Shown: positions 1-64,000 of the stretch, piece by piece | How the letters are laid out: every line of letters starts with the position of its first letter | Numbering within the stretch: position 1 is the stretch's first letter | Assembly: GCF_019801145.1 (NCBI RefSeq) | Contig: NZ_JAHVJQ010000002.1 | Span: 62,001-126,000, forward strand | Reading direction: 5' to 3' | Source of the DNA: Leisingera aquaemixtae | GTDB lineage: Bacteria; Pseudomonadota; Alphaproteobacteria; Rhodobacterales; Rhodobacteraceae | Length of the DNA stretch: 64,000 nucleotides | Translations under genes and position numbers: made by a program | Notes under the pieces: model-generated | Seen by the model: only the letters and a program-made list of their open reading frames with translations | Database searches by the model: none | Told to the model about the DNA's origin: nothing

Positions 1-1
1 C

Positions 2-637
2 TTCGCCGGCGGCGACGTGCTGCTGGCGGCGCCGGAGGCTTACTGCTTTGACCGCCGCAGCAGCCAGCCGGACAAGGACGGCGGCTTTGCCCTCCTGGCC
101 CATTGCAGCCGGCTGGGCCGCCAGAACTGGTTCGGCGCCCGCAAATCGGCGGTGCTCACCGCCTCGATCGGCCCCGCCCGGCAGGATGCGGCAGCGCCGC
201 AGGCCGCGGATATCGCCGCCATGTTCCCGGCCGCCAAGGTGCTGGAAACCAGCGAGGACCAGCTGCTGCCGCTGGTCAAGCTCGAGTTCCCCGGTGCCGT
301 GGCCGAAAGCGCCAGCCCGGTGCACTGGCGCGGCGCCTTTGTGCTCGACCGCCACCTGGTGGCGCTGGCGCTCTACGCCCCCGAAGGCAGCCGGGCGCTT
401 GGCAGCCACGGTGCTGCGCTCCTGAACGAGCTGACCCACCGCACGCTGGAGGCCTCCACCCTGCCGCCGCTGGAGGCCGCGCCCGGCCCCCGCGCCGCAG
501 TCCCGGCGCTGGCTGCGGCTCCGGGCCTGCGGCCGCAAGCCCGCCCGGTGCAGTTGGCGGCGCAGAAGGTCCCCGCCGACGCAGAGACCGGCAAAAAACG
601 CGGGCTGCGCCAGCGGATTGCCGGTTTATTTCAATAG
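2..637 (+). CDS. Conserved hypothetical protein, 5' end outside window
   Basis: The reading frame is open from base 2, so the gene probably begins before the window. The first possible start inside is a GTG at 17, which would give 206 residues. The visible part is soluble, with an Ala/Pro-rich stretch (about residues 150-190) and a basic tail ending GLRQRIAGLFQ. I recognise no catalytic motif. It lies 89 bases upstream of another roseobacter-type hypothetical on the same strand, so the two may be co-transcribed. Function is unknown. Confidence 0.6.
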   Translation, partial: FAGGDVLLAAPEAYCFDRRSSQPDKDGGFALLAHCSRLGRQNWFGARKSAVLTASIGPARQDAAAPQAADIAAMFPAAKVLETSEDQLLPLVKLEFPGAVAESASPVHWRGAFVLDRHLVALALYAPEGSRALGSHGAALLNELTHRTLEASTLPPLEAAPGPRAAVPALAAAPGLRPQARPVQLAAQKVPADAETGKKRGLRQRIAGLFQ

Positions 638-726
638 CCGCACGCGGTTACACTGCCGGCAGCGCCCGCGCCAGACGCGCCGGGCCAGGGCAAGCGATAA
701 GGCCCCACAGGGCGGAAGAGAGCACG

Positions 727-1488
727 ATGGGCAGGATCATGGACCGGTTGCTTCACCTGCGCAGCCTGCGCCGCTGGCGCGCGGCGGCCGAGGACTCCGC
801 CCGCGCGCCGCTGTCCGAACTGCGCCGCCAGCGCAACCAGGCCCGCCAGCTGCGCACCCATCTGGACCGGCTGATCCACACCGCCGACGGCCGCCTGGCG
901 CTGCCGCAGATCGGCTCCTCCTTCTTTCCGCGCCCGCATGGCACCGACTGGTCCTGGCGCCCGGAACTGTGGCGCGGCCCGCTGCCGGAACGCGGGCTGT
1001 CCTCGGTTCCCACCAAGGCGCGGCTGGGAAATGAGGTGCAGCTGTTCCACGACTGCGCCTTCTCCGAACTGACCCTGCGCCAGCTCAGGAACACCCGGGA
1101 GGAGGACCTGGCCCCCTTCGGCCTGCGCATGGACGTGTTCAAATTCGACGGCTCTTTCCTGTCGCTGGTGATCGACCTGCCGCCGGAGGCCGCCGCCGGC
1201 ATGACCCGCCAGCACCTGCTGCGGATCGACAGCATCATCGAATCTGAAAAGCCGATCGAGATCTTCGCCCGGCTCAACATCCAGCACGGCCCCAACACCG
1301 AACAGTTGGTGCGCGAGCTGCCGCAGGAGGAAAAGAACATCGTGGTGGAATTCGACCTGGCCTATTCCCGCCTAAACGAAAAGCGGATCGAGAAGATCTG
1401 GCTCGACCTGATCTTCGAGGCGCCCGATATGAACCAGGTGGTCCTGCGCGACCTGACCTTCTCGCGCCACCGCCGCGCGGCGATCTGA
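727..1488 (+). CDS. Conserved hypothetical protein, DUF6478-like
   Basis: This is a 253-residue soluble protein beginning MGRIMDRLLHLRSLRRW. The ATG at 727 is preceded by a purine-rich GGAAGAGAG segment, and I prefer it to upstream starts in the same frame that would run through the preceding gene. The N-terminal third is Arg-rich and helical. The rest alternates beta-like segments (FKFDGSFLSLVIDLP, IVVEFDLAYSRL, KIWLDLIFEAPDMNQVVL). I associate this layout with a roseobacter-restricted family, DUF6478, but this is from memory. It is followed after 11 bases by the next gene, suggesting an operon. No function can be assigned. Confidence 0.65.
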   Translation: MGRIMDRLLHLRSLRRWRAAAEDSARAPLSELRRQRNQARQLRTHLDRLIHTADGRLALPQIGSSFFPRPHGTDWSWRPELWRGPLPERGLSSVPTKARLGNEVQLFHDCAFSELTLRQLRNTREEDLAPFGLRMDVFKFDGSFLSLVIDLPPEAAAGMTRQHLLRIDSIIESEKPIEIFARLNIQHGPNTEQLVRELPQEEKNIVVEFDLAYSRLNEKRIEKIWLDLIFEAPDMNQVVLRDLTFSRHRRAAI

Positions 1489-1499
1489 GGAGCCCGAGC

Positions 1500-1877
1500 A
1501 TGAGCAGCCTGACCCTGACCAAAATCCGCTTCCGCAACGGCATCTGGGAGGGCAAGATCAGCAATGCCCCGGCCAGCGGCGCCAAGCCGGACATCACCGT
1601 GATGTTCCAGGATCAGCCGGTTGGATCGGTGATCCTGACCGAGGGCCAGACAGAGGGCGACTGGCTGGTCGCCATCCCGGTCCCGGCAGAGGCGCTGGCC
1701 GACGGGGTGCAGACCTTCGTGATCTTCGACGCCGCCGACAGCACCCGGCTGGGCGATTTCACCCTGATCGCGGGCGAGGCGGTGTCGGACGACCTGCGCG
1801 CCGAGGTGGAGCTGCTGCGCGCCGAGCTCGACATGCTGAAACGCGCCTTCCGCCGCCACTGCCTGGAAACGATGTAA
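1500..1877 (+). CDS. Small conserved hypothetical protein
   Basis: A 125-residue protein starts at ATG 1500, directly after a GAGGAGCCC ribosome-binding region that overlaps the end of the preceding gene. Residues 1-95 look all-beta (LTKIRFRNGIWEGKI, DITVMFQDQPVGSVIL, QTFVIFDAADSTRLGDFTL). The C-terminus is a probable coiled coil with a leucine heptad (LRAEVELLRAELDMLKRAF). It sits 11 bases after the DUF6478-like gene and is probably translated from the same mRNA. I recognise no known family, and the coiled coil suggests self-association. Confidence 0.6.
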   Translation: MSSLTLTKIRFRNGIWEGKISNAPASGAKPDITVMFQDQPVGSVILTEGQTEGDWLVAIPVPAEALADGVQTFVIFDAADSTRLGDFTLIAGEAVSDDLRAEVELLRAELDMLKRAFRRHCLETM

Positions 1878-1884
1878 CCGCCAG

Positions 1885-2628
1885 TTATTCCAGCGCCTGG
1901 AAATGCTCTGCCAGCACCTGCATCAGTTTCGCGTGCGGGATCGGGCCATAGCTGCAGCGCGCCACACCTGCCTGCCGCGCCGTTTCCAGCGTGATGCCGC
2001 GCATCATCGTGTTGACCGGCAGCGCACAGCCCGCGCAGACCTGTGCAATCAGATCGGGATCCGACAGCCCCGGCACAAAGAACCCGTTGCCGCCGGCCTC
2101 GGTATAGGCCGCCGCGCGCTCCAGCGCTTCCGCCACCAGCCCGGCGTGTTTGGCGGCATCTTTTTCCTTCAGAAACAGATCGGTGCGCGCATTCACAAAG
2201 ATATCCGCATGGGCCGCGCGCACCGCGGCCACCCGCCGCGCCTGCTCTTCGATGCTGTAAAAGCCCTCGCCGCCGACCACCTGATCCTCAAAGTTCAGCC
2301 CCACCGCACCGGTCTCTGCCAGCCGTTTCACATTGGCAGTCAGCTGCTCCGGCTCGCGGGCGTATCCACCCTCGAAATCAATGGTCACGGGCAGCTCCGT
2401 GGCGGCGACGATGCGTTCCGCATTGCCCAGTACAAACTCCAGCGGCACCTGTTCGCCGTCCGCAAACCCCTGCGCCGCTGCCACCGGGAAACTGCCGGTT
2501 GCCAAGGCCGACGCCCCTGCCCCGGCAATCGCCTTGGCGCTGCCCGCGTCCCAGATGTTGTACAAAACCACCGGGCTGCCCGGCTGGTGCAGCGCCGCAA
2601 AAGCCGCTGCGCGGTCGGAATATGTCAT
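1885..2628 (-). CDS. Isocitrate lyase/PEP mutase-family protein
   Basis: The 247-residue protein has the features of the PEP mutase/isocitrate lyase superfamily of Mg-dependent TIM-barrel enzymes that make or break C-C or P-C bonds next to a carboxylate. It begins with the family-typical LHQPGSPVVLYNIWDAGSAKAI. It then has TGSFPVAAAQGFADG, a metal-binding acidic region (VTIDFEGGYARE), LNFEDQVVGGEGFYSIEEQ and IFVNARTDLFL. Its ATG overlaps the ada stop by four bases (2625-2628), so the two are translationally coupled. Many homologues near ada genes have no known substrate, so I do not assign a reaction. Family confidence is high and specificity is unknown. Confidence 0.85.
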   Translation of the reverse strand: MTYSDRAAAFAALHQPGSPVVLYNIWDAGSAKAIAGAGASALATGSFPVAAAQGFADGEQVPLEFVLGNAERIVAATELPVTIDFEGGYAREPEQLTANVKRLAETGAVGLNFEDQVVGGEGFYSIEEQARRVAAVRAAHADIFVNARTDLFLKEKDAAKHAGLVAEALERAAAYTEAGGNGFFVPGLSDPDLIAQVCAGCALPVNTMMRGITLETARQAGVARCSYGPIPHAKLMQVLAEHFQALE

Positions 2629-3689
2629 GCTGAAATCCTTTGCCTGTAGCCTGTCTCAATCTCAATCAGCCGCTGCTTGCGCCACAAGCCGCCGCCATAG
2701 CCGGTCAGCGATCCGTCCGCCGACAGCACCCGGTGGCAGGGCACCACCAGCGCCAGCTGGTTGGAGCCGTTGGCCCGCGCCACCGCCCGCGTCGCCGAGG
2801 CCCGCCCCAGCTCCCGCGCGATCTGCGAATAGCTGCGGGTCTCGCCCGCCGGGATGGTCAGCAGGTAGCGCCAGACCTCGCGCTCGAACGCGGTGCCGTG
2901 CAGCCCCAGCGGGGTCTGGAAATCCGCCCCCTCGCCTGCAAAGAACCGGCGCAGCTCCTCCGCAATCTGCTCCGTCGGCGCCGGGCGGCCAAAGCCCAAG
3001 CCGCCGGGCTGCGCCTTCTGCAGCTTAGCCACTTCACGCGGCAGCGCCTTGCGGTCGGCAAATTCCAACAGATGCAGCTGATGGGTGCAGCTGATCGCGA
3101 TCATCGCCCCCAGCGGCGTGTCGATCCAATCCGCCAGCAACAGCGCATCCTTGCGGAACGCGCCCGGCGCAATCCCCACCAGTTTCGCGAATGCCGCGCG
3201 GAAGGCGCTGGCGCTTTCGAAGCCGGCGTCGATCTGCGCCGCAATCACCGGCTCGCCGGCCTTTAGCGCAGTAAACCCCTCGCGCAGGCGGCGCTGGCGC
3301 GCCATCTCCAGGAAGGTCATGCCGAAATGCCGCTTGAAGGCGCGCCGCACGGTCGAGGCATCCAGCCCCAGCCGCAGCAGATCGCCCTCGCCCCAGCGGT
3401 AGGCAGGCCGTTCCTCCAGCCGCGCCAGCAGGTCCTGCACCATCGGGTCATCCCCGGCCGCTGCAGCCAAGGGCTTGCAGCGCTTGCAGGCGCGGAACCC
3501 CGCCTCGATGCACTCGCCGGGAGTGGCATGGAACCGGCAGTTCTCGAACTTGGGTTTGCGCGCCGGGCAGGTCAGGCGGCAGAAGATGCCGGTGGAGGTC
3601 ACACCGACATAGGCGCGCCCTTCATAGGCAGCGTCGCGGTCTAGCAGAGCTTGGTAGAGCGTGCGGGAATCAGGCAGGTCAAACATCAT
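2625..3689 (-). CDS. ada: Ada: methylated-DNA-protein cysteine methyltransferase and AraC-type regulator
   Basis: This 354-residue protein transfers methyl groups from alkylated DNA to its own cysteines and activates alkylation-response genes. The N-terminal zinc domain has Cys37, Cys41, Cys68 and Cys71, matching the four ligands of E. coli Ada with one residue offset. An AraC-type HTH covers about residues 85-180 (VRRAFKRHFGMTFLEMARQRRLREG). The C-terminal O6-alkylguanine methyltransferase domain has the acceptor motif PCHR with Cys318. Two ATGs are adjacent (3689 and 3686). Length is essentially full. It is followed by a four-base overlap with the PEP mutase-like gene, which Ada may therefore co-regulate. 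Confidence 0.95.
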   Translation of the reverse strand: MMFDLPDSRTLYQALLDRDAAYEGRAYVGVTSTGIFCRLTCPARKPKFENCRFHATPGECIEAGFRACKRCKPLAAAAGDDPMVQDLLARLEERPAYRWGEGDLLRLGLDASTVRRAFKRHFGMTFLEMARQRRLREGFTALKAGEPVIAAQIDAGFESASAFRAAFAKLVGIAPGAFRKDALLLADWIDTPLGAMIAISCTHQLHLLEFADRKALPREVAKLQKAQPGGLGFGRPAPTEQIAEELRRFFAGEGADFQTPLGLHGTAFEREVWRYLLTIPAGETRSYSQIARELGRASATRAVARANGSNQLALVVPCHRVLSADGSLTGYGGGLWRKQRLIEIETGYRQRISA

Positions 3690-3771
3690 GGACGGAGCAT
3701 AGACCAGCCCGCCCCGTCAGTACGCCGGATATCGGGCGTTGATTTTCAAAACCCGTTGATCTGCCCGGACG

Positions 3772-4413
3772 TCACGCCCGGCGGGCAAAGGCCGTAGCTG
3801 CCTGGCCAAGGATGAAAACCCCGGCAGCGCCGATGATGGCACCGGCAAGCCGGTTCAGCTTTTGCAGGGCATCAGCCCGCGTCATCATCGTTCGCGCGCC
3901 CGAGGCCAGCAGCGCATAGGGCAGCAGCGTCACAAACAGCACCGCAACGGTCAGCACGCTCAGCGCGGCCCATTGCGGCAGACCGACAGCCCCCAAGTCA
4001 ATGACGGTTGGCAGCAGGGCAAGATAGAAGATGATCGTCTTGGGATTGCCCAGCGTCAGCGCAAACCCCGACAGAAACGTCTTCAACCCGCGGCGGCTGC
4101 CGGCCTTGCGCACATGGGTGAGCCCGGCCTCGTTGCGCCAGAACTTGCTGGCGAGATAGACCAGGTACAGGCCACCCAACACCTTTATCGCCAGCAGCGC
4201 GCCAGAGAACAGCTGCGCAATTGCGGCCAGGCCCGCAATCGCGATGGTCAGGTAAACCACATCGCCCAGCGCAATGCCCGCCAGAAAGAACAGCGACACC
4301 TGCAAGCCATTGCCAAGAGACTGCCCGACCAGACCCGCCACACCCGGCCCGGGAATGACAGCCGCGATGGACAGAGCGACGGAATAGGCGATGAGCGGGG
4401 CCAAAAGATCCAT
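3772..4413 (-). CDS. LysE/RhtB-family amino-acid exporter
   Basis: The 213-residue protein has about six hydrophobic segments and the LysE/RhtB signature near the N-terminus (AAVIPGPGVAGLVGQSLGNG, where the usual family form is PGP plus a polar helix). Later segments include LGDVVYLTIAIAGL, VLGGLYLVYLASKFW and LTLGNPKTIIFYLALLP, the last being the typical GNPK motif. It should act in the inner membrane as a proton-coupled exporter of amino acids or homoserine-lactone-like compounds; the substrate cannot be read from sequence. It is transcribed in the same direction as ada but 82 bases separate them. Confidence 0.9.
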   Translation of the reverse strand: MDLLAPLIAYSVALSIAAVIPGPGVAGLVGQSLGNGLQVSLFFLAGIALGDVVYLTIAIAGLAAIAQLFSGALLAIKVLGGLYLVYLASKFWRNEAGLTHVRKAGSRRGLKTFLSGFALTLGNPKTIIFYLALLPTVIDLGAVGLPQWAALSVLTVAVLFVTLLPYALLASGARTMMTRADALQKLNRLAGAIIGAAGVFILGQAATAFARRA

Positions 4414-4603
4414 TGGAGCAATCCTGAATGCAATTTCCGCGCGACACTACCAAGGCCCTTGCCTCTGGCAAGCCGGAAAAAGCATGGCGGCAGAAATGGC
4501 TTTCGGCGGACTGCCCCCTGCGGGTGTTGCGCACCCGGCGTACGGTGCCTTCACGCGATCCTCATTCCCCTATGCCAGACTGCCAGACGATCGATCCCCT
4601 GCC

Positions 4604-4660
4604 ATGGCCCCGCGCATGGGCCATGATACGAGGCGCAGGCATCTGTGCGGCTGCCTGCGC
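4604..4660. other. Structured intergenic region with two perfect inverted repeats
   Basis: The 4414-4886 gap between lysE-like and ctpA genes has no convincing ORF. It holds two adjacent perfect inverted repeats: ATGGCCC/GGGCCAT (4604-4610 and 4618-4624) and GCGCAGGCA/TGCCTGCGC (4633-4641 and 4652-4660). An AAGGAGA follows at 4666, and a G/C-rich stretch at 4688-4770 can also fold. No gene starts after the AAGGAGA. The region could hold a small RNA, or it may simply be intergenic debris. Confidence 0.3.
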
Positions 4661-4830
4661 AACACAAGGAGACCGGCCCTGATAAAAAGGGGGTCGTCCA
4701 AGCGAGCTTGTCCGAGCAGGCCCCCGGCGGGGTCTGTCCACCTCCACCCGGCGGCGCCGCCCCCTTAACTGGGACACAGCGCTAAAACGGCACAGCAACC
4801 ACACGCCGCCAGACCCGGCGGCACAGCAAA

Positions 4831-4859
4831 AATGAAAAAGGCCGCCCAACCGGACGGCC
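4831..4859 (-). terminator. Rho-independent terminator after ctpA
   Basis: On the minus strand an 8-bp stem (GGCCGTCC with GGGCGGCC, one G-U pair) has a four-base loop and runs directly into TTTTT. It lies 28 bases beyond the ctpA stop codon and fits the end of the gpmI-envC-ctpA transcript. Confidence 0.8.
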
Positions 4860-4886
4860 CCTTCCTGATGCGTGTTTGCCGCGGGC

Positions 4887-6236
4887 TTACTTCGGCCCCA
4901 GCGCCACCATCCCCTTCAGGATGTCGATGGCATAGGCCAGCTGGTAATCCTGCTCGCGCAGCTCCGCGGCTTTCTCGGCCTTCTCGCGCTCTTCCTCGAT
5001 CTGGCGGATTTCATCCTCGGACAGGCTGTCGTTGTTCAGGCTGCCGCGCAGGTCGGCCTCCGAACGCGAGCGGCGGGCGGGCGAGTCATTCTCTTCCTCA
5101 GCCGCGGCGGTCCGGCGGGGCTGCGCCACCACGATGTCGGGGGACACGCCCAGCGCCTGGATCGAGCGGCCCGACGGCGTGTAATAGCGCGCAGTGGTCA
5201 GGCGCATCGCGCCCTCGCCCTTCAGCGGCATCACGGTCTGGACCGAGCCCTTGCCGAAGGATTTGGTGCCCACCACGATGGCGCGGCGGTGGTCCTGCAG
5301 CGCGCCCGCGACGATTTCCGAGGCCGAGGCCGAGCCGCCGTTGATCAGCACCACGATCGGCTTGCCCTCAGCCAGGTCGCCCGGGGTGGCGTTGAACCGC
5401 TCGCCGTCTTCCGGGTCGCGGCCGCGGGTGGAGACGATCTCACCCGACTCCAGGAAGCTGTCGGCCACCTTGATCGCCTGGGTCAGCAGGCCGCCGGGGT
5501 TGTTGCGCAGGTCCAGCACGATGCCGTTGACACTCTCCATGCCGCCGGCTTCCTCGATCTGCTTCTTCAGGTTTTCCTCGAGGTTCGGCGTGGTCTGGTC
5601 GTTGAAGGTGGTGATCCGCATCACCACGGTGTTGCCCTCGGTGCGGCCGCGCACCGCGGTCAGCTTGATGGTGTCGCGGATGATCGACACGTCGAACGGC
5701 TCCGGCTCGCCCTCGCGCACCACGGTGATCACGATCTCGGAGCCGACCGGCCCGCGCATCAGCTCCACCGCCTCGTCCAGCGACAGGCCCAGCACGCTTT
5801 CGCCGTCCACATGGGTGATGAAATCGCCGGCTTCCATGCCGGCCTCATCGGCCGGGGTGCCGTCGATCGGGGAGACCACCTTGACGAAGCCCTCCTCCTG
5901 GGTGACCTCGATCCCGAGGCCCCCGAACTCGCCGCGGGTCTGCACCCGCATGTTGGCCGCGTCATCCGGCGACAGGTAGCTGGAATGCGGGTCCAGGGAC
6001 GCCAGCATGCCGCCGATGGCCGCCTCGATCAGCTCCTTCTCGTCGACCTCCTCGACATACTGCGCCCGGATGCGCTCGAAGATATCGCCGAACAGGTCCA
6101 GCTGCTCATAGACGTTTGCCTCGCGCGCGCCTTCCTGCGCCAGCAAGGGGCCTGCGACATAGGTTGTTGCAACGATCCCTGCCAGCGTGCCGCCAACGGC
6201 GGCCATCGCAAATTTTTTCATCAAGCCTTCATCCAC
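4887..6236 (-). CDS. ctpA: Carboxyl-terminal processing protease CtpA (S41)
   Basis: A 449-residue S41-family serine protease that trims periplasmic proteins from their C-termini. The N-terminus MKKFAMAAVGGTLAGIVATT is a signal/anchor segment; the ORF begins four residues earlier at MDEGLMKK, and the internal ATG is an alternative start. A PDZ domain spans about residues 90-175 (GGLGIEVTQEEGFVKVVSPIDGTPADEAGM, given as the region not a single motif). The protease domain has the Ser of NGGSASASEI and the Lys of FGKGSVQ forming the Ser/Lys dyad. A charged C-terminal tail is rich in Glu/Arg. It overlaps envC by eight bases, and the pairing with EnvC suggests a role in septal peptidoglycan turnover. 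Confidence 0.93.
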   Translation of the reverse strand: MDEGLMKKFAMAAVGGTLAGIVATTYVAGPLLAQEGAREANVYEQLDLFGDIFERIRAQYVEEVDEKELIEAAIGGMLASLDPHSSYLSPDDAANMRVQTRGEFGGLGIEVTQEEGFVKVVSPIDGTPADEAGMEAGDFITHVDGESVLGLSLDEAVELMRGPVGSEIVITVVREGEPEPFDVSIIRDTIKLTAVRGRTEGNTVVMRITTFNDQTTPNLEENLKKQIEEAGGMESVNGIVLDLRNNPGGLLTQAIKVADSFLESGEIVSTRGRDPEDGERFNATPGDLAEGKPIVVLINGGSASASEIVAGALQDHRRAIVVGTKSFGKGSVQTVMPLKGEGAMRLTTARYYTPSGRSIQALGVSPDIVVAQPRRTAAAEEENDSPARRSRSEADLRGSLNNDSLSEDEIRQIEEEREKAEKAAELREQDYQLAYAIDILKGMVALGPK

Positions 6237-7359
6237 CTTTTCCAGTGCGGAACCATGTTTCCGGGTCCACCGGGCTGTTGTCCATTCTCACTTCTATATA
6301 GAGCGTTTCTGTCCGGTCAGTTCCACCCCCTTCACCGCTTGTTGACAGAATTGCGTCCGGTTTCGGGTTTTCCCCGCTCATCAATCCGACCGGGGTGCCT
6401 TCGGGGATCACCTGGCCCGTCTCGCCGAACACCTCGGCCAGGCCCGACAGCACAAACAGCGTGTCCGGCTGTGGTTCCAGAATCACCACGTTGCCCAGAT
6501 CCAGAAGCGGCCCGCGGTAGCGGATGGTGGCGGCAGCGGGCGCCGTGACCAGCGCCCGCGGGCGGGCGGCGATCAGCAGGCCGGGGCGGGCGATGCCCGC
6601 GGCATCGCGCTCGCCGTAGCCGCGCAGCACCAGCCCCTCGACCGGCAGCGGCAGGCTGCCGCGCAGGGCGCTGATGTCCGCCTCGCTGGCGGCGATCTCA
6701 CCGCCGGCAATCTCGGCCAGCCCGTCGGCAAAGCCCGACAGCGTCTCGGTCGAGGAGATCAGGATGGCGGTGCGCACCGGGTCCTCGGTGAAACGTTTCG
6801 GCAGGGTGGTGCGGTCGGCGATTGCGGTCGACAGCTGCACCCGCGCGCTTTGCACGCCCGACAGCCCCTCCTCCAGCGTCTTGGCCGCATTCTGCTGCAG
6901 CAGGCGCAGGCCCTGCACCTCGTCCAGATCCGCCTTCAGGGATTGCGCCTTGGCCTGCAGCGCCGGCGTCACCTCTGCCAGCATCATCGCCGAACGCGCC
7001 GCGCCCAAGGGCCCGGAAGGATGCACCATCAGGACCGGCGGCGGCGAGGTCTCAATCGTCTGGATGATGCCCAGAAGGCCCGAGACCTCCTCCTGCCGCG
7101 CCGCCAGCTGCGCGCTCAGCTGCCCTTCGCGCCGCGCCACCCGGCGCAGCCCGTCGCGCATGGCAGCCAGCCCCGCCTCATAGGCCTGCACGGTGGAGGT
7201 CAGCGCCTTCACCCGGTCGCGGGAGCTGGCGGCCTCCTGCAGCTGGACCGAGGCCAGCTCAAGCTGCTCTGCCGCATCCCGCGCGGCTCCGGCCGGGTCC
7301 GCCGCCTGCACGGGCGCAGCCAGCACGGCCAGCAGCATCAGGCCCGCGCGCCGGATCAT
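6229..7359 (-). CDS. EnvC-like murein hydrolase activator (degenerate M23/LytM)
   Basis: The 376-residue protein starts MIRRAGLMLLAVLAAPVQA, a clear signal peptide. Residues about 25-230 form a long coiled coil (AEQLELASVQLQEAASSRDRVKAL and similar heptads). The C-terminal LytM-like domain ends LYIEVRMDNSPVDPETWF. The usual zinc ligands are not recognisable: the first His/Asp motif reads GLLIAARP and no HxH is present. This matches EnvC-type activators, which switch on amidases rather than cut peptidoglycan. Its GTG/ATG-region start overlaps the gpmI stop by four bases, and its end overlaps ctpA, so all three are one operon. Confidence 0.88.
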   Translation of the reverse strand: MIRRAGLMLLAVLAAPVQAADPAGAARDAAEQLELASVQLQEAASSRDRVKALTSTVQAYEAGLAAMRDGLRRVARREGQLSAQLAARQEEVSGLLGIIQTIETSPPPVLMVHPSGPLGAARSAMMLAEVTPALQAKAQSLKADLDEVQGLRLLQQNAAKTLEEGLSGVQSARVQLSTAIADRTTLPKRFTEDPVRTAILISSTETLSGFADGLAEIAGGEIAASEADISALRGSLPLPVEGLVLRGYGERDAAGIARPGLLIAARPRALVTAPAAATIRYRGPLLDLGNVVILEPQPDTLFVLSGLAEVFGETGQVIPEGTPVGLMSGENPKPDAILSTSGEGGGTDRTETLYIEVRMDNSPVDPETWFRTGKGG

Positions 7360-8873
7360 GACAGCAGGCTCTCCCCGGTCATCTCGGCCGGTTTCTCCAG
7401 CCCCATCAGCTGCAGGATCGTGGGCGCCAAGTCGGCCAGACGGCCGTCGCGCAGTGCCGCGCCCTCCGGCCCGCCGACCAGCGCCACCGGCACCAGGTTC
7501 AGCGTATGGGCGGTATGGGCGCCGCCGGTTTCCGGATCCACCATCACCTCGCAGTTGCCGTGGTCGGCGGTGACGATCATCGCGCCGCCCGCCTTCTCCA
7601 GCGCGGCAACCACCTTGGCCAGCCCCTGGTCCACCGCCTCGCAGGCGCGGATCGCCGCCTTCAGATCGCCGGTGTGGCCGACCATGTCCGGGTTGGCGTA
7701 ATTGGTCACAATGAGGTCATAGCCCGCCTCAATCGCCTCGACGAATTTCTCCGTCACCTCCGGCGCCGACATCTCCGGCTGCAAATCATAGGTCGCCACG
7801 TTGGGCGACTTCGGCATATAGCGGTCCTCGCCCTCCTCCGGCTCTTCCTTGCCGCCATTGAGGAAGAAGGTCACATGCGGGTATTTCTCGGTCTCGGCCA
7901 GGCGGAACTGGGTCTTGCCCTGCTTGGCGACCCAGGCGCCCAGCGTGTTGACGATTGCCGCCTTGGGATAGGCGGTGGTCATGTAATCGTTATGGGCATC
8001 GGAATATTCCACCATGCCCAACAGCCCTGCCAGCTTGGGCCGCTCGCCGGTGTCAAACTCGGCAAAGCCCGGTTCGCCGATGGCGCGCAGAATCTCCCGC
8101 GCGCGGTCGGCGCGGAAGTTGAGGCAGAAGAACCCGTCGCCGTCCTTCACCCCTTCATAGCCCTCTAGCACGGTGGCGCCGATGAACTCATCGGTTTCCG
8201 ACTGGTTGTAGGCATGGTCCACCGCACCGTGGGCCGTCTGCCCGGGGCGCCCCTTGGCATGGATCATCGCGTCATAGGCCTCAGCCACGCGGCCCCAGCG
8301 GTTGTCGCGGTCCATCGCGAAATAGCGCCCGGTGACGGTGGCGATGCGGACGCCTTCGGGCAGCCGCTCCTCCAGCCGGCGGAAATGGCGGAAGGCCGAT
8401 TTCGGCGCCACGTCGCGGCCGTCGGTGATGGCATGCAGCCAGACGGGGACCCCCGCATCCGTGATCGCCTTGGCCGCCGCCAGGATGTGGTTGATATGGC
8501 CGTGCACGCCGCCGTCGGAGACCAGCCCCATCAGATGCGCCGCGCCGCCGCTGTCCTTCAGCTTGGCAATAAACGCCTGCAGCGCTTCGTTTTCAAAGAA
8601 CGACCCGTCCTCGATCGCCAGGTCGATCTGGCCCAGGTCCATCGCCACCACCCGGCCCGCGCCGATATTGGTGTGCCCCACCTCGGAGTTGCCCATCTGC
8701 CCGGTCGGCAGCCCCACATCGGGCCCGTGGGTGATCAGTTTTGCCGCCGGCCCTTTGGCCATGATCGCATCAAAGGTTGGTGTCTGCGCCAGGTAGGGCG
8801 CGTTTGCCTTGCCAGGCTCGCCGCTGCCCCAGCCGTCAAGAATGCACAGGACAACGGGTTTGGGTGCGGTCAT
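7356..8873 (-). CDS. gpmI: 2,3-bisphosphoglycerate-independent phosphoglycerate mutase
   Basis: This 505-residue enzyme interconverts 3- and 2-phosphoglycerate in glycolysis/gluconeogenesis in the cytoplasm, using two Mn ions and a phosphoserine intermediate. The alkaline-phosphatase-like metal site starts at LDGWG (Asp13). The catalytic serine is Ser63 in MGNSEVGHTNIGAGR. VTADHGNCEVM and GGAHTAHTLN supply further metal ligands near the C-terminus. Length matches the family (about 505-515). It is the first gene of the operon with envC and ctpA, an arrangement I associate with many Rhodobacteraceae. Confidence 0.97.
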   Translation of the reverse strand: MTAPKPVVLCILDGWGSGEPGKANAPYLAQTPTFDAIMAKGPAAKLITHGPDVGLPTGQMGNSEVGHTNIGAGRVVAMDLGQIDLAIEDGSFFENEALQAFIAKLKDSGGAAHLMGLVSDGGVHGHINHILAAAKAITDAGVPVWLHAITDGRDVAPKSAFRHFRRLEERLPEGVRIATVTGRYFAMDRDNRWGRVAEAYDAMIHAKGRPGQTAHGAVDHAYNQSETDEFIGATVLEGYEGVKDGDGFFCLNFRADRAREILRAIGEPGFAEFDTGERPKLAGLLGMVEYSDAHNDYMTTAYPKAAIVNTLGAWVAKQGKTQFRLAETEKYPHVTFFLNGGKEEPEEGEDRYMPKSPNVATYDLQPEMSAPEVTEKFVEAIEAGYDLIVTNYANPDMVGHTGDLKAAIRACEAVDQGLAKVVAALEKAGGAMIVTADHGNCEVMVDPETGGAHTAHTLNLVPVALVGGPEGAALRDGRLADLAPTILQLMGLEKPAEMTGESLLS

Positions 8874-9000
8874 GGATCATCTCCGGGGCAAGGAAAGCTT
8901 CGCAAGCCTTCTAACGCCTTGCCGCGCCGGGGTGAACCGGCTTTCCTGCCACAGTTGGCGTTATCAGGCCGCTTGGCGGCAGCAAGCCCCGGCAAGCGCC

Positions 9001-9021
9001 TTCATCTTTCCCGAAATACTC
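9001..9021 (-). repeat. Gene-end motif TGAGTATTT...GAAAGATGAA, copy 1
   Basis: Read on the minus strand, the stop codon of the 9020-9445 gene is the TGA that begins TGAGTATTTCGGG followed by AAAGATGAA. A copy with one difference lies at 9772-9792, where it supplies the dnaE2 stop, and a looser one at 51610-51631. I recall this motif being frequent near gene ends in Rhodobacteraceae. Confidence 0.6.
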
Positions 9022-9445
9022 AAGCCCCGCCCGGCGCCGCAGCGCTGCCGCCGGCGTTCCGCGGCGCCAGCACCGGCACCCGCCGCGCCAGGTCGCTGGC
9101 CAGCGTCTCTGCCGGGAAGTACCGGCGCAGAACACCGGGCTGCAGCAGGTCGGCATTGCTGTCCAGGAAAGCGTCCGTGTCCGGATAATCGCCCTGCGCC
9201 ATCCGCTCTGCCGTCAGGCTCAGGAACGCGAGCGTCACCGTGGCGTTGAACTTCTCCGGCACCCCGGCAGCCTCGGTCAGCCGGCGCAGGCCGCGGGCGT
9301 AGATGGCCATGCCCTCGAACACCTCGTGGCGGCAGAGGATTTCATAGGCCGTCCCCAGATGCGCCCGGTGGCTGAACCCCTGCGGCTGCAAGCTGCCTGC
9401 AGCCAGCTCTTCTGCCATCACGGCATAGTCGGTGCGTTCGTTCAT
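9020..9445 (-). CDS. Conserved hypothetical protein, second gene of small RHH operon
   Basis: A 141-residue, mostly helical protein begins MNERTDYAVMAEELAAG. A patch FSHRAHLGTAYEILCRH holds two histidines and resembles helical conserved hypotheticals with an FxHxxHL motif, but I cannot name a family. The Ala/Gly-rich tail (NAGGSAAAPGGA) ends in the repeated gene-end motif, so the last residues may be read from repeat sequence. Its start overlaps the upstream ribbon-helix-helix-like gene by four bases, so translation is coupled. The small DNA-binding-protein-plus-partner layout resembles toxin-antitoxin operons, but the protein matches no toxin I know. Confidence 0.6.
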   Translation of the reverse strand: MNERTDYAVMAEELAAGSLQPQGFSHRAHLGTAYEILCRHEVFEGMAIYARGLRRLTEAAGVPEKFNATVTLAFLSLTAERMAQGDYPDTDAFLDSNADLLQPGVLRRYFPAETLASDLARRVPVLAPRNAGGSAAAPGGA

Positions 9446-9690
9446 TGCGGATCCTCCGTCAGGCTGTGGCTGTCGGCGGCGGTCAGGTCCAGCCCGTAGA
9501 CGGCCCGCAGCGCCTCGATCTTGCCAAGGGTCTCATCAGAGAACGGCGCCTTGCCTTCAAAGGCGTGCAGCGCCATGCCCTCGACCAGCTCCGCCACCGA
9601 AATATCCAGATATTCTGCCAGCGCCTTCATGGTTTTCAGCAGCCGCGCCTCCAGGCGCAGGCCGGTTTGAACACGGGTTACAGATGTCAT
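9442..9690 (-). CDS. Ribbon-helix-helix-like small DNA-binding protein
   Basis: The 82-residue protein has an N-terminal strand followed by two helices (VQTGLRLEARLLKTMKAL then YLDISVAELVEGMALHAF), the pattern of a ribbon-helix-helix regulator. The start ATG at 9690 follows a GGAGGG ribosome-binding site. The promoter lies about 40-70 bases upstream and its -10 sits inside an inverted repeat, so autoregulation is plausible. It overlaps the next gene by four bases. The RHH assignment rests on pattern only. Confidence 0.65.
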   Translation of the reverse strand: MTSVTRVQTGLRLEARLLKTMKALAEYLDISVAELVEGMALHAFEGKAPFSDETLGKIEALRAVYGLDLTAADSHSLTEDPQ

Positions 9691-9711
9691 CGCACCCTCC
9701 TTTCAGAGGGC

Positions 9712-9757
9712 TGATATATGAGGAGTCCCATATGTTATCAAGGTACCAAGGTGTCAA
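9712..9757 (-). promoter_or_regulatory. Promoter with overlapping operator-like repeat for the RHH operon
   Basis: On the minus strand TTGACA (9757-9752) and CATATG (9734-9729) are 17 bases apart, close to the sigma-70 consensus. The -10 lies within a near-palindrome with arms TGATATATG (9712-9720) and CATATGTTATCA (9729-9740). Such an operator across the -10 fits autorepression by the small RHH-like protein encoded just downstream. Confidence 0.6.
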
Positions 9758-9771
9758 ATGGCATTCCCCGC

Positions 9772-9792
9772 TTCATCTTTCCCCAAATACTC
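9772..9792 (-). repeat. Gene-end motif, copy 2
   Basis: This copy differs from the one at 9001-9021 by one base over 21. On the minus strand the dnaE2 stop codon is the TGA that opens the motif. Because DnaE2 also looks C-terminally short, the motif may mark the scar where coding sequence was lost. Confidence 0.6.
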
Positions 9793-12724
9793 ACTTCCCC
9801 GGCCCGCCCTCTACGCCGCCGCCGTTCTGCGGCGTCAGCAAATGCCGGATCAGCGCCACCGGATGCGCCCGCAAGGACAGGCGCATGGCGACGTAGTCCT
9901 CCACCACCTCCTCGCCCAGGCCCATCTGCGGCAGGTCCGCCTCCGGCTCATAGATCCCCTCGCCCTCCAGCTCGCGGGCAAACAGCGGCAGGGGTTTGCG
10001 GGCGGTGATCGCCTTTGCGGCCCATAAGGCTTCGCGCCGGTTGAGGCCGAGCGCGGCAAAGGCATCCGCCTCGGCCAGCCGCTCGATCACCGGCGGCGCG
10101 ATGCCGGCCTTGCGCCAGACATCCTCCACCTCGTGGTAACCGTTGCCGCGCGCGGCCGTGAGCCAGGCGGCGTCCTCATCGCGCAGGCCCTTCACCTGCC
10201 GGAACCCCAGCCGCAGCGCCAGCCCGCCGTGGCCGTCGGGCTCCATCACGTTGTCCCAGTAGGAGTTGTTGATGCAGACCGGGCGCACCTCCACGCCGTG
10301 CTCGCGGGCGTCGCGAACGATCTGGGCAGGAGCGTAGAACCCCATCGGCTGCGAATTCAGCAGCGCGCAGGCAAAGATGCCCGGGTGGTGGCACTTGATC
10401 CAGGCCGACGCATAGACCAAGAGCGCGAAACTGGCGGCATGGCTTTCGGGGAAGCCGTAGGAGCCGAAGCCCTCGATCTGGGAAAAGCAGCGCTCGGAAA
10501 ACTCCTGATCATAGCCGTTCTTGGCCATGCCGCGCAGGAACAGGCTGCGAAACTCGCTGACGTTGCCGTGTTTCTTGAAGGTCGCCAGGGACCGCCGCAG
10601 CCGGTCGGCCTGTTCCGGCGTGAAGCCGGCGCCGACGATGGCGATCTGCATCGCCTGCTCCTGAAACAGCGGCACGCCGAGGGTCTTGCCCAGCACCTCG
10701 CCCAGCGCGTCGGAGGGGAAATGCACCGGCTCCTCGCCGTTCCTGCGGCGGATATAGGGGTGCACCATGTCGCCCTGGATCGGGCCGGGGCGGACGATGG
10801 CGACCTCGATCACCAGATCATAGAAGCAGCGCGGCCGCATCCGGGGCAGGAAGTTCATCTGCGCCCGGCTTTCGACCTGGAACACCCCGATGCTGTCGGC
10901 GCGGCACAGCATGTTGTAGACCGCCGGGTCCTCCGGCGGCAGGGTGGCGAGGCTGTAGTCCAGCTGGTGGTGCTGCTGCATCAGGCCGAACGCCTTGCGG
11001 ATGCAGGTGAGCATGCCCAGAGACAGCACATCGACCTTGAGGATGCCCAGCGTGTCGATGTCGTCCTTGTCCCAGCAGATCACCGTGCGCCCTTCCATGG
11101 TGGCATTTTCAATGGGCACCAGTTCGTCCAGCCTTCCTTGGGTGATGATGAAGCCGCCCACATGCTGGCTCAGGTGGCGCGGGAAGCCGATGATCTGCTC
11201 CACCAGCTCCATCGTCAGCTGCAGGCGGCGGCTGTTCGGGTCCAGCCCGATCTCGCGCATCCGCTCCGCCTCGACGCCCTTGGCGCTGAAGAAGCCCCAA
11301 AGCTGCGAGGACATGGCGGAGATGGTGTCCTCCGTGAGGCCCATGGCGCGGCCCACCTCGCGGATCGCGCGTTTGCCGCGGTAGTGGATCACCGTGGCGC
11401 AGAGCCCTGCGCGGTGACGGCCGTAGCGTTCATAGATCCACTGGATCACTTCCTCGCGCCGCTCGTGCTCGAAATCGACGTCGATGTCGGGCGGCTCGTC
11501 GCGGGCCTCGGAGACGAAACGCTCGAACACCATGGTGCCCAGTTCCGGGCTGACGGAGGTGACGCCCAGACAGTAGCAGACCACCGAGTTTGCCGCCGAG
11601 CCGCGCCCCTGGCAGAGGATCCCGCGGGAGCGGGCAAAGGCGACGATGTCGCGCACGGTGAGGAAATAGGGGTCGTATTTCAGCTTGGCGATCAGGGCCA
11701 GCTCATGCTCCAGCAGGCCGCGCACCTTGTCCGGCGCGCCGCCCGGGTAGCGCCACCTGAGACCCTCTTCGGCAAGCCGCCGCAGGCGCTGGGGCGGGGT
11801 TTCGTTTTCGCTGCCCTCGTCCGGGTAGTCATAGCGCAGCTCATCCAGCGAGAAGGTCAGCTGCGCTGCCAGATGGGCGGCATTGTCCACCGCGTGTTCA
11901 TAGCCCCGGAACAGGCGGCGCATTTCTGCCTCGGACCGCAGGCGCTGCTCGCCATTGGCCATGGCAGCGCGGCCCAGATCCTCCACCTTGCAGCGCAGCC
12001 GGATGGCACTCAGCACATCGCCCAGGCGGCGGCGGCTGCCGTGGTGCATCCGCGGCGCGGCGCTGGCCAAGGGGGGCAGGTTCAGACGGCTGGCCAGCTC
12101 CGCAAGCTGGGCAAAGCGCGCCTGGTCGCCGCCGTCATAGGCAGGCGCCATCATCAGGTGCATGCGGGTGCCAAAGCGGCGCGTCAGCGCACCCATATGC
12201 AGGTCCCATCCATCCGCGCCGCCGGGCAGATGCTGCGCCTGCGGCAGCAAGAGCAGGTGCAGGCCCTCCGCAAATTCCAGGAGGTCCGAGAGATGCAGGG
12301 TGCAGCTGCCCTTCTGAGCCCTGAGCCGCCCGGTGGACAAAAGCCGGGTCAGGCTGCCCCAGCCCGCGCGGGTCCGCGGCAGGGCGATGACGTCCGGCGC
12401 GTCGGTGAACATGAGCTTTGCTGCCGGAATCAGCCGCACGGTTTCATAGACCGGGAAGGACGCGGGCTGCGGAATACCTTTGGGGCGCGGCGGGCCGATG
12501 GGGGAGTTCTGCCGGTCCCAGGCCTGCCGCTCCCGCACCCGGCGGGCAATGTCGCGGCATTCCGCATGGGCGCGCACGATGCCCGCCACCGAGTTCTCGT
12601 CCGCAACGGCAAAGGCGCCGAGCCCCAGCTCCAGCGCGCGGGCGGCGTATTCCTCCGGGTGGGAGGCCCCGGTGAGGAAGGTGAAGTTCGAAAGGCAGGC
12701 GAATTCGGCAAACATGCCCCGCAT
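9791..12724 (-). CDS. dnaE2: Error-prone DNA polymerase DnaE2, probably missing C-terminal OB domain
   Basis: A 977-residue C-family polymerase for damage-induced translesion synthesis. The N-terminal PHP-type domain starts FAEFACLSNFTFLTGASHPEE, the DnaE2 hallmark. The polymerase core has ILCQGRGSAANSVVCYCLG, PPDIDVDFEHERREEVIQW, GRTVICWDKDDIDTLGILKVDVL and FPESHAASFALLVYASAWIK. Usual family length is roughly 1050-1100. Here the protein stops soon after LRAHPVALIRHLL, where the C-terminal OB-fold normally begins. A LexA-type box lies just before the ATG. The common partners imuA and imuB are not in this window. It may be a functional lineage variant or a truncated gene. Confidence 0.9.
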   Translation of the reverse strand: MRGMFAEFACLSNFTFLTGASHPEEYAARALELGLGAFAVADENSVAGIVRAHAECRDIARRVRERQAWDRQNSPIGPPRPKGIPQPASFPVYETVRLIPAAKLMFTDAPDVIALPRTRAGWGSLTRLLSTGRLRAQKGSCTLHLSDLLEFAEGLHLLLLPQAQHLPGGADGWDLHMGALTRRFGTRMHLMMAPAYDGGDQARFAQLAELASRLNLPPLASAAPRMHHGSRRRLGDVLSAIRLRCKVEDLGRAAMANGEQRLRSEAEMRRLFRGYEHAVDNAAHLAAQLTFSLDELRYDYPDEGSENETPPQRLRRLAEEGLRWRYPGGAPDKVRGLLEHELALIAKLKYDPYFLTVRDIVAFARSRGILCQGRGSAANSVVCYCLGVTSVSPELGTMVFERFVSEARDEPPDIDVDFEHERREEVIQWIYERYGRHRAGLCATVIHYRGKRAIREVGRAMGLTEDTISAMSSQLWGFFSAKGVEAERMREIGLDPNSRRLQLTMELVEQIIGFPRHLSQHVGGFIITQGRLDELVPIENATMEGRTVICWDKDDIDTLGILKVDVLSLGMLTCIRKAFGLMQQHHQLDYSLATLPPEDPAVYNMLCRADSIGVFQVESRAQMNFLPRMRPRCFYDLVIEVAIVRPGPIQGDMVHPYIRRRNGEEPVHFPSDALGEVLGKTLGVPLFQEQAMQIAIVGAGFTPEQADRLRRSLATFKKHGNVSEFRSLFLRGMAKNGYDQEFSERCFSQIEGFGSYGFPESHAASFALLVYASAWIKCHHPGIFACALLNSQPMGFYAPAQIVRDAREHGVEVRPVCINNSYWDNVMEPDGHGGLALRLGFRQVKGLRDEDAAWLTAARGNGYHEVEDVWRKAGIAPPVIERLAEADAFAALGLNRREALWAAKAITARKPLPLFARELEGEGIYEPEADLPQMGLGEEVVEDYVAMRLSLRAHPVALIRHLLTPQNGGGVEGGPGK

Positions 12725-12727
12725 GAT

Positions 12728-12742
12728 ATTCCCGTTTTGTTC
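12728..12742 (-). promoter_or_regulatory. LexA (SOS) box upstream of dnaE2
   Basis: The plus strand reads ATTC-N7-GTTC, one mismatch from the alphaproteobacterial LexA consensus GTTC-N7-GTTC. It ends four bases before the dnaE2 start codon, where bound LexA would block transcription. DnaE2 genes are typical SOS targets in alphaproteobacteria. Confidence 0.6.
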
Positions 12743-12765
12743 TCATGTGGAGTCCTGCTGGACTG

Positions 12766-12853
12766 CGGTGCCGCGCCGCGCGCCAGCGCGGCGCCACGCC
12801 CAACCGCCGCAGGGCATTTCAATGCCTGCACGGCGGGCGGGAGAGATTTGCTC
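12766..12853 (+). repeat. Family A two-hairpin repeat, copy A1
   Basis: The element has a GC-rich inverted repeat (GCGCCGCGC ... GCGCGGCGC), the linker GCCCAACCG, a second hairpin (GCAGGGCATT ... AATGCCTGC) and the end box GGGCGGGAG. The same order recurs at six other places in the window. It fills the gap between dnaE2 and the DUF1203 gene. Confidence 0.7.
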
Positions 12854-12935
12854 CGGCTCTCTGCAGGATGCGCAAGATCCGGGTCGATTGCGGCGGGGCG
12901 GATCGGGCAGGGTGCTGGCAGCAAAGGAGAAACAC

Positions 12936-13400
12936 ATGACCAAGATCACCGCCCTGCCCACCGAGATTGTCCGCGCCCTGCAGGAGGGCGGCCCTGACGC
13001 CCATGGCCAGATGCCGGAGCGCACGGTGTCGGACGGCGGCGGCAACCCCTGCCGCCACTGCCTGCAATACATCCCCGAAGGCCAGGAGATGCTGATCCTG
13101 GCGCACCGCCCCTTCCCCGAGGCGCAGCCCTATGCCGAGACCGGGCCCATTTTCCTGTGCGCCAATCATTGCGCGCGGCATGAGGGCGAGGCGGTGCCGG
13201 AGGTTCTGGAAGGCTCCCCCGAATACCTGATCAAGGGCTACAGCGCCGATCACAGGATCGTTTACGGCACCGGCATTGTCATCCCGCAGGCGGAGATGAT
13301 GGGGCGGGCCGAGGCGATCTTTGCCGATGTGCGGGTGGACTACATCCACATCCGGTCGTCGCGCAACAACTGCTATCAGGCGCGGATTGACCGGGGGTGA
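12936..13400 (+). CDS. DUF1203-family protein
   Basis: A 154-residue cytoplasmic protein starts at ATG 12936 after AAAGGAGA. It contains GGGNPCRHCLQYIPEGQEMLILAHRPF, where the paired cysteines CRHC are typical of DUF1203. It also has GPIFLCANHCARH and a C-terminal YIHIRSSRNNCYQARI. The conserved Cys and His residues suggest metal or redox binding, but no activity is established. Upstream is a family A repeat, and downstream begins the non-coding left flank of the AT-rich patch. Confidence 0.85.
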   Translation: MTKITALPTEIVRALQEGGPDAHGQMPERTVSDGGGNPCRHCLQYIPEGQEMLILAHRPFPEAQPYAETGPIFLCANHCARHEGEAVPEVLEGSPEYLIKGYSADHRIVYGTGIVIPQAEMMGRAEAIFADVRVDYIHIRSSRNNCYQARIDRG

Positions 13401-13663
13401 GGGCTGCGGGCGGGCGGTGGCTGCGGTGTCTCACTCTGTCAGCCAACGGCACAACGAGCCCAGTCGGCGCCTCAGCCCACTCTGGATGCTGCAAAGGCAT
13501 TGGTCTGCTCCCGGGACATTGCGGACCTTCGTGCCAACCGCAGCATTGGGCAATTGCAGCCAAAAGTTATCAACCGTATCAGGTACCCAGGTATAGCGGG
13601 CGCCCAGTGAACAGGTAAATCGGATTGTTGACGAGTGCCTAAATAGTTGAGGGAATCATCACA
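13401..13663. other. Left flank of AT-rich module, no gene seen
   Basis: These 263 bases between the DUF1203 gene and the PIN gene hold no convincing ORF, tRNA or terminator. Composition shifts from GC-rich to AT-rich from about 13550 onward. TGCAGCCA occurs both here (about 13555) and in the right flank (about 15596), but it is too short to be claimed as an attachment site. Confidence 0.4.
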
Positions 13664-14152
13664 TTATTTTCCAGGAACTCTGTGATATGATGCGAGGTCG
13701 GCGTCTAGAGACCATATTAAAACACTACTCATGCTGTGTCGCTCGCACAGCATTTCCCACTCTTTAATGATTGACATGTCGGAGAGGCTAACTCCTTCCC
13801 GAGTCTTCTTCTCACTTTTATTGATTTGAGCATACTCGGGGAAGTCGGAAATCCATGAGCCAAATTCAGATTTGTCTGGAAAGTGTGTTGCCCTATAGGG
13901 GGTCTCACCTTCCAATGCAGCCATAACCTGTGACACTAAGATTTCCGCATACTTACGCCTGTGCGCTCCATTTTTCACATCAGCAATGTGGTTTCCAGTT
14001 TCCCAAATTGTAGCCATGGGAAGAAGAAAAATATCGCCGGATTTAATTCTCACCTCGAAATCATTTAAAATTTGATCTCGATCCTGATTCCAACCTGGAA
14101 CATCAAGAATGTTGAGGTACACTGACGTATCTAATAAAACTATCTCATTCAT
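13664..14152 (-). CDS. PIN-domain nuclease-like protein paired with an AAA ATPase
   Basis: The 162-residue product starts at ATG 14152, which overlaps the stop of the upstream ATPase gene as ATGA; an earlier in-frame start at 14176 would overlap more. It carries a PIN-type acidic quartet: Asp8 in IVLLDTSVYLNIL, Glu51 in ATIWETGNHI, Asp125 in SLSDMSII and Asp150 in IWSLDADL. PIN domains are metal-dependent RNases or DNases used in toxins and RNA decay. Codon use is AT-rich, unlike the surrounding chromosome. Tight coupling to the ATPase suggests the ATPase senses or gates the nuclease. I cannot match the pair to a named defence system with certainty. Confidence 0.7.
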   Translation of the reverse strand: MNEIVLLDTSVYLNILDVPGWNQDRDQILNDFEVRIKSGDIFLLPMATIWETGNHIADVKNGAHRRKYAEILVSQVMAALEGETPYRATHFPDKSEFGSWISDFPEYAQINKSEKKTREGVSLSDMSIIKEWEMLCERHSMSSVLIWSLDADLASYHRVPGK

Positions 14153-15489
14153 GATTGGCGAATACTCTTGAGCCACTCGAGGCCAGATCGAATTCGTTCA
14201 CTTTGGGTGCTTCTTATTTTTGCGTACCTATCCAAAACACCTGAGGTAAGCAACCCACCGAGGGTGTCTTGCGCTACCAATTCTGGATAGGTTTCCAAAT
14301 CACAAAGGCGTACAAGTTTGCTCGTTCCATCTTCAGGACTTCTATAGCAGAATACTACATCTGGGATGCTTTTGTCCGGAACGGCGTCCAATAACGCTGG
14401 ATTGTGTGTGGACAGAAGAACGCGCAGGTCTCGGCGCTCAGCAATTCTTTGAATGCTTGAAAGAAGATGTTCTGCTCGGCTCGGGTGAACGCCGTTATCA
14501 ATTTCCTCAATAACGACCATTGATCCGGGCGGCGCTGACAACAGCGCAGCGGCTATGGAGAGCACTCTCAGCGTACCATCAGATAATAGAGACGCATCGA
14601 AAGTCAAAATCTTATTGCCAAAAGTTTCTTGCAACGCGACCATAACTCCTCCGCGAGGCTCATGGATGAATCGAATTCCTTTAATATTTTGCTCCGGAAG
14701 GCTTTTAATGAGCATCAAAAGATCAGTGCCATGGTTATCCGAATAGGGACTTGGCAATTCGATCTCAATTGTAGCATCTGGCGATGGTTGTCCGCACAAA
14801 TTGAAGAGAACTGCTGATATGTTGGACCCATCTCCTCTCACCTTTGCATCCGAAGGGAAAGAATAGTCTCGCATTACCTGCGGGTTGGGGTCTAGAAATA
14901 TTATCTCCGACAGCGTCTCAGATATTTTCCTAGAGACTTTTGGGATTATCTCTCTTGATCTCTTGTGGGAGCTGGCAAATGTAGCAGGACTTTGAAGCTG
15001 CAAGAACATTGGAATTTGATCTATGCATTTAATGTGAGGCTTAATTCCGCCACGTGCGAAGTTGTTGTAAGCAACCCCAACGTCAGTTGCTCGTTCAGTT
15101 GATGGTTGATCAAGAAGGTAAAGTGGGACGTTCTCTGAGCGAGACGTTATCTTCTCTCCAGAAATGTGTAGCCCGTCACGCCTATTCTCGATAGTCGCAT
15201 CCCATTCTCCCCACCCAACTTTGGCAAAAGTGCAGCCAACTTCAAAGCTATTTTCACCGTCACGAGGTAGATTAGAGACCGTACCTCTTACAACAGTCTC
15301 ATTGGTGTTTACATTGAACTGAATACTGGAGAGGGGCTGCCCTTGAGAAAGCCATGAAATTAGCCTCATGCACTCAATCGCATTTGACTTCCCGGCTGCA
15401 TTGGCCCCAATCAAAACAGTCAAAGCAGACAATGGTAGCGTTGCATCTGCATAACTTTTGAAATTGGAAATTCTAAAGCTTTCAAGCAT
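14149..15489 (-). CDS. AAA/ABC-type ATPase (AAA_21-like), putative defence module
   Basis: The 446-residue ATPase starts at ATG 15489, preceded by AGGA 11 bases upstream; a longer frame to 15525 exists but has no better site. The N-terminus MLESFRISNFKSYADATLP is typical of SMC/RecF-like ATPases. Walker A is GANAAGKS (28-35), an ABC-like signature is LLSDGTLRVLSIAAAL (about 301-316), Walker B is SMVVIEEIDNG (323-333) and the H-loop is STHNPALLD (His362). No fused nuclease domain is visible. ATPases of this class drive OLD, Gabija and PARIS-type systems; here the effector would be the downstream PIN protein. The region is markedly AT-rich. Confidence 0.8.
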   Translation of the reverse strand: MLESFRISNFKSYADATLPLSALTVLIGANAAGKSNAIECMRLISWLSQGQPLSSIQFNVNTNETVVRGTVSNLPRDGENSFEVGCTFAKVGWGEWDATIENRRDGLHISGEKITSRSENVPLYLLDQPSTERATDVGVAYNNFARGGIKPHIKCIDQIPMFLQLQSPATFASSHKRSREIIPKVSRKISETLSEIIFLDPNPQVMRDYSFPSDAKVRGDGSNISAVLFNLCGQPSPDATIEIELPSPYSDNHGTDLLMLIKSLPEQNIKGIRFIHEPRGGVMVALQETFGNKILTFDASLLSDGTLRVLSIAAALLSAPPGSMVVIEEIDNGVHPSRAEHLLSSIQRIAERRDLRVLLSTHNPALLDAVPDKSIPDVVFCYRSPEDGTSKLVRLCDLETYPELVAQDTLGGLLTSGVLDRYAKIRSTQSERIRSGLEWLKSIRQS

Positions 15490-15547
15490 TTCGTGTAAAT
15501 TCCTAGGTGATTCAGCCAGGCACATCCCTTGCCGAGAGCGGATTAAG

Positions 15548-15568
15548 AACTCCGAACGCTTAGGAGTT
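15548..15568. repeat. Perfect inverted repeat upstream of the ATPase/PIN pair
   Basis: AACTCC and GGAGTT (6 bp each) are separated by nine bases. On the plus strand the repeat runs into TTTTGTTTCT like a terminator, but no plus-strand gene precedes it. It lies 59 bases upstream of the ATPase start, so it may be an operator, or the remnant of a terminator carried with the module. Confidence 0.35.
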
Positions 15569-15782
15569 TTGTTTCTCTCATACTATGACGAACTGCAGCC
15601 ATCAACAAAGGTCTGCGCTATCGTGTGAGAAATGAAGGCCACTCGCAATACGGTGCGCCGCTCTGGTAGCTAACTCGAACGTCCGATAACTTCGAGCGAG
15701 AGCCACTCGGTTCCGCCAAGGCTGCGCGCGCAGCGAATGCCCGCTCCGGCCCGCAACTTGTTCACCAGGCAGAGGTGCCCCC

Positions 15783-16712
15783 TCACCCCGCCTTGGTCAG
15801 AGACAGGAACACATCTTCAAGGTCCGCTTCCTCGGTCTTGACGTCACGGATCGAAATTCCGGCGGCGTGGACCGCGGCCAGCACGTCTTCGGCGCTGGTG
15901 GCCTGGCTGCGGTAGCGCAAGCAGACGGCGCCGTCTTCGCGCAGCTCGGCCTCGATGCCGTCGCCCTGCGGCAGCACTGTCACCGGCACCGCGGGCTGCA
16001 CCACCATGGTCTTGGCATCAAGCCGGCCCAGCAGGCGCGCCTTGGTGTCCCGCGCCACCACCTCGCCCTGGTTGATGATGGCGATCTCGTCGCACATCTC
16101 CTCGGCCTCTTCCAGGTAGTGGGTGGTGAGGATGATGGTCATGCCCTGCGCGTTCAGTTTGCGGATGTTCTCCCACAGCATCTGGCGCAGTTCGATGTCG
16201 ACGCCCGCGGTGGGTTCGTCCAGCACCAGCACCGAGGGGTGATGCACCAGCGCCTTGCCCAGAAGCAGGCGCCGCCGCATGCCGCCTGACAGGGTGCGGG
16301 CATAGGCCTCTGCCTTGTCCGTGAGCCCGATCATCCGCAGGATCTCGTCGCTGTGGCGCTCGTGCTTGGGCACGCCGTAGAGGCCGGCCTGCACCTCCAG
16401 CGCGCCGCGCGGGGTAAAGAACGGGTCCAGGTTCAGCTCTTGCGGCATCACCCCGATGGCGGCGCGGCTCTGGCGCGGGTTTGCGTCCTGGTCGAAACCC
16501 CAGATCGAGACGCTGCCGGAGGTCTTGCGCACCAGCCCCGCCAGGATGTTGATCAGGGTGGATTTGCCCGCGCCGTTCGGCCCCAGGAGGCCGAAGACGG
16601 AGCCGCGCGGCACCGTCAGGTCAACGCCCTTGAGCGCGTGTTTCTCCGGCTGGCCTTTGCCGCCCCTGTAGATTTTGCGCAAAGCTTTGATCTGGATTGC
16701 ATCAGCACTCAT
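15783..16712 (-). CDS. ABC transporter ATP-binding protein (ABC-2 type), orphan
   Basis: The 309-residue ATPase has Walker A GPNGAGKST, Q-loop MPQELNLD, signature LSGGMRRRLLLGKAL, Walker B VLVLDEPTAG and H-loop TTHYLEEAEEM. The C-terminal extension (about residues 235-309) is typical of ABC-2 export ATPases such as the E. coli YadG type. Such proteins need a membrane permease, usually the next gene, but none follows. Downstream lies the flank of the AT-rich ATPase/PIN patch. The permease may be elsewhere or may have been displaced. The gene diverges from the zinc-finger gene at 16784. Confidence 0.9.
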   Translation of the reverse strand: MSADAIQIKALRKIYRGGKGQPEKHALKGVDLTVPRGSVFGLLGPNGAGKSTLINILAGLVRKTSGSVSIWGFDQDANPRQSRAAIGVMPQELNLDPFFTPRGALEVQAGLYGVPKHERHSDEILRMIGLTDKAEAYARTLSGGMRRRLLLGKALVHHPSVLVLDEPTAGVDIELRQMLWENIRKLNAQGMTIILTTHYLEEAEEMCDEIAIINQGEVVARDTKARLLGRLDAKTMVVQPAVPVTVLPQGDGIEAELREDGAVCLRYRSQATSAEDVLAAVHAAGISIRDVKTEEADLEDVFLSLTKAG

Positions 16713-16783
16713 CGCCGCTCTTGCCCCCGGTTTTTCCTTGGCTCATAAAAGCGCCTAGCCGAAAACCGAAAGGACTGCCAGCC

Positions 16784-16966
16784 ATGAGCACCGAAGCGCC
16801 GGAAACCAAGATTGTGAACAGCCGCAAGGTTGCGTGCGACGGCAGCGAAGGCGCGCTGGGGCATCCGCGGGTCTATCTGCAGATCCCCGAGGCCGAAGGC
16901 TTTGTGGAATGCCCCTATTGCGACTGCAAATACATCTACGAGGACGCGGCCAAGGCGGCGGAGTGA
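16784..16966 (+). CDS. Small zinc-finger protein (CHCC type)
   Basis: A 60-residue protein starts at ATG 16784 after GAAAGGA. Its ligand pattern is VACDG...LGHPRVYL...VECPYCDCKY, giving Cys, His, Cys, Cys as in the CHCC zinc-finger family related to the complex I accessory subunit NDUFS6. In alphaproteobacteria these small proteins are encoded alone and their role is not settled. It is divergent from the ABC ATPase gene and 43 bases upstream of the flavodoxin-like gene. Confidence 0.88.
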   Translation: MSTEAPETKIVNSRKVACDGSEGALGHPRVYLQIPEAEGFVECPYCDCKYIYEDAAKAAE

Positions 16967-17009
16967 TCCGGGCTTTCCGCCATTGCACCGGCTGCGTAAG
17001 CTGCCGCTG

Positions 17010-17495
17010 ATGGCACAGCTTCTGATCGTCTACCACAGCCGCACCGGCGGCAGCCGCCAGATGGCGGAGGCCGCGCAGGCAGCGGCGCGCAGCGAAATTG
17101 AAACCGTCCTGAAACGGGCCGAAGAGGCCGGGCCGGAGGATCTGCTGGCCGCAAGCGGCTATCTGTTCTGCGCCCCGGAAAACCTGGCGGCGCTGTCCGG
17201 CCAGATGAAAGAGTTCTTTGACCGCTGTTATTACCCGGTGCTGGGAAAGATCGAGGGGCGGCCCTATGCCCAGATGGTCTGCGCCGGGTCGGACGGGGAG
17301 AACGCGGCGCGGCAATGCGCCCGGATCGCCACCGGCTGGCGCCTGAAAGAGGTGCAGGCGCCGCTGATCATCTGCACCCAAGCGCAGACGCCCGAGGCCA
17401 TTCTGGCGCAGAAGGTGATCCCCCAGGATCAGCTGGAGGCCTGCCGCGAGCTGGGTCTGGCCCTGGGGGCAGGATTGGCGATGGGGGTGTTCTGA
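17010..17495 (+). CDS. Flavodoxin/NAD(P)H-reductase-like protein
   Basis: The 161-residue protein starts at ATG 17010. It opens with LLIVYHSRTGGSRQMAEAA, the FMN phosphate-binding loop of flavodoxin-like folds. GYLFCAPENLAALSGQMKEFFDRCYYPV is the region that normally stacks on the flavin. It probably binds FMN and serves in electron transfer or as a small reductase in the cytoplasm, with partner unknown. No strong ribosome-binding site is visible and the spacing from the zinc-finger gene (43 bases) allows co-transcription. Confidence 0.85.
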   Translation: MAQLLIVYHSRTGGSRQMAEAAQAAARSEIETVLKRAEEAGPEDLLAASGYLFCAPENLAALSGQMKEFFDRCYYPVLGKIEGRPYAQMVCAGSDGENAARQCARIATGWRLKEVQAPLIICTQAQTPEAILAQKVIPQDQLEACRELGLALGAGLAMGVF

Positions 17496-17595
17496 GCGGC
17501 ATCAACCGCGGCCTGCCTGGCGCTTCCGGCGCCGGAGCGCGGATCACATGACTTCAAAACACCAGTGCGCTGCTTCGCCGGTGCGGTTCAAGCCT

Positions 17596-17614
17596 TTACA
17601 AAACCGTTACAAAC
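17596..17614 (+). promoter_or_regulatory. Direct repeat TTACAAA with 11-base period
   Basis: TTACAAA occurs at 17596-17602 and again at 17607-17613, exactly 11 bases apart. Direct repeats one helical turn apart are the usual target of OmpR/PhoB-family response regulators. The pair lies about 90 bases before the YrbL-like gene, whose E. coli counterpart belongs to the PhoP network. The regulator here is not known; ChvI is a candidate. Confidence 0.4.
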
Positions 17615-17703
17615 GGGTTTGAACAACCCCGGCCCACCGCACCCGGAGGCCTGCTCTATGCTGAGTTGTTCTTGGCCCGCCCGTGTCCACAGGAGAGTTA
17701 AAG

Positions 17704-18366
17704 TTGTTTGCAGCGGAAGTTGTCTCGCTATCAGGTCTGGAGCCGCTGGCCACAGGGCGGGTCCGCAGCGTATATGCGTTTCCCGGGCAGCCGGACCTGC
17801 TGATCAAGGTCGCCACGCTGCAGAATCCCCAGCATGACTATTCGCTGGGCAAGCGGCTTGTCCGGCATCTGTTTCCGGACACCATACACCGCAACACCCT
17901 TAAAGAGATCGAATGCGAGCTGATGGCGGCCCTCAAGCTCGGCGAGGATATCCCGGGCTCTCCGCTTGCCAGGTGCCTGGGAGTGGTGCAGACGGACCGC
18001 GGCCCGGGTGTTGCCGTCGAGCGCATTTCCGGTCCGGACGGCAATCTCGCCCCGCATCTGCAGCAACTCAGAAAATCTGGCGGGATGAACGATGCGGTGC
18101 TGGAGGATCTGAATGTCTTTGCCAGGAAGCTGTTCGATTTGCAGATTGTCGCCCGCGACATCCACAACAAGAACATCGTCTATGGCCACCGCGGCGGGGT
18201 TAAGGCGTTTTTCCTGATCGACGGCTACGGTGAAAGGAACGTGGTGCCGCTGCGCTCGCTGTCCCGCTCCCTGAACGACCGGTCCCTGCACAAGCGCCTG
18301 GACCTCATCGCCCAGAAGACCCGGCTGGTCTGGCACAGCGACCGGTGCGCATTCAGCCTGCGCTGA
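17704..18366 (+). CDS. YrbL-like protein kinase-fold protein
   Basis: The preferred start is TTG 17704 because AGGAG (17691-17695) sits eight bases before it; a GTG at 17683 would place that ribosome-binding site inside the gene. The 220-residue product has a kinase-like fold: GRVRSVYAFPGQPDLLIKV (nucleotide loop and lysine), an IECELMAALKLGE helix, GVAVERISGPDGN (hinge) and IVARDIHNKNIVY (catalytic-loop-like HxxN). FFLIDGYGERNVVPL replaces the DFG region. This matches the YrbL family, regulated by PhoP and PmrA in enterobacteria, of unknown substrate. The gene is followed by polA after about 190 bases. Confidence 0.8.
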   Translation: MFAAEVVSLSGLEPLATGRVRSVYAFPGQPDLLIKVATLQNPQHDYSLGKRLVRHLFPDTIHRNTLKEIECELMAALKLGEDIPGSPLARCLGVVQTDRGPGVAVERISGPDGNLAPHLQQLRKSGGMNDAVLEDLNVFARKLFDLQIVARDIHNKNIVYGHRGGVKAFFLIDGYGERNVVPLRSLSRSLNDRSLHKRLDLIAQKTRLVWHSDRCAFSLR

Positions 18367-18559
18367 ACCGGTGCGGCGCACGGCGGCCGCGGTGAAAAAG
18401 CCTGGTGCGCAACGGGCCGCCGTGCCCCCTGACTGCTGAGGGAGGCGGCGCGTTGCGCGGTCCTGCCAGCCGTTCGAAACTCCAATTGCCCTTCCTGCCC
18501 GGATCACCGATAACCGGGAAACAGAACACGAACGGATTTCCAACGGGAGCGCGGCGCAC

Positions 18560-21367
18560 ATGAGCGGGACACAATTCGGCAAGGGCTGCCATCTGCATCT
18601 GATCGACGGCTCGGCCTTCATCTTCCGCGCCTATCACGCGCTGCCGCCGCTCACGCGCAAGTCCGACGGGCTGCCGATCGGCGCTGTCGCCGGCTTCTGC
18701 AACATGCTGTTCAAGCAGGTGGAGGACAACAAGGGCCCGGATGCGCCGACCCATGTGGCAGTGATTTTCGACTATTCCGGCAAGTCGTTCCGCAACGAGA
18801 TGTACGATCAGTACAAGGCCAACCGCCCGCCGGCGCCGGAGGATCTGGTGCCGCAGTTCCCGCTGACCCGCGAGGCGACCCGCGCGTTCAACATCGCCTG
18901 CAAGGAAATCGAAGGCTTTGAGGCCGACGACATCATCGCAACGCTGGCGCATCAGGCGCGGGATGCCGGCGGCCGGGTGACCATCATCTCGTCGGACAAG
19001 GACCTGATGCAGCTGGTCGGCGGCGGCGTCGAGATGCTGGACGCAATGAAGAACAAGCGCATCGACAGCGACGGCGTGGTGGAGAAGTTCGGCGTTGGTC
19101 CTGACCGGGTGGTGGATGTGCAGGCTTTGGCCGGCGACAGCGTCGACAACGTGCCGGGCGCGCCGGGCATCGGAATCAAGACCGCGGCGCTGTTGATCAA
19201 TGAATTCGGCTCTCTGGAGGAGCTGCTGGACCGGGCGGAGGAGATCAAGCAGCCCAAGCGCCGCCAGACCCTGATCGAGAAGCGGGACCAGATCGAGCTC
19301 AGCAAGAAGCTGGTGCAGTTGGACTGCAATATGGCGCTGGACTTCACCCTGGACGATCTGGAGGTGAAGGAGCCGGATGCGGAGACCCTGCTGACATTCC
19401 TTTCTGAGATGGAGTTCCGCACGCTGTCGAAACGCATGGCGGATCAGCTAGGCATGGAGGCGCCGGCGATCCCGGAGGCCCCTGCCACAGCGGCGGCCAG
19501 TGCGGCGGCAGCGCCGGAAGCGGTGCCGTTCGACAAGGAGAAATACGAATGCGTCCGCGATGCCGCGGCGCTGCAGGTCTGGATCGGCCGCATCCGCGAG
19601 CGCGGCTGGGTGGCGGTGGATACTGAGACCACCGGCCTTGATGAAATGGTCGTCGATCTGGTCGGCATCTCGCTGTGCGTCGAGGCGGGCGAGGCCTGCT
19701 ATATTCCCTTGGCGCACAAAGCCGGGGGCGATGATCTGTTTGGCGGCGAGGGCCTGTCCGAGGGGCAAATGCCGCTGGAGGACGCGGTCGCGATGCTGAA
19801 GCCGGTTCTGGAAGATCCGGCGATCATGAAAATCGGCCAGAACATGAAATACGACGCCAAGATCCTGCACCGCTACGGGGTGGATGTGGCGCCGGTCGAC
19901 GACACCATGCTGATGTCCTATGCGCTGCACGCAGGCATGCACGGGCATGGCATGGACACGCTGTCGGAACGCTACCTGGATCACACGCCGATCCCGATCA
20001 AGCCGCTCCTGGGCTCCGGTAAATCGGCGATCACCTTTGACCGGGTGCCGATTGACGACGCGGTGCCTTATGCCGCCGAGGATGCCGACATCACCCTGCG
20101 CCTGTGGCAGCTGTTCAAACCGCAGCTGCATCAGGAACGGGTCACCACGGTCTATGAGACGCTGGAGCGGCCGCTGGTGCCGGTGCTGGCGGATATGGAG
20201 CGCAACGGCATCAAGGTGGACCGCGATACGCTGAGCCGCATGTCGAATGCGTTTGCGCAAAAAATGGCCGGGCTGGAAGCCGAGATCCATGAGCTGGCGG
20301 GGGAAACGTTCAACGTCGGCTCACCAGCGCAGCTGGGCGAGATCTTGTTCGACAAGATGGGATTGGAAGGCGGCAAGCGCGGCAAAAACGGGAAGTACTC
20401 CACCGGCGCCGATATCCTGGAGGATCTGGCGACCGAGCACGACCTGCCGAAGCGGGTGCTGGACTGGCGGCAGCTGTCCAAGCTGAAGTCGACCTATACC
20501 GATGCGCTGCAGGACCATATCAATCCCGACACCGGCCGGGTGCACACGTCTTATGCCCAGACCGGGGCCAGCACCGGGCGCATGGCCTCCACCGATCCGA
20601 ACCTGCAGAACATTCCGGTGCGCACCGAGGAAGGCCGCCGCATCCGCGAAGCCTTTGTGGCGGAAGAGGGCAATGTGCTCTTGTCGCTCGACTACAGCCA
20701 GATCGAGCTGCGCATTCTGGCCCACATGGCCGGGATCGACACGCTGAAACAGGCCTTTGCCGAAGGGCAGGACATCCACGCGATGACCGCGTCGGAGATG
20801 TTCGAGGTGCCGCTGGAGGAGATGACGCCGGAAATCCGCCGCCAGGCCAAGGCAATCAACTTCGGCGTGATCTACGGCATTTCCGGCTTTGGCCTTGCGC
20901 GTAACCTGCGCATTCCGCGCAAGGACGCGCAGGGATTCATCGACCGCTATTTCGAGCGCTTCCCGGGCATCCGCAAATACATGGACAGCACCGTCGAGTT
21001 CGCCAAGGAGCACGGCTATGTGCAGACCCTGTTCGGGCGCAAGATCCACACCGCGGAGATCAACGCCAAGGGGCCGAAGGCGGGCTTTGCCAAACGCGCG
21101 GCGATCAACGCGCCGATCCAGGGCACCGCTGCCGACGTGATCCGCCGCGCGATGATCCGGATGCCGGAGGCGATCGCCCATCTGCCCGCGCGGATGCTGC
21201 TGCAGGTGCACGACGAACTGCTGTTCGAAGTGCCGGAAGCGGCAGTGGAGGAGACCATCGCCGCCGCCCGCCAGGTGATGGAAAACGCCGCCGATCCGGC
21301 GGTGCATCTGGACGTGAAGCTGGTGGTGGACGCAGGCCGCGGTTTGAACTGGGCCGAAGCGCACTAA
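18560..21367 (+). CDS. polA: DNA polymerase I
   Basis: A 935-residue full-length Pol I for Okazaki fragment maturation and repair. The 5' nuclease domain (about 1-300) shows LIDGSAFIFRAYHALPPL, EGFEADDIIATLA and GDSVDNVPGAPGIGIKTAA. The 3'-5' exonuclease domain retains its acidic motif (VAVDTETTGLDEM) and later EDADITLRLW, so proofreading should be intact. The polymerase domain has motif A LLSLDYSQIELRILAHMAG, the O-helix RRQAKAINFGVIYGISGFG and motif C LQVHDELLFEVPE. A roughly 30-residue Ala-rich linker joins the first two domains. It is monocistronic and followed by a repeat-filled gap. Confidence 0.98.
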   Translation: MSGTQFGKGCHLHLIDGSAFIFRAYHALPPLTRKSDGLPIGAVAGFCNMLFKQVEDNKGPDAPTHVAVIFDYSGKSFRNEMYDQYKANRPPAPEDLVPQFPLTREATRAFNIACKEIEGFEADDIIATLAHQARDAGGRVTIISSDKDLMQLVGGGVEMLDAMKNKRIDSDGVVEKFGVGPDRVVDVQALAGDSVDNVPGAPGIGIKTAALLINEFGSLEELLDRAEEIKQPKRRQTLIEKRDQIELSKKLVQLDCNMALDFTLDDLEVKEPDAETLLTFLSEMEFRTLSKRMADQLGMEAPAIPEAPATAAASAAAAPEAVPFDKEKYECVRDAAALQVWIGRIRERGWVAVDTETTGLDEMVVDLVGISLCVEAGEACYIPLAHKAGGDDLFGGEGLSEGQMPLEDAVAMLKPVLEDPAIMKIGQNMKYDAKILHRYGVDVAPVDDTMLMSYALHAGMHGHGMDTLSERYLDHTPIPIKPLLGSGKSAITFDRVPIDDAVPYAAEDADITLRLWQLFKPQLHQERVTTVYETLERPLVPVLADMERNGIKVDRDTLSRMSNAFAQKMAGLEAEIHELAGETFNVGSPAQLGEILFDKMGLEGGKRGKNGKYSTGADILEDLATEHDLPKRVLDWRQLSKLKSTYTDALQDHINPDTGRVHTSYAQTGASTGRMASTDPNLQNIPVRTEEGRRIREAFVAEEGNVLLSLDYSQIELRILAHMAGIDTLKQAFAEGQDIHAMTASEMFEVPLEEMTPEIRRQAKAINFGVIYGISGFGLARNLRIPRKDAQGFIDRYFERFPGIRKYMDSTVEFAKEHGYVQTLFGRKIHTAEINAKGPKAGFAKRAAINAPIQGTAADVIRRAMIRMPEAIAHLPARMLLQVHDELLFEVPEAAVEETIAAARQVMENAADPAVHLDVKLVVDAGRGLNWAEAH

Positions 21368-21391
21368 GAGCCGCCCCGCATAGCCGGCAGG

Positions 21392-21458
21392 GCGCTCCCG
21401 CCCGGCTTCGATCTGATGATCTCATCCCGTTGGGCCGGGCGCCGCTGGCGCGGCGCGG
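21392..21458 (-). repeat. Family A repeat, copy A2 (minus orientation)
   Basis: On the plus strand the order is reversed: GCTCCCGCCC, a short hairpin region, CGTTGGGC, then GGCGCCG ... CGGCGC. This is the reverse complement of the A1 layout. It lies 24 bases after the polA stop, with copy A3 in the opposite orientation about 150 bases further on. Confidence 0.65.
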
Positions 21459-21561
21459 AAATTCCCGCACCCTCCCCTCACCGGGTCAAGGGAGGCGCCA
21501 GCCTCCGCGCGTCCAGCGCGGCTTGCCCTTGACGCGGCCCGCCCTGAAAACAATCGAAAAC

Positions 21562-21591
21562 GCCCCTACGGGCAGTCTTGCCCTTAGGGGC
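21562..21591. terminator. Strong hairpin between convergent polA and DUF2798 genes
   Basis: GCCCCTA and TAGGGGC enclose GGGCA-GTCT-TGCCC, giving a 12-bp stem with a single mismatch. It stands between the ends of polA (plus) and the DUF2798 gene (minus). A-rich sequence on the left and TTCTC on the right let it act as a bidirectional terminator. Confidence 0.55.
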
Positions 21592-21690
21592 TTCTCAGCA
21601 AAATCTCATTGCGCCGCGCCAGCGGCGCCGTGCCCAACGGGCGCTGCTGCATCTTTGATGCAGATTGCGGCGGGCGGGAGAGCCCCCGTG
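21591..21690 (+). repeat. Family A repeat, copy A3
   Basis: The hairpins are GCGCCGC/GCGGCGC and CTGCATC/GATGCAG, with GCCCAAC between them and GGCGGGAG at the end. It is preceded by CTTCTCAGCAAAA, which also precedes copy A7 at 55445, so the conserved unit extends upstream of the first hairpin. With A2, the flanking elements fill most of the 340-base polA-DUF2798 gap. Confidence 0.7.
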
Positions 21691-21707
21691 CGCCGGTGCG
21701 CCCGGCC

Positions 21708-21944
21708 TTAGCCTTCGGCGGGCTGTTTGACCAGTTTCGCCACCAGCCTGCGCACCATGGGCGCGGCGGTGAAGGCGACGGCGAAGGCGATCGGCCAGCT
21801 CAAGCACCAGGCCTGCATCCAGGCGCCGCCGAAGCCCGTGCCGAAGCCCAGCGCCTTCCAGGTCGCAACACCGGTCACGATGAAGGACATCAGCCCCGAG
21901 AGGATCAGGCTGAACAGAACAGGGGCAAATCGGGCGGGCAGCAT
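21708..21944 (-). CDS. DUF2798 small membrane protein, paralogue 1
   Basis: The 78-residue protein has two hydrophobic helices (FAPVLFSLILSGLMSFIVTGVATW and AWCLSWPIAFAVAFTAAPMVRRLV), the DUF2798 layout. I chose the ATG at 21944 because GAAAGG lies ten bases upstream and because it then begins MLPARFAPVL, matching the paralogue at 22035-22271 in start and length. The final residues enter a conserved basic stretch. The pair probably arose by tandem duplication. Function is unknown; the protein should lie in the inner membrane. Confidence 0.8.
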   Translation of the reverse strand: MLPARFAPVLFSLILSGLMSFIVTGVATWKALGFGTGFGGAWMQAWCLSWPIAFAVAFTAAPMVRRLVAKLVKQPAEG

Positions 21945-22034
21945 CGGCGGCATCCTTTCACTGGTCCTGCGCCTTATGCCCCGCCAAGTGTCACATTTCA
22001 ATTACTGAATGTGTTTGTCTTGCTCCCGCGGGCA

Positions 22035-22271
22035 TCATGCCGCATCCGGTGTGCGGATGGCGGCGGCCACGATGCGGCGCACCAGCGGCGCCACCACCAG
22101 GACAACCGGGAAGGCCACCGGCCAGCTGTAGGCCCAGGCGGTCAGCCAGGCGGCGGCAAGGCCATCCTCCGCGCCAACTGCCCGCAGGGTGGAGATGCCC
22201 GACACGATCGAGGACATCATCAGCGACATCAGAAAGCCGGACAGAAGCGGGGCAAAACGGGCGGGTATCAT
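22035..22271 (-). CDS. DUF2798 small membrane protein, paralogue 2
   Basis: This 78-residue protein aligns end to end with the neighbouring copy: MIPARFAPLLSGFLMSLMMS and SWPVAFPVVLVVAPLVRRIV correspond to the two transmembrane helices. The start at 22271 is supported by GGAG seven bases upstream; the longer frame to 22346 has no such site. It is transcribed in the same direction as paralogue 1 with about 90 bases between them. The copies are clearly diverged, so the duplication is not recent. Confidence 0.82.
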   Translation of the reverse strand: MIPARFAPLLSGFLMSLMMSSIVSGISTLRAVGAEDGLAAAWLTAWAYSWPVAFPVVLVVAPLVRRIVAAAIRTPDAA

Positions 22272-22373
22272 GGCAGTCTCCTTGGCGGCGGGGTGCTGCA
22301 GGAGATATGCGGTGCGCCGAATATGAAACAATCTGCGCCGCTGCACAGGTGTCTGCGCAGCCTGGCCGCGCGG

Positions 22374-23126
22374 TCAGCCCATCCAGCCCAGGCTGTCCTC
22401 AGTGCGCCGGGTCGAGGGGGTGTATTCGGCGCTGACCCAGCCGTCATAGCCGCTGGCGTCGATGGCGTCGAACAGCCTTTGGAAATCCACCGGCCCGGTG
22501 CCCGGCTCGCAGCGGCCCGGCGCGGCGCCGATCTGCACATGCACGGCGCGGGGGCCGAAGGTCTCCCAGACCTTGAGCGCGTCGCCGTGGATCATCTGCG
22601 CGTGGTAGGCGTCATACTGCAGGCCCACATTGGGCCGGTCCACCGCATCCAGCACCTCCACCGCGAGATTGTAGTCGTCGAGGAAATAGCCGGGCTGGTC
22701 GCCGCTGTTCAGCGGTTCGATGGTGAACTGCTGCTCCGGCGCGCGGTCGGCGGCCCATTGCAGATTCTCGACAAAAGTCTGCTGCGCCGCATCGCCCTTG
22801 GCGTAGCCCGCCATCACATGGATCTTGCCGGCCTTCAGCGCCTCGGCGTAGCGCAGCACCCTGCGGATGTCGCGCTGGAAGCGGTCGCCCCCTTCCGGAA
22901 CCGCCGCATAGCCGGGCATGCCGCCGGTGTAATTCGGCGGCGGCGCGTTGATCAGCAGCAGCTGCAGCCCGTTCGCCAGCAGCGCGCGCTGGGTTTCCTT
23001 GGCCGCCAGTTCGTAAGGGTAAAGGATCTCCACAGCTTCGAACCCGGCAGCGGCAGCAGCCTGAAACCGGTCGAGATAGGGCAGCTCAGCAAACAGCAGC
23101 GAGATATTGGCCGCGAAGCGGGGCAT
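22374..23126 (-). CDS. Hydroxypyruvate isomerase/2-oxo-tetronate isomerase-like protein
   Basis: The 250-residue TIM-barrel protein begins MPRFAANISLLFAELPYLDRF, typical of Hyi/OtnI proteins. It has VEILYPYE, a metal-site EPLN in FTIEPLNSGDQPGYF, VGLQYDAYHAQM and VHVQIG with a late VSAEY, giving the Glu/Asp/His ligands. The start at 23126 has GGAG seven bases upstream; the frame extends to 23177 without support. The likely reaction is aldose-ketose isomerisation of a C3-C4 acid (hydroxypyruvate/tartronate semialdehyde or oxo-tetronate). No kinase or dehydrogenase partner gene lies beside it, so the substrate remains open. Confidence 0.88.
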   Translation of the reverse strand: MPRFAANISLLFAELPYLDRFQAAAAAGFEAVEILYPYELAAKETQRALLANGLQLLLINAPPPNYTGGMPGYAAVPEGGDRFQRDIRRVLRYAEALKAGKIHVMAGYAKGDAAQQTFVENLQWAADRAPEQQFTIEPLNSGDQPGYFLDDYNLAVEVLDAVDRPNVGLQYDAYHAQMIHGDALKVWETFGPRAVHVQIGAAPGRCEPGTGPVDFQRLFDAIDASGYDGWVSAEYTPSTRRTEDSLGWMG

Positions 23127-23303
23127 CGGATTCTCCTTCTTGACTGATGATCTACCGCCGCGCGGCGGTGCAGCCAAGGCGTCAAAAGTGCAGCATTTTC
23201 CTATTAAACTTTCGTTAACTGCAAGCCGGCCGGTTTCTGCCGGCTGCGGCCGGCGAGTCAGCGGCTGCCCGGCCTGCCGGCCGGGTGGCGCAGATTCAAA
23301 AGC

Positions 23304-23900
23304 CTACTCCCCGTCCAGCTCAGCAGACGGAATCAGCGGGAAGAACTTGCCGCCGGACCAGACGCCGAACCAGCCGTCATAGTGTTCGCCCAGATCCGCC
23401 AGCCGGTAGAAGCTCTTGCGGTCGATCAGCGCCTCCAGCCCGGCGCGGATCATGACATAGGGCGCAGGCTCGCCGCTCTCGGGGTCGCGCTCTGCCCGGA
23501 TCACGTGGTCCGGGCCGGCTGCAGCGGTGTCGCCTATATTGGTGGTGAAGGTGATGACCTGATCGCGCCCCTGCCCTGCCACGTCGAAATCCACTGCCAC
23601 AAAGGGCGCGTCCTCGACGGTGATGCCGACCTTTTCGACCGGGGTCACCAGATAGTATTTGCCGTCCTCCAGCTTGAGGATGGAGGCAAACAGCTTGACC
23701 AGCTCAAACCGGGTGAAGGGCGTGCCGAGATAATGCCAGGAGCCGTCGCGGGCGATGCGGATGTCCAGGTCGCCGCAAAACGGCGGGTTCCACAGGTGGA
23801 CAGGCGGCAAACCCCTGCCCTTGCCGGCCGCTTTTGCCGCCGCCGCAATGCCTTCGGCATCGGGGGTCACGGGTTTTTGTCCGCTCATTGCTTTTGCCAT
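23304..23900 (-). CDS. DUF1285-family protein
   Basis: The 198-residue protein has the DUF1285 core: VHLWNPPFCGDLDIRIARDGSWHYLG followed by IERKELVKLF-like FTRFELVKLFASIL and DGKYYLVTPVEKVGITVEDAPF. It is soluble and beta-rich. The family is widespread in alphaproteobacteria and of unknown function. It is divergently transcribed from the MoxR operon, with 52 bases between starts, and in many relatives it stays beside moxR, suggesting shared regulation. Its end is followed by a GC-rich inverted repeat (about 23226-23252) that may terminate it. Confidence 0.88.
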   Translation of the reverse strand: MAKAMSGQKPVTPDAEGIAAAAKAAGKGRGLPPVHLWNPPFCGDLDIRIARDGSWHYLGTPFTRFELVKLFASILKLEDGKYYLVTPVEKVGITVEDAPFVAVDFDVAGQGRDQVITFTTNIGDTAAAGPDHVIRAERDPESGEPAPYVMIRAGLEALIDRKSFYRLADLGEHYDGWFGVWSGGKFFPLIPSAELDGE

Positions 23901-23952
23901 TTCCTGTCAGCACGATAGAGTAACAGCATATATCCGGGAAACGAGGAATGTC

Positions 23953-24956
<1,004 letters not shown>

Positions 24957-24960
<4 letters not shown>

Positions 24961-25850
24961 CCAGGCCTGCCGCCTCTCAGGCTGCAACTGGATTGCGGCA
25001 CCGGGCGGAGGCCGAGGCCAGCGCCCTGCCCCCCTTGCTGGTGCAGGCGCGGCATCTGGCCGGGTCTGTCCTGATGGGCGAGCATGGCCGCCGCCGGGCC
25101 GGAACCGGCGATGATTTCTGGCAGTACCGCCCGGCGCAGGCCGGCGACAGCCGCCGGATGATCGACCACCGGCGCTCTGCCATGGGTGACGTGCAGTACG
25201 TGCGCGAGCGGGAGTGGCAGATCGCCCAGACGGTGCATCTGTGGGTCGATACCGGCGCCTCGATGCGCTTTGCCTCCACGGCCAAGCTGCCGCAGAAGGC
25301 AGACCGTGCGCGGCTTTTGGGGCTGGCTGCCGCGGTGCTGATGGTGCAGGGCGGCGAGCGGGTGGGCCTCACCGGCGGCACCCTGCCGCCGCGGCGCGGC
25401 AATGTGCAGATCCTGCGGCTGGCAGAGGCGCTGTCGGATGACGGCGCGGAGGATTACGCCCCGCCCGGCCACCGCGCGCTGATCCCGCATGCGCGCGCCT
25501 TGTTCATCTCGGACTTCCTGGGGCCGTATGAGCCGGTGGAGCAGGCGCTGTCCAAGGCCGCCGCGCGCGGCGTCCGGGGCGTGTTGTTGCAGGTGCTGGA
25601 CCCGGCGGAGGAGGCTTTTCCCTTTTCCGGGCGCACGCTGTTTGAAAGCATCGCGGGCGGTGTCACACATGAAACACTGAAGGCCTCTGCCCTGCAGGAG
25701 CGCTACCTGGACCGGCTGGCGGAACGGCGGGACGCGCTGGAGCGGCTGTGCCGCGAGGCCGGCTGGCGGTTCGGGCAGCATCACACGGGCGACGCAGCGC
25801 AGGCGGCGCTGATGTGGCTTTACCACGCTTTGGAGCGAACCGCGCCATGA
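24957..25850 (+). CDS. DUF58 protein (VWA-like MoxR partner)
   Basis: The 297-residue protein starts with GTG 24957, overlapping the moxR stop as GTGA. It has the DUF58 core FWQYRPAQAGDSRRMIDHRRSAM, followed by a VWA-like region (VHLWVDTGASMRF, where the usual DxSxS MIDAS is DTGAS). DUF58 proteins are usual adaptors of MoxR ATPases. It ends as ATGA with the next gene, so all are translationally coupled. Confidence 0.92.
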
Positions 25851-28642
25851 CCATGATTGCAGGCATCGGCTTTACCGCGCCCTGGCTTTTGCTGGGGCTG
25901 CTGGCCCTGCCGGTGCTGTGGCTGCTGTTGCGGGCGATCCCGCCTGCGCCCCGGCGCCAGCCGTTTCCGGCGGTGACGCTGCTCTTGGGGCTGAAGGATG
26001 ACGAGAGCCTGTCGGACCGCACGCCGTGGTGGCTGCTCTTGCTGCGGCTTCTGGCAGTGGCGGCGGCGATCATCGGGCTGGCGGGGCCGGTGCTGAACCC
26101 CTCGACCGAGGACGCGGGCGGCAGCGGGCCGCTCTTGATCGTGATGGACGCCAGCTGGGGCGGCGCGGCGGGCTGGAAACAGACCAGCGCCCAGGCCGAA
26201 GTGCAGCTGGAGGAAGCCGGGCGGGCGGAACGCCGGGTGGCGGTGCTGCGCCTGAGCGCGCCGGAACCCTTGCAGTTCCGCGCCGCCAGCGACTGGCAGC
26301 GGCAATTGGCCGGGCTGGCGCCGCTGCCCTGGCAGCCGGGGCCGGAGCAACTGGCGCAAGCTTTGCAGGCGATTGGCAGCGACGAGGGCAGCTTTGACAC
26401 CGTGTGGTTCAGCGACGGTCTGGAATACCCGGGCCGCGAAGGACTGATCGAGGCGCTGAGCCGCCGCGGCGACATCGAGGTTTTTGAACAGCCCCTGCCG
26501 GTGCTGGGCCTGATGCCCGCGAGCTATACCGGCGGCACGATCGAACTGACGGTGCAGCGCAGCCGCGGCGGGCCGGCGCAGGAGGTCTCCGTGGTGGCGC
26601 AGGGCAAGGATCCCGGCGGCACTGAGCGCAGCCTGGCCTCGCTGCCGGTGCGGTTTGCGGACGGCGCCCGCAGTGCTTCTGCCGGGCTGTCGCTGCCGGC
26701 GGAGCTGCGCGCGCGGCTGTCGCGGTTTGAAATCAGCGGCGTGAAATCGGCGGGCGCGGTGGCGCTGACCGATGACAGCTTGCGCCGCCGCGAGGTGGCG
26801 CTGGTCTCCTCCGAAAGCGCCGATGAGGGCCTCGCACTCTTGTCGCCGCTGCACTACCTGCGCCAGGCGCTGGCGCCCTCGGCGGAGCTGCTGGAAGGCG
26901 CGCTGCGGGACCTGCTGCCGGCCAATCCGGATGTGATAGTGCTGGCCGATGTGGCGCGGCTGGCGCCCGCGCAGGAAGAGGCGGTCATTGAATGGGTGGA
27001 AAACGGCGGCTTGCTGCTGCGCTTTGCCGGACCGCGGCTGGCGGCCAGCGACACCGCGCGCGCGGGCGAGGAGCCCTTGATGCCGGTGCGCCTGCGCATT
27101 GGCGGCCGCAGCATCGGCGGCGCCATGAGCTGGGGCGAGCCGAAAACGCTGGCGCCCTTTGATGAAAGCTCCCCGTTCTACGGGCTGGAGGTGCCGGGCG
27201 AGGTCTCGATCAGCTCGCAGGTGGTGGCGCAGCCGGACCCGGAGCTGGCGCAGCGGGTGATTGCGGAACTGGCCGACGGCACCCCGCTGGTGACGCGCAA
27301 GACGCTGGGCCAGGGCCAGGTGGTGCTGTTTCACGTGACCGCCAATGCGGAGTGGAGCAGCCTGCCGCTGTCGGGCCTGTTCGTGTCGATGCTGGAGCGG
27401 CTGGCAGTCTCCTCCTCTGCTGCACAGCCCAAGGCAGAGGATCTGGAAGGCACCACCTGGACGCCGGTGGAGGTGCTGGACGGTTTCGGCCATCTGGAAG
27501 CGGCGGAAACGCTGCCCGGTGTGGCGGGCCCGGACCTGGTGGCGGCACCTGCGGGGCCGGAGCTGCGGCCCGGCGTCTATGACGGCGGGCGGCGGATGCT
27601 GGCGCGCAATGTGCTGCGCCCCGAGGATGAACTGCTGGCGGCGCGCTGGCCGGCCTCGGTGGCGGTGAGCGGCTATGGCGCGCCGCAGGAGCTGCCGCTG
27701 GGCGGCGCGCTCCTGACGCTGGCGCTGGTGCTGCTGGCGCTGGATGTACTGGGCACGCTTCTGGTGTCCGGCCTGCTGGGCCGTGCCCGCACCGCGGCGC
27801 TGGCGGCGGCGCTGGGGCTGGCGGCGCTGGCCGCGCCGCAAGATCTGCGGGCGCAGGAGGCCCTCTCGCGGGAGCAGGCACAGGCGGATCTGCGGGCCGC
27901 CGAACTGGCCTCGGAACTGGTGCTGGCGCATGTGCTGACGGGGGACGCGCAGGTGGACCGTATTGCTGCCGCGGGCCTGCGCGGACTGTCGGACACGCTG
28001 TTCTTCCGCACCTCGGTGGAGCCGGCCATCCCGGCGGGTGTCGATCTGGAACGGGATGAGCTGGCCTTTTATCCGCTGCTCTACTGGCCCATCACCCGCG
28101 ATCAGCCGCTGCCCTCATCGGAAGCTTACGGCAAGCTCAACACCTATCTGCGGGCGGGCGGCATGATCCTGTTTGACACCCGCGATGCGGATCTGGCGGC
28201 CTCGGGTGCGACCAGCCCGGCGGCGCGGCGGCTGCAGCAGATTGCGCTGCCTTTGGACATTCCGCCGCTGGAGGTGGTGCCGGAGGACCATGTGCTGACC
28301 CGTGCGTTCTACCTGCTGCAGGACTTCCCCGGCCGCCACAGCCGCGGCCTGGTCTGGGTCGAGGCGGCGCCGCCGGATGCGGAACAGGCCGAGGGCATCC
28401 CCTTCCGCAATCTGAACGACGGGGTGACGCCGGTGGTGATCGGCGGCAACGACTGGGCCGCGGCCTGGGCGGTGGACGGCAACGGCCGGCCCTTGCTGCC
28501 GGTCGGGCGCGGCTATGCCGGCGAGCGGCAGCGGGAACTGGCGTTCCGCTTTGGCGTCAACCTGGTGATGCATGTGCTGACCGGCAACTACAAATCCGAC
28601 CAGGTGCATGTGCCGGCCTTGCTGGACCGGCTGGGGCAGTAG
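25847..28642 (+). CDS. BatA-like N-terminus with DUF4159 C-terminus, membrane protein
   Basis: The 931-residue protein starts at ATG 25847 in ATGA overlap with the DUF58 gene. The N-terminal BatA-type module is FTAPWLLLGLLALPVLWLLLRAIPP with a second helix LLLRLLAVAAAIIGLAGPVL. A long periplasmic portion includes a glutamine-amidotransferase-like fold. Two more hydrophobic helices lie at about residues 615-665. The C-terminal DUF4159 domain (about 700-931) includes PLLYWPITRDQPLPS and GGMILFDTRD. Homologues lie in MoxR/DUF58 operons and are poorly characterised. It is probably the membrane scaffold of a MoxR-dependent complex. Confidence 0.88.
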   Translation: MTMIAGIGFTAPWLLLGLLALPVLWLLLRAIPPAPRRQPFPAVTLLLGLKDDESLSDRTPWWLLLLRLLAVAAAIIGLAGPVLNPSTEDAGGSGPLLIVMDASWGGAAGWKQTSAQAEVQLEEAGRAERRVAVLRLSAPEPLQFRAASDWQRQLAGLAPLPWQPGPEQLAQALQAIGSDEGSFDTVWFSDGLEYPGREGLIEALSRRGDIEVFEQPLPVLGLMPASYTGGTIELTVQRSRGGPAQEVSVVAQGKDPGGTERSLASLPVRFADGARSASAGLSLPAELRARLSRFEISGVKSAGAVALTDDSLRRREVALVSSESADEGLALLSPLHYLRQALAPSAELLEGALRDLLPANPDVIVLADVARLAPAQEEAVIEWVENGGLLLRFAGPRLAASDTARAGEEPLMPVRLRIGGRSIGGAMSWGEPKTLAPFDESSPFYGLEVPGEVSISSQVVAQPDPELAQRVIAELADGTPLVTRKTLGQGQVVLFHVTANAEWSSLPLSGLFVSMLERLAVSSSAAQPKAEDLEGTTWTPVEVLDGFGHLEAAETLPGVAGPDLVAAPAGPELRPGVYDGGRRMLARNVLRPEDELLAARWPASVAVSGYGAPQELPLGGALLTLALVLLALDVLGTLLVSGLLGRARTAALAAALGLAALAAPQDLRAQEALSREQAQADLRAAELASELVLAHVLTGDAQVDRIAAAGLRGLSDTLFFRTSVEPAIPAGVDLERDELAFYPLLYWPITRDQPLPSSEAYGKLNTYLRAGGMILFDTRDADLAASGATSPAARRLQQIALPLDIPPLEVVPEDHVLTRAFYLLQDFPGRHSRGLVWVEAAPPDAEQAEGIPFRNLNDGVTPVVIGGNDWAAAWAVDGNGRPLLPVGRGYAGERQRELAFRFGVNLVMHVLTGNYKSDQVHVPALLDRLGQ

Positions 28643-28651
28643 GAGCGCGCG

Positions 28652-30694
28652 ATGACACAGACGATCCTGTTCGACCCGCTGGTGCCCTGGCCCGTGATCT
28701 GGGCCGCGGGGGCGGTGACCCTGGCCGCCTTGCTGTTGGGGCTGTGGAAGGGGCTGTCCGGCTGGGCCTTGCGTGCCTTGGCGGCGCTGGTGCTGCTGGC
28801 CGCTTTGTCAGGCCCGGTGCATCAGAGCGAGGACCGCGCGGCCCTTAGTGACATCGTGATCGTGGCGGAGGACCAGACCGCCAGCCAGCAGCTGCGGGAC
28901 CGCCCGGAGCAGATGGCCCGCGCCCGCACCCAATTGAAGGCCGCGCTGGCGGGCCGCCCCGGCACCGATGTGCGCTGGATCACCGTGCCGGATGGCGAGG
29001 GCGACGAGGGCACGCGGCTGATGGCGGCCGTCGCGCAGGCGCTGGCGGATGAGCCGCGGGCGCGGGTGGCGGGGATCATTGCCCTGAGTGACGGCCAGGT
29101 GCATGACGCCGATCAGCCGGTCAGCCTGCCCGCGCCGATGCATCTGCTGCTGACCGGCCGCGAGGACGACTGGGACCGCCGCCTGATCGTGAAAAACGCC
29201 CCCGGCTTTGCCATCATCGGCGAACCGGTCAGGCTGACGCTGAGGATCGAGGATCAGGGCGCGGTGCCGGTGCAGGACGGGTTTGCCGATCTGGACATCT
29301 CCGTGGGGGGCGAGGCGCCGCAGCGCTTTGCCCTGCCGGTGGGCGTCGATTTCGAGCTGCCGGTCGTGCTGCAGCACGGCGGCCGCAACGTGATCCAGTT
29401 CAGCGTGCCGGAAGAGCCGGGCGAACTGACCGCGCGCAACAACCAGGCGCTGGTGCAGATCAACGGGGTGCGCGACCGGCTGCGGGTGCTGCTGGTGTCG
29501 GGCGAGCCGCATGCGGGCGGGCGCACCTGGCGCAACCTGTTGAAATCCGACAGCGCAGTGGATCTGGTGCATTTCACCATCCTACGGCCGCCGGAGAAGC
29601 AGGACGGAGTGCCGGTGGAGGAACTATCTCTGATCGCCTTCCCCACCCGCGAGCTGTTCCTGGAGAAGATCGAGGACTTCGACCTGATCATCTTTGACCG
29701 CTACAAGCGGCGCGGCATCCTGCCAGCGGTCTACCTGGACAACGTGGCCAATTACGCGATGGGCGGCGGTGCGGTGCTGGTGGCGGCCGGCCCTGATTTT
29801 GCAAGTGCCGACAGCATCTACCGCTCGCCTCTGTCGCTGATCCTGCCCGCAGAACCCTCGGCGCGGGTGCTGGAGGAGGCCTACCGCCCCGCGGTGACGG
29901 ATCTGGGCAGGCAGCACCCGGTGACTTCGGGCCTGGAGGGGGCTGCGGACTGGGGCCGCTGGCTGCGCCAGATCGAGCTGCGCGCACCGGAGGGCCATGT
30001 GCTGATGAGCGGCGCAGGCGAACGCCCGCTCCTGGTGCTGAACCGGGTGGGCGAGGGCCGGGTGGCGCTGCTGGCCTCTGACCACGCCTGGCTGTGGAGC
30101 CGCGGGTACGAGGGCGGCGGCCCGCAGCTGGAACTGCTGCGCCGTCTTGCGCACTGGATGATGAAGGAGCCGGAACTGGAGGAGGAGGCGCTGTGGGCCG
30201 AGGCCTCGGGCCAGCGGATGCGCATCTTGCGCCGCACGCTGGCGGAACAGGCGGGGCCGGTGACGGTGACCAACCCCGACGGCTCGACAGCTGAGCTGGA
30301 GCTGCGCCAGACCGCGCCGGGGCAGTGGGAAACCCGCTATGAGGGGCCGGAGCCGGGGCTGTACCGGCTGGAGGAAGGCGAAGAGAGCACGGTGGTCGGG
30401 CTTGGCCCTGCAGCGCCGAAGGAGTTCGAGGAAACCATTGCCACCGGGTCTGTGCTGGCGTCGGCGCTGGAGCCACTGCGCGGCGGCGTCTTGCGGCTGG
30501 CGGACGGGATGCCGTCCTTGCGCAGCGTGCGGCCCGGGCGCCCGGCGGCGGGGCGCGGCTGGATCGGCCTGACCCCGCGGGAGGCCTATGAGACGCTGTC
30601 GGTCAGCCAAGGCCCGCTGCTGCCCGGCTGGCTGGCTCTGGTGCTGGCGTCCTTCTTCCTCGTCGCGGGATGGCTGCGCGAGGGGCGGCGGTAG
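28652..30694 (+). CDS. Large membrane protein of the MoxR/DUF4159 operon
   Basis: The 680-residue protein begins with two membrane helices (WPVIWAAGAVTLAALLLGLW and LRALAALVLLAALSGPV). A large exported middle part has a VWA-like portion (DIVIVAEDQTASQQL, IIALSDGQVHD) and a class I glutamine-amidotransferase-like portion (FDLIIFDRYKRRGILP, GGGAVLVAAGP). One C-terminal helix is LLPGWLALVLASFFLVAGWL. The catalytic Cys of glutaminases is not evident, so this is probably a structural fold. It starts nine bases after the DUF4159 gene and is the last gene of the operon. Function is unknown. Confidence 0.85.
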   Translation: MTQTILFDPLVPWPVIWAAGAVTLAALLLGLWKGLSGWALRALAALVLLAALSGPVHQSEDRAALSDIVIVAEDQTASQQLRDRPEQMARARTQLKAALAGRPGTDVRWITVPDGEGDEGTRLMAAVAQALADEPRARVAGIIALSDGQVHDADQPVSLPAPMHLLLTGREDDWDRRLIVKNAPGFAIIGEPVRLTLRIEDQGAVPVQDGFADLDISVGGEAPQRFALPVGVDFELPVVLQHGGRNVIQFSVPEEPGELTARNNQALVQINGVRDRLRVLLVSGEPHAGGRTWRNLLKSDSAVDLVHFTILRPPEKQDGVPVEELSLIAFPTRELFLEKIEDFDLIIFDRYKRRGILPAVYLDNVANYAMGGGAVLVAAGPDFASADSIYRSPLSLILPAEPSARVLEEAYRPAVTDLGRQHPVTSGLEGAADWGRWLRQIELRAPEGHVLMSGAGERPLLVLNRVGEGRVALLASDHAWLWSRGYEGGGPQLELLRRLAHWMMKEPELEEEALWAEASGQRMRILRRTLAEQAGPVTVTNPDGSTAELELRQTAPGQWETRYEGPEPGLYRLEEGEESTVVGLGPAAPKEFEETIATGSVLASALEPLRGGVLRLADGMPSLRSVRPGRPAAGRGWIGLTPREAYETLSVSQGPLLPGWLALVLASFFLVAGWLREGRR

Positions 30695-30712
30695 GCGGCT
30701 CCCGCAACCGGG

Positions 30713-30789
30713 GCGCTCCCGCCTTTCGCAGGTTTCTTGCGAAAACCCGCGAGCATTGGGTCAGGCGCCGCGCCAAGGGCGCGGCGCGG
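30713..30789 (-). repeat. Family A repeat, copy A4 (minus orientation)
   Basis: The plus strand reads GCGCTCCCGCC, a hairpin with arms TTTCGCA/TGCGAAA, then TTGGG and GGCGCCGCGCC ... GGCGCGGCGC. This is the reversed layout of A1 and lies just after the MoxR operon, between convergent genes. Confidence 0.65.
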
Positions 30790-30840
30790 GTCGCTGCGGG
30801 CTTTGCCCGAAGCGAAACACCTTATCCAGCGGTCTGCGGA

Positions 30841-31701
30841 TTACTCCTTGAACTGCACCCGCACCACCGGGTTGCCCGGCAGCCCGTCATAAGTGACGCT
30901 GACCCCGCCCTTTCCCGCGCGCGGCGGGAACAGCGGGCCGAAAGAGCCGACGGAAATCAAATCCCCTGCCTTGAACTCCACCCCTTTGGAGCGCAGCCAC
31001 AGGGCGGCATTGACCGGGTTGCCCAGCACCGCCCGGCCCGGTGCCTGCACCAGTACGCCGCCCGCCGCGTCGCGCATCGTGACGGACATCTCCTCCAGCA
31101 TACGGGCCATCGCTGCCGGGTCCTCCACCGCCACCGGCGCACCCAGGATGCCCAGCCGGGTGCCGACGCCCATCGCGGTGATGGTTTCCGCAGTGAAGGG
31201 CTGGCCCTTGGCAAGCGTCAGGTCCGGCAGTTCGATGAAGGGGCGAACGGCGGAGATATGGGCCAGCGCCTCCTCAGGTGTGGTAGCGGTGTTGATCGCT
31301 TCATCCGCGACCACCAGCACAAGGTCGGCCTCCACCATCGGGATCGCCCCCCATGGGGCGTCGAGCGCGGCGCCGTCCTCCAGCATCATGTTCCGGAACA
31401 GCAGGCCCTGCACCGGCTCTGTGGCGCCGAAACGGTCCTGCGCGGGTTTGCTGGTGAGGCCGGCCTTGTAGCCGATCACCGGACCCATATGCGGCTCCAG
31501 CGCGGCGGCGAGTTTGGCCTGGGAGCAGAGCGCATCCTGCATACTGCCGCCGGGTGACAGCGCCTGCGCCGGGGTCTTGGCAGTGAAGCTTTCGACGAAG
31601 ACGGTGATTTCACCGTCTGTCGCGCAGGCAGGCCAGGCGGCGGGGGCGGCCAAGGACACGGACAGGGTAATGGTGCAGGCGGCAAGGAGAGGTTTCAGCA
31701 T
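30841..31701 (-). CDS. Exported 2-keto-4-pentenoate hydratase-like (FAH fold) protein
   Basis: A 286-residue protein begins MLKPLLAACTITLSVSLAAPAAWPA, a clear signal peptide, so it should be periplasmic. The remainder matches the MhpD/FAH-superfamily hydratase fold: GYKAGLTSKPAQDRFGATEPVQGLLF, MVEADLVLVVADEAI (metal-ligand glutamate region), FIELPDL and a C-terminal LISVGSFGPLFP. Cytoplasmic relatives hydrate 2-hydroxypenta-2,4-dienoate in meta-cleavage pathways. A secreted version without any catabolic neighbours is unusual. It may have a non-catabolic role. It lies 28 bases beyond the pbpC stop on the same strand. Confidence 0.75.
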   Translation of the reverse strand: MLKPLLAACTITLSVSLAAPAAWPACATDGEITVFVESFTAKTPAQALSPGGSMQDALCSQAKLAAALEPHMGPVIGYKAGLTSKPAQDRFGATEPVQGLLFRNMMLEDGAALDAPWGAIPMVEADLVLVVADEAINTATTPEEALAHISAVRPFIELPDLTLAKGQPFTAETITAMGVGTRLGILGAPVAVEDPAAMARMLEEMSVTMRDAAGGVLVQAPGRAVLGNPVNAALWLRSKGVEFKAGDLISVGSFGPLFPPRAGKGGVSVTYDGLPGNPVVRVQFKE

Positions 31702-31728
31702 GAAGGGGCCTCAGGGAAATTTGCGGGA

Positions 31729-33879
31729 TCAATCAATCCGCAGGTTAACCCGGTCCGAGCGGCCGGCGCCATCGACAATCACCAGCGAGGAGAAGCCGGG
31801 GCCGGGGCTGGGCAGGGAGAACTCGCGCCTGCGCTGGCCGGAGATCACCGGCTGGCCGTTTGCCAGCACCAGAAACGGCGCGGTGCCGCCGCGGAGTTTC
31901 AGAGTGAGGTCAGCACCCTCCAGCATCAGCCGGGCGCCTTCAGGCGGGAAGATCAGCTCCGGTGCGTCTGCGGGGTCCGAGAAGGCCGCATCGCGCGGGC
32001 GGAAGCGCTGCAAGGGCGGCGGCAGTTCGGCGGAGCTGACGATCAGCGTGGCGGGCGGCGGCGGCGGCAAGGGATCAACTGCGGGTTTCAGGCGGCCGAA
32101 GGCCTCAAACAGCACCGGCGCGGCGAGGTCGCCGCCGAAGATGCCCGGCACCGGCGTGCCGTCGGCGCGGCCCATCCAGACGCCGATCACATGGCGGCCG
32201 TCCCAGCCGATCGCCCAGGCATCGCGGTGGCCGTATGACGTGCCTGTCTTGTAGGCGATCGTTCCTGCCCGCGCGCCTGCGGGCACCGGCAGCCCGCGCA
32301 GAATGTCGGCGGCCTGCCAGGCGGCCTCCGGCGAGGTCAGGCGGCCCGCGGGCTGCGGCGCTTCGCCCTGTATCACCCGCAGCTTCGGCCCCTGCCCGCC
32401 TACCGCCAGCCCGGCATAAAGCTGCACCATATCCTGCAGGCTGATGCCAAGCCCGCCCAGCGACAGCGCCAGCCCCGGGGCACCGCCGGGCAGTTCCGGG
32501 CGGGCGCCGCTGGCGCGCAAAGACGCCATCACGCGGGCCGGGCCAAGCTCTTGCGTCAGTTTCACGACGGGGATGTTGAGGGAAAGCTGCAGCGCCTCGC
32601 GCACGGTGATGTCGCCGCGGAATGCGCCGTCGAAGTTCTGCGGCGCGTAGCCTGCGAAATTGACCGGGCCGTCGTGGATCAGGGTTTCCGGATGCGCCAG
32701 TCCCTGGTCGAAGGCAAGGCCGTAGATCAGCGGTTTCAGGGTGGAACCGGGGGAGCGGATGGCCTGGGTCATGTCGACAAAGCCGCGGCGTGCGGCATCT
32801 GAATAACCGGGAGAGCCGGCCATCGCCAGCACTTCGCCGGTCTGGTGGTCAACGGCGATGAGGGCGGCGGAGAGGCGCGGGCTGGTGCGGACGGCCTCTG
32901 CCAGCAGGGTCTCCATCCGGGATTGCACCGCGCCGTCAAGGGTCAGGCGCAACTGGCGCTGGCCGGGGTGCCGGGCTGCCACGCGGTCCGCCAGATGCGG
33001 CGCTAGGCGCGGGAAGGCGGCCATTTGGTGCGGCAGCGGGGTGCGGCGGGCGGCCTCGGCCTGTTCTGCGCTGAGGATGCCTTGGCGTTCCATGCGCTCC
33101 AGCACCCGGTCGCGGGCGCCGCTGGCGGCCTGCGGGAAGCGGTCGGGGCGGCGGCGTTCGGGGCTCTGCGGCAGGGCCACCAGCAGCGCGGCCTCTGCCG
33201 GTGTCAGGCGTTTCGGCTCCTTGCCGAACCAGCTGTAGGCGGCCGCCCGGATGCCCTCTGCCGCGCCGCCATAGGGGGCGTGGGTCAGGTAGAGGGTGAG
33301 GATCTCGTCCTTGCTGAGGCGGCGTTCCAGCGCCAGCGCCACCCGCATCTGGCGCAGCTTGCCCGCCCAGCGGCCGGTGGTGCCGTCCTCCAAGAGGCGC
33401 GCGACCTGCATGGTGAGGGTGGAGCCGCCGGAGACGGCGCGGGTGTTCCACAGCGCCTGGCCCGCGGCGCGCAGAAGGGCTACGGGGTCGACACCGGCAT
33501 GGGAGCGGAAGCGCTTGTCTTCGTAGCGCAAGAGCATCTGCAGGAAGCGCGGGTCGACGTCGGCGGGCTGGACGGCAAGGCGCCAAAGGCCGTCGCCGAC
33601 GGGGTAGGCACGCAGCAGCTTGCCATTGCGGTCGAGGACTTCGGTGGAGGTTTCAGTCAGGGTGAGCGGGAGGTCTGTGCGGTCGATCCAAGTGTCGAAA
33701 GCGCGATAGGCCGTAAAGACTGCAATAAGCAGAACCGCTAAAGCAGCGGCATACCATTTCAGCCTTTTGCCTGGCCGAAGGCCGGGTAGCGCCCGTCCCG
33801 CCCTCCACGGGGCGGGCGCTTCGCTTCCCACCCCGCCGGGCCGGGCGCTGCCCTTAGCGTTGGTTCGCCAGCGTCTCAC
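31729..33879 (-). CDS. pbpC: Penicillin-binding protein 1C with repeat-derived N-terminal extension
   Basis: The 716-residue bifunctional peptidoglycan synthase starts at GTG 33879, overlapping the yfhM stop as GTGA. A membrane anchor lies at about residues 42-58 (WYAAALAVLLIAVFTAY). The glycosyltransferase domain has LRYEDKRFRSHAGVDP and GGSTLTMQVARLLE. The transpeptidase domain has SPGSTLKP (Ser-x-x-Lys), SLNIP (SxN) and KTGTSYG (KTG). A C-terminal BiPBP_C domain follows. Residues about 10-36 are encoded by a family B repeat inserted in frame, so this cytoplasmic extension is unlikely to be ancestral. Coupling to yfhM is the classic PBP1C-A2M pairing. Confidence 0.93.
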   Translation of the reverse strand: MRRWRTNAKGSARPGGVGSEAPAPWRAGRALPGLRPGKRLKWYAAALAVLLIAVFTAYRAFDTWIDRTDLPLTLTETSTEVLDRNGKLLRAYPVGDGLWRLAVQPADVDPRFLQMLLRYEDKRFRSHAGVDPVALLRAAGQALWNTRAVSGGSTLTMQVARLLEDGTTGRWAGKLRQMRVALALERRLSKDEILTLYLTHAPYGGAAEGIRAAAYSWFGKEPKRLTPAEAALLVALPQSPERRRPDRFPQAASGARDRVLERMERQGILSAEQAEAARRTPLPHQMAAFPRLAPHLADRVAARHPGQRQLRLTLDGAVQSRMETLLAEAVRTSPRLSAALIAVDHQTGEVLAMAGSPGYSDAARRGFVDMTQAIRSPGSTLKPLIYGLAFDQGLAHPETLIHDGPVNFAGYAPQNFDGAFRGDITVREALQLSLNIPVVKLTQELGPARVMASLRASGARPELPGGAPGLALSLGGLGISLQDMVQLYAGLAVGGQGPKLRVIQGEAPQPAGRLTSPEAAWQAADILRGLPVPAGARAGTIAYKTGTSYGHRDAWAIGWDGRHVIGVWMGRADGTPVPGIFGGDLAAPVLFEAFGRLKPAVDPLPPPPPATLIVSSAELPPPLQRFRPRDAAFSDPADAPELIFPPEGARLMLEGADLTLKLRGGTAPFLVLANGQPVISGQRRREFSLPSPGPGFSSLVIVDGAGRSDRVNLRID
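33771..33853. repeat. Family B repeat, copy B1, inside pbpC coding region
   Basis: This segment is almost identical to the reverse complement of 60659-60738. Both contain AGCGCCCGTCCCGCC, then ACGGGGCGGGCGCTTCGC, TTCCCACCCCGCCGGGCCGG and a GCTGCCC/ACTGCCC end. Here it falls between about codons 9 and 36 of pbpC and keeps the frame open. Confidence 0.75.
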
Positions 33880-36800
33880 CTGACTTCCACACGCCCCGTG
33901 CCCGTGCGGGCGCGGTAGGCGGGGCGGTACATGTCCTCAACCGAGGCAGCCGGGTGGTGGAACACGCCCGGTGTCACCGCACGAACCACATAGGCCAGCG
34001 TCACCGCCGAAGCGTCGCGCACATTCACCGCCGCCAGGAAGCGGTCGCTGCGGAACTCGGCGTGCTCGGCCTCAGCCGGGTTCAGCCAGTCAAGATCGCG
34101 CAGATCGCCGGAGCGCAGGAGGTTGGGGTTGTCGATCTCGAACCCCGCGGGCAGCGGGTCGTTGATCATCAGCCGCGCGCCGGTCTTTTCATGCGGCTTC
34201 ACCCGCAGGACCGCCACAAACCGCGCCCCCGCCTGCACGGACTGCACCTCCAGCACCTTGCCCTCCAGCGTGTAGTAGCTGCGCTCGATGGTGTAGCCAA
34301 AGCCGCCCGCGGCGGGCGGGACCTGAGGCACGCCAAGCGTGGTGAGGGTGATTTCCGCGGTTCGGCCGCTGGCAGCGGTCAGAGCGAGTTCCGGGATATC
34401 CTGACCGTCTGCGGCCTGAACAAACGGCCCCTGCACGGGCTGGCCGTTGACCAGCAGACCGGAGTCTTCGGGATTTTGCGTCAGTGCGTGGGCGGCCATC
34501 AGGGTCCAGGCGGACTCCTGGGTGGAGCGGGTGCCGCTGGCGTTCGAAAGCCTTGCTGACAGGCTTGCGTGGTCCACGGCTTCCGATCCGGCCTCTGCCG
34601 CCAGCGCCAGAACGCCGGCGGTGTCACGCAGCCTCGTGCCGAAATCGGCGCGCCAGAGACGGGCCTCGTCTCGAGCCTCAGAGGTGATCATCTGCGCGGC
34701 GCGGGCAAACATCCGGTCGGCGCGGCGCTGGTCGCCATAAGCCGCAAGAGCTGCGCCCAATTGAGCGGCGGCGAGGGGGGTGGCAAAAGCCTCGCCCTTC
34801 ACATCCGCATAGTAGCGCAGGTCGCCCATCTGGGCGGCTCCCTCACGCGCCAGCACCAGGAGGGCATAGGCGATCTCCTCACCGCCCTTGTCGAAGTCGG
34901 GGGCATAGTTGATGCGGTTGCGCAGGTTGTCCATCGCCTGGGCAAAGGCCCGCTGCGGCACCGCGTAGCCTTGCGCGCGGGCGCGGCTGAGGAAGTCGCT
35001 GGCATAGGCGTCGAGCCAGAACTCGCCGCTGTCCGCGCGCCACATTCCGAAGGCGCCGCTGGGGGCCTGGCGGGTCAGCACCTGGCGGATGGCGGCATTG
35101 ATGCGCGCGTCCACCGCCGGGCCGTCACCCAGCCCCGCCGCCTGCGCGACGCTGCTGAGGTAGAGGAGCGGCAGCGCCTTGGACGTGACCTGCTCCGTGC
35201 AGCCATAGGGGTACTGGTCCAGTTCCGCCAAGAGGCCCGGCACGTCGAATTTCGCCAGCGGGCCGGAGGAGAGGGTGGCGCGGGCGGTGCCGGGGCGGAG
35301 GCCTGTGAAGACGTCCTTGCTGAACAGGAAAGTGTCGCCGGCTGCGAGGGTGAAGCGGCGGGTTTCCGAGGTCATCGGATCATTGGCGCGGACCGGCATG
35401 CGCAGGGTTTGCCGCAGCTCCTGCCCATCGGGCGTGGTGAGGGTGAGGCCCAGGTCGTGGTCGCCCACGGTTTCCGCCGTGACCGGCAGCTCCAGCACTG
35501 CCTTGCCCCGCTCGGCCAGAGTGACGGAGGCTGGCAGGCTGCCCAGTGTCAGGCCGCCTGCAGTGCTGGCGGTCAGCTTCATCTCACCGGCAGGGCCGTC
35601 TGCGTGGACGATTTCAATGCGGGCGCGGCTCTCATCGCCCGGCGCCAGGAAGCGCGGCAGGGAGGCGGTGACCACCACCGGGTCGCGCACCAGCATATCG
35701 GCCTCTGCCTGGCCCACGGCCTTGCCCGACCACGCGACTGCCATCAGCCGAACGGTGCCGTTGAAGGCGGGGAGCGTCAGGGGGAACTCCGCCTCGCCAC
35801 TGGCATCAACTTTCAGCGGGCCGGAGAACAGCGCCACAAGGTCCTGAGTCGGGGGTGGCGATTGCATCTTCATGCCGCCGTCTGCGTCGCCGCCGGAACG
35901 GATCCGGCCCATCGCGCCGTTGCCGGGGTCGATGAGGCGGCCGTAGACGTCTCGCAGCTCCATCCCAAGGCGGCGCTGGCCGTAGTAATGCGCGCTGGGA
36001 TCGGGGCTGGTGAAGCCGGTGAGGTTGAGGATGCCGAGGTCGACGGCGGCCACGGTGAGCCAGACCTCCTCGCCCTCAGCCGCACCGTCCACGCGGAGTT
36101 TTGCAACTTGGGTGCCGCGCGGGCGGGTGACTTCGGGGACGTCAATCGCGACCTGCAGCAGCAGGTCAGGCTGGGTGACGCTGGCGTGGGCGAGGCCCAG
36201 GGCACGCAGCGGGGTGCGGCCACGGTCGCCAGCCACGGGCTGGATCACGGTTGCCGTCACATAGGCGCCGCTGCCCCAGTCCTGCGTCACCTCCAGCGGT
36301 ATCACGGTTTCGCCTGCGGGCACTTCCACTGCCATGCGGTGGATCAGATGGTTGGAGACCACCGAGACCAGCGCCGTGCCTGCGGCCTGCGGCACGATGC
36401 GCAGGCGGGCGGTGTCGCCGGGAGCGTAGCTCTCGCTATCCAGCGACAGGTCCAGCCGGGCGGGCGTCTCGGTGCTGCCTTCGGGCGCATACCAGCCGGC
36501 GTAGAAGTCAAAAGCGGCAGAGGCATATTCGCCGTCGAGGCGTTCCACCACCAGCTCATAGCGGCCCCAATCGACGGGCTGGGAGAGCGGCAGCGGGTCG
36601 CTGCCCAGCTGCGCCTCGCCGGTGGCAATCCGGGTTCGGCGGGTAATGGGCTCCCAGTTCCAGTTGCCGTAGAGCTGATACCACTGATAGCGGGTTTCGA
36701 CCCGGTTCAGGGTCCATTTGACCCGCATTGGCATGGGTTGCAGGTCCGGGGTCAGGGCAATCAGTTCGAAACCCGCCTCGCTGCCTTCTGCCGCGACCTC

Positions 36801-39323
36801 GTCAAACAGCGGCTTGATGCCGAGGACCGGGCCAGCGGGGCGGACGGGCAGCGCCAGGCTGCGCTCCACCGGGCGGGCAGATCCATCCGCGACGCGGGTG
36901 GTGAGGGTGGCCAGCAGCGGCTTGCCCTCTGCCGGGGCGGCGGCGGGGAGGCTGACGGTGAAAGTTGCACTCCCGTCAGGGCCGGTTTCCTGGCCGCCGA
37001 AATGTTCGGTCTGGGCCGAGGATGCCTCATCGTAGCGGCCAAAGCGGAAGCCGGGCCACTCACTCAGCGTATTGGCGGCGGTGAGGCGGATGCTGCCCTC
37101 CACCTTCAGCCCGGCACCCGGTGCGCCGAACAGGTAATCGGCCTGCAGCGCGATCTGCGCCGCGCCGCCGGGCTGGAGGCTGGCGGCATTCGTAACCTCC
37201 TGCTCGAAGTCGATGCGCTCGGGCAGGAAATCCTCGACCAGGATCTGGCGGCTGGCGAGCGTCGGGGCCTTGAGGTCGCTCTTGATCTCGATCCGCCAGG
37301 TGCCGCGCGGGGCGGCTGGGCCGGTGGCAAGGGCAAAGACATGGCCGCCCTGATGGCCTGCGGCGGAGGTCTGGCGGGTGTATTCCACCCCGTCCGGGCG
37401 CAGCAGGATCGCGGTCAGCGGCAGGCCGTCGATGGCCTGCGCCTTGCTGTCACGGGCCAGGGCGGTCACATGCACGGTTTCACCGGCCCGGAAGGCGCCG
37501 CGGGTGGTCGCCAGGAACACATCCACCGGCCCCGGTGCGGGGCGGCCCGAAACGCCGCGGTCGGAGAGGTCAAAGGCGGCATCGTTCAGGGGCAGGAAGG
37601 TGAAATCGCCCTCCCCTGCCCGCGCGGTGATCAGTGCCGGGGCCGCGCCGCCGGTGCCGCGGGTAAGGCCGGGGGCAAAATGCACATGGCCGCTGGCGTC
37701 GCTGGTTGCGCTTGCCAGCACTTCGTTGGCGGCGGAGATCAGGCTGACCTCGGCGCCCTCATGCGGTTTCGCATCCGCCAGTGCCTGCACCTGCACATGG
37801 AGGCCATCGCTGCCGGACATGGTGGAAAGGCCGAGGCCGGTCAGCACGAACCACTGGGTGGCGCCGGCATCGTCATAGGGATCAGCGCCCGGCACCCGGG
37901 CGGTCAGCGCGTAAAGCCCCGGTTTTTGCCCATTTAGAGCCTGATCCAGCGGCAGTCGGCTGGTCATCACCTGGTTGATGGCGGTGTCCACTTCGGCGCT
38001 GCCGGTCCAGATTTCCTCGGCAATATTTTCAGCGAAATGCTCATCCTCCCACTGGGAGAGCGGCTTGGCAAAGTACCCCTCCTGCAGGGTGCGCAGCACG
38101 TTGCGGCTGCTGACCCGGCGCAGGCGCAGGTCCAGTTCCGTCAGGTTCACGGTTTCCACCGGCAGCGCCGCCTGGCCGCCTGCGGGCAGCACATAGGCGC
38201 GGCCCGGGAAGCGGACCTGCGGGGCGCGGTCGCGGACGTAATGGGTCAGCTCCACGTCCTTATAGAGCTGTTCGCCGCTGGCCGCGGGCAAGCCGCGGCG
38301 CAGGGTCAGGCGGTAGCGCTTGCCGTGTTCCACTCCGTCAAGGCACAGTTGGCGGCCCTGGGCAGTGACGGCGAGGCTCGCCTCGGGCAGGCGGACGTAA
38401 TTTTCGTAATCGGTGCCGGCCTGTTCCAGGTCTTCCGAGAACTCGGCGCAGATGCGCGGCGCGGCGCTGTCGCTTTCAACCGTGCTGGTGAGAACGCGGA
38501 AGCCGTATTTGGCAATGGCATCCTCCAGCTGCGCGGCACGGGCGGCATCCGGCGCGATGTCCTGCGCCAGCCGCAACAGCGGCAGCATGGCACGGCCGCG
38601 TGCCTGCAGTTCCTGCACCCTGGCGGCGGCTGCCAGCGCCTCGGCCTGCGCGGCTGGGTCCGCGGCCCGCAGATAGCCGTTCAGCGCCGCGGCATAGGCC
38701 TGCGACCGGTAGCGACGCTGCTGGCTGCGGCTGCTGCTGTCCTTGGCGGCGCGCAGCAGGTAGCCGGAAAATGAAGTCCAGTCCGCGGCCGCGTCGCTCA
38801 GCACCACCGCCTGCGCCATCCAGCGCAGGGCGCCGTGGGAATCACCCTCCCGCAGCCGGGCGCGGGCGGCGGCGCGGGCCTCTGCCGCGTCCGCCGCGGC
38901 CAGCGGGTAATCCAGCCCGAGGCTGCGGGCAAAGCCCGAGGCACGCTGCAGATCCTGTTCTGGCAGGAAATCCAGCCGCGCGGCGCGAGAGGCCGCCGCC
39001 GCTGCCAGCCCGCCCGCAGCGGGCTGTTTCACCGCCGAGACGGCGCCCGCGTAGGGGCTGGATTGCGCCAGCGCCGATTTCGGGAAGCAGGCGTTTGCCT
39101 TTTGGTTGAAGACGAAGCCTGCGCAGTCTGCCTGGGCTGAACAGGCGCGGGCGCAGGAGGCCACGTCGGTATCAAACAGCGGCTGCAGGTCGGAGCCGAA
39201 GAAATCGGTATCCGCATAAGACTGGTAGCGGAATCCGGGAACCGCCGGACCTGCCCAGGCTGCAGGGAAAACCGCAAAAAATGCAAAAATATAGAGAAAA
39301 GCAGAAGCAAACAGACGCGGCAT
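33876..39323 (-). CDS. yfhM: Alpha-2-macroglobulin-family protein YfhM with PAN domain
   Basis: A 1815-residue envelope protein starts at ATG 39323, preceded by GGAGG five bases upstream. The signal peptide is MPRLFASAFLYIFAFFAVFPAAWA. A PAN-like domain follows (DFFGSDLQPLFDT with cysteines CARACSAQADCAGFVF). Then come the repeated MG/A2M beta-domains and the bait region. The thioester motif is intact: CTEQ with Cys1375 and Gln1378 in YPYGCTEQVTSK. Bacterial A2Ms trap foreign proteases in the periplasm and work with PBP1C, whose gene is coupled downstream by GTGA. Unlike the lipoprotein form of E. coli, I see no lipobox cysteine. Length is in the family range. Confidence 0.95.
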   Translation of the reverse strand: MPRLFASAFLYIFAFFAVFPAAWAGPAVPGFRYQSYADTDFFGSDLQPLFDTDVASCARACSAQADCAGFVFNQKANACFPKSALAQSSPYAGAVSAVKQPAAGGLAAAAASRAARLDFLPEQDLQRASGFARSLGLDYPLAAADAAEARAAARARLREGDSHGALRWMAQAVVLSDAAADWTSFSGYLLRAAKDSSSRSQQRRYRSQAYAAALNGYLRAADPAAQAEALAAAARVQELQARGRAMLPLLRLAQDIAPDAARAAQLEDAIAKYGFRVLTSTVESDSAAPRICAEFSEDLEQAGTDYENYVRLPEASLAVTAQGRQLCLDGVEHGKRYRLTLRRGLPAASGEQLYKDVELTHYVRDRAPQVRFPGRAYVLPAGGQAALPVETVNLTELDLRLRRVSSRNVLRTLQEGYFAKPLSQWEDEHFAENIAEEIWTGSAEVDTAINQVMTSRLPLDQALNGQKPGLYALTARVPGADPYDDAGATQWFVLTGLGLSTMSGSDGLHVQVQALADAKPHEGAEVSLISAANEVLASATSDASGHVHFAPGLTRGTGGAAPALITARAGEGDFTFLPLNDAAFDLSDRGVSGRPAPGPVDVFLATTRGAFRAGETVHVTALARDSKAQAIDGLPLTAILLRPDGVEYTRQTSAAGHQGGHVFALATGPAAPRGTWRIEIKSDLKAPTLASRQILVEDFLPERIDFEQEVTNAASLQPGGAAQIALQADYLFGAPGAGLKVEGSIRLTAANTLSEWPGFRFGRYDEASSAQTEHFGGQETGPDGSATFTVSLPAAAPAEGKPLLATLTTRVADGSARPVERSLALPVRPAGPVLGIKPLFDEVAAEGSEAGFELIALTPDLQPMPMRVKWTLNRVETRYQWYQLYGNWNWEPITRRTRIATGEAQLGSDPLPLSQPVDWGRYELVVERLDGEYASAAFDFYAGWYAPEGSTETPARLDLSLDSESYAPGDTARLRIVPQAAGTALVSVVSNHLIHRMAVEVPAGETVIPLEVTQDWGSGAYVTATVIQPVAGDRGRTPLRALGLAHASVTQPDLLLQVAIDVPEVTRPRGTQVAKLRVDGAAEGEEVWLTVAAVDLGILNLTGFTSPDPSAHYYGQRRLGMELRDVYGRLIDPGNGAMGRIRSGGDADGGMKMQSPPPTQDLVALFSGPLKVDASGEAEFPLTLPAFNGTVRLMAVAWSGKAVGQAEADMLVRDPVVVTASLPRFLAPGDESRARIEIVHADGPAGEMKLTASTAGGLTLGSLPASVTLAERGKAVLELPVTAETVGDHDLGLTLTTPDGQELRQTLRMPVRANDPMTSETRRFTLAAGDTFLFSKDVFTGLRPGTARATLSSGPLAKFDVPGLLAELDQYPYGCTEQVTSKALPLLYLSSVAQAAGLGDGPAVDARINAAIRQVLTRQAPSGAFGMWRADSGEFWLDAYASDFLSRARAQGYAVPQRAFAQAMDNLRNRINYAPDFDKGGEEIAYALLVLAREGAAQMGDLRYYADVKGEAFATPLAAAQLGAALAAYGDQRRADRMFARAAQMITSEARDEARLWRADFGTRLRDTAGVLALAAEAGSEAVDHASLSARLSNASGTRSTQESAWTLMAAHALTQNPEDSGLLVNGQPVQGPFVQAADGQDIPELALTAASGRTAEITLTTLGVPQVPPAAGGFGYTIERSYYTLEGKVLEVQSVQAGARFVAVLRVKPHEKTGARLMINDPLPAGFEIDNPNLLRSGDLRDLDWLNPAEAEHAEFRSDRFLAAVNVRDASAVTLAYVVRAVTPGVFHHPAASVEDMYRPAYRARTGTGRVEVR

Positions 39324-39473
39324 GGCACCCTCCAATACTGGAGGCAGGCTGGCACGGGCTTAACGTCATAGCAAGATTCCTCAGCGTAACAATAAGGCAG
39401 AGCAGCCCTGCTGCCTTTGCGTGCGGAATTAGCCGCGCGCCGTACTTGTTTATGTATTGCGGAGTGCGCAGGG

Positions 39474-41768
39474 ATGAGCCTTGCCGACAAATTAGCGGAA
39501 GAAAGGCGCGCCCGCCTGGCCGCCGAACGGCTGCTTGAGCTGAAGCAGGCCGAACTGTCCGCTGCCAACCGCAAACTGGGCCGCCACGCGCTGGCCCTGA
39601 CCAAGCAGATCGGCCAGACCCAGGCGGAAGTCGCCACGGTCCGCGACGAGAACGCCAAGGTAAAATCCGACCTCAACACCGCCAACGAAAAGATAGAGAC
39701 AGCCGAACGGCGGCTGTGGCATTCGATCCAGGCCTTTCAGGACGGCTTTGCCTTTTTTGACGCGGCCGGCATCCTGATCGGCGCAAACACCGCATACCTC
39801 AATATCTTTGACGGGCTGGAAGAGGTCACCCCCGGGGTCTCCTATAACCGGATCCTGCAGCTGCTGGCCGAGGAAGGGCTGATCAATACCGGCGAACTGG
39901 ACCCGGAAGCCTGGTGCAGCATGATGAACAGCCGCTGGCAATCGGACGCGCCGGAACCGGTGGTGGTGCAGTTATGGGATGAACGCTATCTGCGGCTGAT
40001 CGACCAGCGCGGCCACGGCGGCGATATGGTCACGCTGGCGCTCGATATCACCTCCACCGTGCGCTACGAGATCGAACTGCAGGAGGCCCGCGCACGCGCC
40101 GAGGCGGCGAACCGCGCCAAGTCCGCCTTCCTCGCCAATATGAGCCATGAAATCCGCACCCCGATGAACGGCGTGGTCGGCATGGCGGAGCTGCTCAACG
40201 ATACAGAACTGGACGACGAGCAGCGGCTTTATGCAAATACCATCAAGAATTCGGGCGAGGCGCTGCTGGTCATCATCAATGACGTGCTCGACTATTCCAA
40301 GATCGAGGCCGACAAGCTGGAACTGCATCCGGAAGTCTTCGACCTGGAGCGCAGCCTGCATGAGGTGGTGATGCTGCTGCAGCCGAGCGCCCGGGACAAG
40401 GGGCTGGCGCTGCTGGTCGATTACGATCTGTTCCTGCCGACCCGTTTCACCGGCGATCCGGGCCGCATCCGCCAGGTGCTGACCAACCTGGCGGGCAATG
40501 CGGTGAAGTTCACCCGCGAGGGCCATGTCACCCTGCGGGTGACCGGCATCTCCTCACCCGACGACAGGCATTACGCGGTGCATGTCACCATTGAGGACAC
40601 CGGCATCGGCATCCCGGCCGACAAGGTCGACCACGTGTTCGGCGAGTTCAACCAGGTTGAGGACGACCGCAACCGCAAGTTCGAGGGCACCGGCCTTGGG
40701 CTGGCGATTTCCAAGCGGCTGATCGAGATGATGGGCGGCGAGATCTGGGTCGACAGCGAAGAGGGCAAGGGCTCCTGCTTCGGCTTCCGCCTGCCGCTGC
40801 CGGCCGAAAGCGCGGCGGAACAGGCGCTGCCGAAACTGCCCGGCGCGCTGCGCCATGTGCTGATTGTGGACGATGTGCCGCTCAACTGCGAAATCCTGCA
40901 GAAGCATCTGCTGATGCTGGGGATCCAGGTCACCACCGCCGGCACCGCCGCCGCCGCGCTGGCAGCGATGCAGGACGGCATCAACCTGGTGATCAGCGGC
41001 CACAACCTGCCGGGGCTGGACGGGCTGCAGCTGGCCCGGGACCTCAAGTCCGGCGGCTGGGACGCGGTGCCGGTGCTGCTGCTGAACTCCAGCCCGCAGG
41101 CCGCCATCGACACGGAGGCCCGCCAGCTGGTGAGCGGCGTGCTGCAAAGCCCGGCGCCGCGCGACGATCTGTTCAGCCAGCTGGCCCGGCTGGGCAGCCT
41201 GGCAGAGGCGCCGGCGCAAGCGCTGGCGCCGCCGGCGGCGGCCCCGGCAGCGCAGGAGTCCGCCCCCGGACCGGCAGCGCCGCCGGCGCCCGCGCCGCTG
41301 CCGCCGGCCGCCGCGGCAGAGCCCGGAATCCGCAGGATGCGGGTGCTGGCAGCCGAGGACAACAAGACCAACCAGCTGGTGTTCCGCAAGATCGTGAAGG
41401 AGCTGAACATCGATCTCAGGTTTGCCGGCAACGGGCTGGAGGCGGTGGAAGCGTTCAAGAACTTCCATCCGGACCTGATTTTCATGGACATCTCGATGCC
41501 GATGATGGACGGCAAGGAAGCCACCGCAGAGATCCGCAAGATCGAGGCCGGGGCCGGGGCGGGCGGGCATGTCCCGATCGTGGCCCTGACTGCCCATGCA
41601 ATGGCCGGCGATTCAGAAGGCATCCTGGCTGCCGGACTGGACCATTACCTGACCAAACCGCTGCGCAAGGCCCTGATCCACGACAAGATCCGCACCTATG
41701 CGCCCGCCGGCACCCAGCCGCTGGACGACGACGAGGACCCGGCTCCCGCAGCGGCAGGCGCTTTCTGA
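39474..41768 (+). CDS. Hybrid sensor histidine kinase with two receiver domains
   Basis: The 764-residue protein starts at ATG 39474 after GGAG. Residues 5-85 are a coiled coil ([21 protein letters not shown]). A PAS-like domain spans about 85-195. The HisKA phospho-acceptor is His225 in [11 protein letters not shown]. The HATPase region has [19 protein letters not shown] and [12 protein letters not shown]. The first receiver ([14 protein letters not shown]) has [11 protein letters not shown] where an Asp is expected, so it cannot be phosphorylated in the usual way. The second has [11 protein letters not shown] and YLTKPLRK and looks functional. An Ala/Pro-rich linker separates them. There is no membrane segment, so the kinase is cytoplasmic; it diverges from yfhM. 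Confidence 0.93.
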
Positions 41769-41958
41769 GCAGCGGTCTGCCGGCCGGGCTGCCGGAAGGT
41801 CCGCACCGGAGGCCCAGCCGGAAACGTGCATCCGATGCGGATTGCGCCGCTGGCGGTGAAAGCGGCCTCTGGCAGCAGGGGCCGCGAGAGTTCCGGATTG
41901 TTCCGGCGCTGCTGCCATTGCCCCTGCGGACAGGACCAGCCGAACCCTCCCGCGCCCG

Positions 41959-42048
41959 CAGGCGCACCGGCTGCGCCGGCACGCCATTCATGCGGGCCCA
42001 ACCGGGACGGTGCATTCCTTGAATGTGCCGGAACGGGCGGGAGCTGCC
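41959..42048 (+). repeat. Family A repeat, copy A5
   Basis: The first hairpin is GGCGCA/TGCGCC, the linker is GCCCAACCG, the second hairpin is CGGTGCATTC/GAATGTGCCG and the end box is GGGCGGGAG. It occupies the 41769-42061 gap between the convergent kinase and yaaA genes, where I see no other feature. Confidence 0.7.
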
Positions 42049-42061
42049 CCCTTGCCGCGGC

Positions 42062-42826
42062 TCAGGCCTTGCGCAGGAAGACGGGCTTGTCCGGCTCCGA
42101 CATCTGCGGCTGGTAGGCATAGCCGCCGGCATCGAAGTCCTTGAGGCTTTCGCTGTCAGTCAGGCGGTGCTGGATGATATACCGGGCCATCGCGCCGCGG
42201 GCGCGTTTGGCATAGAAGCTCACCACCTTGGGCGTGCCGTTCTTGTCTTCCATGAACACCGGGGTGACCACCCGCAGCTTCAGCGCCGCCAGATCCACGG
42301 CGCCGAAATATTCCTGGCTGGCGCAGTTCACCAGCACCTCCGCACCCACGGCCTCTCCTTGCGCATTCAGCGCCTCGGAGATCTTGCTCCCCCAGAACTC
42401 ATAGAGATTCTTGCCGCGCGGGTTTTTCAGGCGCGAGCCCATCTCCAGCCGGTAGGGCTGCATCGCGTCCAGCGGCCGCAGCACGCCGTAAAGCCCCGAC
42501 AGGATGCGGAAGTGCTCCTGCGCCCAGGCCATTTCCTCCGCATCAAGCGAGGCGGCCTCCAGCCCTTGATACGTGTCGCCGGCAAAGGCCAGCGCCGCCG
42601 GGCGGGTGGCGTCAGCTTTCGGGTCGGCGGCAAAGTCCTGGAAGCGGGCGTGGTTCAGTTTGGCCAGATCCTCGCTGATGTGCATCAGCTTCATCAGATC
42701 CGCCACCGATTGTTCGCGGGCCACCTCAGCCAGCGCCACCGCATCGTTATGCAGCGCGGGCCAGGTCATTTCCTGATCCCGTTCCGCCCAGTCCAGCTTC
42801 TTGGCCGGAGAGGTTACTACCAGCAT
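42062..42826 (-). CDS. yaaA: Peroxide stress protein YaaA (DUF328)
   Basis: The 254-residue protein starts MLVVTSPAKKLDW, the family signature; the frame extends to a TTG at 42838, but ATG 42826 has a GGGGG segment five bases upstream and matches the normal family start. Other family motifs are FSGDTYQGLEA-like FAGDTYQGLEAASLDAEEMAWAQ, LYGVLRPLDAMQPYRLEMG and VNCASQEYFGAVD. YaaA limits intracellular iron and oxidative damage to DNA and protein after peroxide exposure. It sits just 42 bases downstream of recQ on the same strand. Confidence 0.95.
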   Translation of the reverse strand: MLVVTSPAKKLDWAERDQEMTWPALHNDAVALAEVAREQSVADLMKLMHISEDLAKLNHARFQDFAADPKADATRPAALAFAGDTYQGLEAASLDAEEMAWAQEHFRILSGLYGVLRPLDAMQPYRLEMGSRLKNPRGKNLYEFWGSKISEALNAQGEAVGAEVLVNCASQEYFGAVDLAALKLRVVTPVFMEDKNGTPKVVSFYAKRARGAMARYIIQHRLTDSESLKDFDAGGYAYQPQMSEPDKPVFLRKA

Positions 42827-42868
42827 ATCTGCCCCCAAATTTTCCTAGCCCGGTTTCTTGGCGCGACC

Positions 42869-44935
42869 CTAGCCCGCGCCGCGCAGGACGTCCAGAAACG
42901 CCGCCGCGAAACGTTCGGCGCGGCGCTCCCCCAGCAGCCTTGTGATGCCGGCCTCGTCGCCTTCGCGCAGCTGCGCCACCTTTGCCAGCAGCGAGGCCGA
43001 GCAGGTCAAGGGCTTCAGGGTGCCGCATTCGCCGCGCGCTAGCTGCGCCTGCACTTCCAAAAGCCCGTCATAAACGGAGCCGGAATTGCGCCCCGCCAGC
43101 TTGCGTCTTGCGGGATGCAGCTGTTCCGCCGCACCGGTGATCACGCTCAGGAAATCATCGCCGTAGCGTTCCAGCTTCTTGGCGCCGACGCCGCTGATGC
43201 GCGCCATCTGGTCCAGGGTTTCCGGGCGCTGCTCGGCCATCTCGATCAGGGTGCGGTCCGGAAAGATCACATAGGCCGGCACTTTCTGCGCCTCGGCCAG
43301 CGCCCGGCGCTTGGCCTTGAGCGCGGAGAGGAGCGGCGCGTCCTCCTCGGAGACCAGCGCCTTGACCGCCGGGCGGCGCTCGGCGGATTTGATGGTGTCA
43401 CGGCGCAGGTCGATGGACTGCTCGCCGCGCAGGATCGGCAGCGCCGCTTCGGTTAACCGCAGGGCGCCGTGGCGGTCCGGGTCGGGGCGCAGCAGGTCGT
43501 GGCCCATCATCTGCCGGAACACCGCCTGCCACTGGCGCTTGCCGAATTCCTTGCCGCAGCCATAGACCGACAGCTCGTCATGGCGCTTGGCACGGATGCG
43601 GTCGTTGTCGGCGCCCAAAAGGATGTCGATCAGATGACCGGAGCCGAACCATTCCTCTGTCCGCAGAACTGCCGACAGCGCCTTCCTCACCACGGTGGTG
43701 CCGTCGAACACATCGGCGGGCGTGTCGCAGAGGTCGCAATTGCCGCACGGCTCGGCCTCTTCGCCAAAGTAGCCCAGCAGTTTCTGGCGGCGGCAGTGCA
43801 GCGCCTCGGCCAGGCCCAAGAGCGCATTGAGCCGGGCGTGGTCGGCGGCGCGGCGTTCAGACGGGGCGAGGCCCTCGTCAATCTGGGCGCGGCGCAGGCG
43901 GATGTCGTCGGGGCCGAACAGGGTCAGGGTTTCGGCGGGCGCGCCGTCGCGGCCGGCGCGGCCGATTTCCTGGTAATAGGCTTCGATTGATTTCGGCAGG
44001 TCGGCGTGGGCGACCCAGCGGATGTCGGGCTTGTCGATGCCCATTCCGAACGCAACTGTGGCGACCACGATCAGGCCGTCCTCGCGCGCGAAACGGGTTT
44101 CGACGATGCGGCGGTCCTCGGCCTCCATGCCGCCGTGGTAGAAACAGGCGGAATGGCCCGCCTCGCGCAGGGCGGCGGAGAGCGCCTCTGTCTTGGCGCG
44201 GGTGCCGCAGTAGACGATGCCGGACTGGCCCTTGCGGGCGGCGGCGAAGTCCAGGATCTGGCGGCGCGGGCTGTCCTTGGCGCCGAAGGCGAGGTGGATG
44301 TTGGGCCGGTCAAAGCCGCGCAGGAAGCTGCGGGGGGCCTCGCCGTCGAACAGTTTCTGGACGATTTCTTCCCGGGTTTCCTGGTCGGCGGTTGCGGTGA
44401 AGGCGGCCAGCGGCACGTCCAGGGCGCGGCGCAGTTCGCCGATGCGCAGGTAGTCCGGGCGGAAGTCATGACCCCATTGGCTGACGCAATGGGCCTCGTC
44501 CACCGCGATCAGGCTGACGCCGATGCGGCGCAGCATGCCCATGGCGGCGCCGGAAGCCAACCGTTCGGGAGCCATGTAGAGGAGCTTGAGCCGCCCGGCC
44601 TCGATCGCCTGCCAGACCTGTTCTGTCTCTTCGTCGGTGTTGCCGGAGGTGAGCGCGCCTGCGTTGACGCCGGCCTCCTGCAACGCGCGGACCTGGTCGC
44701 GCATCAGCGCAATAAGCGGGGAGATCACCACGGTGATACCGTCGCGCAGCAGCGCGGGCAGCTGGTAGCACAGCGACTTGCCGCCGCCGGTGGGCATGAT
44801 CGCCAGCACGTTTTCCCCTGCGGTCACGGCGTCGACGATTTCCTCCTGCCCCGGGCGGAAGGCGTCAAAGCCGAAGATCTCGCGCAGGATCGGGGACGCG
44901 CCAGTCAGTTGTGCCGGGGATGCCGGGGCTGTCAT
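42869..44935 (-). CDS. recQ: ATP-dependent DNA helicase RecQ
   Basis: A 688-residue 3'-5' helicase of recombination and repair. Start at ATG 44935 gives the standard N-terminus LREIFGFDAFRPGQEEIV; the frame extends upstream to 45010 without support. Motif I is MPTGGGKS, motif II AVDEAHCVSQWGHDFRPDY (DEAH), and motif VI QEIGRAGRDG. A zinc-binding segment has GNCDLCDTP. The winged-helix RQC domain and a C-terminal HRDC domain (around FPDRTLIEMAEQRPETLDQMARISGVG) complete the protein. Length is somewhat above E. coli RecQ (about 610). It is transcribed toward yaaA. Confidence 0.95.
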   Translation of the reverse strand: MTAPASPAQLTGASPILREIFGFDAFRPGQEEIVDAVTAGENVLAIMPTGGGKSLCYQLPALLRDGITVVISPLIALMRDQVRALQEAGVNAGALTSGNTDEETEQVWQAIEAGRLKLLYMAPERLASGAAMGMLRRIGVSLIAVDEAHCVSQWGHDFRPDYLRIGELRRALDVPLAAFTATADQETREEIVQKLFDGEAPRSFLRGFDRPNIHLAFGAKDSPRRQILDFAAARKGQSGIVYCGTRAKTEALSAALREAGHSACFYHGGMEAEDRRIVETRFAREDGLIVVATVAFGMGIDKPDIRWVAHADLPKSIEAYYQEIGRAGRDGAPAETLTLFGPDDIRLRRAQIDEGLAPSERRAADHARLNALLGLAEALHCRRQKLLGYFGEEAEPCGNCDLCDTPADVFDGTTVVRKALSAVLRTEEWFGSGHLIDILLGADNDRIRAKRHDELSVYGCGKEFGKRQWQAVFRQMMGHDLLRPDPDRHGALRLTEAALPILRGEQSIDLRRDTIKSAERRPAVKALVSEEDAPLLSALKAKRRALAEAQKVPAYVIFPDRTLIEMAEQRPETLDQMARISGVGAKKLERYGDDFLSVITGAAEQLHPARRKLAGRNSGSVYDGLLEVQAQLARGECGTLKPLTCSASLLAKVAQLREGDEAGITRLLGERRAERFAAAFLDVLRGAG

Positions 44936-45045
44936 GGGGGCGGTGTGCCTTGTTGTGGTGGTCTGCTCTTGCTTGGCAGGCACAATCCCACAGGAGGCAT
45001 GGGGCGGCAAGGGGGAGAGGGGTTTCAGAAACTATCAATCAGCTC

Positions 45046-45120
45046 CGCCCGGCCGATAAGCCGGGCAGCGCCCGTCCGCCCTCATGGGCGGGCGCTCCGC
45101 TTCCGCTCGCGGACGTGCTC
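45046..45120. repeat. Family B repeat, copy B3
   Basis: It shares GCCGGGCAGCGCCCGTCCGCC, taken as two adjoining short blocks, and then GGGCGGGCGCTCCGCTTCC with B1. The remainder has diverged. It lies between the recQ start and the yggT stop. Confidence 0.55.
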
Positions 45121-45143
45121 AGCCCTTGCATGGAAAAATCAAG

Positions 45144-45431
45144 TCAGTAGAACGCCGAGACGTTGTTCACCAGGATGATGCGCAGCGCGTAGACCGCGAT
45201 CAGCACCACCAGCGGCGCCAGGTCGATGCCGCCCATGTTGGGCATAAACCGGCGCACCGGCGCATAGAGCGGCTCCAATATCCGGTTCAGCCCGTACCAG
45301 ATCTGCGCCACCAGCTGCTGGTGCAGGTTCAGGACCTGGAAGTTGATCAGCCAGCTCATGATCACATGGGCAATGATGAAGAACCAGACAATGTCCAGGA
45401 TCAGCATCAGGATTTGGAACAGCGAGACCAT
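45144..45431 (-). CDS. YggT-family membrane protein
   Basis: The 95-residue protein has two membrane helices (LFQILMLILDIVWFFIIAHVIMSWLI and LAPLVVLIAVYALRIILV) joined by the YggT motif YGLNRILEPLYAPVRRFMP. The start at 45431 has GAGGGA nine bases upstream; longer frames have none. YggT proteins are small inner-membrane proteins, linked in some species to septum positioning and osmotic stress. The gene is divergent from the thioesterase gene. Confidence 0.93.
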   Translation of the reverse strand: MVSLFQILMLILDIVWFFIIAHVIMSWLINFQVLNLHQQLVAQIWYGLNRILEPLYAPVRRFMPNMGGIDLAPLVVLIAVYALRIILVNNVSAFY

Positions 45432-45564
45432 CGGTATTTCCCTCTTTCGAACAGCCACACAGGTAAGCAGACGCAATGAAATGCGCAAGGCTTCCGCGAG
45501 GTTGCGGTTGACGCGCTGTAAACGGGTGGCATCACAGGCACATGCCATCAAGGAGCGCGCGCCG

Positions 45565-46113
45565 ATGTACCCGATTGTCCGACTGATCAAGGATACCGTT
45601 CTGGCCAGCCGGATGGAGCGGCTGCCGATCACCGGCATGCATGTCTCGAGCCACATCTGCTGGCCCTGGGACCTGGACATGTGGATGGAGCTGAACAACG
45701 GCCGCACCATGACGCTCTATGACCTGGGCCGCACCATGCTGGCGCAGCGGGTCGGGCTGATCCGCTGCCTGCGGCAGCAGCGCTGGGGGCTGACGGTGGC
45801 AGGGTCCTCGGTGCGCTACCGCCGGCGCATCCGCGGTTTCGAGAAATTCGAGATGCGCAGCCGCACCGCGGGCTGGGATGAAAAATTCATCTATGTCGAG
45901 CAGTCGATGTGGAAGGCAAACGGCGACTGCGCCAGCCATGTGATGCTGCGCACAGCGGTGACGGACCGGAACGGCATCGTGCCGCCCGCGCAGGTGCTGC
46001 AGGCGCTGGGGCAGGACACGGCGCCTTCGCCAGATCTGCCCGGCTGGATCAAGGACTGGTGCGCGGCGGATGGCGGCCGGCCCTGGCCGCCGATGCAGGA
46101 CGGGCTTGCCTAG
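45565..46113 (+). CDS. Acyl-CoA thioesterase-like hotdog-fold protein
   Basis: A 182-residue protein starts at ATG 45565 with AAGGAG nine bases upstream. The hotdog core is HVSSHICWPWDLDMWMELNNGRTMTLYDLGR, with WDLDMWMELNNGR as the catalytic-helix region of the 4HBT/THEM6 type. Next come VAGSSVRYRRRIRGFEKFEMRSRTAGWDEKFIYVEQ. It should hydrolyse acyl-CoA esters or act in a related acyl-transfer step. Its 50-base spacing to the MFS gene permits a shared transcript. Confidence 0.85.
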   Translation: MYPIVRLIKDTVLASRMERLPITGMHVSSHICWPWDLDMWMELNNGRTMTLYDLGRTMLAQRVGLIRCLRQQRWGLTVAGSSVRYRRRIRGFEKFEMRSRTAGWDEKFIYVEQSMWKANGDCASHVMLRTAVTDRNGIVPPAQVLQALGQDTAPSPDLPGWIKDWCAADGGRPWPPMQDGLA

Positions 46114-46163
46114 GCCCCTGCCCGCCTGCCATACCTGAAGGCAACTATAAAAAGAGGCCGGGT

Positions 46164-47528
46164 ATGCAGCAGGTATCCATGCGCAAGCGCATCTGGGGAT
46201 GGTGGTTCTTCGACTGGGCCAGCCAGCCCTACCACACCCTGCTGGTCACCTTTGTTTTCAGCCCGTTCTTTGCCGCCGTGGCGGCGGAGCATTTCCTCGG
46301 ACAGGGTTTGGACGGCGAGGCCGCCAAGGCGCAGGCGCAGACCGTGTGGTCGCTGTGCCTGACCGTGACCGGCCTGATCATCGGCTTTGGCGCGCCCTTC
46401 ATGGGGGCGCTGGCCGATATCTCCGGGCGGCGGCGGCCCTGGATCATGATGTTTTCGTGCATGTATGTGCTGGGCGCCTGGGGGCTGTGGCACATGGATC
46501 CCGCGGGCAGCAACCTGTGGTGGATGCTGATCAGCTTCGGCTTTGGCTTCATCGGCGCGGAGTTCGCGCTGATCTTCGTCAACGCGCAGCTGCCGTCGCT
46601 GGCCAGCAAAGAGGACGTCGGCAATGTCTCCGGCTCCGGCTTTGCCTTTGGCTATCTGGGCGGGGTGATTTCGCTGTTCATCATGCTGCTGTTGTTTGTC
46701 GAACAGGCCAGCGGCAGGACCCTGATCGGCCTCAGCCCGCTGTTCGGCCTGGATTCGGAGGCGCGCGAAGGCACCCGCGCGGTCGGCCCCTTCACCGCGC
46801 TGTGGTTTGCCGTCTTCATGATCCCCTATTTCCTGTGGGTGCGGGAAGGCCGCGCCACCGGCCAGCGCGGCACGCTGGGCCAGGCGGTGGCGCTGGTGGT
46901 GCAATCGGTCAAGAACCTGCGCAACCGGGTGAGCCTCGCCAGCTACCTCGGCTCCTCCATGCTGTACCGCGATGCGCTGAACGGGCTTTACGGCTTTGGC
47001 GGGGTTTACGCCAAGCTGGTGCTGGGCTGGCAGATCACCCTTATTGGCGTCTTTGGTATCGTGGCGGCACTGGCGGCCACGATCTTCTGCTGGATCGGCG
47101 GCAAGGCAGACCGCGAATACGGGCCAAAACCGGTGATCATCACCTCCATCCTGGTGCTGAGCTTTGTCTGCCTGACCATCGTCAGCATGTCGCGCGAACA
47201 GATATTCGGCATCGCCTTGCCGGAAGGCTCCAAGCTGCCGGATGCGGTGTTCTTTGGCTGCGGCGTGCTGATCGGCGGCTTTGGCGGCATCCTGCAATCC
47301 GCCAGCCGCAGCCTGATGGTGCGCCACACCGACCCGGCCAAGGCGACCGAGAGTTTCGGCCTTTACGGCCTTTCGGGGCGCGCCACCGCGTTTCTGGCAC
47401 CGATGCTGATCGGCGTTGCTACAACTGTCACCGGCAGCGCCCGGCTGGGGATCACCCCGGTCATCGGCCTGTTTCTGATCGGATTGGTACTGTTATTCTG
47501 GGTTCAAGGAGAAGGAGATCAGGGTTGA
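46164..47528 (+). CDS. MFS transporter, UMF1/Atg22-like
   Basis: The 454-residue protein has about 12 membrane helices. The N-terminus MRKRIWGWWFFDWASQPYHTLLVTFVFSPFFA is the signature of the UMF1/Atg22-type branch. GALADISGRRRPWIM is the MFS motif between helices 2 and 3. A second half motif is GGKADREYGPKPVI. Atg22-like proteins export amino acids from vacuoles in yeast; bacterial substrates are not established. Its stop overlaps the TTG start of mepA (TTGA), so the two are coupled. Confidence 0.9.
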   Translation: MQQVSMRKRIWGWWFFDWASQPYHTLLVTFVFSPFFAAVAAEHFLGQGLDGEAAKAQAQTVWSLCLTVTGLIIGFGAPFMGALADISGRRRPWIMMFSCMYVLGAWGLWHMDPAGSNLWWMLISFGFGFIGAEFALIFVNAQLPSLASKEDVGNVSGSGFAFGYLGGVISLFIMLLLFVEQASGRTLIGLSPLFGLDSEAREGTRAVGPFTALWFAVFMIPYFLWVREGRATGQRGTLGQAVALVVQSVKNLRNRVSLASYLGSSMLYRDALNGLYGFGGVYAKLVLGWQITLIGVFGIVAALAATIFCWIGGKADREYGPKPVIITSILVLSFVCLTIVSMSREQIFGIALPEGSKLPDAVFFGCGVLIGGFGGILQSASRSLMVRHTDPAKATESFGLYGLSGRATAFLAPMLIGVATTVTGSARLGITPVIGLFLIGLVLLFWVQGEGDQG

Positions 47529-48394
47529 GACTGTTAATTGCCATCTGTCTGGCGGTTGCGGGATTAAGTGTTCCGGCAAGCGCGCAGACCCCCGCGAAGG
47601 CGCTGTTCGGGGCCAAGCCCAGCGCCTCGCAGCAGAAACCCGCGCCGTTCGGCTCCTACGCCAAGGGCTGCGTCGCCGGGGCAGAGCAGCTGCCGGAAAC
47701 CGGCCCCACCTGGCAGGCGATGCGGCTGAGCCGCAACCGCAACTGGGGCCACCCGGCGGCGATCGATTTCGTCAAGGACCTGAGCCGCGAGGCCGCGAAA
47801 CAGCGCGGCTGGAAGGGGCTTTATATCGGAGACATCAGCCAGCCGCGCGGCGGGCCGATGCTGTCGGGCCACCGCAGCCACCAGATCGGGCTGGACATCG
47901 ACATCTGGATGCGGCCGCCGGACCGGCTGAACCTCAGCCGCAGCGCCCGCGAGAACATCTCCTCGATCTCCATGCGCCGGGCCAATGGCGCCTATGTCAA
48001 CGGCAGCTGGACGCGGGCGCATCACGAGATCCTCAAGGCGGCCGCGCAGGACAAGCGGGTGGCGCGGATCTTCGTCTTTCCCGGTGCCAAGGTGCAGATG
48101 TGCAATGACGAGAAAGGCGACCGCCGCTGGCTGCGCAAGATCCGGCCCTGGTGGGGGCACCATTACCACTTCCATGTGCGGCTCAACTGCCCGCGCGGCG
48201 CCCGCGGCTGCGTCGATCAGGCGGCCCCGCCCAAGGGCGACGGCTGCGCCGATGCCCGGCAATGGGTGCACAACATTCTGAACCCGCCGCCGCCGAAACC
48301 GGTTGACCCGAACGCCCCGAAGCCTAAACCGAGACGGGACTACACCCTTTCGGACCTGCCCAATCAATGCGCTGCCGTTCTGCGATCAAACTGA
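47525..48394 (+). CDS. mepA: Penicillin-insensitive murein endopeptidase MepA
   Basis: A 289-residue LAS metallopeptidase that cuts D-Ala-meso-DAP crosslinks in periplasmic peptidoglycan. It starts at TTG 47525, overlapping the MFS stop and preceded by AAGGAGAAGGAG. Signal peptide MRLLIAICLAVAGLSVPASAQ. Zinc ligands are in GHRSHQIGLDIDIW and WWGHHYHFHVRLNCP. Cysteines (CVAG, CNDE, CPRGARGCVD, GDGCAD) suit disulphides. A Pro-rich C-terminal tail extends beyond the domain. The next gene starts within the last 28 bases. Confidence 0.95.
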   Translation: MRLLIAICLAVAGLSVPASAQTPAKALFGAKPSASQQKPAPFGSYAKGCVAGAEQLPETGPTWQAMRLSRNRNWGHPAAIDFVKDLSREAAKQRGWKGLYIGDISQPRGGPMLSGHRSHQIGLDIDIWMRPPDRLNLSRSARENISSISMRRANGAYVNGSWTRAHHEILKAAAQDKRVARIFVFPGAKVQMCNDEKGDRRWLRKIRPWWGHHYHFHVRLNCPRGARGCVDQAAPPKGDGCADARQWVHNILNPPPPKPVDPNAPKPKPRRDYTLSDLPNQCAAVLRSN

Positions 48395-49278
48395 CCCTGG
48401 CTGTTGCCGCCGCTGCCGGAATTGCGGCGGCGGCCATCGCGGCCAACCGCCCCGTTGCGGCGGCAAGCACGGCGCAGTTCCTGGGCAGCTACACCTGGAA
48501 GCTGAAGCAGCCCTGGTTCGGCGGCTTTTCCGCGCTGAAGATCAGCGGGGGCGGCACCGAGATGACGGTGCTGAGCGACCGCGCCACGCTGGTGACAACC
48601 GATATCGAACGCCGCCAAGGCCGGATTTCCGGCATTGCCGCGCGCGCCGCCCACGGGCTGCGCTCCTCTACCGGCAGGATCCTGCGCGGTGCTGCCGGCG
48701 ACAGCGAAGGCCTTGCCATCGGGCCGGACGGCAGCCGTTACATCTCCTTTGAGGGCTCCGCGCGGGTGGCCCGCTACCGTGACGGGCAGGACCGGGCCAA
48801 GGTGCTGCCGCGGCCCAAGGCGTTCCGCAAGCTGCCGCTCAACAAGTCGCTGGAGACACTGGCGATCGATTCCCGCGGCCGCCTCTACACCCTGCCGGAA
48901 CGCGCCTTTGACAAACAGGGACAGATCCCGGTCTGGCGCTGGAACGGCCGCCGCTGGAGCCGGCCCTTCAGCCTGCCGCCGCGCGGCGGTTTCCTGCCGG
49001 TGGATGCGGATTTCGGCCCCGACGGGCGGTTCTACCTGCTGGAGCGGGACCTGACCCTGCTGGGCTTCCGCAGCCGACTGCGCCGCTGGGACATCACCGC
49101 CGCAGGCCCGATCAACGAGACGCTGCTGCTGCAGACCGGCCCCGGCACCCACGACAACCTCGAAGGCCTGTCGGTCTGGGCCGGCGAAAACGGCCAGTTG
49201 CACGCCACCATGATCTCGGACGACAATTTCCTGCCGGTGCAGCGCACCGAGCTGGTGGAATACGCCCTGCCCCGCTGA
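48367..49278 (+). CDS. Phytase-like/esterase-like beta-propeller protein
   Basis: The 303-residue protein starts at ATG 48367, inside the last codons of mepA in another frame (28-base overlap). The N-terminus LTLAVAAAAGIAAAAIAA is a signal peptide or anchor. The body has repeated blades with GPDGSRYISFEG, AIDSRGRLYTLPE and DADFGPDGRFYLLERD, as in the esterase-like phytase-domain family. It should be secreted to the periplasm. Catalytic activity is unproven in most members. Overlap suggests co-expression with mepA. Confidence 0.85.
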   Translation: MRCRSAIKLTLAVAAAAGIAAAAIAANRPVAAASTAQFLGSYTWKLKQPWFGGFSALKISGGGTEMTVLSDRATLVTTDIERRQGRISGIAARAAHGLRSSTGRILRGAAGDSEGLAIGPDGSRYISFEGSARVARYRDGQDRAKVLPRPKAFRKLPLNKSLETLAIDSRGRLYTLPERAFDKQGQIPVWRWNGRRWSRPFSLPPRGGFLPVDADFGPDGRFYLLERDLTLLGFRSRLRRWDITAAGPINETLLLQTGPGTHDNLEGLSVWAGENGQLHATMISDDNFLPVQRTELVEYALPR

Positions 49279-49283
49279 CACCC

Positions 49284-49360
49284 GCGCCCGCGCCGCGGCA
49301 GCGGCGCCCGGCCCAACCGCAAGGGGCATTCCCCCAATGCCCCCGGCGCGGGCGGGAGCC
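49284..49360 (+). repeat. Family A repeat, copy A6
   Basis: The first hairpin is GCGCCGC-GGCA-GCGGCGC, the linker GCCCAACCG, the second hairpin GGGGCATT/AATGCCCC and the end box GGCGGGAG. It begins six bases after the phytase-like gene and may act as its terminator. Confidence 0.7.
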
Positions 49361-49364
49361 TTTC

Positions 49365-49443
49365 CCTGCCTGGAAAACTTGCAGGCAGGATCCCAGCGGG
49401 ATAAAGGGGCCGGTCTTTTGCAGCCGCGGAGATTTTATCCGCG
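49365..49443 (+). promoter_or_regulatory. Structured leader candidate upstream of the queuosine transporter
   Basis: Two perfect hairpins lie before the start: CCTGCCTG/CAGGCAGG (49365-49372 and 49382-49389) and CGCGGA/TCCGCG (49425-49430 and 49438-49443). The gene at 49469 lacks a good Shine-Dalgarno. A structured leader is possible, since preQ1 riboswitches control such transporters, but I could not match a known class. Confidence 0.3.
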
Positions 49444-49468
49444 CCCCCGAAACATACGGACCCGACCG

Positions 49469-50104
49469 ATGACCCGCTCGCATATTCCCGGCATTCTTGC
49501 CATGGCCGCCGTGGTGGTGGCCTCCAACGTCCTGGTGCAATTCCTGTTCGGCGACTGGCTGACCTGGGGCGCCTTCACCTATCCGGTGGCTTTCCTTGTG
49601 ACCGACGTGATGAACCGTGTCTATGGCGCGGCGGCGGCGCGCCAGGTGGTGATGGCCGGGTTCATCACCGGGGTGGCCTGTTCATTGATCGGCACCCAGA
49701 TCACGCTGCAGGGCGACGGTTTCACCTACCCGGCGGTGACCCTGCGCATCGCGCTCGGCTCTGGCCTGGCGTTTCTGACGGCGCAGATGCTGGACGTCGC
49801 GGTGTTCTCGGCCCTGCGCGAGGGGAGCTGGTGGCGGGCGCCGCTGGCCTCCACCCTGATCGGTTCCTCGGTCGATACCGCAATCTTCTTCTCTGTCGCC
49901 TTTTCCGTCTCGCTTGCCTGGATCGATCCGGCCAATGATGTGTCCTGGGCGGGCGACATGCTGCCCCTGATCGGGCAGGGTCCCGTGGTGCCCTACTGGG
50001 TCTCGCTGGCCTTTGCCGATTGGCTGGTGAAACTGTCGCTGGCGCTGCTCGCGCTTGTGCCCTTCCGCATCATAGTGCGTTCGTTAACCAAGAAGGCCAC
50101 ATGA
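49469..50104 (+). CDS. Queuosine precursor transporter (YhhQ/VUT family)
   Basis: The 211-residue protein has about six membrane helices. The family hallmark is ASNVLVQFLFGDWLTWGAFTYPVAFLVTDVMNRVYG (residues about 19-53). Further helices include VMAGFITGVACSLIG, LAFLTAQMLDVAVFSAL and WVSLAFADWLVKLSLALLALVPF. YhhQ proteins import queuosine precursors such as preQ1/preQ0 across the inner membrane for tRNA modification. The start ATG at 49469 is chosen by homology of the N-terminus; no strong ribosome-binding site is visible. Downstream lies the arfB leader. Confidence 0.92.
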   Translation: MTRSHIPGILAMAAVVVASNVLVQFLFGDWLTWGAFTYPVAFLVTDVMNRVYGAAAARQVVMAGFITGVACSLIGTQITLQGDGFTYPAVTLRIALGSGLAFLTAQMLDVAVFSALREGSWWRAPLASTLIGSSVDTAIFFSVAFSVSLAWIDPANDVSWAGDMLPLIGQGPVVPYWVSLAFADWLVKLSLALLALVPFRIIVRSLTKKAT

Positions 50105-50111
50105 TTTTGTT

Positions 50112-50117
50112 TTGACA
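50112..50117 (+). promoter_or_regulatory. -35 element TTGACA before the arfB leader
   Basis: A perfect TTGACA begins eight bases after the queuosine transporter stop. No strong -10 is visible at the right distance (GGCTGAAC region at about 50136-50143), so the promoter is tentative. It would start a leader transcript just ahead of the small ORF. Confidence 0.45.
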
Positions 50118-50173
50118 TTGGCAGAATCTGTGGCAGGCTGAACTTACACGAAACATCAGAAAGGAGGTGCCCA

Positions 50174-50251
50174 TTGTCTAGAGAAGCTATGGAGAGCAGT
50201 GCCGGAACAGTTCAGAAGGAGTGCGGCCGAGGCAGCCCTTGGTACGTATAG
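50174..50251 (+). CDS. 25-residue leader ORF in the arfB leader
   Basis: The TTG start at 50174 follows a perfect AGGAGG (50162-50167) with six bases of spacing, much stronger than the signals of most genes here. The peptide begins MSREAMES and ends GRGSPWYV before TAG. It carries no signal peptide or known motif; the SPWYV end might stall ribosomes. The Shine-Dalgarno segment AGGAGGTGC (50162-50170) is the exact reverse complement of GCACCTCCT at 50281-50289. Its codons contain GGAACAG (50204-50210) and CAGCCCTT (50233-50240), the two halves of the 3' arm of the terminator before arfB. It is probably a regulatory ORF; peptide function is unknown. Confidence 0.65.
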   Translation: MSREAMESSAGTVQKECGRGSPWYV

Positions 50252-50262
50252 ATCACTGAATT

Positions 50263-50289
50263 GGTGCTGACCTAACCGGTGCACCTCCT
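50263..50289 (+). promoter_or_regulatory. Anti-Shine-Dalgarno segment able to pair with the leader ORF or a local hairpin
   Basis: GCACCTCCT (50281-50289) can pair over nine bases with the leader ORF's Shine-Dalgarno at 50162-50170. It can also pair through GCACC with GGTGC at 50263-50267. Its sequence resembles the anti-Shine-Dalgarno tail of 16S rRNA (CACCTCCT). These mutually exclusive pairings suggest a translation-sensitive switch. Confidence 0.5.
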
Positions 50290-50298
50290 ATCATCTCG

Positions 50299-50340
50299 AA
50301 GGGCTGTTCCCCGCGTGTGGAACAGCCCTTTCGATTTTGG
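50299..50340 (+). terminator. Intrinsic terminator upstream of arfB
   Basis: AAGGGCTGTTCC (50299-50310) and GGAACAGCCCTT (50319-50330) form a perfect 12-bp stem with an eight-base loop, followed by TCGATTTT. It lies 29 bases before the arfB start, so it either ends a small RNA or attenuates arfB. The 5' arm can alternatively pair with parts of the leader ORF (8 bp at 50233-50240 or 7 bp at 50204-50210). Confidence 0.8.
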
Positions 50341-50368
50341 AACACCCCCGCCGCGAACAAGCAGAGCC

Positions 50369-50788
50369 ATGATCCGCATCAACGAGAACATCACCCTGCA
50401 GGACTGGGAAATGACCGAGAGCTTCATCCGCGCCTCGGGTCCCGGCGGGCAGAATGTGAACAAGGTGGCAACCGCGGTTGAATTGCGGTTCGAGGCCGCC
50501 CGCTCGCCTGCGCTGGCGCCTGCGGTCAAGTCGCGGCTGAAGCGGTTGGCAGGCCGCCGCTGGACCAAGGAAGGCGCGATCATCCTGCAATGCGACGAGA
50601 CCCGCTCGCAGCAGCGGAACCGCGAGATCGTGCGCGAGCGGCTGGCGGAGCTGGTGCGCAAGGCGCTGGTGGCGCCCAAGCGGCGGATCGCCACCAAGCC
50701 TACCCGCGGCTCGGTCAAGCGGCGGCTGGAGGCCAAAAAGCAGCGCGGCGAACTGAAAGCGACGCGCGGTAAGATCGACCCGGATTGA
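50369..50788 (+). CDS. arfB: Alternative ribosome-rescue factor ArfB (peptidyl-tRNA hydrolase)
   Basis: A 139-residue release-factor-like protein that frees ribosomes stalled on truncated mRNA. The catalytic GGQ is Gly26-Gly27-Gln28 in RASGPGGQNVNKV. The C-terminal tail (about residues 105-139) is rich in Lys and Arg (KRRIATKPTRGSVKRRLEAKKQRGEL), as required for binding the empty mRNA channel. The start at ATG 50369 follows an A/G-rich region (GAACAAGCAGAGCC) with no strong ribosome-binding site. The leader contains a small ORF and terminator that may regulate it. Confidence 0.95.
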   Translation: MIRINENITLQDWEMTESFIRASGPGGQNVNKVATAVELRFEAARSPALAPAVKSRLKRLAGRRWTKEGAIILQCDETRSQQRNREIVRERLAELVRKALVAPKRRIATKPTRGSVKRRLEAKKQRGELKATRGKIDPD

Positions 50789-50852
50789 ACTGGGATTGCA
50801 CCCGCCATCCTCTCCGCCCATGCTGACGCCAGGCAAATCGGGAGGAGATATC

Positions 50853-51599
50853 ATGCGGCTGGCAGGAAAGACCGCCATCGTGACCGGCGGCGCTTCGGGC
50901 TTTGGCGCCGGGATAACCCGCAAGTTCCTGGCGGAAGGCGCCCGGGTGATGATCGCCGACATCAACATCACCGCGGCAGAGGCGATGGCGGCGGAACTGG
51001 GCAGCAATGCCATTGCGCAGACCGTGGATGTTTCGGACCGCGCCTCGGTCACTGCGATGGCAGAGGCGGCGCTGGCAGCCTTCGGGCATCTCGACATCCT
51101 CGTCAACAATGCAGGCGTCACCCATCTGCCCGCGCCGCTGGAGGAGATCAGCGAGGAGGATTTCGACCGGGTTCTGGGCGTCAACGTCAAATCCGTCTAC
51201 CTCACCGCACGCGCCCTGGTGCCGCATATGAAGGCCAGGAAGGCGGGCGCGATCCTGAACGTCGCTTCCACCGCCGGCGTGTCGCCGCGCCCCAATCTCA
51301 ACTGGTACAACGCCTCCAAGGGCTGGATGATCACCGCCACCAAGACGATGGCAGTGGAGCTGGCGCCGCATGGGGTCCGGGTCAATGCGATCAACCCGGT
51401 GGCGGGCGAAACGCCGCTCTTGAAATCCTTCATGGGCGAGGACACCCCGGAGATGCGCGCCAAGTTCCTGTCCACCATCCCGATCGGCCGCTTCTCTACG
51501 CCGGAGGACATGGGCAATGCCGCCTGTTTCCTGTGCTCGGATGAGGCCAGCATGGTGACCGGCGTCGCGATGGAAGTGGACGGCGGGCGCTGCATCTAG
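50853..51599 (+). CDS. Short-chain dehydrogenase/reductase
   Basis: The 248-residue classical SDR starts at ATG 50853 after GGAGGAGA. It has the cofactor motif TGGASGFGAG, NNAG (ILVNNAGVTHLP), the catalytic Ser/Tyr/Lys in NVASTAGVSPRPNLNWYNASKG and a C-terminal VTGVAMEVDGGRCI. The Asp in IADIN after strand 2 favours NAD(H). The enzyme is homologous to glucose or 3-oxoacyl-type dehydrogenases; the substrate cannot be read. It is followed by a gene-end motif copy and the P1 peptidase gene. Confidence 0.9.
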   Translation: MRLAGKTAIVTGGASGFGAGITRKFLAEGARVMIADINITAAEAMAAELGSNAIAQTVDVSDRASVTAMAEAALAAFGHLDILVNNAGVTHLPAPLEEISEEDFDRVLGVNVKSVYLTARALVPHMKARKAGAILNVASTAGVSPRPNLNWYNASKGWMITATKTMAVELAPHGVRVNAINPVAGETPLLKSFMGEDTPEMRAKFLSTIPIGRFSTPEDMGNAACFLCSDEASMVTGVAMEVDGGRCI

Positions 51600-51609
51600 C
51601 CTCCCTGTT

Positions 51610-51631
51610 TTCATCTTTCCGGAAAATGCTC
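51610..51631 (-). repeat. Gene-end motif, copy 3 (diverged)
   Basis: The plus strand reads TTCATCTTTCC then GGAAAATGCTC, resembling the motif at 9001 and 9772. It begins 11 bases after the SDR stop codon rather than overlapping it. Confidence 0.5.
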
Positions 51632-51685
51632 CCGCCGGAGGCAGCGCGCGCCAGCGCGCTTCAATCAGACAAAGGACTTTCCGCC

Positions 51686-52708
51686 ATGCTCCCCGGCCCC
51701 AGAAACCTGATCACCGACGTGCCCGGCCTGCTGGTCGGCAACGCCCAGGATGCGGCGCTGAAATCCGGCACCACGGTGCTGACCACGGACGCGCCCTTTA
51801 CTGCGTCGGTGCATGTGATGGGCGGAGCACCGGGCACCCGGGAGACCGATCTGCTGGCGCCCGACAAATCCGTCACCAGGATCGACGCGCTGGTGCTGTC
51901 GGGCGGCTCTGCCTTTGGCTTGGATGCCTGTTCGGGGGTGATGGACGCGCTGCATGCTGCAGACCGGGGCTTTCCGGTTGGTCCGGCGCGGGTGCCGCTG
52001 GTGCCGGGCGCGATCCTCTTCGATCTCTTGAACGGCGGGGACAAGGCATGGAAAGAAAATCCCTACCGCGCGTTGGGCCGGGCAGCCTTTGAGGCGGCGG
52101 AGGAGGAATTCGAACTTGGCACCGCCGGTGCCGGCACCGGCGCGCTGACCGCGATGCTGAAAGGCGGGCTGGGCTCTGCCTCGCTGGTGCTGGAGAGCGG
52201 CGTCACGGTGGGGGCGCTGGTGGCCGCCAATCCGCTCGGCGCCGTCACCACCCCGGGAGAGCGGCATTTCTGGGCCGCGCCGTTTGAGATTGGCGATGAG
52301 TTCGGCGGGCTGGGCCCCGATCCCGCAGCGGGACTGGGCCGCAGCATGGACAGCCGCAAGATCGAGGCCATCCAGAAACTGGGCGGCGCCCCGCTGCCGC
52401 CGGAGCGTGCCAATACCACTATTGCCATCGTTGCCACCGATGCCGCACTGACCAAGGCGCAATGCCAGCGGCTGGCCGCCGCGGCGCATGACGGCATCGG
52501 CCGTGCCATTGTCCCGGCCCACTCCCCCGGCGACGGTGATCTGGTCTTTGCCGCCAGCACCGGCGCGCGAAGGCTGGAGGCACCGGACGCGGAGCTGGGC
52601 CTGCTCTGCCATGCCGCGTCCCTGTGTCTCAGCCGCGCCATTGCCCGTGCCGTCTGTCTCGCCCGCCCGGAAACCGGGGACTTGCTGCCCTGCTGGTCCG
52701 CGCCTTAA
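51686..52708 (+). CDS. P1-family (S58, DmpA-like) aminopeptidase
   Basis: A 340-residue Ntn-hydrolase-type peptidase. It starts at ATG 51686 after AAAGGA. The N-terminus LITDVPGLLVGNAQD and the middle LVLSGGSAFGLDACSGVM are family hallmarks. The autoprocessing site is expected in ERANTTIAIVATDAALTK. The C-terminal part includes GDGDLVFAASTG. DmpA-type enzymes release N-terminal residues or beta-amino acids from peptides. It is preceded by the gene-end motif at 51610 and followed by the FnrL-type site of the cytochrome gene. Confidence 0.9.
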   Translation: MLPGPRNLITDVPGLLVGNAQDAALKSGTTVLTTDAPFTASVHVMGGAPGTRETDLLAPDKSVTRIDALVLSGGSAFGLDACSGVMDALHAADRGFPVGPARVPLVPGAILFDLLNGGDKAWKENPYRALGRAAFEAAEEEFELGTAGAGTGALTAMLKGGLGSASLVLESGVTVGALVAANPLGAVTTPGERHFWAAPFEIGDEFGGLGPDPAAGLGRSMDSRKIEAIQKLGGAPLPPERANTTIAIVATDAALTKAQCQRLAAAAHDGIGRAIVPAHSPGDGDLVFAASTGARRLEAPDAELGLLCHAASLCLSRAIARAVCLARPETGDLLPCWSAP

Positions 52709-52732
52709 AACGCTGCGGCATCCTGCCGGAAT

Positions 52733-52746
52733 TTGATGCGCGTCAA
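52733..52746 (+). promoter_or_regulatory. FnrL-type binding site upstream of the cytochrome c gene
   Basis: TTGAT-GCGC-GTCAA matches the Rhodobacter FnrL consensus TTGAY-N4-RTCAA. It ends 8 bases before a TTGACA (52755-52760) that can serve as the -35 of the cytochrome gene. This position suits oxygen-dependent activation. Confidence 0.6.
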
Positions 52747-52816
52747 ACTGCCGGTTGACACTGCGGGCTATTGGACCATGAGTCACACCTGCCAACCCAA
52801 ACCTGGAGCAAGCAAT

Positions 52817-53278
52817 ATGAAACCTCTTTTGACCGCCGCTATTTTCGGCCTCCTCGCCACCCCCGCCCTTGCCGAAGGTGACCCGGCAGCTGGCGAGAAG
52901 GGGTTCAACAAATGCAAATCCTGCCACACTGTGGTTTCGGATAGCGGCGACGTGATCGTAAAAGGCGGCAAGACCGGCCCGAACCTGTGGGGCCTGGCCG
53001 GCCGCCAGGCAGGCACCGTTGAAGGCTTCAAATACGGTGACGACCTGGTCGCGGCGGGTGAAGCCGGCCTGGTCTGGGACGAAGAAAAGTTCGTCGCCTT
53101 CACCACTGATCCCAAGACCTTCCTGCAAGAGCAAACCGGCAACGCCAAAGCCAAATCGAAAATGTCCTTCCGCCTGAAGAAGGGCGGCGAGGATATCTTT
53201 GCCTTCCTGGCCAGCCACGGACCGGCACCGGTTGAAGGCGCCGCAGCTGAGGAAGGCGCAGAAGCCGCCACCGAATAA
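52817..53278 (+). CDS. Periplasmic cytochrome c2-like protein
   Basis: The 153-residue protein starts at ATG 52817. Signal peptide MKPLLTAAIFGLLATPALA. The heme motif is CKSCH (Cys33, Cys36, His37). GGKTGPNLWGLAGRQAG and a C-terminal Met in SKMSF supply the c2-type axial ligand and fold. A roughly 20-residue acidic/Ala tail extends past the domain. The protein should carry electrons between the bc1 complex and oxidases in the periplasm. An upstream FnrL-type site suggests oxygen control. It is followed by a strong terminator. Confidence 0.92.
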   Translation: MKPLLTAAIFGLLATPALAEGDPAAGEKGFNKCKSCHTVVSDSGDVIVKGGKTGPNLWGLAGRQAGTVEGFKYGDDLVAAGEAGLVWDEEKFVAFTTDPKTFLQEQTGNAKAKSKMSFRLKKGGEDIFAFLASHGPAPVEGAAAEEGAEAATE

Positions 53279-53307
53279 GCGCTGAAACCGGCAAAACCGG
53301 ATTGGAA

Positions 53308-53337
53308 GCCGCGGCATTTTCGCCGCGGCTTTTCGCG
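53308..53337 (+). terminator. Rho-independent terminator after the cytochrome c gene
   Basis: AAGCCGCGGC (53308-53317) and GCCGCGGCTT (53324-53333) form a perfect ten-base stem with a six-base loop, followed by TTC. It lies 29 bases beyond the cytochrome stop. Confidence 0.85.
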
Positions 53338-53431
53338 TAATTGCTTTCCGTGCCGGCAATCGTTAGCGGTAGTTGCTATACCTGCCGGAATGCGGCAGGC
53401 CGCAGAACAAAAAAACCGTCACGGACACAGC

Positions 53432-53974
53432 ATGAGCCACATGATCCCCGCCTGGGTGAACGGTGAACTGACCCCGGTCGACAAGCTGGCCGCGCATGAG
53501 CGCGGGCTGAAGCACAAGGCGGTTTCCGTCTTTGTGGTGAAGGGCGTGGAAATCCTGATGCAGCGGCGGGCGATGGGGAAATACCATACCCCCGGCCTGT
53601 GGGCGAACACCTGCTGCACCCATCCGAAATGGGATGAACAGCCCTCGGCCTGCGCAGTGCGAAGGATGAACGAGGAACTGGGGCTGACCGGCCTCTACCC
53701 CGAATTCCGCCACCACTTGGAATACCACGCCGATGTCGGCAACGGCCTGGTCGAACATGAAGCAGTGGATGTGTTCCTGGCCCACGCCCACCGGCCGCTG
53801 CGGATTGCCGCCAACCCGGATGAGGTGATGGAGACCCGCTGGGTCGATTACCACGACCTGCTGGCCGAGGTGAGCCGCCATCCCGAGCGCTTCACCCCGT
53901 GGCTGAAGATCTACCTGCACAACTACGCCGATGTGATCTTTGGGCCCGACCTGATCATCGCCGGGCGGCGCTGA
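53432..53974 (+). CDS. idi: Isopentenyl-diphosphate delta-isomerase (type I)
   Basis: The 180-residue Nudix-fold enzyme interconverts isopentenyl and dimethylallyl diphosphate in isoprenoid synthesis. The start at ATG 53432 gives MSHMIPAWVNGELTPVDKL. The catalytic region has HKAVSVFVVKG, HTPGLWANTCCTHP (catalytic Cys) and ACAVRRMNEELGL (Nudix). The metal-site glutamates fall in the VEHEAVDVFLAH region. Length and motifs match IDI-1. It lies downstream of the cytochrome gene but with its own terminator between, so it is transcribed separately. Confidence 0.95.
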   Translation: MSHMIPAWVNGELTPVDKLAAHERGLKHKAVSVFVVKGVEILMQRRAMGKYHTPGLWANTCCTHPKWDEQPSACAVRRMNEELGLTGLYPEFRHHLEYHADVGNGLVEHEAVDVFLAHAHRPLRIAANPDEVMETRWVDYHDLLAEVSRHPERFTPWLKIYLHNYADVIFGPDLIIAGRR

Positions 53975-54053
53975 CCTCTTTATCTTCCCTGCCCGCTTGC
54001 CCCGCCCTGCACGCCGTGGTTATCTGCGCGCGCAAATAGGGAGTATGCTTATC

Positions 54054-55310
54054 ATGTCCATCCTCATCGCCGGCGGCGGCATTGCCGGGCTGACCCTGGG
54101 GCTCACGCTGCATCAGATCGGGGTGCCGTTCCGCATCTTTGAAGCGGCACAGGAGCTGAAGCCGATGGGGGTTGGCATCAACCTGCAGCCCAACGCGGTC
54201 CGGGAGCTGTTCGATCTGAGGCTGGAGGCGGAACTGGACGCAATCGGCGTCAGGACCCGGCAGTTGGGGTTCTACAGCAAGCTGGGCAGAACGATCTGGG
54301 AGGAGCCGCGCGGCACCGGCGCGGGCTATGCCTGGCCGCAGTATTCGGTGCACCGGGGCGAATTGCAGATGATGCTCTACCGTGCGCTGGCAGAGCGTGC
54401 CGGTGCGGACTGCATCGAGACCGGCGCGCGGGCCGCGGGGTTTGAAAACACGGGCGATGGTGCCGCGCTGCTGCTGGCGGACGGGCGGCGGATCGAAGGC
54501 AGCCTGGTTATCGCGGCGGATGGCATCCACTCCGCCCTGCGCGCGCAGATGGTTCCGGATGAGGGGGCGCCCATCTGGAACGGCCGCATCCTGTGGCGGG
54601 CCACGACCCGGGCGCCCGCCTTCAAGGGCAGCGCGGCAATGGCGATGATCGGGCACGACCACCTGCGGCTGGTGGCCTACCCGATCTCACACCCGGATGG
54701 TGATGACCGCGTCATGATGAACTGGATTGCGGAAAAGAGCTTTGATCCCTCTGCCCCTTGGCGGAAGGAAGACTGGAACCGGCCTGCGGACATCCAGGAT
54801 TTCCTGCCGGATTTCGAGGATTGGCAGTTTGATTGGATCGATGTGCCGGCCCTGATCCGCGGCGCGGAGGCGGTCTATGAATACCCGATGGTGGACCGCG
54901 ATCCGCTGGCGCGCTGGACCCATGGCAACGTGACCCTGATGGGCGACGCCGCGCATCCGACCTACCCGGTGGGGTCAAACGGCGCCAGCCAGGCCATTGT
55001 GGACTCACGGGTGATCGGCGCCAAGCTGCTGGAGCACGGGGTCACATCCGCCGCGCTCAAGGCTTACGAGGCAGAGGTGCGCCCGGTCACAACGGCAGTG
55101 GGTCTCGCCAACCGCGCGGGCGGCGGGCCGGACGGGGTGCTGCAGCGGGTCGAGGATCTTTGCGGTGGAGACTTTGCAGACATCAGCGAGGTGATCCCGC
55201 AGGCGGAACTGGCCGCCCATGCTGCCAAGTACAAGTCGATTGCAGGCTTCTCCATCGAGGAGCTGAACGCCCGCCCCCCGACCATCCCGGCAGGCGCCCG
55301 CATCAGCTGA
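54054..55310 (+). CDS. FAD-dependent monooxygenase (salicylate hydroxylase-like)
   Basis: The 418-residue flavoprotein starts at ATG 54054, ten bases after GGGAG; an ATG at 54045 lies too close to it. The Rossmann motif is GGGIAGLTLG. FAD-binding motifs IAADGIHSALR (DG) and MGDAAHPTYPVGSNGASQAI (GD) define group A aromatic hydroxylases. The substrate is not readable; relatives act on aromatic acids or small heterocycles. It lies 79 bases after idi. Length fits the family. Downstream is copy A7 of the family A repeat. Confidence 0.88.
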   Translation: MSILIAGGGIAGLTLGLTLHQIGVPFRIFEAAQELKPMGVGINLQPNAVRELFDLRLEAELDAIGVRTRQLGFYSKLGRTIWEEPRGTGAGYAWPQYSVHRGELQMMLYRALAERAGADCIETGARAAGFENTGDGAALLLADGRRIEGSLVIAADGIHSALRAQMVPDEGAPIWNGRILWRATTRAPAFKGSAAMAMIGHDHLRLVAYPISHPDGDDRVMMNWIAEKSFDPSAPWRKEDWNRPADIQDFLPDFEDWQFDWIDVPALIRGAEAVYEYPMVDRDPLARWTHGNVTLMGDAAHPTYPVGSNGASQAIVDSRVIGAKLLEHGVTSAALKAYEAEVRPVTTAVGLANRAGGGPDGVLQRVEDLCGGDFADISEVIPQAELAAHAAKYKSIAGFSIEELNARPPTIPAGARIS

Positions 55311-55444
55311 GGCACGCCCGCACCCATGTGCGGGTCAAGGACGGCGCAGCCGCCGTGCCGCAGGCACGGTTTATCCTTGAGGCGCACATGGGCGCGAACA
55401 CGCTCGAAACGGCGCATGGAAGGGCAGACCTGCCTTTCCATCGC

Positions 55445-55533
55445 TTCTCAGCAAAAAGAAAACGCCGCGCAAAGCGCGGCGCCACGCCCAACTGTGCGGC
55501 CCATTCTGTGAATGGGCAGGAGCAGGCGGGAGT
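55445..55533 (+). repeat. Family A repeat, copy A7
   Basis: It starts with CTTCTCAGCAAAA, as at A3, then GCCGCGC/GCGCGGC, GCCCAAC, the hairpin GCCCATT/AATGGGC and GGCGGGAG. It stands between the ends of the convergent monooxygenase and glpK genes. Confidence 0.7.
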
Positions 55534-55560
55534 GCCTTGCCCTGCCCTATTTCACAGAGG

Positions 55561-57051
55561 TCAGACTCCGATCACCGCCTGCACCGCGCGCTGCCAGCGC
55601 CCGTAGGCCGCCTCGCGCGCGGCGGGCTGCATCAGCGGCACGAACTGGCGGTCGAGCTTCCAGGTGTCGGCAAAGCCGGTTTGATCCGGATAGATCCCGG
55701 CCCGCATCCCCGCCAGCCAGGCAGCGCCCAGTGCGGTGGTTTCCTGCATCACCGGGCGGTCGACGGCAGCACCTAGAAGGTCCGACAGGCTCTGCATCGT
55801 CCAGTCGCTGGCGCTCATGCCGCCATCGACGCGCAGGGTCACGGTGTGGTGGCTGTCATCCTCCCAGTCGGCGCGCATCGCCTCATAGAGATCGCGGGTC
55901 TGGTAGGCGACGCTTTGCAGCGCGGCGCGGGCAAACTCCGCCGGGCCGGAGTTGCGGGTGAGGCCGAACATGCCACCGCGGCACTCCGGCTCCCAATAGG
56001 GCGCGCCGAGGCCCGTGAAGGCGGGCACCAGGATCACGTCCTGGCCCGGGTCGGCGCGCAGGGCCAGTTCGCCCGATTCCGACGCCTGCTCGATGATCCC
56101 CAGCCCGTCGCGCAGCCATTGCACCGCGGCACCGGCGATGAAGATCGAGCCTTCCAGCGCATAGGTCGGCTTGCCGTCCAGCTGATAGGCGATGGTGGTC
56201 AGCATCCGGTTCTTGGACACCACCGGCTCATCCCCGGTGTTCAGCAGCGCAAAGCAACCCGTTCCGTAGGTGGACTTCATCATCCCCGGCTGGAAACAGG
56301 CCTGGCCGATGGTTGCGGCCTGCTGATCGCCGGCCACGCCCAGAATCGGAATCGCACCGCCCAGAATTTCCGGATCGGTGGTGCCGAAATCGGCAGCGCT
56401 GTCCTTCACCTCCGGCAGCATCTGCTGCGGCACATCCAGAAGGTCGCTGATGGTGCGGCTCCAGCGGCCCTTGCGGATGTCATACATCAGCGTGCGCGCG
56501 GCGTTGGTGGCGTCGGTCACATGGGAGGCGCCGCCGGTCAGGCGCCAGATCAGGAAGCTGTCCACGGTGCCGAACAGAAGATCGCCTGCCGCCGCCCGCT
56601 CCCGTGCGCCGGGAACGGTGTCGAGGATCCATTTCACCTTGGTGCCGGAGAAATAGGGATCCAGCAGCAGCCCGGTGCGGTCCGCCACCATCTCTGCATG
56701 GCCCGCCTTGCGCAGATCCTCGCAGATGGCGGCGGTACGGCGGTCTTGCCAGACGATGGCGTTGTGGATCGCCTTGCCGCTGGATTTGTCCCAGACCACG
56801 GTGGTTTCGCGCTGGTTGGTGATGCCGATACCCGCGATATCCGCGGCAGAGACATCCAGATCCGCCATCACCTTGCGGCAGACCGCAACCGTGGTTTCCC
56901 AGATCTCCTCCGGGTCATGCTCCACCCAGCCCGCCTGCGGGTAATGCTGGGTGAACTCCTGCTGCGCGGTGCCCGCGACCTGCATACCTGCATCAAACAG
57001 GATTGCCCGGGTCGACGTGGTGCCCTGATCAATTGCCAGAATATAGGTCAT
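55561..57051 (-). CDS. glpK: Glycerol kinase
   Basis: The 496-residue FGGY-family kinase makes glycerol 3-phosphate from glycerol and ATP. The start at ATG 57051 follows GGAGG. Motifs are [40 protein letters not shown], the hexulose-kinase signatures [16 protein letters not shown] and [12 protein letters not shown], and the C-terminal [14 protein letters not shown]. Length matches E. coli GlpK (about 500). No facilitator or glycerol-3-phosphate dehydrogenase gene is adjacent. It is convergent with the FAD monooxygenase. Confidence 0.97.
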
Positions 57052-57160
57052 CGGCTGCCCTCCAGTCTCCTCTGACCGGGGACAATAAACGCAAAGGTGC
57101 TACCGCTACCAGCCCCTACTAAAAATTTAGTTGATGAACCTCCGAAAACCGCAACACCTC

Positions 57161-57240
57161 TGCCTGGAGGCACCGCTGGGCGGCGCCCGCCCCTCCCCAC
57201 GGGAGGGCGCTTCGCACCCACCCAGGGTCAGTCGCCGCCC
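57161..57240. repeat. Family B repeat, copy B4 (diverged)
   Basis: GGCGCCCGCCCCTCCCC followed by GGGAGGGCGCTTCGC resembles the core of B1 and B2. The flanks differ. It occupies part of the 57052-57283 gap between glpK and panC, where no gene is seen. Confidence 0.45.
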
Positions 57241-57283
57241 TTGGTTAAGGTATGCAGACCTGGCTGCGGGTAAGCCTTCAGAA

Positions 57284-58150
57284 TTATTTTTGCGGCACGT
57301 CGATATTGTCGATCAGGCGGATGCCATCCATCCAGGCCGCGGCCAGCAGGCGGGCGGGACGGGAGGGGGTGTCCAGCGCCTCCAGCGTTTCGGCGCAGCG
57401 CAGGTCGAAGTATTCCACATCGCCGAACCCCGCCTCTGCCAGCGCCTGGCGCGCGGCGGCTTCCAGCGGCGCCCAGGGCTTACCTGCGGATGCCTTGACG
57501 GCGGCCTCGCGCATGGCCGCATTGAGGGCCGCGGCCTTGGCCAACGCGTCCGGTGAAAGGCGCAGGTTGCGCGAGGACATGGCGAGGCCCGAGGCCTCCC
57601 GCACCGTCGGGCAGCCGATCACCTCAATCGGGATGTCCAGATCGCGGGCCATGCGGGTCACCACCATCAGCTGCTGGTAATCCTTCTGGCCGAAGAACGC
57701 CTTGTCCGCGCTGGTCTGCAGGAACAGCTTGGCGACCACTGTTGCGACGCCATCGAAATGGCCGGGCCGGAAGGGGCCTTCCATCACCGCTGTGATGCTG
57801 CCGCTGACGGAGACATTAGTGGCATAGCCGTCCGGGTAGATCTGGTCCGGGTCCGGGACATAAATCAAGTCGACGCCGTAGGGGGCGAGCTTTTCCGCGT
57901 CCTCGTTTTCGGTGCGCGGGTAGTTCGCCAGATCCTCCGGGTTGTTGAACTGCTTGGGGTTCACGAAGATGGTCACGATCACCCGGTCGCAGGCCGCCTT
58001 GGCGGCTTCCACCAGCGACAAGTGGCCTGCGTGCAGCGCGCCCATGGTGGGAACAAGGCCGATGGTTTCACCAGAACGGCGCCATTCACCCGTCTTGGCA
58101 CGCAGGTCGCCTAAGCGGCGCAGGATTGGAGCGGTCATGTCGGCAGTCAT
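57284..58150 (-). CDS. panC: Pantothenate synthetase
   Basis: A 288-residue enzyme that condenses pantoate with beta-alanine using ATP. Class I adenylation motifs are [18 protein letters not shown] (HxGH) and the [19 protein letters not shown] region. The start at ATG 58150 overlaps the panB stop as ATGA; another ATG at 58138 is possible. It is the second gene of the panBC operon, and downstream lies repeat B4. Length fits the family (about 280-290). Confidence 0.95.
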
Positions 58151-58992
58151 CCTTTGGAAGACGTCTTGGACGCAGGCGCCTGGTCGGCAAAGACATGCTC
58201 TGCCGCGGGGAAGCTGCGGGCGCGCACTTCGGCGGTGTATTCGGCGATGCCGGCCTCTGCCAGCGGGCCAAGATCGGCGTAGCGTTTGACGAATTTCGGC
58301 TTGAAGGCGGTGAAGAAGCCCAGCATGTCATCGACCACCAGGATCTGCCCGTCGCAGCCGGCGCTGGCACCGATGCCGATGGTGGGAATCGCAACTTCGG
58401 CGGTGATCTTGTCGGCCAGTTTCTGCGGCACCTTTTCCAGCACCACGGAAAACGCCCCGGCCTCGGCCACCGCACGGGCATCCGCCAGCACCGCATCAGC
58501 CTGCGCATCGCGGCCCTGCACCTTGTAGCCACCCAGGGTGTTGATCGACTGCGGTGTGAGGCCGATGTGGGCCATTACCGGAATGCCGCGCTTGACCAGG
58601 AAGCGGATCGTTTCTGCCATCTCGACGCCGCCTTCCAGCTTGACCGCGGCGCAGCCGGTTTCCGCCATCAGCCGGGCGGCGTTGCGGAATGCCTGCTGCG
58701 GGCCTTCTTCGTAGGAGCCGAAGGGCATGTCGATGACCAGCATCGCGCGCTCAAGACCGCGCGCGACCGCCTGGCCGTGCATGATCATCATCTCCATGGT
58801 GACGCCCAGAGTGGAGGTCAGCCCGTGCAGCACCATGCCGACGCTGTCGCCGACCAGCACGAAGTCGCAGTGCTTGTCCATCAGCCGCGCCATTGGCGTG
58901 GTGTAGGCCGTCAGGCTCACCAAAGGGGTGCCGCCCTTGCGGGCACGGATATCTTCGGCGTTGGGCGCCTGTTTCTTGGCTGTCGCGCTCAT
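58147..58992 (-). CDS. panB: 3-methyl-2-oxobutanoate hydroxymethyltransferase
   Basis: The 281-residue enzyme transfers a hydroxymethyl group from methylene-tetrahydrofolate to ketoisovalerate in pantothenate and CoA synthesis. The start at ATG 58992 has AGGA six bases upstream; the frame extends to 59121 without support. Motifs are [27 protein letters not shown] (metal ligand), [18 protein letters not shown] and [15 protein letters not shown]. It overlaps panC by four bases and heads the operon. Confidence 0.96.
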
Positions 58993-59157
58993 GGCTGTCC
59001 TGTTCGCGGTTCGGATGGCGCACGGATTACCAATTAACGCCGCGTGCTTCCAGTGCGCGAAATGTCCCGTGGTCTTGATTACGTTCGGGAAACAGGGAAA
59101 CTCGTTTCCAATGGGCGCCATTTTCAGGCCCGTTTATTGCAAACAGGGAGTTTTCCG

Positions 59158-60636
59158 ATGGGTTTTAAATCCTTTGTTTTTGCCGCCAGTTCCGCGCTGG
59201 CCCTGATGGCGGGCGGCGCCTGGGCCAAGGACAGCGTCACCATCGGCCTGCAGCTGGAGCCGCCGCACCTGGACCCGACCAGCGCCGCGGCGCAGGCCAT
59301 CGACTCGGTGGTGTACAGCAACATCTTCGAGGGGCTGACCCGCTTCATGGGCGATGGGTCGGTGGTGCCGGGGCTGGCAGAAAGCTGGGAAATATCCGGG
59401 GACGGCACCATCTATACGTTCAAGTTGCGTGAGGGCGTCACCTTTCACGACGGCAGCACGATGGATGCGGAGGACGTGAAATTCTCGCTCGACCGCGCGC
59501 GGGCAGAGGACAGCACAAACGCGCAGAAGGCGCTGTTCGAGGGGATTACTGCAGTCGAAGCGGTGGACCCGCAGACCGTGCAGATCACGCTGGAGGCGCC
59601 GCAGGGCAGCCTGCTGTTCAACCTCGCCTGGGGCGATGCGGTGATCGTGGCGCCGGAGAGCATTGAAAGCATCAAGACCAATCCGGTCGGCACTGGCGCC
59701 TATACGTTCCAGGAGTGGGTGCAGGGCGACCGTATCACGCTGGCGCGCAATCCGGACTACTGGGGCGAACAGCCTGCGCTGACCTCGGCCACCTTCAAGT
59801 TCATCTCTGACCCGACCGCAGCCTTTGCCGCGATGATGGCAGAGGACATCGACGCCTTTGACAATTTCCCGGCGCCGGAAAACCTGCCCCAGTTTGATGC
59901 CGATCCGCGGTTCCAGGTGCTGGTCGGCTCGACCGAGGGCGAGACCATCCTGTCCACCAACAACAAGCAGCCGCCGTTCGACGACATCCGGGTGCGGCAG
60001 GCGATGGCCCATGCCATCGACCGGCAGGCGATCATCGATGGCGCCATGTTCGGCTATGGCACCCCGATCGGCACGCATTTCGCACCGCACAATCCGGCCT
60101 ACAAAGACTTGACCGGCAAATCAGCCTATGACCCGGATCAGGCCAAGGCGCTGCTGGCAGAGGCCGGGTTCCCGGACGGGTTCGAGACCACCCTGCACCT
60201 GCCGCCGCCCTCCTATGCGCGGCGCGGCGGCGAAATCGTTGCCGCACAGCTGGCCGCCGTGGGGATCAAGGCTGAGATCATCAACGTCGAATGGGCGCAA
60301 TGGCTGGAGAGCGTGTTCCGCGGCAAGAGCTTTGGCCTGACCATCATCAGCCATACCGAGCCGATGGACATCGGCATCTATGCGCGGCCCGAGTATTACT
60401 TCCAGTATGACAGCAAACCGTTCCAGGAGCTGATGGCCAAGCTGACCGCCACCACTGATGCGGACGCCCGCGCCGCGATCCTGCAGAAGGCGCAGGAGAT
60501 GATTTCGGCGGATTACGTGAACGGCTACCTGTTCCAGCTGGCCAAGCTGGGGGTGGCAAAGGCCGGGCTGCAGGGGTTGTGGGAGAACGCACCGACAGCG
60601 GCCATCGACCTCAGCGCGCTCAGCTGGACGGAGTAA
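59158..60636 (+). CDS. Dipeptide/oligopeptide ABC transporter substrate-binding protein
   Basis: The 492-residue SBP_bac_5 protein starts at ATG 59158 after GGGAG, with signal peptide MGFKSFVFAASSALALMAGGAWA. Family motifs are EPPHLDPTSAAAQA, GLAESWEISGDGTIYTFKLR (the usual W-xS-DGxxYTFxLR), YTFQEWVQGDRITLARNPDYWG and IRQAMAHAIDR-like VRQAMAHAIDR. It binds a peptide or similar solute in the periplasm for the permeases encoded at 62044 and 62988. Those are separated from it by an opposite-strand gene. Confidence 0.93.
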   Translation: MGFKSFVFAASSALALMAGGAWAKDSVTIGLQLEPPHLDPTSAAAQAIDSVVYSNIFEGLTRFMGDGSVVPGLAESWEISGDGTIYTFKLREGVTFHDGSTMDAEDVKFSLDRARAEDSTNAQKALFEGITAVEAVDPQTVQITLEAPQGSLLFNLAWGDAVIVAPESIESIKTNPVGTGAYTFQEWVQGDRITLARNPDYWGEQPALTSATFKFISDPTAAFAAMMAEDIDAFDNFPAPENLPQFDADPRFQVLVGSTEGETILSTNNKQPPFDDIRVRQAMAHAIDRQAIIDGAMFGYGTPIGTHFAPHNPAYKDLTGKSAYDPDQAKALLAEAGFPDGFETTLHLPPPSYARRGGEIVAAQLAAVGIKAEIINVEWAQWLESVFRGKSFGLTIISHTEPMDIGIYARPEYYFQYDSKPFQELMAKLTATTDADARAAILQKAQEMISADYVNGYLFQLAKLGVAKAGLQGLWENAPTAAIDLSALSWTE

Positions 60637-60658
60637 AGTTCGATCCCTGTCGCGCAGG

Positions 60659-60738
60659 GCAGTGCCCGGCCCGGCGGGGTGGGAAGCGAAGCGCCCGCCC
60701 CGTGGGAGGCGGGACGGGCGCTGCCCGCCCTGCGGCCA
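60659..60738. repeat. Family B repeat, copy B2
   Basis: The reverse complement of this segment is almost identical to B1 in pbpC. Here it lies between the binding-protein gene and the convergent HDAC-like gene, as an ordinary intergenic element. Confidence 0.75.
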
Positions 60739-60751
60739 GGCGGAACCAGGT

Positions 60752-61870
60752 TCAAAGCCCCCGTCTTTTCCGCAAATAATCCACCCTCTCCCGGATTTCC
60801 CGCCGCACCTCGCCGCCGCGCGGCTGGTCCCTGAGGGTGGTGAACCAATGCTCCGGCGGGTTGCGGCCCAGCCGGTTGCCGTTGAACGCCAGCCCGCGCA
60901 GCACCGCTTCGCCCGCAGCAGGCAGGCGGTCCGGCACCTCATACCCGTTCAGCGTGGCCCACACCCCGGTCCAGAGCCGCCCGACCGACCACGGGTTGTA
61001 ACCGCCGCCGCCCAGCACCAGATAGCGCGGCGCCATCCCCATCAGTGCCCGCACCACCGCCCAATGGGCGTTGTTCGACAGGTCCAGATGCGGCAGCGGG
61101 TCTTCGGTGACGGCATCCGCCCCGCATTGCAGCACGATCGCATCCGGCTGAAACGCCTCGACCGCCGGCAGGATCAGCGCGTCGCGGATATGCGCCATCT
61201 CGTCATCGTTGAAGCCGCGCGGCACCGGCAGGTTCAGCGCTGATCCGCCCGCGTCATCGGTTAGCCTGCCGGTCTTGGGCCAGAGGTTCTCCTCGTGCAC
61301 CGAGATCATCAGCACATCCGCGTCGCCGGCAAAGCCGTGCTCCACCCCGTCGGCGTGATGGGCGTCAATGTCCACATAGGCGATCCGCCGGACGCCGTGA
61401 TGGCGCAGCGACAGCATCGCCAGGACAGGATCGTTCAGATAGCAGAAGCCGTTGGCGCGGTCCGGCATCCCGTGATGAGTGCCGCCCGCCGGGTTGTAGA
61501 TGATGCCGCCATCCGCCAACAGCTCGCCCGCCAGGATCGAACCGCCCGCGGCGGTGGCCGGGCGGCGGAAGATTTCCGGAAACACCGGATTGGAGAGGGT
61601 GCCGAGATGATGCCTTGCGCGCACCGCCGCGCTTACTTCCTGCGCTGCCTCCGCCGCCTGCAATGCTGCCACGAATTCGGGCGTGTGCCAGACAGTCAGC
61701 GCCGCAGGCCTGGCCCGGGGCGAATTTACATAGACCGCGTCCGGCAGCCAGCCCAGCGCGCAGGACAGGTCCATCACGGTCGAAACCCGCGGCACCCGCA
61801 AGGGATGGGTGCGGCCATATGAGGAGCCGCGGTAGATTTCCGATCCGATGAAAAGGGGGCGGGACAGCAT
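60752..61870 (-). CDS. Histone deacetylase-like amidohydrolase (AcuC/HDAC family)
   Basis: A 372-residue arginase/deacetylase-fold protein. The zinc and catalytic motifs are GGTHHGMPDRANGFCYLNDP (His-His pair) and YVDIDAHHADGVE (DxH). An Asp in the QCGADAV segment completes the metal site. A glycine loop LVLGGGGYNPW precedes the C-terminus. Bacterial members deacetylate polyamines, acetoin-pathway enzymes or unknown substrates. It stands opposite to and between the components of the dipeptide ABC transporter, which may indicate an acetylated solute or simply insertion. Confidence 0.93.
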   Translation of the reverse strand: MLSRPLFIGSEIYRGSSYGRTHPLRVPRVSTVMDLSCALGWLPDAVYVNSPRARPAALTVWHTPEFVAALQAAEAAQEVSAAVRARHHLGTLSNPVFPEIFRRPATAAGGSILAGELLADGGIIYNPAGGTHHGMPDRANGFCYLNDPVLAMLSLRHHGVRRIAYVDIDAHHADGVEHGFAGDADVLMISVHEENLWPKTGRLTDDAGGSALNLPVPRGFNDDEMAHIRDALILPAVEAFQPDAIVLQCGADAVTEDPLPHLDLSNNAHWAVVRALMGMAPRYLVLGGGGYNPWSVGRLWTGVWATLNGYEVPDRLPAAGEAVLRGLAFNGNRLGRNPPEHWFTTLRDQPRGGEVRREIRERVDYLRKRRGL

Positions 61871-62043
61871 GGTACAGTGATAGCTGGTTTCCGCCCGCTG
61901 CCAAAGTGCCTGCCGAGTGTCTTTGGCCTCTTACCGGCCGAACTGCGCACAACCTCTTGACGCTGCGCATTTTTACCGCCCGCGCTTCGTTTCCTTCCGC
62001 CGCCCTCTGGACCCGGCTGCCGCGCGCTCCTAACGTGGCATCC

Positions 62044-62991
62044 ATGCTGCGTTATGCCCTGAAACGCCTGTTGTCGCTGTTCCTCAGCCTGGCCGTTGCC
62101 TCGCTGGTGATCTTCCTCGTGGTGGAGGTGGCGCCGGGCGATCCGGCCTCCTTCATGCTGGGCGTCAATGCGCAGCCCGATACAATTGCCGCGCTGCGGG
62201 CGGAGCTGGGATTGGATCAGGGCAAGCTGGCCCGTTACCTGACGTGGGCCGCAGGGATGCTCAGCGGCGATTTCGGCACCTCCTACACCTACCGCACGCC
62301 GGTCGCCGGGATGATCGCGGACCGGCTGTGGGTGTCGCTGCCGCTGGCGCTTTACGCGCTGACACTGTCGACGCTGATTGCCTTTCCGGCCGGCATCTAC
62401 GCCGCCGCCCGCCGCGGCAAACCGGGTGATATGGCGGTGATGGGCGCCACCCAGCTGGGCGTTGCGGTGCCGAACTTCTGGTTTGCGATGATGCTGGTCC
62501 TGATCTTTGCCATCAACCTGCGCTGGTTCGGCGCCGGCGGGTTTCCGGGTTGGGACGCGGGTCTGCTGAGCGGCCTCCATGCGCTCACCCTGCCTGCCAT
62601 CGCGCTGGCGCTGCCGCAGGCGGCGATCCTGACCCGGGTCATGCGCTCCGCCCTCCTGGACATCCTGGGCGAGGATTTCATGCGCACTGCCCGCGCCAAG
62701 GGGCTGACACGCCGTCAGGCGCTGTGGCGGCACGGGGTGCGCAACGCCCTGATCCCGGTGCTGACCATCATCGGGCTGCAGTTTTCCTTCCTGCTGGCAG
62801 GCGCCATCATCATCGAGCAGGTGTTCTACCTGCCTGGCCTCGGGCGGCTGGTGTTCCAGGCGATCTCCTCGCGTGATCTGATCGTGGTGGAGTCGGTGGT
62901 AATGCTCTTGGTCTTTGCCGTCATAACGGTGAATTTCCTGGTCGATCTCGCCTATGCGCTGGTCGACCCGCGGCTAAGGAGCCGGACATGA
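62044..62991 (+). CDS. ABC transporter permease, DppB type
   Basis: The 315-residue membrane protein starts at ATG 62044. It has six helices, starting LLSLFLSLAVASLVIFLVVEVAPGDPA, typical of DppB. The EAA loop is DFMRTARAKGLTRRQALWRHGVRNALIPVLTIIG. It forms the membrane channel with the next permease. Its start lacks a good ribosome-binding site. Its stop overlaps the next gene as ATGA. Confidence 0.93.
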   Translation: MLRYALKRLLSLFLSLAVASLVIFLVVEVAPGDPASFMLGVNAQPDTIAALRAELGLDQGKLARYLTWAAGMLSGDFGTSYTYRTPVAGMIADRLWVSLPLALYALTLSTLIAFPAGIYAAARRGKPGDMAVMGATQLGVAVPNFWFAMMLVLIFAINLRWFGAGGFPGWDAGLLSGLHALTLPAIALALPQAAILTRVMRSALLDILGEDFMRTARAKGLTRRQALWRHGVRNALIPVLTIIGLQFSFLLAGAIIIEQVFYLPGLGRLVFQAISSRDLIVVESVVMLLVFAVITVNFLVDLAYALVDPRLRSRT

Positions 62992-63803
62992 CCCGCAACC
63001 TGATCCTTGGCACAGCGCTGTCCTCGATGGTGCTGCTGGCGGCGGCGGTGTCGTTCCTTTGGACGCCGTTTGACCACGCGGCGATGAACATCCCGGCCAA
63101 GCTGCAGACACCCAATGCGCAGCACTGGCTGGGCACCGATCATTTCGGCCGCGACCTCATGTCGATGATCATGGTCGGCGCCCGCACCTCCATCGCCGTA
63201 GCGCTGGTGGCGGTTGGCATCGGCATGGGCGCGGGCGTGCCGCTGGGGCTGGCGGCGGCCGCGCGCAAGGGATCCTGGCTGGATGAATTGATCATGCGCG
63301 GCAATGACCTGGTCTTTGCCTTCCCGTCGCTAGTGATCGCCATCCTGATCACCGCCGTGCTGGGCGCCGGGGCGGTCAACGCCATCATCGCCATCGGCAT
63401 CTTCAACATCCCGGTGTTTGCCCGCATCACCCGCGGCGCGGCGCTGTCCCTGTGGGAGCGCGAATTCATCCTGGCCGCGCGGGTTGCGGGCAAGGGCGCG
63501 GCGCGGATCTCGGCCGAGCATATCCTGCCCAATGTGATGAACCTCCTGATCGTGCAGGGCACCATCCAGTTTTCGCTCGGCATCCTGGCGGAGGCGGGCC
63601 TCAGCTACGTCGGCCTCGGTGCGCAGCCGCCCACCCCCAGCTGGGGGCGGATGCTGGCAGATGCGCAGACCATGGTCAGCTTTGCCCCGCATCTGGCGCT
63701 GGTGCCGGGCATGGCCATCATCCTGACCGTGCTGGGACTGAACCTGCTGGGCGACGGCTTACGCGATTATCTGGACCCGAAGCTGAGGGTGGCGCGCGCA
63801 TGA
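62988..63803 (+). CDS. ABC transporter permease, DppC type
   Basis: The 271-residue permease starts at ATG 62988, overlapping the upstream stop. N-terminal helix LILGTALSSMVLLAAAVSFLW is followed by the DppC motif NAQHWLGTDHFGRDLMSMIMVGARTS. The EAA loop is EFILAARVAGKGAARISAEHILPNVMN, and the C-terminus is a final helix. It pairs with the DppB-type protein. Its stop overlaps the ATPase gene by four bases. Confidence 0.94.
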   Translation: MTRNLILGTALSSMVLLAAAVSFLWTPFDHAAMNIPAKLQTPNAQHWLGTDHFGRDLMSMIMVGARTSIAVALVAVGIGMGAGVPLGLAAAARKGSWLDELIMRGNDLVFAFPSLVIAILITAVLGAGAVNAIIAIGIFNIPVFARITRGAALSLWEREFILAARVAGKGAARISAEHILPNVMNLLIVQGTIQFSLGILAEAGLSYVGLGAQPPTPSWGRMLADAQTMVSFAPHLALVPGMAIILTVLGLNLLGDGLRDYLDPKLRVARA

Positions 63804-64000
63804 CCTTGTTGGATGTCACCAGCCTGTCAGTCAGCATCGGCGCCTTTCAGGTGCTGAAGGACGTGTCCTTTCACGTGGATCCGGGCGAGATTGTTGCCGT
63901 CACCGGCGAGAGCGGCTCCGGCAAGTCGATGACCGCACTCGCCATCATGCAGCTGCTGCCGGAACTGGCGGAGGCCCGCGGCTATATCACCCTGGACGGC
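63800..64000 (+). CDS. ABC transporter ATP-binding protein, 3' end outside window
   Basis: The first 67 residues are visible, starting at ATG 63800 in ATGA overlap with the permease. The Walker A is GESGSGKS, preceded by VLKDVSFHVDPGEIVAVT. This is a DppD/DppF-type ATPase; many roseobacter clusters continue with two fused or separate ATPases, which cannot be seen here. Confidence 0.9.
   Translation, partial: MTLLDVTSLSVSIGAFQVLKDVSFHVDPGEIVAVTGESGSGKSMTALAIMQLLPELAEARGYITLDG

Follow-up and report, generated by a model that had tools for sequence, protein, structure and literature searches.

A small RNA with a conserved short reading frame ahead of arfB in Rhodobacteraceae: a candidate for ribosome gating and a probable relative of CC2171

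In Leisingera aquaemixtae a 264-nt stretch separates a queuosine-precursor transporter gene from the ribosome-rescue gene arfB (positions 50105–50368 of the window, that is, of the whole 64,000-nt stretch of DNA that was analysed), and the question is whether it is a leader that controls arfB or a gene in its own right. The original prediction favoured the former, a translation-sensing attenuator in which a short open reading frame (ORF) governs the choice between a terminator and an antiterminator, with an independent small RNA carrying a CCUCCU motif as the alternative; fold stability, covariation and conservation in relatives were proposed as checks. The elements that it named, namely a Shine–Dalgarno (SD) sequence, an ORF with a TTG start, a nine-base complement of the SD and a 12-bp hairpin, were all recovered at, or within a few bases of, where it had placed them. 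The complement to the SD block is indeed exact and the downstream gene is indeed ArfB (Table 1).

Table 1. Features of the interval between yhhQ and arfB and of its two neighbours; positions are those of the window.
Feature	Positions	Strand	Remarks
yhhQ/Vut_1 queuosine-precursor transporter, upstream neighbour	49337..50104	+	Pfam PF02592, E 6.7e-29; TIGR00697, E 1.7e-27; true start uncertain
Promoter-like element	50112..50139	+	TTGACA 50112-50117, 16 nt, then weak -10-like CAGGCT 50134-50139; read from sequence
Small RNA gene, probable distant CC2171 (RF01867) relative	50146..50339	+	Ends approximate; cmscan and conservation
16S-tail-complementary block AGAAAGGAGGTG, 12 nt, AGGAGG inside	50158..50169	+	SD
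P2 hairpin, includes start codon	50170..50193	+	CCCATTGT 50170-50177 with GCTATGGA 50186-50193; RNAalifold, 55 Rhodobacteraceae sequences
Short ORF, TTG start, 25 codons	50174..50251	+	Stop TAG 50249-50251
P3 5′ strand CCGG	50202..50205	+	Partner 50276-50279
Small hairpin (helix 5) CCGAGG-CAGC-CCTTGG	50227..50242	+	Relatives' stop codon at hairpin base
Anti-SD segment GCACCTCCT, 3′ strand of closing helix P1	50281..50289	+	Exact complement of, and paired with, 50162-50170 (AGGAGGTGC)
Terminator hairpin and T-rich tail	50299..50339	+	12-bp stem, 50299-50310/50319-50330
arfB, downstream neighbour	50369..50788	+	NCBIfam NF006718 ArfB, 182.9 bits, E 2.3e-54

Judged from the sequence, transcription would start near 50146 and give an RNA of about 190 nt. 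The T-rich tail of the terminator is interrupted (TTTCGATTTTG), and the arfB ATG lies 38 nt past the terminator stem and 29 nt past the end of the tail. The 264-nt stretch was found to fold moderately more stably than its shuffled counterparts (z = −2.22; 7 of 200 shuffles at least as stable). In the predicted fold the SD block pairs with the anti-SD segment, the ORF is enclosed between them and the terminator hairpin follows.

A cmscan search matched the RNA to the Rfam family CC2171 (RF01867) at 50151–50328, with 31.6 bits and an E value of 4.9e-5, the alignment being complete over model positions 1–159 and running through to the terminator. This score does not reach the gathering score of the family (75 bits), which leaves the window RNA outside formal membership, and a scan of the whole window at curated cut-offs found nothing. 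Within its genome the locus is the top match to the model (E 1.3e-4; runner-up 21.3 bits, E 0.04), and five Rhodobacteraceae relatives scored between 25.7 and 45.7 bits. Upon removal of the 5′ block, no RF01867 match was left for the window RNA. Homology to CC2171 is treated here as probable, not proven.

In Rfam the CC2171 entry is a small RNA gene, classed as non-coding, and the RNA was reportedly found in Caulobacter by Landt et al. in 2008. In our literature search no paper dealt with what CC2171 does or whether it is translated. Passages of two papers name RF01867 (PMC11701678; PMC5596092), and a passage of the first places CC2171 among the families given an improved structure in Rfam 15. 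Passages of a further paper (Schrader 2014; PMC4117421) state that the observed ncRNA regions of Caulobacter were seen by ribosome profiling to be untranslated and that two formerly predicted ncRNAs are actually translated; the two are not named in those passages, and CC2171 may be one of them. The family itself is already known, and what appears to be new is its class-wide conserved frame, its long match to the 16S tail and its internal counterpart of that tail.

The RNA is present in all 21 genomes of the genus that were searched, at 92–100% identity. In Rhodobacteraceae, sampled at one genome per genus, the 5′ motif was found in 161 of 198 genomes and a reversed-pattern control in 15 of 198, so that a small number of the 161 could be fortuitous. 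The family pattern for the 5′ block, which tolerates at most two mismatches, was built for relatives and misses the window's own genome, the genus being one base short there. A stricter pattern was found in 74 of 385 genomes of the class (reversed-pattern control, 0). When genomes were drawn from across the phylum, it was present in 38 of 67 inside the class versus 1 of 182 outside it. With the Rfam model at E ≤ 0.1, matches were obtained in 110 of the 385 class genomes, only 13 of them above the cut-off, and in 4 of 14 control genomes, one above the cut-off; the control matches make the weak matches of that survey unreliable. The filters of that survey were stricter, and it missed the window's own genome. 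Genomes available by name contributed at least 120 stretches, including Rhodobacter, Bradyrhizobium, Methylobacterium, Bosea, Microvirga, Brevundimonas and Falsiroseomonas.

From 361 loci, seven were dropped for want of a usable motif or of sufficient sequence, and the remaining 354 gave 330 distinct sequences; these are related to one another, so that counts are not counts of independent events. For Rhodobacteraceae ('the family' below) the 118 loci were not deduplicated and the 115 sequences were. One genome (G048) carries two such RNAs, at C1:805112 (L050, MSHCHALN...) and C1:2922049 (L345, MSHGSAKG...), a possible paralogue pair. A subtype of the ORF, mostly MSSE...EQP..., was seen in L331–L334, L341, L347, L353, L360, L232 and L274, and its recurrent EQP codon stretch is probably a further constraint of RNA structure. 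The same extended SD block also stands before ORFs of 55–57 aa in L187, L205, L354 and L355, signal-peptide-like by eye, which look like unrelated genes caught by the pattern. Since they share it, the SD block is not wholly specific to the RNA. These four were kept among the 330, and ORFs outside 14–36 codons were excluded from the analyses of complementarity, neighbours and masking.

The promoter and terminator signals were compared across the family. A TTGAC-like −35 element stands 46–51 nt 5′ of the SD motif in 78 of the 115 sequences, as against a mean of 1.4 and a maximum of 4 in 100 shuffles. A simple consensus scan for promoters and terminators reported neither the TTGACA element of the window nor its terminator, the former being missed because its −10 is poor. 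A terminator hairpin scoring at least 30 was found in 110 of 115 sequences versus 1 of 115 shuffled ones; the score was used because presence alone is uninformative, the finder being positive in 116 of 116 sequences but also in 103 of 115 shuffled. Moreover, the upper stem of the terminator (helix 7) showed two-sided compensatory changes in all six of its pairs (55 sequences).

The gene order yhhQ–RNA–arfB is typical of Rhodobacteraceae, with yhhQ upstream in 104 of 118 loci, arfB downstream on the same strand in 99 and both in 91. Loci in which arfB stands at a greater distance are L258, L269, L320/L108 (apparently duplicates from one genome), L061 and L069; in three of the 118 it lies more than 330 nt from the motif. 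Twelve loci, from 11 genomes, have yhhQ and 700 nt or more of sequence but no arfB match within the 0.7–1.2 kb examined. Among the matches listed for the named set, arfB is 3′ of the RNA in 28 of 119, always with yhhQ and three times displaced. Outside Rhodobacterales the loci examined have varied neighbours, such as YaiI/YqxD, a divergent release factor 3 and many others, and no adjoining arfB. In seven Microvirga-type loci (L100, L111, L117, L126, L150, L170 and L177) the divergent upstream neighbour clusters with a release factor 3 protein, which likewise belongs to translation termination; the identity rests on one 150-residue piece (NCBIfam). For a further neighbour, the 150-residue piece that was searched matched no NCBIfam family. 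A general link to translation genes through the neighbours of other lineages was considered and set aside, as release factor 3 accounts for these seven loci and the neighbours overall are too varied. With its own −35 element, its own terminator and varied neighbours, the RNA looks like a self-standing gene that happens to lie ahead of arfB in one family, and a leader specific to arfB was not supported.

The short ORF within this RNA was examined for conservation of its start, stop and frame. Its start site in the 330 distinct sequences is GTG in 257, ATG in 48 and TTG in 24, with a single exception (NTG in 329 of 330); as the collecting patterns favoured TG at this position, what is informative is how the first base varies. 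All of the 30 loci that score best with the Rfam model, which are independent of the patterns, have a GTG or ATG start and an ORF of 20–26 codons. In the family, 99 of 115 sequences carry a stop at codon 19 (TGA 49, TAG 32, TAA 18), and TGG never occurs there although G is frequent at both variable positions. Nearly all of these sequences were gathered by a pattern that ends at codon 2, and the stop count is thus unselected. Frame 0 is open across the first 17 codons in 114 of 115 sequences, as compared with 62 and 57 for the other frames. Likewise, in the MSHC type of ORF the distance from the start to an internal (C)CTGGA element is 34, 37, 40 or 43 nt and keeps the same phase in 41 of 42 sequences, these 42 being the ones among 93 in which both elements are present; the distance from the stop to the 3′ element falls into phases of 17/14/11, and the frame is not kept. 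The genus of the window is atypical in the family. Its codon 19 is now CGA (50228–50230) and the spacing from SD to start is a base short (50169–50176); the ORF runs on to 25 codons and ends at one common stop position in each of the genus's 17 distinct sequences.

The preservation of start, stop and frame across relatives is strong evidence for a translated ORF, and it is on this comparison that we regard the ORF as probably translated; a conserved ORF inside a small RNA is also the coding mark of a dual-function (coding and regulatory) small RNA. The peptide is a different matter. In codons 2–12 there is a modest excess of synonymous changes (71 of 185, versus 54 ± 6 at random; 92 nearest-neighbour pairs), and in codons 13–18 there is no amino-acid constraint (85 of 364, versus 100.6 ± 7.5); this test used 18-codon ORFs only (130 distinct), so that its stop column is selected. 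Codons 5–7 (ATA TTG GAG) pair with TCCAGTGT around the start codon to form P2, and conserved codons also lie in the pairing CAUUGUC/GACAAUG. In the MSHC-type L083, TGG ATC ... GCC TCC of the ORF complements GGAGG.GATCCAG at the start region. The amino-acid conservation is weakened as proof of a functional peptide by the fact that several conserved codons fall in RNA helices. None of the ORF peptides tested matched an NCBIfam (four tested) or a Pfam (three tested) family. The peptide looks secondary to the RNA.

The SD block was next compared with the 3′ tail of 16S rRNA. The tail GGCTGGATCACCTCCTTTCT was found in five of six genomes of the same genus that were searched, and a search for the site in the window's own assembly found none. 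The window block matches it over 12 contiguous nt. A match of at least 17 nt is present in 46 of 115 family sequences by strict pairs and in 94 counting G-U, and in 12 and 21, respectively, of the 30 loci of the class chosen by the model. The duplex with the tail was calculated at −22.6 kcal/mol for the window block and −35.0 kcal/mol for the consensus block.

Covariation was assessed in an alignment (A1) of 55 Rhodobacteraceae sequences, comprising the window sequence (L001) and 54 of the 99 family sequences with an 18-codon ORF (55 taken at random, L256 dropped). A second set (A2) held 39 sequences chosen among 60 listed of 73 MSHC sequences. In A1, 21 of 44 pairs show two-sided changes, where shuffles give 14.1 ± 1.7, and when the partner is shifted by a single column the pairing falls from 87.9% to 62.5% or 50.8%. 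The closing helix P1 is paired in 97.7% of cells with no two-sided changes, as expected if the SD strand is fixed by 16S rRNA, and the SD side hardly varies. P2 is paired in 95.9% of cells with two-sided changes in 2 of 8 pairs, and P3 in 95.4% with 2 of 4. Helix 5 (76.8%; 3 of 6 pairs) and helix 4 (66.5%) are weaker.

The effect of this fold on the start region depends on the type of RNA. In 25 sampled sequences of the Rhodobacteraceae type, the probability of the SD being unpaired is 0.07, versus 0.35 with the downstream part shuffled. The 14-codon type (15 sequences) gave 0.13 versus 0.23 for the SD and 0.01 versus 0.41 for the start codon. Full-length folds of the MSHC type showed no masking (SD 0.33 versus 0.27, start codon 0.59 versus 0.33; 25 sampled), and nor did those of the remaining types (SD 0.31 versus 0.32, start codon 0.50 versus 0.37; 25 sampled). 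A complement of the start site lies in the interior of the ORF in the 14-codon type (−19.5 versus −12.5 kcal/mol shuffled), the MSHC type (−19.2 versus −13.9) and other types (−17.0 versus −12.4). In Rhodobacteraceae it sits in the 3′ part (−18.6 versus −14.2), and only 16% of the ORF interiors reach p ≤ 0.05 for start-site complementarity. Comparison within Rhodobacteraceae shows a masking fold that sequesters the start region, and with the ORF being evolutionarily real a translation-responsive RNA is a reasonable proposal. To this extent the attenuator idea is supported; its antiterminator and its tie to arfB alone are not.

The antiterminator tells against a cis-attenuator of arfB, in which occupancy of the ORF by ribosomes would pick terminator or antiterminator and hence the degree of read-through. 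The match between the 5′ arm of the terminator and the ORF on which the proposal was built is real in the window, where it spans 8 nt, a length that no shuffle out of 100 equalled. Relatives do not repeat it: over 115 of them, for this arm/ORF pairing, the longest match averages 4.03 nt versus 4.15 nt in shuffles and attains 7 nt or more in 2 of 115. The window's match is best read as chance or as specific to the genus. The loci with yhhQ but no arfB match, the displaced arfB genes and the retention of the RNA by other families with no adjoining arfB in the loci examined also argue against it. The prevailing gene order, a gap between terminator stem and arfB of median 51 nt (quartiles 31 and 78; n = 97) that leaves little room for another promoter, a real ORF and the attraction of a link to ribosome rescue all speak for such an attenuator, which we nevertheless consider decidedly unlikely. 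Read-through into arfB by another route is possible, given that arfB is 3′ of the RNA in most family loci. Were the RNA instead a small mRNA that encodes a functional micropeptide (MSREALEKGVGTV... in Rhodobacteraceae, MSHCHxPRS...TWIVAS in other groups), its fold serving only to control synthesis, this would account for the conserved frame, start and stop and for the synonymous excess in codons 2–12. Several of the conserved codons coincide with RNA pairing, however, the C-terminal third is unconstrained, and lineages differ in a peptide that, where tested, matches no known family; we regard this reading as unlikely.

Two further explanations give the function to the 16S-like and 16S-complementary segments themselves. 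For a trans-acting small RNA whose CCUCCU segment covers the SD sites of target mRNAs, there is the frequency of CCUCC-like 3′ segments in Rhodobacteraceae (a permissive pattern with no shuffled control matched 144 of 148) and the precedent of other Caulobacter small RNAs with an anti-SD motif, described as the SisA family in a passage of PMC12559287. It is nevertheless very unlikely in our view: only 19 of 74 MSHC-type RNAs carry the segment in their 3′ part, the conserved reading frame is left unexplained, and in the A1 alignment the segment pairs almost throughout with the SD of the RNA itself. The CCUCCU was rejected as a free seed on the last of these grounds; independence, the other half of the alternative originally put forward, came nearer the mark. 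A decoy or sensor for free 30S subunits, whose long 16S-complementary block traps or counts them while the peptide is irrelevant, would suit the long matches to the tail, the stability of the consensus duplex, the preponderance of weak start codons and the unconstrained C-terminal part of the peptide. In the window, though, the match spans just 12 nt, and effective trapping would need a very high copy number, which makes a decoy improbable.

The reading that we prefer, with a probability of about 0.6, is that positions 50146–50339 encode a self-standing, translated and ribosome-gated small RNA, probably the Rhodobacteraceae branch of CC2171. Comparison of relatives supports the autonomy of the RNA, its conserved start, stop and frame and, in Rhodobacteraceae, the masking fold; translation itself, the switch and its output are what we infer here. 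The 30S subunit would be recruited by the unusually long SD block complementary to the 16S 3′ tail, and initiation would take place at a mostly weak codon, usually GTG and in the window TTG. In Rhodobacteraceae the SD block and the start codon are folded away by P2 and by the 16S-tail-like 3′ segment (P1), and the ribosome and the RNA's own 16S-like segment would compete for one site, with ribosome supply deciding the outcome. A ribosome passing codons 5–7 would open P2, flipping the RNA between a closed and a translated state. As the output, ribosome loading would most likely determine what becomes of the RNA, through its stability or its base-pairing, and in Rhodobacteraceae some read-through into arfB may come as a local addition.

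A broader version, which we hold tentatively and think rather unlikely, is that the RNA serves throughout Alphaproteobacteria as a readout of ribosome availability, free 30S subunits having to outcompete its own copy of the 16S tail before translation can begin. The copy would lie inside the ORF in many lineages and in the 3′ part in Rhodobacteraceae. Since frame, start and stop are selected and the peptide is not, the act of translation would be the signal, and in Rhodobacteraceae the readout would be placed directly ahead of the gene for ribosome rescue.

A family filed as non-coding appears to carry a selected frame across much of Alphaproteobacteria, with its later amino acids largely free, which would make the RNA a clear test case for translation, not the peptide, as the function. 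The competition between ribosome and fold can be put to a direct test, given the long match to the 16S tail and the internal copy of that tail. Read-through into arfB, should it occur, would couple ribosome loading to ribosome rescue in Rhodobacteraceae.

The window RNA shares with CC2171 the 5′ block (GAAAGGAGGTG...), a short ORF directly behind it and an intrinsic terminator, within about 160–190 nt, and the CC2171 consensus in the same frame reads GUG UCU CAU UGU CAU CAA; the 3′ half of the window RNA differs in having another closing helix. The CcsR-type and other CCUCCU-motif RNAs of Rhodobacter are likewise small alphaproteobacterial RNAs with a CCUCCU motif. Unlike in these, the CCUCCU of the window RNA is paired with its own SD, and the motif is not general to the family of RNAs to which it belongs. 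Pos19 of Rhodobacter sphaeroides, from the same bacterial family, is a small RNA termed coding in the title of its paper (PMC5036791); it is a different RNA, stress-induced and 219 nt long. The rnTrpL/peTrpL attenuator RNA of Sinorhizobium (PMC7298713; PMC10117765) is small as well; it carries an ORF of just 14 aa and a terminator and responds to translation. That RNA comes from the trpE leader and begins with its AUG, whereas the window RNA is equipped with a promoter element of its own and a long SD, and the gene that follows it is not constant.
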